Source: Candidatus Mcinerneyibacteriota bacterium (GTDB lineage Bacteria; AUK180; JAQVHJ01). Taken from it: a stretch of DNA of 12,739 nucleotides. Position numbers and translations under genes: made by a program. This document shows positions 1 through 12,739 of this stretch, piece after piece. Within the stretch, counting starts at the first letter, position 1. Every line of letters begins with the position of its first letter. A model generated the notes under the pieces. The model did no database searches, had not been told where the DNA came from, and worked only from the letters and a program-made list of their open reading frames with translations. The stretch spans positions 1-12,739 of the forward strand of contig DAOVMD010000035.1 in the NCBI GenBank assembly GCA_030630935.1, written 5' to 3'.

Positions 1-1
1 A

Positions 2-1165
2 GTAAATGTAGCTGAGAAGGTAATTGAGAAGAAGGAGAGTGGTAATGACATAGTGGTTGTAATTTCAGCGATGGGCAATGAAACGGATCGTTTACTTTCG
101 TATGCTTATAAATTTACAAAGCAACCGAATTCCCGTGAGTTAGATATGTTGATTTCCACAGGCGAGCAGCAGGCTGGGGCATTATTATCGATAGTTTTAA
201 ATTCAAAAGGTGTAGATACAATTTCTTTAACCGGTCATCAGATAGGTATTATTACGGATAATAATTTTAAAAATGCAAAGATACTAAAGATTAACGAGTT
301 AAAATTACGGGAACATCTTAACAAGGGCCGCGTAGTAGTCGTCGCGGGATTTCAGGGTGTAAATCAATTTGAAGAGATTACCACGCTTGGTCGTGGAGGT
401 TCAGATACCACAGCGGTTGCGCTTGGTGCAATATTGAAGGCAGATATATGTGAGATATATACAGATGTTGAGGGTATTTACTCTCTTGACCCTGAGTTGG
501 ATTCAGAATCACCGAAATTTAAGACCTTGACATACGATGAATTATTAGAGATAACATTTTCCGGAGCAAAAGTTGTGCATCCCCGCGCAGCTGAGTTAGC
601 AAAGAAATTCAATATTCCCCTTATAATTAAATCCAGTTTTACATCTGATACCGGAACTATTATAGTTAAAGATGCTGATGGTTTGGATAGAGAAGAGATT
701 TATGCAATTACTTTACATAAGAAAGAGGTTAGGGTAATTTTTGATGATATAAAATTTAAAAATTCCTTTTCAGAGTTTTTGAATGATTTGCGGAAACATG
801 GAATAATTATAGAAAATATCACTTACGAAGTTTTAGGTGAACGTCCTCATGTTACGATTATTCTTGAGAATATAATCTGGGAGAAGTTAAAGGAGAAGTT
901 AGAAAGTAACGAGCTTGATATAAGTTTCAGTAAATATATTGAGGAGGTTGATATTTCGACACTAACAATCCATGGTATTGGGATTAGTATTGAGAAGGAG
1001 ATCTTCAATGAAGTATTAAATATATTGAGGAGTAAACAAGTAAATATTTTAAGTATCAACAAAGAGTCGAAGAAGTTAGAGATAATAATTTCATCCGGTA
1101 ACTCTGAGGAGATAGTTAAACTTATTAATAGGAAATTAAATATTAAAGATGGACCCAAAAATTGA
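2..1165 (+). CDS. lysC: Aspartate kinase, 5'-truncated by the window edge
   Basis: Aspartokinase phosphorylates L-aspartate with ATP, the first step towards lysine, threonine, methionine and diaminopimelate, in the cytoplasm. The frame is open from base 2 (reading VNVAEKVIEKK...), so the GTG at 53 is only an internal valine. About 20 residues, including the usual KFGGTSV nucleotide-binding start, lie outside the window. Visible family motifs are VVVISAMG, LISTGEQ, TGHQIGIITD, GRGGSDTTAVALGA, a YTDVEGIYSLDP stretch and SGAKVVHPRAAELAKK. After the kinase domain (to about base 680) come roughly 160 residues in the position of the tandem ACT domains that usually bind the feedback amino acid. These are poorly conserved: the second has IHGIGIS where a more glycine-rich VGAGM-type motif is common, so the effector cannot be predicted. 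The last 17 bases overlap the next gene, which suggests translational coupling. Confidence 0.95.
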   Translation, partial: VNVAEKVIEKKESGNDIVVVISAMGNETDRLLSYAYKFTKQPNSRELDMLISTGEQQAGALLSIVLNSKGVDTISLTGHQIGIITDNNFKNAKILKINELKLREHLNKGRVVVVAGFQGVNQFEEITTLGRGGSDTTAVALGAILKADICEIYTDVEGIYSLDPELDSESPKFKTLTYDELLEITFSGAKVVHPRAAELAKKFNIPLIIKSSFTSDTGTIIVKDADGLDREEIYAITLHKKEVRVIFDDIKFKNSFSEFLNDLRKHGIIIENITYEVLGERPHVTIILENIIWEKLKEKLESNELDISFSKYIEEVDISTLTIHGIGISIEKEIFNEVLNILRSKQVNILSINKESKKLEIIISSGNSEEIVKLINRKLNIKDGPKN

Positions 1166-2834
1166 GATAAAGACATTAGAGAGTTTAAAGAAAGATGTAT
1201 TACCCGGGGATAAATTTCGGATTATATCCAAGGTGATTTTAATTTCGGATGTCAAGAAAAAATGTGAGTTGAATTTTTCTTTGGTTGGGACTAATGTTAA
1301 GAAGGAGACTTTAAAGATTCCTTTAGAGAAGAAATCTGTTGAAATTATTCCGAACTCTGAAGAAGCAATTACATGGGAGATTAAATACCCTGACGATGCC
1401 AGGAGATTTAATTTTGGTGGTTACCTTCAGTGGTATCTTCCTGAGAATATGAAGAGCGGTATAATTTTTAAAAATTTATTTACTGCAGGAAGTGATTATA
1501 ATTTATATATTAAAGATTCAAAGCCGGTTTTTGATGATGCGAAGAAAGACAAGGTTTCAAAGTTTTTTGTAGAGATTGAGAATGAAGAGATTGACAAGTT
1601 AGATTTAAATATCCGTATAATTATTCGGGATGAGAATGAAGACGAGATAATGTATCTTGAGAAAGATGTTACCATTAACTATCATCTTAAACTTTTATTT
1701 GATCTCGATATAACATTAAAGCATTTAACCAATTATCAATTTAAAGTGATTTGTTCTATCAAGAAACATAAAATCAAAGAGACCGAGTGGGAAGATATTT
1801 TTCCGATTATCAAGAAGAGAGATTTCCCTTTAAAGTTTGATTTACAGTTTCCGTATATTGAATATATACCTGGTCGTGAAGAGGAGCTTTATAAACAGAA
1901 GAATCAGGGATTCCAAATCAAAGATAATGAGGAATATCAAAATTTAAAAATCCTCAAGTTAACGACAGGTGATTATATTTATAAATTTAAGGGGATAGTA
2001 GTTTATGGTTTAAATTGGGACCAGGAACTTGAGAAGAACCCGATTTTATTTGAAGAGTTTCGTAATGAATTATTCAGTTATGTTTTCTTTATTAATCTAC
2101 GGACAAAGGAGATTTTCCCGAAAGAGAAGAAGATCTGGGAAGCAAATAGTTTATTAATGGAATATTTTGGAAAGGTATTAAAGACAAAATTTTCCCAAGA
2201 AGTTCAGAAGCTTCAGATCTTTTTAAATAGGGTTGATATTCTTCAGGAGATAGTCAAGGAAGTTTTAATACTAACACAGGATCTGCTTGAAAGGAGTTTT
2301 ATTACACCTCATGAATACAAAGTACTTTTTGATATGAAGAAGAACTATTATATTAACTATCTCTCTCTAAAGAATGATTCGGGGATTTTATCAGAAAAGG
2401 AAGAGAAGAAGATACATAGTTTAATAGATTTTATGGAGCGTGAGAAGACTTACTTAAGAAATTTATTTGTTGAATTGATAAAAAAATATAAGGGAATAAT
2501 GGATAGATTATATCGAGTAGGGGATTATAATACGAATTTAGAGATTATTGGGATTCCGGAAGAGATGCATATTGTTCCGGATGAGACTTACCTGATTCGA
2601 AGTGAGATCATTAATAGTTCATTAAAGAATAACCTTTACTTCACGGTAAAAGTAGATTTACCAAAGGGGATAACCTTACTTTCTCCCAAGGAAGATATAT
2701 TTCCATTTATTGCGTACAAATCAAATTTAGTAGAAATTAACAACTTCGAATTAAGGATAAAAACATCAGAGGTATTTTCTCATAAAGAAGATGAAAAAGT
2801 GAAAATTATTTTTAATCCTAAAATATTTAAATAA
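1149..2834 (+). CDS. Unrecognised 561-residue soluble protein with beta-rich ends and a helical middle
   Basis: I do not recognise this family. There is no signal peptide and no membrane segment, so it is probably cytoplasmic. Residues 15-120 alternate hydrophobic and polar residues after an LPGDKFRI motif, and residues 460-560 do so around VPDETYLIRSEIINSS and VDLPKGITLLSPKED. Both look like immunoglobulin-like beta sandwiches of the 'PGD...N...P.G' type. A second beta-rich stretch covers about 135-235. Residues 345-455 are strongly helical, with heptad-like spacing. The ATG at 1149 lies inside the end of lysC (17-nt overlap) and has no clear Shine-Dalgarno sequence, so it is probably coupled to lysC translation; the reading from MDPKIEIK looks natural for a start. 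The gap to the next gene is 9 bp, so a shared job with the SPOR protein is plausible but unproven. Fold assignments are by eye. Confidence 0.75.
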   Translation: MDPKIEIKTLESLKKDVLPGDKFRIISKVILISDVKKKCELNFSLVGTNVKKETLKIPLEKKSVEIIPNSEEAITWEIKYPDDARRFNFGGYLQWYLPENMKSGIIFKNLFTAGSDYNLYIKDSKPVFDDAKKDKVSKFFVEIENEEIDKLDLNIRIIIRDENEDEIMYLEKDVTINYHLKLLFDLDITLKHLTNYQFKVICSIKKHKIKETEWEDIFPIIKKRDFPLKFDLQFPYIEYIPGREEELYKQKNQGFQIKDNEEYQNLKILKLTTGDYIYKFKGIVVYGLNWDQELEKNPILFEEFRNELFSYVFFINLRTKEIFPKEKKIWEANSLLMEYFGKVLKTKFSQEVQKLQIFLNRVDILQEIVKEVLILTQDLLERSFITPHEYKVLFDMKKNYYINYLSLKNDSGILSEKEEKKIHSLIDFMEREKTYLRNLFVELIKKYKGIMDRLYRVGDYNTNLEIIGIPEEMHIVPDETYLIRSEIINSSLKNNLYFTVKVDLPKGITLLSPKEDIFPFIAYKSNLVEINNFELRIKTSEVFSHKEDEKVKIIFNPKIFK

Positions 2835-2843
2835 AGGTTTACC

Positions 2844-5800
2844 ATGGACTTTGAACCCATCATACAGGAAATAATAACGCATCTACATGACATGCGTGGT
2901 ACGAAGAAAGTACCGTTAATACCATATGGATTTCAGAAAGATAAGCAGCGATATGGATTATTAATTTCAAAATTATGTGAAGAGAAGAAAATCACTACCG
3001 GCGAGTTTACCAAATACATTAAAACGATTTCCATTTTTGAAATTGAGAAGGATAATATAAACTATAAAAAGTTAAAATCCGGTAAAGAAAAGATGTTCAA
3101 GATGAACACTCAAGTTTTATACTTAGTTTCAAATTCCCAGATTGAAGAAGATATCAAGAGGAATCCTGTTGAACTGACAAAATTACTTTTAGGTACTCCC
3201 TTGGCAAACCTTGCATTTGAGGGCGGGATTGATGATAGTTATCTTGATATTATGGCAACGGAAGAAGAAGCACAAAAATCTGAGATAAAGGGAATTCTAT
3301 CAGCCGATTCGAAAGGATCAACTGAAGGTTTTGAGATTGATTCTATGTTAGATGATGTTTTATCGGAAGGTGGTGCTCTTGATGAAATTCCCGGTGAACC
3401 TGCACCCAAAGTACCTGCTGCTGATGAGTCGGGAACAGATGATAAACTTGAAGGTTCAGCGATTGATTCAAAGCTTGACGAGATTTTCTTTGAAGATGCT
3501 TCTGAGATCAAAGAAGAAAAACCTCCAACTAAGCCCGACGAACCCAAGAAAGAAGCAAAGATTGAAGGTGCATTATCTGATTTTGATTTTGATAAACCTA
3601 TTAAGGATGATATTGAAAAGACTAGTGCAGTTGAACCAGAAAAACAAAAGGAACCGGAGCTTGAACCTGAGAAATTCGAAGATTTTTCGCTTGATGATTT
3701 TGAGTTTTCCGGAATTCCAGATGAGAAACCCAAATCCGAAGAACCGGAAAAAGCCCCGGTTATTCCTGAAACAAAAGTTGAAGAGACTCTTATTTATACA
3801 CCAGACCAGGCAAAGAAACTGCGTGAAGAGATTCAGTTGGAAGAAGATAAGAAGCCGGCAGAACCTGTGATTGACATGAGTAAGGAACCTGTGATTGAAA
3901 CCAAGGTTGATGAGACCCTTGTTTATACTCCGGACCAGGCTAAGAAACTACATGAAGATATCCTTCCGGAAGAAGATAAGAAACCGGAAGAACCTGTGAT
4001 TGACTTGGGTCAGGAACCTGTGATTGAAAATAAGGTTGAAGAGACTCTAATTTATACACCTGACCAAGCAAAGAAACTACATGAAGATATCCTTCCTGAA
4101 GAAGATAAGAAACCGGAAGAGCCTGTGATTGACTTGGGACAGGAACCTGTGATTGAAAATAAGGTTGAAGAGACTCTAATTTATACACCTGACCAAGCAA
4201 AGAAACTAAGGGAAGAAGCTCTTCAAGAAGAGGATAAAAAGCCGGCGGAACCTGTGATTGACTTAGGTCAGGAACCAGTGATTGAAAATAAGGTTGAAGA
4301 GACTCTAATTTATACACCTGATCAAGCAAAGAAACTAAGGGAAGAAGCTCTTCAAGAAGAGGATAAGAAGCCGGAGGAGTCTCCTGTGATTGACTTAGTT
4401 CAGGAACCCGTAATTGATTTGAGTCCAGAACCTGTGATTGATCTGGGTCAGGAACCAGTGATTGAAGATAAGGTTGAAGAGACTCTAATTTATTCCCCTG
4501 ATCAAGCAAAGAAACTAAGGGAAGAAGTTCTTCCGGAAGAAGATAAGAAACCTGAAGAATCTTCAGAACCTGGTGATAAGTTTGAGTTATTCAGCGATGC
4601 AGACCTGGAAGAAATTAATCTTGATGAGAATTTAATAGAACCTGTGAAGAGCGATCTTAATGAAGAAATAAAAACTGAAACCCCACCTGAGCCAGTTGAG
4701 ATAAAGGATGAAGTTTTACCAATTACACCGGAAGATGATATGATGAAGTTTCAATCTTTTGATATCCCTGACGAAAAACCCGAAGAAAAGAAAGATAAGG
4801 AAGACACCTTTGTTTTAGAAGATGATGGTGGACCACAGGTATTCCAGGGAGTAGATGAGAAGAAGATTGCTTCTGACGAAACCATTGCTGTTACAGATCC
4901 TTCATCTATTTTGGATTCAGATGTTCTTCCTCAATTTGATCTCGAAACATCTGATTCAACGAGTGAAGAGACTTCCAAACCACCTGAGCCCATCATTACA
5001 GAATCCTTAACTGATGCAATATCCGGTCCCTCTTTAGAGCCGGATAAAAAAACGGAATCCGGTCCAAAAGAAGATATTGGCTTGGTTTCAAATGAAAATA
5101 TTATGGATGAATTAAATAAAGATAAACCTTCTTCATCAAGTTTTCAAGGACCAGCTGGAGTTAAGAAGAAAGATAAAAAACCAATCTCCTCTGAGAAGAA
5201 GAAAGATAAAAAATCAATGTTTAAAACGAAAAAAGATAAAAAGAAACCACTATCTAAGAAGATTAGTAAAAAACCAAAAACTAAAAAGAAAGTCGCTCTT
5301 GAACGAAAATATAAACCCAAAAAGAAGAAAAAATCAAAACTTGTACCGATTATATTGGTTTCATTATTAATAGTTATTTTGGTTCTGTTTTTTGTTAGAC
5401 CAAATATTAGTTTTTTGAATGAATCTTTATATCCATTATTCAATAAAATTTACGATCCATCACCATCTAAACCAGAGCCAGAACCAAAACCTGAACCAGA
5501 ACCGAAACCTGAGCCAGAGCCTAAGCCCGAACCAGAACCGAAACCTGAGCCAGAGCCAAAGCCCGAACCAGAACCGAAACCTGAGCCAGAGCCAAAACCT
5601 GAACCAGAGCCGAAGCCCGAGCCAGAACCTAAGCCAGAGCCGGAGCCGAAACCTGAACCTGAACCTGAACCTGAGCCTAAGCCTGAGCCGGAACCGGAAC
5701 CAGAACCGAAACCTGAAGTAACGGGAGATAAAATTTTTACGATTCAAATCGGAACTTATAAGAATGTAAAATATGCAAATGAAGAAGTCGCGGATTTGAA

Positions 5801-5969
5801 GAGGGACGGATTTGATGCTCATATAATAGAAGCAGATCTTGAGAATCTTGGCCATGTTTATAGAGTACGATTAGATGAGAGAATGACAAAGGAAGATGCA
5901 GCTGCGAAATTAAAAGAGATGCAAGCTAAAGGTTGGAAAGATATTTATATTTCTAAAATTAAACAATAA
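2844..5969 (+). CDS. Giant repeat-rich single-pass membrane protein with C-terminal SPOR domain
   Basis: This is a 1041-residue protein in blocks. Residues 1-140 look like a folded domain of unknown family. Residues 145-770 are acidic, Pro-rich and probably disordered, with six copies of a 43-residue repeat (311-573) and a motif IPDEKP at both 291 and 641. Residues 774-832 hold 32 Lys in 59 positions. A transmembrane helix runs from about 833 to 851 ([18 protein letters not shown]), then a PEP/KPEP rod (876-958) and a SPOR domain (963-1038: [42 protein letters not shown]). Positive charge before the helix predicts N-inside, C-outside, which puts SPOR in the periplasm. SPOR domains bind denuded peptidoglycan glycan strands, often at division sites. 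The start has a weak AAAGG 6 nt upstream. The large N-terminal part matches no SPOR protein I know; a scaffold linking cytoplasm to cell wall is inference. Confidence 0.85.
3774..4562 (+). repeat. Six tandem 129-bp (43-residue) repeats inside the SPOR protein gene
   Basis: Repeat starts fall at 3774, 3903, 4032, 4161, 4290 and 4470. The first four spacings are exactly 129 bp. Unit 5 is 180 bp because a short VIDL.QEP submotif is itself multiplied, and unit 6 is cut short (93 bp). The most conserved protein core is [13 protein letters not shown], followed by an acidic EEDKKPEE stretch and [13 protein letters not shown]. Units 3, 4 and 5 are almost identical at the DNA level, including codon choice, which indicates recent duplication or gene conversion. 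Units 1 and 2 are more diverged. Confidence 0.95.
5340..5396 (+). other. Transmembrane segment of the SPOR protein, with polybasic cytoplasmic flank
   Basis: Residues 833-851 are an uninterrupted hydrophobic run of 19. It is preceded by 59 residues with 32 lysines (coding bases 5163-5339) and followed by a single Arg, then polar sequence. By the positive-inside rule this sets the N-terminal 830 residues in the cytoplasm. Confidence 0.85.
5469..5717 (+). repeat. Pro-Glu/Lys-Pro periplasmic rod repeat (KPEPEP)
   Basis: This codes for residues 876-958, an alternating X-Pro series with Glu and Lys in units of KPEPEP, shifting to longer EP runs near the end. Such X-Pro tracts form stiff extended rods, as in the EP/KP spacer of TonB. 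The synonymous codons vary (cca/cct/ccg/ccc and gag/gaa), so the tract is not a pure simple-sequence repeat and has been kept by protein-level selection. Confidence 0.93.
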
Positions 5970-5990
5970 AACACGTCGAGGGTAACGCCA

Positions 5991-6788
5991 ATGAAAAAGG
6001 ATGAACTGATAATTTTTCAGAAAGACCTTGTTATTATAAGCATTGAAGGAGTAATGACTAATAAGAACATAGAGGATCTAGAGATTAAAATTGATAAAGA
6101 TATTTTATCTGGAAAGAAAGGGATTATTATTGATTGCAGTAAATTAACTTTTGCTTCTCCGACGATTTTTAAGAGTTTAGTAGTCATAAATAATAAGGTA
6201 AAGAAGAACCATGGGATTTTAATTTTTGCACGCTTTGACGAAGAATTATTCAAGAACATCAAGACCTATGATTATTCCAATTCATTTTCGATGGCGAAGA
6301 CTCTTGACAAAGCGATTGATCAAATTATGGGTAGTCGGAAAATAAAGGATGAAGAAGAAAGGATTAAATATCTAAATATGGAGATTGCAGTTTCGGGGAA
6401 CATGGAGAATTTAGCAAAGATAAGAAAATTTATTACAGACGTAACAGTAAATTTGAGGTTATCAGAAGATGAAACCAATCTTTTTGTTTTAGCCGTTGAT
6501 GAAGCAGCTGCAAATATCATGAAGTATGCATATAAAGGTAGTAATGTGAAGCATATGGTAATTCAAGCGAAATATGAATATCCCAAATTTACGATATTAA
6601 TTGCAGATAATGGAGAAGAGTTTGATCCTACCGAAAAGAATCTTCCGGTTGGTCTTGATGAATATATTCGTGGCGGTCATAGTGGAGGTTTAGGGATTTT
6701 TATAATTGAACAGATTGTAGATAAGGTAAATCACTATTATATTCCCAGTCTTGGAAACCGATTAATTATGGAGAAGATAATTCAATAA
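5991..6788 (+). CDS. STAS/HATPase fusion: anti-sigma antagonist domain joined to an RsbW/SpoIIAB-like kinase domain
   Basis: The protein has 265 residues. Residues 1-112 have the layout of a STAS antagonist domain: LVIISIEGVM, then GIIIDCSKLTF, then KNHGILIFARF and KTLDKAIDQI. Residues 130-265 form a GHKL ATPase of the RsbW/SpoIIAB class, with the N box as VDEAAANIMKYAY (E171, N175), the G1 box as DNGEEFDP (206-212) and the G2 box as GGLGIFII (232-239). In the family the kinase binds a sigma factor, or phosphorylates its antagonist, in a partner switch; usually the two are separate proteins. Here the STAS position that normally reads DSSG is ASPT (55-58), so the canonical phosphoserine may be absent. 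GAGGGT at 5978-5983 supports the start. No sigma factor or PP2C phosphatase gene lies next to it; the next gene is an NtrC-type regulator. Confidence 0.85.
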   Translation: MKKDELIIFQKDLVIISIEGVMTNKNIEDLEIKIDKDILSGKKGIIIDCSKLTFASPTIFKSLVVINNKVKKNHGILIFARFDEELFKNIKTYDYSNSFSMAKTLDKAIDQIMGSRKIKDEEERIKYLNMEIAVSGNMENLAKIRKFITDVTVNLRLSEDETNLFVLAVDEAAANIMKYAYKGSNVKHMVIQAKYEYPKFTILIADNGEEFDPTEKNLPVGLDEYIRGGHSGGLGIFIIEQIVDKVNHYYIPSLGNRLIMEKIIQ

Positions 6789-6803
6789 ATCCCTGGATAT
6801 TTT

Positions 6804-8156
6804 ATGAAGATACTGATTATAGATGATGAGAAGAGCATTCGAGATTCTTACCGAATGATACTTGAATATGAAGGTTATGAGATAGATGAAGCCGCTTCCG
6901 GAGTTAGGGCATTAAAGAAAATTAAAACAGGTTTATATAAAATTATCCTTCTTGATTTAATGCTTCCCGATATCGGGGGGATTGAAATCATGGAGCGGAT
7001 TAAGAAAGAAGGGCTTGATGTAAATATAATTGTTATTACAGGCCATGGTAATGTCAAGGATGCTGTTGCTGCAATTAAGCTTGGGGCATTTAACTTCTTG
7101 GAAAAACCGATTGAGAAAAATAAACTCATATTAATTCTCCGAAATTTAGTAGATATAATTGAGCTGCGAGTTGAAAATAAAAACTTAAAATCTACGTTAT
7201 ATGATGATATTCAAATTATTGGTGAATCATCTAAAATTATTGAGATACTTGAAGTGATTAAAAAAATCGCTCCAAGTGATTCCAGTATTTTTATTCAAGG
7301 TGCGAATGGCACAGGAAAGGATTTAATTGCCAGGTCTATTCATTTCAATTCCAAGCGGAATAATAAACCTTTTGTCGAAGTTAATTGTGCTGCAATTCCT
7401 GATGAATTAATTGAATCGGAATTATTTGGTTATGAGCAAGGAGCATTTACCAATGCTTTAGCAAGGAAGAAGGGTAAGATTGAACTTGCTAATGGAGGAA
7501 CTTTATTTCTTGATGAGATAGGAGATATGTCTTTATTGACTCAAGCTAAAGTTTTGAGAGTTCTTCAATTCGGTGAATTTGAAAGAGTCGGTGGTGTGGA
7601 GAAAATTCGAGTTGATATTAGAATAGTTGCAGCCACGAATAAGGATATAAGGAAAGCGATCAAGAATAAAAAATTTAGGGAAGACCTCTATTTCAGGTTG
7701 AATGTTATCCCGATTTTTGTTCCTACTTTAAAAGAAAGAAAAACGGATATCCCCATTTTAGTGGAACATTTCTCCGAAGGATTCTTTAAAAAGAATGCAA
7801 TTAAAAAGAAGAGATTTTCAAAAGAAGTTATAGAAAAAATGCTAACTTATAGTTGGCCTGGTAATATCAGAGAATTACGGAATATTGTAGAACGTCTGAT
7901 TATAATGTCTGATTCTAAATTAATCTCAATGAATGATTTTAAAAAATACAGTATGTTATATGACTCAGAAAATTCTGAGATTATAGATAAGGATCTTACC
8001 TTGAAGGAATATTCCTTATTATGTGAAAAACAATTCATACTTCAGAAGCTTGAAGAAGCTAATTGGAATATTTCCCGTGCTTCAAAGCTTTTAGGAGTTC
8101 AAAGACCAAACCTGTACAAGAAACTTGAGCAACTTGATATAAGGATAAAAAAATAA
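6804..8156 (+). CDS. NtrC-family sigma54-dependent response regulator (REC-AAA+-Fis HTH)
   Basis: The protein has 450 residues and the full three-domain layout. The receiver (1-120) has D7/D8, phosphoacceptor D51 in LLDLMLPD, T79 and K101. The AAA+ domain (about 138-370) has Walker A GANGTGK (166-172), Walker B TLFLDE (233-238), ATNKD (277-281) and the arginine-rich REDLYFRLN region (292-300). A Fis-type helix-turn-helix lies at about 405-446 (NISRASKLLGVQRPNLYKKL). Such proteins remodel sigma54-RNA polymerase at promoters when phosphorylated. The loop that contacts sigma54 reads GAFTNA (213-218) instead of the usual GAFTGA, a conservative change seen in some members. No cognate histidine kinase is adjacent, so the fused STAS/HATPase upstream (15-bp gap) may be its input, or an unlinked kinase may serve it. 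The stop overlaps the next ATG by one base. Confidence 0.95.
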   Translation: MKILIIDDEKSIRDSYRMILEYEGYEIDEAASGVRALKKIKTGLYKIILLDLMLPDIGGIEIMERIKKEGLDVNIIVITGHGNVKDAVAAIKLGAFNFLEKPIEKNKLILILRNLVDIIELRVENKNLKSTLYDDIQIIGESSKIIEILEVIKKIAPSDSSIFIQGANGTGKDLIARSIHFNSKRNNKPFVEVNCAAIPDELIESELFGYEQGAFTNALARKKGKIELANGGTLFLDEIGDMSLLTQAKVLRVLQFGEFERVGGVEKIRVDIRIVAATNKDIRKAIKNKKFREDLYFRLNVIPIFVPTLKERKTDIPILVEHFSEGFFKKNAIKKKRFSKEVIEKMLTYSWPGNIRELRNIVERLIIMSDSKLISMNDFKKYSMLYDSENSEIIDKDLTLKEYSLLCEKQFILQKLEEANWNISRASKLLGVQRPNLYKKLEQLDIRIKK

Positions 8157-8851
8157 TGTTTGGTTTAAAAAATGAGAATAACCAGATTTTCACTTATGCA
8201 GAACCGTTTATTTTAGTGAATTTTATTTTAAATAATATTAAGTTTTTTAAAACCTGTATTGATCTGGGAACTGGGTCCGGATCAATTCTGTTTTTATTAA
8301 ATAAACTATTTTCTAATGCAAGATATTTTGGGTTGGAACTGGTTGATGATTTTCTTGATTCTGCGATTAATTATAAGGATGATTTAGCAATTAGGAATAT
8401 TGATTTTATAAAAGGTGATATTTTAGAATCATCAAACTTATTTAAGGAATCGAGTTTTGACCTTGTTACTTTCAATCCCCCGTATTATGGTATGAAAGAA
8501 GGGAGACTTCCTCAAGATAAGAAAAGATTATTACAGAGATTTGAGGTAAAAGCAACTTTAAATGATTTCCTTAAGGCATCCAATTATTTAGTTAAACCAT
8601 CAGGGCGTGTATTTTTTATTTATCCTTCTGAAAAGATTAATAAAGTCCGGAAATTAGTTGAGTTGAATAGTTTTTATATTACATCAATTCAGAGATTTTA
8701 TCATAATAGAATTTCGAAAAGTACGCTAACAGTATTTCAGCTTGAGAAATCTGAGCGTGAAACGAATTATTTAGAAGATTTAATTAGGAACTCAAAAACT
8801 TATAAACAATTATATCAATTATTTTTTAGATTAAATCAGGAGATGAAATAA
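8156..8851 (+). CDS. trmN6: TrmN6-like tRNA1(Val) adenine-N6-methyltransferase
   Basis: The protein has 231 residues and a Rossmann-fold SAM-dependent methyltransferase layout. Motif I is DLGTGSG (36-42), an acidic residue follows strand 2 (LELVDDF, 60-66), and the catalytic motif FNPPYYG is at 106-112. The NPPY tetrad is typical of N6-adenine and other exocyclic-amine methyltransferases. The short N-terminus (QIFTYAEPFILVNFI) and overall size fit the YfiC/TrmN6 group, which methylates A37 of tRNA1(Val). Relatives acting on other substrates (the MTS family, RsmC-like, or HemK-like) share the motif, so the substrate is a family-level inference. The ATG overlaps the previous stop by one base and no Shine-Dalgarno sequence is needed if translation is coupled. 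The presence of queA in the same gene run gives weak support for a tRNA role. Confidence 0.8.
   Translation: MFGLKNENNQIFTYAEPFILVNFILNNIKFFKTCIDLGTGSGSILFLLNKLFSNARYFGLELVDDFLDSAINYKDDLAIRNIDFIKGDILESSNLFKESSFDLVTFNPPYYGMKEGRLPQDKKRLLQRFEVKATLNDFLKASNYLVKPSGRVFFIYPSEKINKVRKLVELNSFYITSIQRFYHNRISKSTLTVFQLEKSERETNYLEDLIRNSKTYKQLYQLFFRLNQEMK
8838..8842 (+). promoter_or_regulatory. Ribosome binding site of the nucleotidyltransferase gene
   Basis: AGGAG lies inside the last codons of the methyltransferase gene, 9 nt before the ATG at 8852. The ATG directly abuts the upstream TAA, so this site fixes the start. Confidence 0.75.
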
Positions 8852-9826
8852 ATGAAAACGATTATACCTGTTGCAGGAGTAGGAACACGTCTACGCCCCC
8901 ATACTCATACCGTTCCCAAGGTATTGATTTCAGTTGCCGGTAAACCTATTTTAGGGCATATTCTCGATGAGTTAAAGGAGAATGGTCTGGATGATATCAT
9001 TTTAATAACCGGGTATAAAGGTTATAAAGTTGAGGAATACATAAAAGAAAATTATCAAGATTTAAATGTTGAATTTGTAGTTCAGGAGCAGAGAGAGGGT
9101 CTTGGTCATGCGATTTACCTTGCACGGGATTTCATAAAACCTGATGATGATATTCTTATAATCCTCGGTGATACAATTTTTGAGACTGAGTTTACGTTTT
9201 TAAAGGAGGGCATTTCAGTAATTGGTGTGCAGGAAGTATCTGATCCGAAAAGATTCGGGGTAGTGGAACTGAAACAGGATTTTATCTCCAACTTTGTAGA
9301 GAAACCGGATACACCCATTTCAAATTTAGCGATTGTTGGGATATATTATTTGAAAGAAGGTCAGGAACTATTCAATCAATTATCTAATTTAATTGATAAT
9401 AACATCCGCACAAAAGGTGAGTACCAGCTTACAGACGCTCTTCAGGGTATGTTAAAAGCAGGGTGTAAAATGAAGACGTTTAATATTTCAGGGTGGTATG
9501 ATTGTGGAAAACCTGAGACCTTATTAAGTACGAATAAGGTCCTTCTTCAAAAGCATTCTACAAAAAGGGAATTAGATGGCGTGATTATTATAAATCCATG
9601 TTATATTCCTGAATCCGCAGAAATTAAGAATTCAATAATTGGACCGAATGTTTCAGTAGGTGAGAATGTTGTGATTGAAAATTCAATAATTCAGAATTCA
9701 ATTTTGAATAATAACTCAGTTGTTAAAGATATTTTATTAGATAATTCTTTGATAGGTGAAAATGCTTTTGCTGAAGGTTTTCATTATAATTTAAATGTCG
9801 GGGATTCTTCCGAACTCCGATTTTAA
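8852..9826 (+). CDS. Sugar-phosphate nucleotidyltransferase with left-handed beta-helix tail
   Basis: The protein has 324 residues. It would join a nucleoside triphosphate to a sugar 1-phosphate to make an NDP-sugar for cell-surface polysaccharide or other glycans. The N-terminal signature is AGVGTRLRPHTHTVPKVL (8-25); K23 is the usual catalytic-site lysine. QEQREGLGHAI (78-88), LGDT (105-108), EKP (150-152), GEYQLTDAL (189-197) and GWYDCGKPE (214-222) match the RmlA/GalU-like superfamily. Residues 258-304 carry hexapeptide-like repeats (SIIGPNVSVGENVVIENS, then SIIQNSIL and SLIGENA) that form a short left-handed beta-helix. The base (dTTP, UTP or GTP) and the sugar cannot be told from these motifs; 'glucose-1-phosphate thymidylyltransferase-like' is the usual family label. 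One G of the usual GGxGTR loop is replaced by V (AGVGTR). Confidence 0.88.
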   Translation: MKTIIPVAGVGTRLRPHTHTVPKVLISVAGKPILGHILDELKENGLDDIILITGYKGYKVEEYIKENYQDLNVEFVVQEQREGLGHAIYLARDFIKPDDDILIILGDTIFETEFTFLKEGISVIGVQEVSDPKRFGVVELKQDFISNFVEKPDTPISNLAIVGIYYLKEGQELFNQLSNLIDNNIRTKGEYQLTDALQGMLKAGCKMKTFNISGWYDCGKPETLLSTNKVLLQKHSTKRELDGVIIINPCYIPESAEIKNSIIGPNVSVGENVVIENSIIQNSILNNNSVVKDILLDNSLIGENAFAEGFHYNLNVGDSSELRF

Positions 9827-9832
9827 GAGGAG
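9827..9832 (+). promoter_or_regulatory. Ribosome binding site of the nucleoside phosphorylase gene
   Basis: GAGGAG follows the upstream stop codon directly, with 6 nt before the ATG at 9839. It is one of the two strongest Shine-Dalgarno matches in the window. Confidence 0.8.
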
Positions 9833-9838
9833 TATACT

Positions 9839-11143
9839 ATGCGAGTTTATGATATCATCTTCAAGAAACGAGAAGGTCAGCCATTAACGAAGGAAGAGAT
9901 AAAGTTTATAATTGAAGGATATACAATCGGAGAAATCCCTGATTATCAGATCGCTGCGTTTTTAATGGCGAGTTTTTTGAAGGAATTATCCTATGAAGAG
10001 ACTAAAAACCTGACTAAAGCAATGTTAGAGTCAGGGGATATTTATGATTTATCAGATGTTGATGGGATTAAGGTTGATAAGCATTCAACTGGTGGAGTGG
10101 GGGATAAGGTTAGTATTCCATTAGCGCCTCTTGTTGCATCGCTGGGGGTTCCGGTTCCTATGATGTCAGGGAGAGGTTTAGGGCATACCGGTGGAACCCT
10201 TGATAAATTAGAATCCATTCCTGGGTTTACGACAAATCTTTCATTTGAACAATTTATTGATTCCCTGAAAAGAATCAATGTTGCAATGATTGGACAGTCG
10301 AAACGAATTGCACCTGCAGATAAAAAGTTATACGCCCTTCGAGATGTAACAGCCACAGTTGATAATATATCATTGATTACTGCAAGTATTATGTGTAAAA
10401 AGATTGCTGAGGGTGCAGATGCTTATGTTTTTGATGTGAAAGTAGGTAAAGGTGCTTTTATGAGATCTATTCGGAATGCAAAACAGCTGGCGAGTTCGTT
10501 AATTAATATTGCTGAATTATTTGGGAAGAAAGCCCGTGCGATTATTTCCAATATGGATCAACCTCTTGGGAATAAAATTGGTAATGCACTTGAAATTGAG
10601 GAATCAATTGAATTATTAAAGGGTCATGGCCCGAAGGATTTACTTGAAGTTGTCAGGGAACTTGGCGGGATCATGCTTTTCCTCGGTGATAAAGCTGATT
10701 CACCTGTAACCGGGAAAGAGAAGATTAGTGATGCAATCTCGTCGGGAATGGGATTAAAGAAATTCATTAAGATGGTGGAAAATCAAAATGGTGATATTCG
10801 AGTAGTTGATGAACCCGGGAAATATCTTCCACAAGCAGAATATACTTATGAAGTTAAAGCTGAATCAGATGGCTGGATAAAAGAACTTAATGCGAAATCA
10901 ATTGGGATTTCAGCGTTAATCTTAGGTGCTGGCCGTGAGAATAAGGAGTCGGTTATTGACCCGGGAGTGGGAGTAATTCTTAAGAAAAAGATTGGTGATA
11001 AGGTCATGAAAAATGAAACCATTGCAGAACTTAAGTATAATAATGATGAGAAATTAGAAGAGGCAGTCGAGCGATTTAACAGAGCTGTTGTGATCTCTGA
11101 GAAATCAGTGGCAAAATACCAGTTGATTTTTGATAGAATTTAA
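9839..11143 (+). CDS. deoA: Thymidine / pyrimidine-nucleoside phosphorylase
   Basis: The protein has 434 residues, the usual length for this family (B. subtilis Pdp and E. coli DeoA are about 433-440). It cleaves pyrimidine nucleosides with phosphate to give the free base and (deoxy)ribose 1-phosphate, in nucleoside salvage. Motifs are VDKHSTGGVGDKVS (79-92, phosphate binding), the family signature SGRGLGHTGGTLDKLE (110-125), ALRDVTATV (166-174) and the SIMCKKIAEGADA region (183-195). The C-terminal alpha/beta domain is present (ISALILGAGR, GVGVILKKKIGDKV). Position 108, two residues before the signature, is Met (VPMMSG); thymidine phosphorylase DeoA has Met here and the broader Pdp enzyme has Lys, so deoxyribonucleoside preference is my inference. 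Overall the sequence is also very similar to Pdp, so either name could be used. It is spaced 12 bp from the gene before and 2 bp from queA after. Confidence 0.95.
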   Translation: MRVYDIIFKKREGQPLTKEEIKFIIEGYTIGEIPDYQIAAFLMASFLKELSYEETKNLTKAMLESGDIYDLSDVDGIKVDKHSTGGVGDKVSIPLAPLVASLGVPVPMMSGRGLGHTGGTLDKLESIPGFTTNLSFEQFIDSLKRINVAMIGQSKRIAPADKKLYALRDVTATVDNISLITASIMCKKIAEGADAYVFDVKVGKGAFMRSIRNAKQLASSLINIAELFGKKARAIISNMDQPLGNKIGNALEIEESIELLKGHGPKDLLEVVRELGGIMLFLGDKADSPVTGKEKISDAISSGMGLKKFIKMVENQNGDIRVVDEPGKYLPQAEYTYEVKAESDGWIKELNAKSIGISALILGAGRENKESVIDPGVGVILKKKIGDKVMKNETIAELKYNNDEKLEEAVERFNRAVVISEKSVAKYQLIFDRI

Positions 11144-11145
11144 AT

Positions 11146-12195
11146 ATGATACTCCCGGACGATTTTAATTTAGAGTCATATTATTACAACATCCCGGAAG
11201 ATAAAATTGCAAAATATCCAACTCAACAACGAAGTAAATCAAACTTACTTGTCCTGGAAAAAGAAACCGGGAATTTAACCAAATCAACTTTTTCAGATAT
11301 CATTAAATATCTCAAACCGGATGATTTATTAATACTAAACGATACCCGTGTAATCAAGGCTCGGTTAAAGGGGATAAAGAAGGGGACAAATGCGAATATC
11401 GAGTTTTTAGTACTCCAGGAACTTGATAGCAATATTTGGAGGTGTTTAGCAAAACCTTCCAAGCGTTTGAAACTTGGGACAGAGATTGATTTTTTTGATA
11501 AATTAAAGGCAGAGGTTATTAGGAAAAATACCGATGGAAGTGTAAATATCAAATTTATTATTCATTCAAAACAAAGTTTTTTTGAGATCCTTGATGAGAT
11601 TGGCGAGGTACCGATTCCACCATATTTAAAAAGACCCAGTGAAGATATTGATAATGAAAGATACCAGACAATTTATGCACGGGAATTTGGTGCGGTTGCT
11701 GCTCCTACAGCAGGTTTACATTTTGATGATGAAACAATTTCAAGAATTAAGGAGTTAGGAGTTCAAATTCAATTTATCACCTTACATACCGGTTATGGGA
11801 CATTTAAACCTATCGAGAGTCAGGATATTCGGGCTCACCCCATTCATTCAGAGAAGTTTCATCTTACAAAGGAGACTTATAATGCTCTAACAAATGCAAA
11901 AGCTCACAATCGACGGATTATACCAATTGGTACTACATCAATGAGAGTAATAGAATATATTTTCCAAAATGAAGATTTCCCAGACCTTGCAGGGGATTGT
12001 GATTTGTATATTTATCCCGGTTTTAATTTTCAAATTTCGAAGGGTTTACTAACAAATTTCCACCTTCCATATTCATCTTTATTAGTCCTCGTCTCAGCAT
12101 TCGCAGGTAAAAATAATATTCAAAAAGCATATAAATACGCACTTGAAAATAATTTCAGGTTTTTTTCATATGGTGATTCAATGTTAATAATTTAG
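11146..12195 (+). CDS. queA: S-adenosylmethionine:tRNA ribosyltransferase-isomerase QueA
   Basis: The protein has 349 residues, normal for the family. QueA moves and isomerises the ribosyl group of SAM onto preQ1 in tRNA, making epoxyqueuosine at position 34. Family motifs run the full length: [13 protein letters not shown] (13-25), [16 protein letters not shown] (61-76), [11 protein letters not shown] (153-163), [13 protein letters not shown] (181-193), [11 protein letters not shown] (213-223), [11 protein letters not shown] (261-271), YPGFNF then LLTNFHLP (290-308) and SYGDSM (341-346). Nothing is truncated. The ATG is 2 bp after the deoA stop and lacks a good Shine-Dalgarno sequence, suggesting coupled translation. 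No tgt or preQ1 synthesis gene is in the window. The stop codon TAG overlaps the AGGAGG ribosome binding site of the following small gene. Confidence 0.97.
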
Positions 12196-12199
12196 GAGG
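12194..12199 (+). promoter_or_regulatory. AGGAGG ribosome binding site deciding the start of the small Cys-rich gene
   Basis: A perfect AGGAGG overlaps the queA stop. Candidate starts follow at TTG 12200 (0 nt away), ATG 12203 (3 nt) and ATG 12206 (6 nt). Only 12206 has normal spacing, so the protein should begin MKCENYD. Confidence 0.8.
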
Positions 12200-12205
12200 T
12201 TGATG

Positions 12206-12400
12206 ATGAAATGTGAAAATTACGACAATAATATGAAAAATTGCAATTGTTCCTATGAGCCTTGTTCAAGAAAGGGTAAGTGCTGTGAATGTATTGTATA
12301 TCATAGATCACTGGGGGAGCTCCCGGCATGTTATTTTTCTGATAAGGTTGAGAAAACTTATGATAGATCTATTAGTAGGTTTATTAAAGAGAATTCATAA
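12206..12400 (+). CDS. Small Cys-rich cytosolic protein, DUF6485-like
   Basis: The protein has 64 residues with eight cysteines (C3, C13, C15, C20, C26, C27, C29, C42) and H33. The pattern CEN.D...[19 protein letters not shown], followed by YHR and LPACYF, matches my memory of the DUF6485 family, a short protein of unknown function found in many anaerobes. The cysteine density in a protein without a signal peptide suggests a bound metal or iron-sulfur cluster, but this is inference. The start was chosen from Shine-Dalgarno spacing (ATG 12206); the upstream ATG at 12203 would add one residue and the TTG at 12200 two. It is the last gene of the run, 10 bp after queA, and is followed by repeats and no further gene. 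Confidence 0.85.
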
Positions 12401-12409
12401 ATCTTTAAA

Positions 12410-12430
12410 AAAATGGTTGTTCTCCATTTT
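12410..12430 (+). terminator. Weak possible terminator hairpin after the operon
   Basis: AAAATGG (12410-12416) pairs with CCATTTT (12424-12430) around a 7-nt loop. The stem is only 7 bp and AT-rich, and the T run is just four bases and part of the stem. The GC-rich palindrome 6 bp downstream may be the more effective stop for transcription. Confidence 0.25.
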
Positions 12431-12455
12431 AGTAGGGGCACGGCATGCCGTGCCC
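12431..12455 (+). repeat. Solo REP-like element: GTAG head plus perfect 20-nt palindrome
   Basis: GTAG (12432-12435) directly abuts GGGCACGGCATGCCGTGCCC (12436-12455), a perfect inverted repeat that can fold into an 8-bp stem with a CATG loop. It sits 31 bp after the last stop codon, a usual place for REP elements, and could end transcription or protect the mRNA 3' end. Confidence 0.75.
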
Positions 12456-12518
12456 GTTCTTTACCCTATAATTGAGATAAATTATCTTATAAAATCGTTT
12501 ACGATCTTTTGAAAAAAT

Positions 12519-12544
12519 AGTAGGGGCGACCGGCCGGGCGCCCT
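12519..12544 (+). repeat. REP-like element, left arm of an inverted pair
   Basis: GTAG (12520-12523) is followed by a 20-nt near-palindrome (12524-12543, GGGCGACCGGCCGGGCGCCC) with one mismatched pair (A with G). The 26-nt sequence is repeated exactly, inverted, at 12686-12711. Confidence 0.8.
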
Positions 12545-12685
12545 GATCAAGTGGATTTAATCCTCCCAAATGAATACAATAAAAATAATAAATTTTAAAT
12601 ATAAATTCGAATATAAAAAATGTTTTTAAAACAATATCCGGGGTAAAATTTTTAAGTCTTTATGGGATACTTATTTCAAATGATA

Positions 12686-12711
12686 AGGGCGCCCGGCCGG
12701 TCGCCCCTACT
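12686..12711 (-). repeat. REP-like element, right arm of an inverted pair
   Basis: This is the exact reverse complement of 12519-12544 over 26 nt. It carries the same single mismatch in its palindrome, and its GTAG (12707-12710 on the minus strand) is on the outer side. The two heads therefore face outwards, as in REPIN doublets. The enclosed 141 bp are AT-rich and hold a 13-nt inverted repeat at 12621-12633. Confidence 0.8.
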
Positions 12712-12739
12712 GGACATTTCAAATATCTTCATTGTTTTC

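Follow-up and report, generated by a model that had tools for sequence, protein, structure and literature searches.

A SPOR-domain protein with a long acidic cytoplasmic region and recurring T-motifs, a candidate envelope-spanning adaptor in one bacterial class

Layout and topology of the gene

The window, the whole stretch of DNA analysed here, is 12,739 nt long. A reading frame of 1041 aa occupies exactly positions 2844-5969 on its forward strand, on which the genes and gene parts located below also lie. The encoded protein consists of an N-terminal folded domain, an acidic region with copies of a short motif around a threonine (T-motif), a lysine-rich block, one transmembrane helix, a KPEP rod and a SPOR domain. 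The SPOR domain (PF05036; aa 963-1030, 5730-5933) scores E 2e-9 and 38 bits against a curated cut-off of 21 in a Pfam scan of the protein, and E 1.9e-10 and 42.7 bits in a genome-wide search. The original prediction, made from the sequence alone, had SPOR standing where TonB has its C-terminal domain, and this is borne out. TonB membership was rejected, as the C-terminal Pfam match is SPOR and TonB_C has no match. The rod (KPEPEP, period 18 bp and multiples in the tandem-repeat search; 5469-5717) had also been called TonB-like; it does share the X-Pro composition, and the likeness goes no further than composition. Pfam matches of the whole protein to 'BssS' and 'Trypan_PARP' were discarded as artefacts of repeat composition.

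On which side of the membrane does the long N-terminal part lie? There is one strong hydrophobic segment only (aa 833-851, mean Kyte-Doolittle 3.42), giving a single predicted transmembrane helix at about aa 833-852 (5340-5399) with the hydropathy maximum at aa 833. It follows a lysine-rich juxtamembrane block (about aa 773-832, 5160-5339), and the 70 residues preceding the helix contain 33 K/R against 5 D/E. The N-terminus, inspected by eye, is without a hydrophobic signal. Since a K/R-rich block precedes the helix and no N-terminal signal is found, the positive-inside rule predicts an N-in topology, in agreement with the earlier proposal of about 830 cytoplasmic residues.

Most of this cytoplasmic part is a long acidic low-complexity region, delimited by composition and net charge at about aa 130-772 (3231-5159); the stretch aa 131-803 has a net charge of -105. 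Two short conserved motifs stand near its beginning. The first, of the IDSxLDxVx type (aa 164-175, 3333-3368), has D166, L169, D170 and V172 invariant in the orthologue alignment, and the second (aa 206-215, 3459-3488) has I207, D208 and K210 invariant. Further on, TRF finds a 129-bp (43-aa) tandem array of 4.9 copies at 3777-4417, whose unit contains (E/D)ETL(I/V)YTPDQAKKL. Both this array and the KPEP array are true tandem repeats. A T-motif copy, EETLIY, lies at 3780-3797, further copies at 3909-3926, 4038-4055, 4167-4184, 4296-4313 and 4476-4493; aa 678-683 form the variant DETIAV. Scanning the window for Rfam families and tRNAs found nothing. REP-like palindromic inverted repeats of the GTAGGGGCGACCGGCCGG type lie towards the window end, at 12431-12460 and at 12492-12549 with 12681-12738.

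The N-terminal domain and the gene neighbourhood

The N-terminal domain (aa 1-128, 2844-3227) is predicted to be folded, as originally proposed: an AlphaFold2 model built from seven sequences has pLDDT 87 and pTM 0.79 across 140 residues. The model runs helix, short strands, two helices, long beta-hairpin and helical tail. This order fits a winged helix, and the VIA-align rows are mostly of winged-helix proteins (Z-alpha, CtsR and MarR types) at modest Z of 5-5.8, so that the domain is predicted to be winged-helix-like, with a core at aa 1-96. The search by profile and structure prediction suggested along with the original prediction yielded a winged-helix-like model with neither a sequence match nor a significant Foldseek match. 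Searching the seven N-domains against Pfam, with E up to 10 allowed, gave chance-level matches only, as did a comparison with the sequences of solved structures. Identity with HU-CCDC81 was rejected at the sequence level, as in none of the seven genomes does its model PF18174 match the SPOR gene, even at E up to 10; the model passes its cut-off in one control genome. It is likewise missing from the Pfam results for the seven N-domains.

The conserved gene order is aspartate kinase, a 561-aa protein, the SPOR protein, a STAS/RsbW-like protein, a sigma-54 response regulator, a methyltransferase, a nucleotidyl transferase and thymidine phosphorylase, where the aspartate kinase and the thymidine phosphorylase were named by reading their translations. 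The gene for the 561-aa protein (1149-2834) adjoins the SPOR gene on every contig that includes this position. This upstream neighbour has no signal peptide and is predicted to comprise beta sandwiches, a coiled coil and a further beta sandwich. Foldseek with a low-pTM model returns beta-sandwich matches (transglutaminases, RbmA, WxLIP) at low TM scores, and no function is claimed from them. Downstream come the conserved gene with STAS and HATPase_c_2 domains (RsbW-like; 5991-6788) and the conserved sigma-54-dependent response regulator (6804-8156).

Could the protein be a regulator of transcription? In a model taken from membrane-bound one-component regulators, the winged helix would bind DNA and SPOR would report the state of the wall, with DNA or transcription tethered to the septum. 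Such a role would suit the predicted fold and the RsbW-like and sigma-54 neighbours. However, the Z scores of the domain stay under 6 with no sequence match, up to 700 disordered residues separate it from the membrane, and winged helices bind proteins too; we regard this transmembrane regulator as unlikely. Another way to read the neighbourhood is that the protein serves as the sensor arm of the STAS/HATPase and sigma-54 system, its cytoplasmic part recruiting or releasing the RsbW-like protein so that wall damage changes transcription. The genes are indeed adjacent in every orthologue with a long enough contig, and the domains of the neighbours accord with the idea. Yet adjacency alone says little, because metabolic genes (aspartate kinase, thymidine phosphorylase) share the conserved order, and the sequences give no sign of an interaction. 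A sensor arm therefore appears quite improbable.

Conservation of the parts and of the T-motif

A search with the N-domain found one orthologue in each of the 6 other genomes of the class, while none of the 379 genomes searched outside the class has a match. Orthologues of the SPOR gene are thus present in all seven class genomes examined (G000, that of the window, to G006), in the same gene order as far as the contigs reach; one relative lies on contig JAQVHJ010000117.1 of MAG STE_202. The order of blocks first described for the window protein recurs in the six complete orthologues, each with N-domain, acidic linker, K-rich block, one transmembrane helix, Pro- and charge-rich linker and a SPOR-aligned C-terminal stretch. 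The complete copies measure 1041, 880, 574, 574, 608 and 463 aa, and the seventh ends at a contig end; these are mostly draft MAGs, in which assembly may collapse repeat numbers. The protein had been called a giant, which is true of the 1041-aa copy. Since size varies from 463 to 1041 aa with every part present even in the 463-aa orthologue, the large size is a lineage-specific expansion, and the view that size itself is important was rejected. What makes the 1041-aa copy longer is its acidic region, including the tandem repeat, and its KPEP rod.

G002 and G003 differ with dN 0.021 and dS 0.114, an overall dN/dS of about 0.19. The ratio is lowest in the two folded domains, with 2 nonsynonymous and 10 synonymous changes in the N-domain and 1 and 6 in SPOR, and in the periplasmic linker, with 0 and 4. 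The K-rich block has 10 nonsynonymous and 2 synonymous changes, small numbers which suggest a constraint on composition only. The copies of the 129-bp repeat differ mostly at silent sites and less at coding sites, as under purifying selection. The part order kept in six complete orthologues, dN below dS and the silent repeat differences together show that the reading frame is not an accident.

The acidic region ranges from about 160 to 670 residues across the orthologues and is mostly unalignable. Two features persist in it: motifs of the I/V-D-S-K-L-D-x-[VI]-F type that follow the N-domain, and the T-motif, [D/E]-x-T-[I/L/V]-hydrophobic-[Y/F/D/V/T], in all seven orthologues. The latter had escaped the original prediction, as had its likeness to the tails of FHA (forkhead-associated) proteins. 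The window protein has EETLIY or DETLVY six times together with DETIAV; G001 has EQTIAF twice, EETIFY and EETLMY; G004 has DETIIDPK, G005 EETIIDTK, and G006 EETIIDSK and two copies of DETIMY. G002 and G003 each have a single copy, ATIIDSK, with ATIID instead of ETIID. Note that a 48-bp interspersed DNA repeat of G005, encoding EEEDRGMPSTNLVRGE, is found within acidic reading frames, in three places with identical or almost identical sequence (the end of L019, which is the end of contig G005:C36, L142 and L093), and the contig of the SPOR orthologue ends in it.

Is the T-motif more than a product of acidic composition? Matches exceed the shuffle expectation (7 against 0.05 in G000, 4 against 0.04 in G001, 3 against 0.02 in G006), with the motif defined after inspection and its tandem copies not independent. 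Genome-wide scans with two DNA-encoded motif patterns gave 11 and 68 matches against 8 and 61 in reversed controls, several of them in lipoproteins or globular proteins. Because these scans barely exceed their controls, motif frequency was dropped as evidence, and placement and conservation were kept; taken alone, the T-motif is weak evidence. This bears on a simpler explanation, that of a structural protein of the divisome akin to DamX and FtsN. In that case SPOR would be the septal anchor, the N-domain would bind a single divisome partner, and the acidic and basic stretches would provide no more than spacer and charge; the T-motifs would have arisen as a side effect of acidic composition and of duplication of the repeat. 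A bitopic layout with a low-complexity linker is the common form of SPOR protein (PMC6895207), and both the variable, mostly unaligned acidic region and the absence of genome-wide enrichment of the motif patterns would be expected of such a protein. What speaks against it is that the T-motif is kept in seven of seven copies amid an unalignable region and is close to FHA tails. A structural role of this kind is possible, if less likely than not.

FHA proteins, kinases and comparison with known systems

Strings like the T-motif occur in the N-terminal tails of small FHA proteins of the class genomes (NETVVDSK, DETVFDT, DETFVEG, DETYVDG and DKTIVDG) and also in tandem-FHA proteins, whose linker contains DETETSII and EETETKIVYEES; another group of small FHA proteins has the looser form EQTNI or EETNI. 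ETVVDSK of a GarA-like FHA tail and ETIIDSK of a SPOR orthologue, from the same genomes, closely resemble each other. The likeness is a resemblance between short strings and not a proof. All seven genomes encode FHA domains (5-8 matches per genome) and Hanks-type Ser/Thr kinases (5-12 matches), and the conserved neighbourhood of the SPOR gene has no such kinase or FHA gene. A TPR-hyperacidic protein with EET[VI]IY[ST]-type strings is also present in five genomes, G002-G006. Its loci are L138 (G004:C30), L139, L140, L141 and L142, and DIFG-type repeats fill the hyperacidic region; the L138 protein, the sole copy tested with Pfam, ends in a roadblock/LC7 domain. A probable G000 homologue, L150, ends at a contig end.

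What may the protein do? SPOR domains bind denuded septal glycans produced by amidases (PMC6895207), and amidase genes are found in six of the seven class genomes and FtsZ in all seven. In actinobacterial GarA, the ETTS motif next to the FHA domain is phosphorylated (PMC12321487), and mycobacterial kinase and FHA proteins act on FtsZ and peptidoglycan synthesis (PMC3989709). From SPOR binding, the amidase and FtsZ genes and the mycobacterial precedent, a septal anchor with a phospho-regulated tail is proposed. The SPOR domain would hold the protein at amidase-denuded, mostly septal peptidoglycan, with the KPEP rod spanning the periplasm and the helix and lysine block fixing the protein in the inner membrane. 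The cytoplasmic part would display the winged-helix-like domain and a long acidic tail with one to several T-motifs. Hanks-type kinases might then phosphorylate these motifs and FHA proteins bind them, so that kinase signalling is brought to the site of wall splitting. The docking array is suggested by the T-motifs in all seven copies, the similar strings in FHA tails and linkers and in the TPR-hyperacidic protein, and the FHA domains and kinases of every genome. Against it stand the weak genome-wide scans, the single ATIID copies of G002 and G003, the occurrence of similar strings in a secreted SPOR protein of the window's genome, and a conserved neighbourhood free of FHA and Ser/Thr-kinase genes.

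We infer the septal location, the phosphorylation, the FHA docking and the role in division from these sequence features. The anchoring half by itself is probable. The whole chain, an envelope-spanning adaptor anchored at the septal wall whose tail is a kinase-regulated FHA docking array, is put forward tentatively, with somewhat less than even confidence. The fuller form is rather doubtful: a kinase-FHA scaffold on septal peptidoglycan, with an expandable phospho-threonine array that resembles the GarA-like tails and the TPR-roadblock protein, which would build a network at the division site that depends on phosphorylation. The original idea that a cytoplasmic partner is tied to denuded peptidoglycan is supported, still as an inferred one. 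If the adaptor reading is true, cytoplasmic Ser/Thr-kinase and FHA signalling would be linked directly and physically to the state of the cell wall through docking sites whose number can be tuned. A class-specific conserved gene would then receive a function.

How general is this plan? A search of 145 genomes detected SPOR domains in 118, and such domains are known to occur with a variety of modules (PMC6895207). The genome of the window has other SPOR proteins, identified by reading: a secreted one with an N-terminal SPOR domain and the T-motif-like strings SDTVIYKP and SETIISDN (L020:372-1484), an OmpA-like fusion (L023:2504-4408), an RlpA-like lipoprotein (L021:425-1060) and a TPR-like protein (L022:1698-2612). 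Outside the class, twenty of the longer SPOR frames were read, a sample of the best-scoring matches listed in which some frames start upstream of the true start. None in this sample has more than 500 residues before the helix. Among them are proteins of other phyla with a cytoplasmic domain, a transmembrane helix and SPOR: two with an AAA ATPase, one ParA-like and one with a receiver (L067, L072, L070 and L075). The general plan is thus already known, and the claim that no described protein has this order was too strong for it; the detailed combination of this N-domain with an acidic T-motif array was not found in the 379 genomes outside the class. What is new is the pairing of a class-specific, winged-helix-like domain with a T-motif array that can expand. 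The AAA, ParA-like and receiver proteins share the folded cytoplasmic domain, helix, linker and SPOR, but they have other N-domains and shorter cytoplasmic parts (helix at aa 222-340), and no T-motif array was seen in them.

The bitopic proteins DamX, DedD and FtsN of E. coli likewise have a single helix, a low-complexity periplasmic linker and a C-terminal SPOR domain. In the cytoplasm FtsN and DedD have short parts and DamX about 100 aa, in contrast to about 830 aa here with a class-specific domain and T-motif repeats. Orthology with the three was rejected, as the NCBIfam DedD model reaches 35.5 bits against a cut-off of 150 and covers linker and SPOR only (aa 912-1026). The HU-CCDC81-SPOR proteins of Bacteroidetes also place a small cytoplasmic domain before the helix and SPOR, but PF18174 does not match the orthologues and the predicted fold here is winged-helix-like. 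Literature searches found nothing joining CCDC81 with SPOR or SPOR with an HU domain, and nothing relevant by title on CCDC81 alone or on SPOR fused to cytoplasmic or receiver domains; a search on SPOR with forkhead-associated returned actinobacterial reviews only. RodZ has a cytoplasmic helix-turn-helix-type domain (cHTH) that binds MreB, a basic juxtamembrane stretch, a transmembrane helix and a periplasmic domain, an order much like the present one, but it lacks the SPOR domain. The repeats of the acidic tail resemble the short acidic T-motif next to the FHA domain in proteins of the GarA/OdhI type. GarA carries its motif within the FHA protein itself, whereas here the motif is placed on a separate membrane protein and is repeated.
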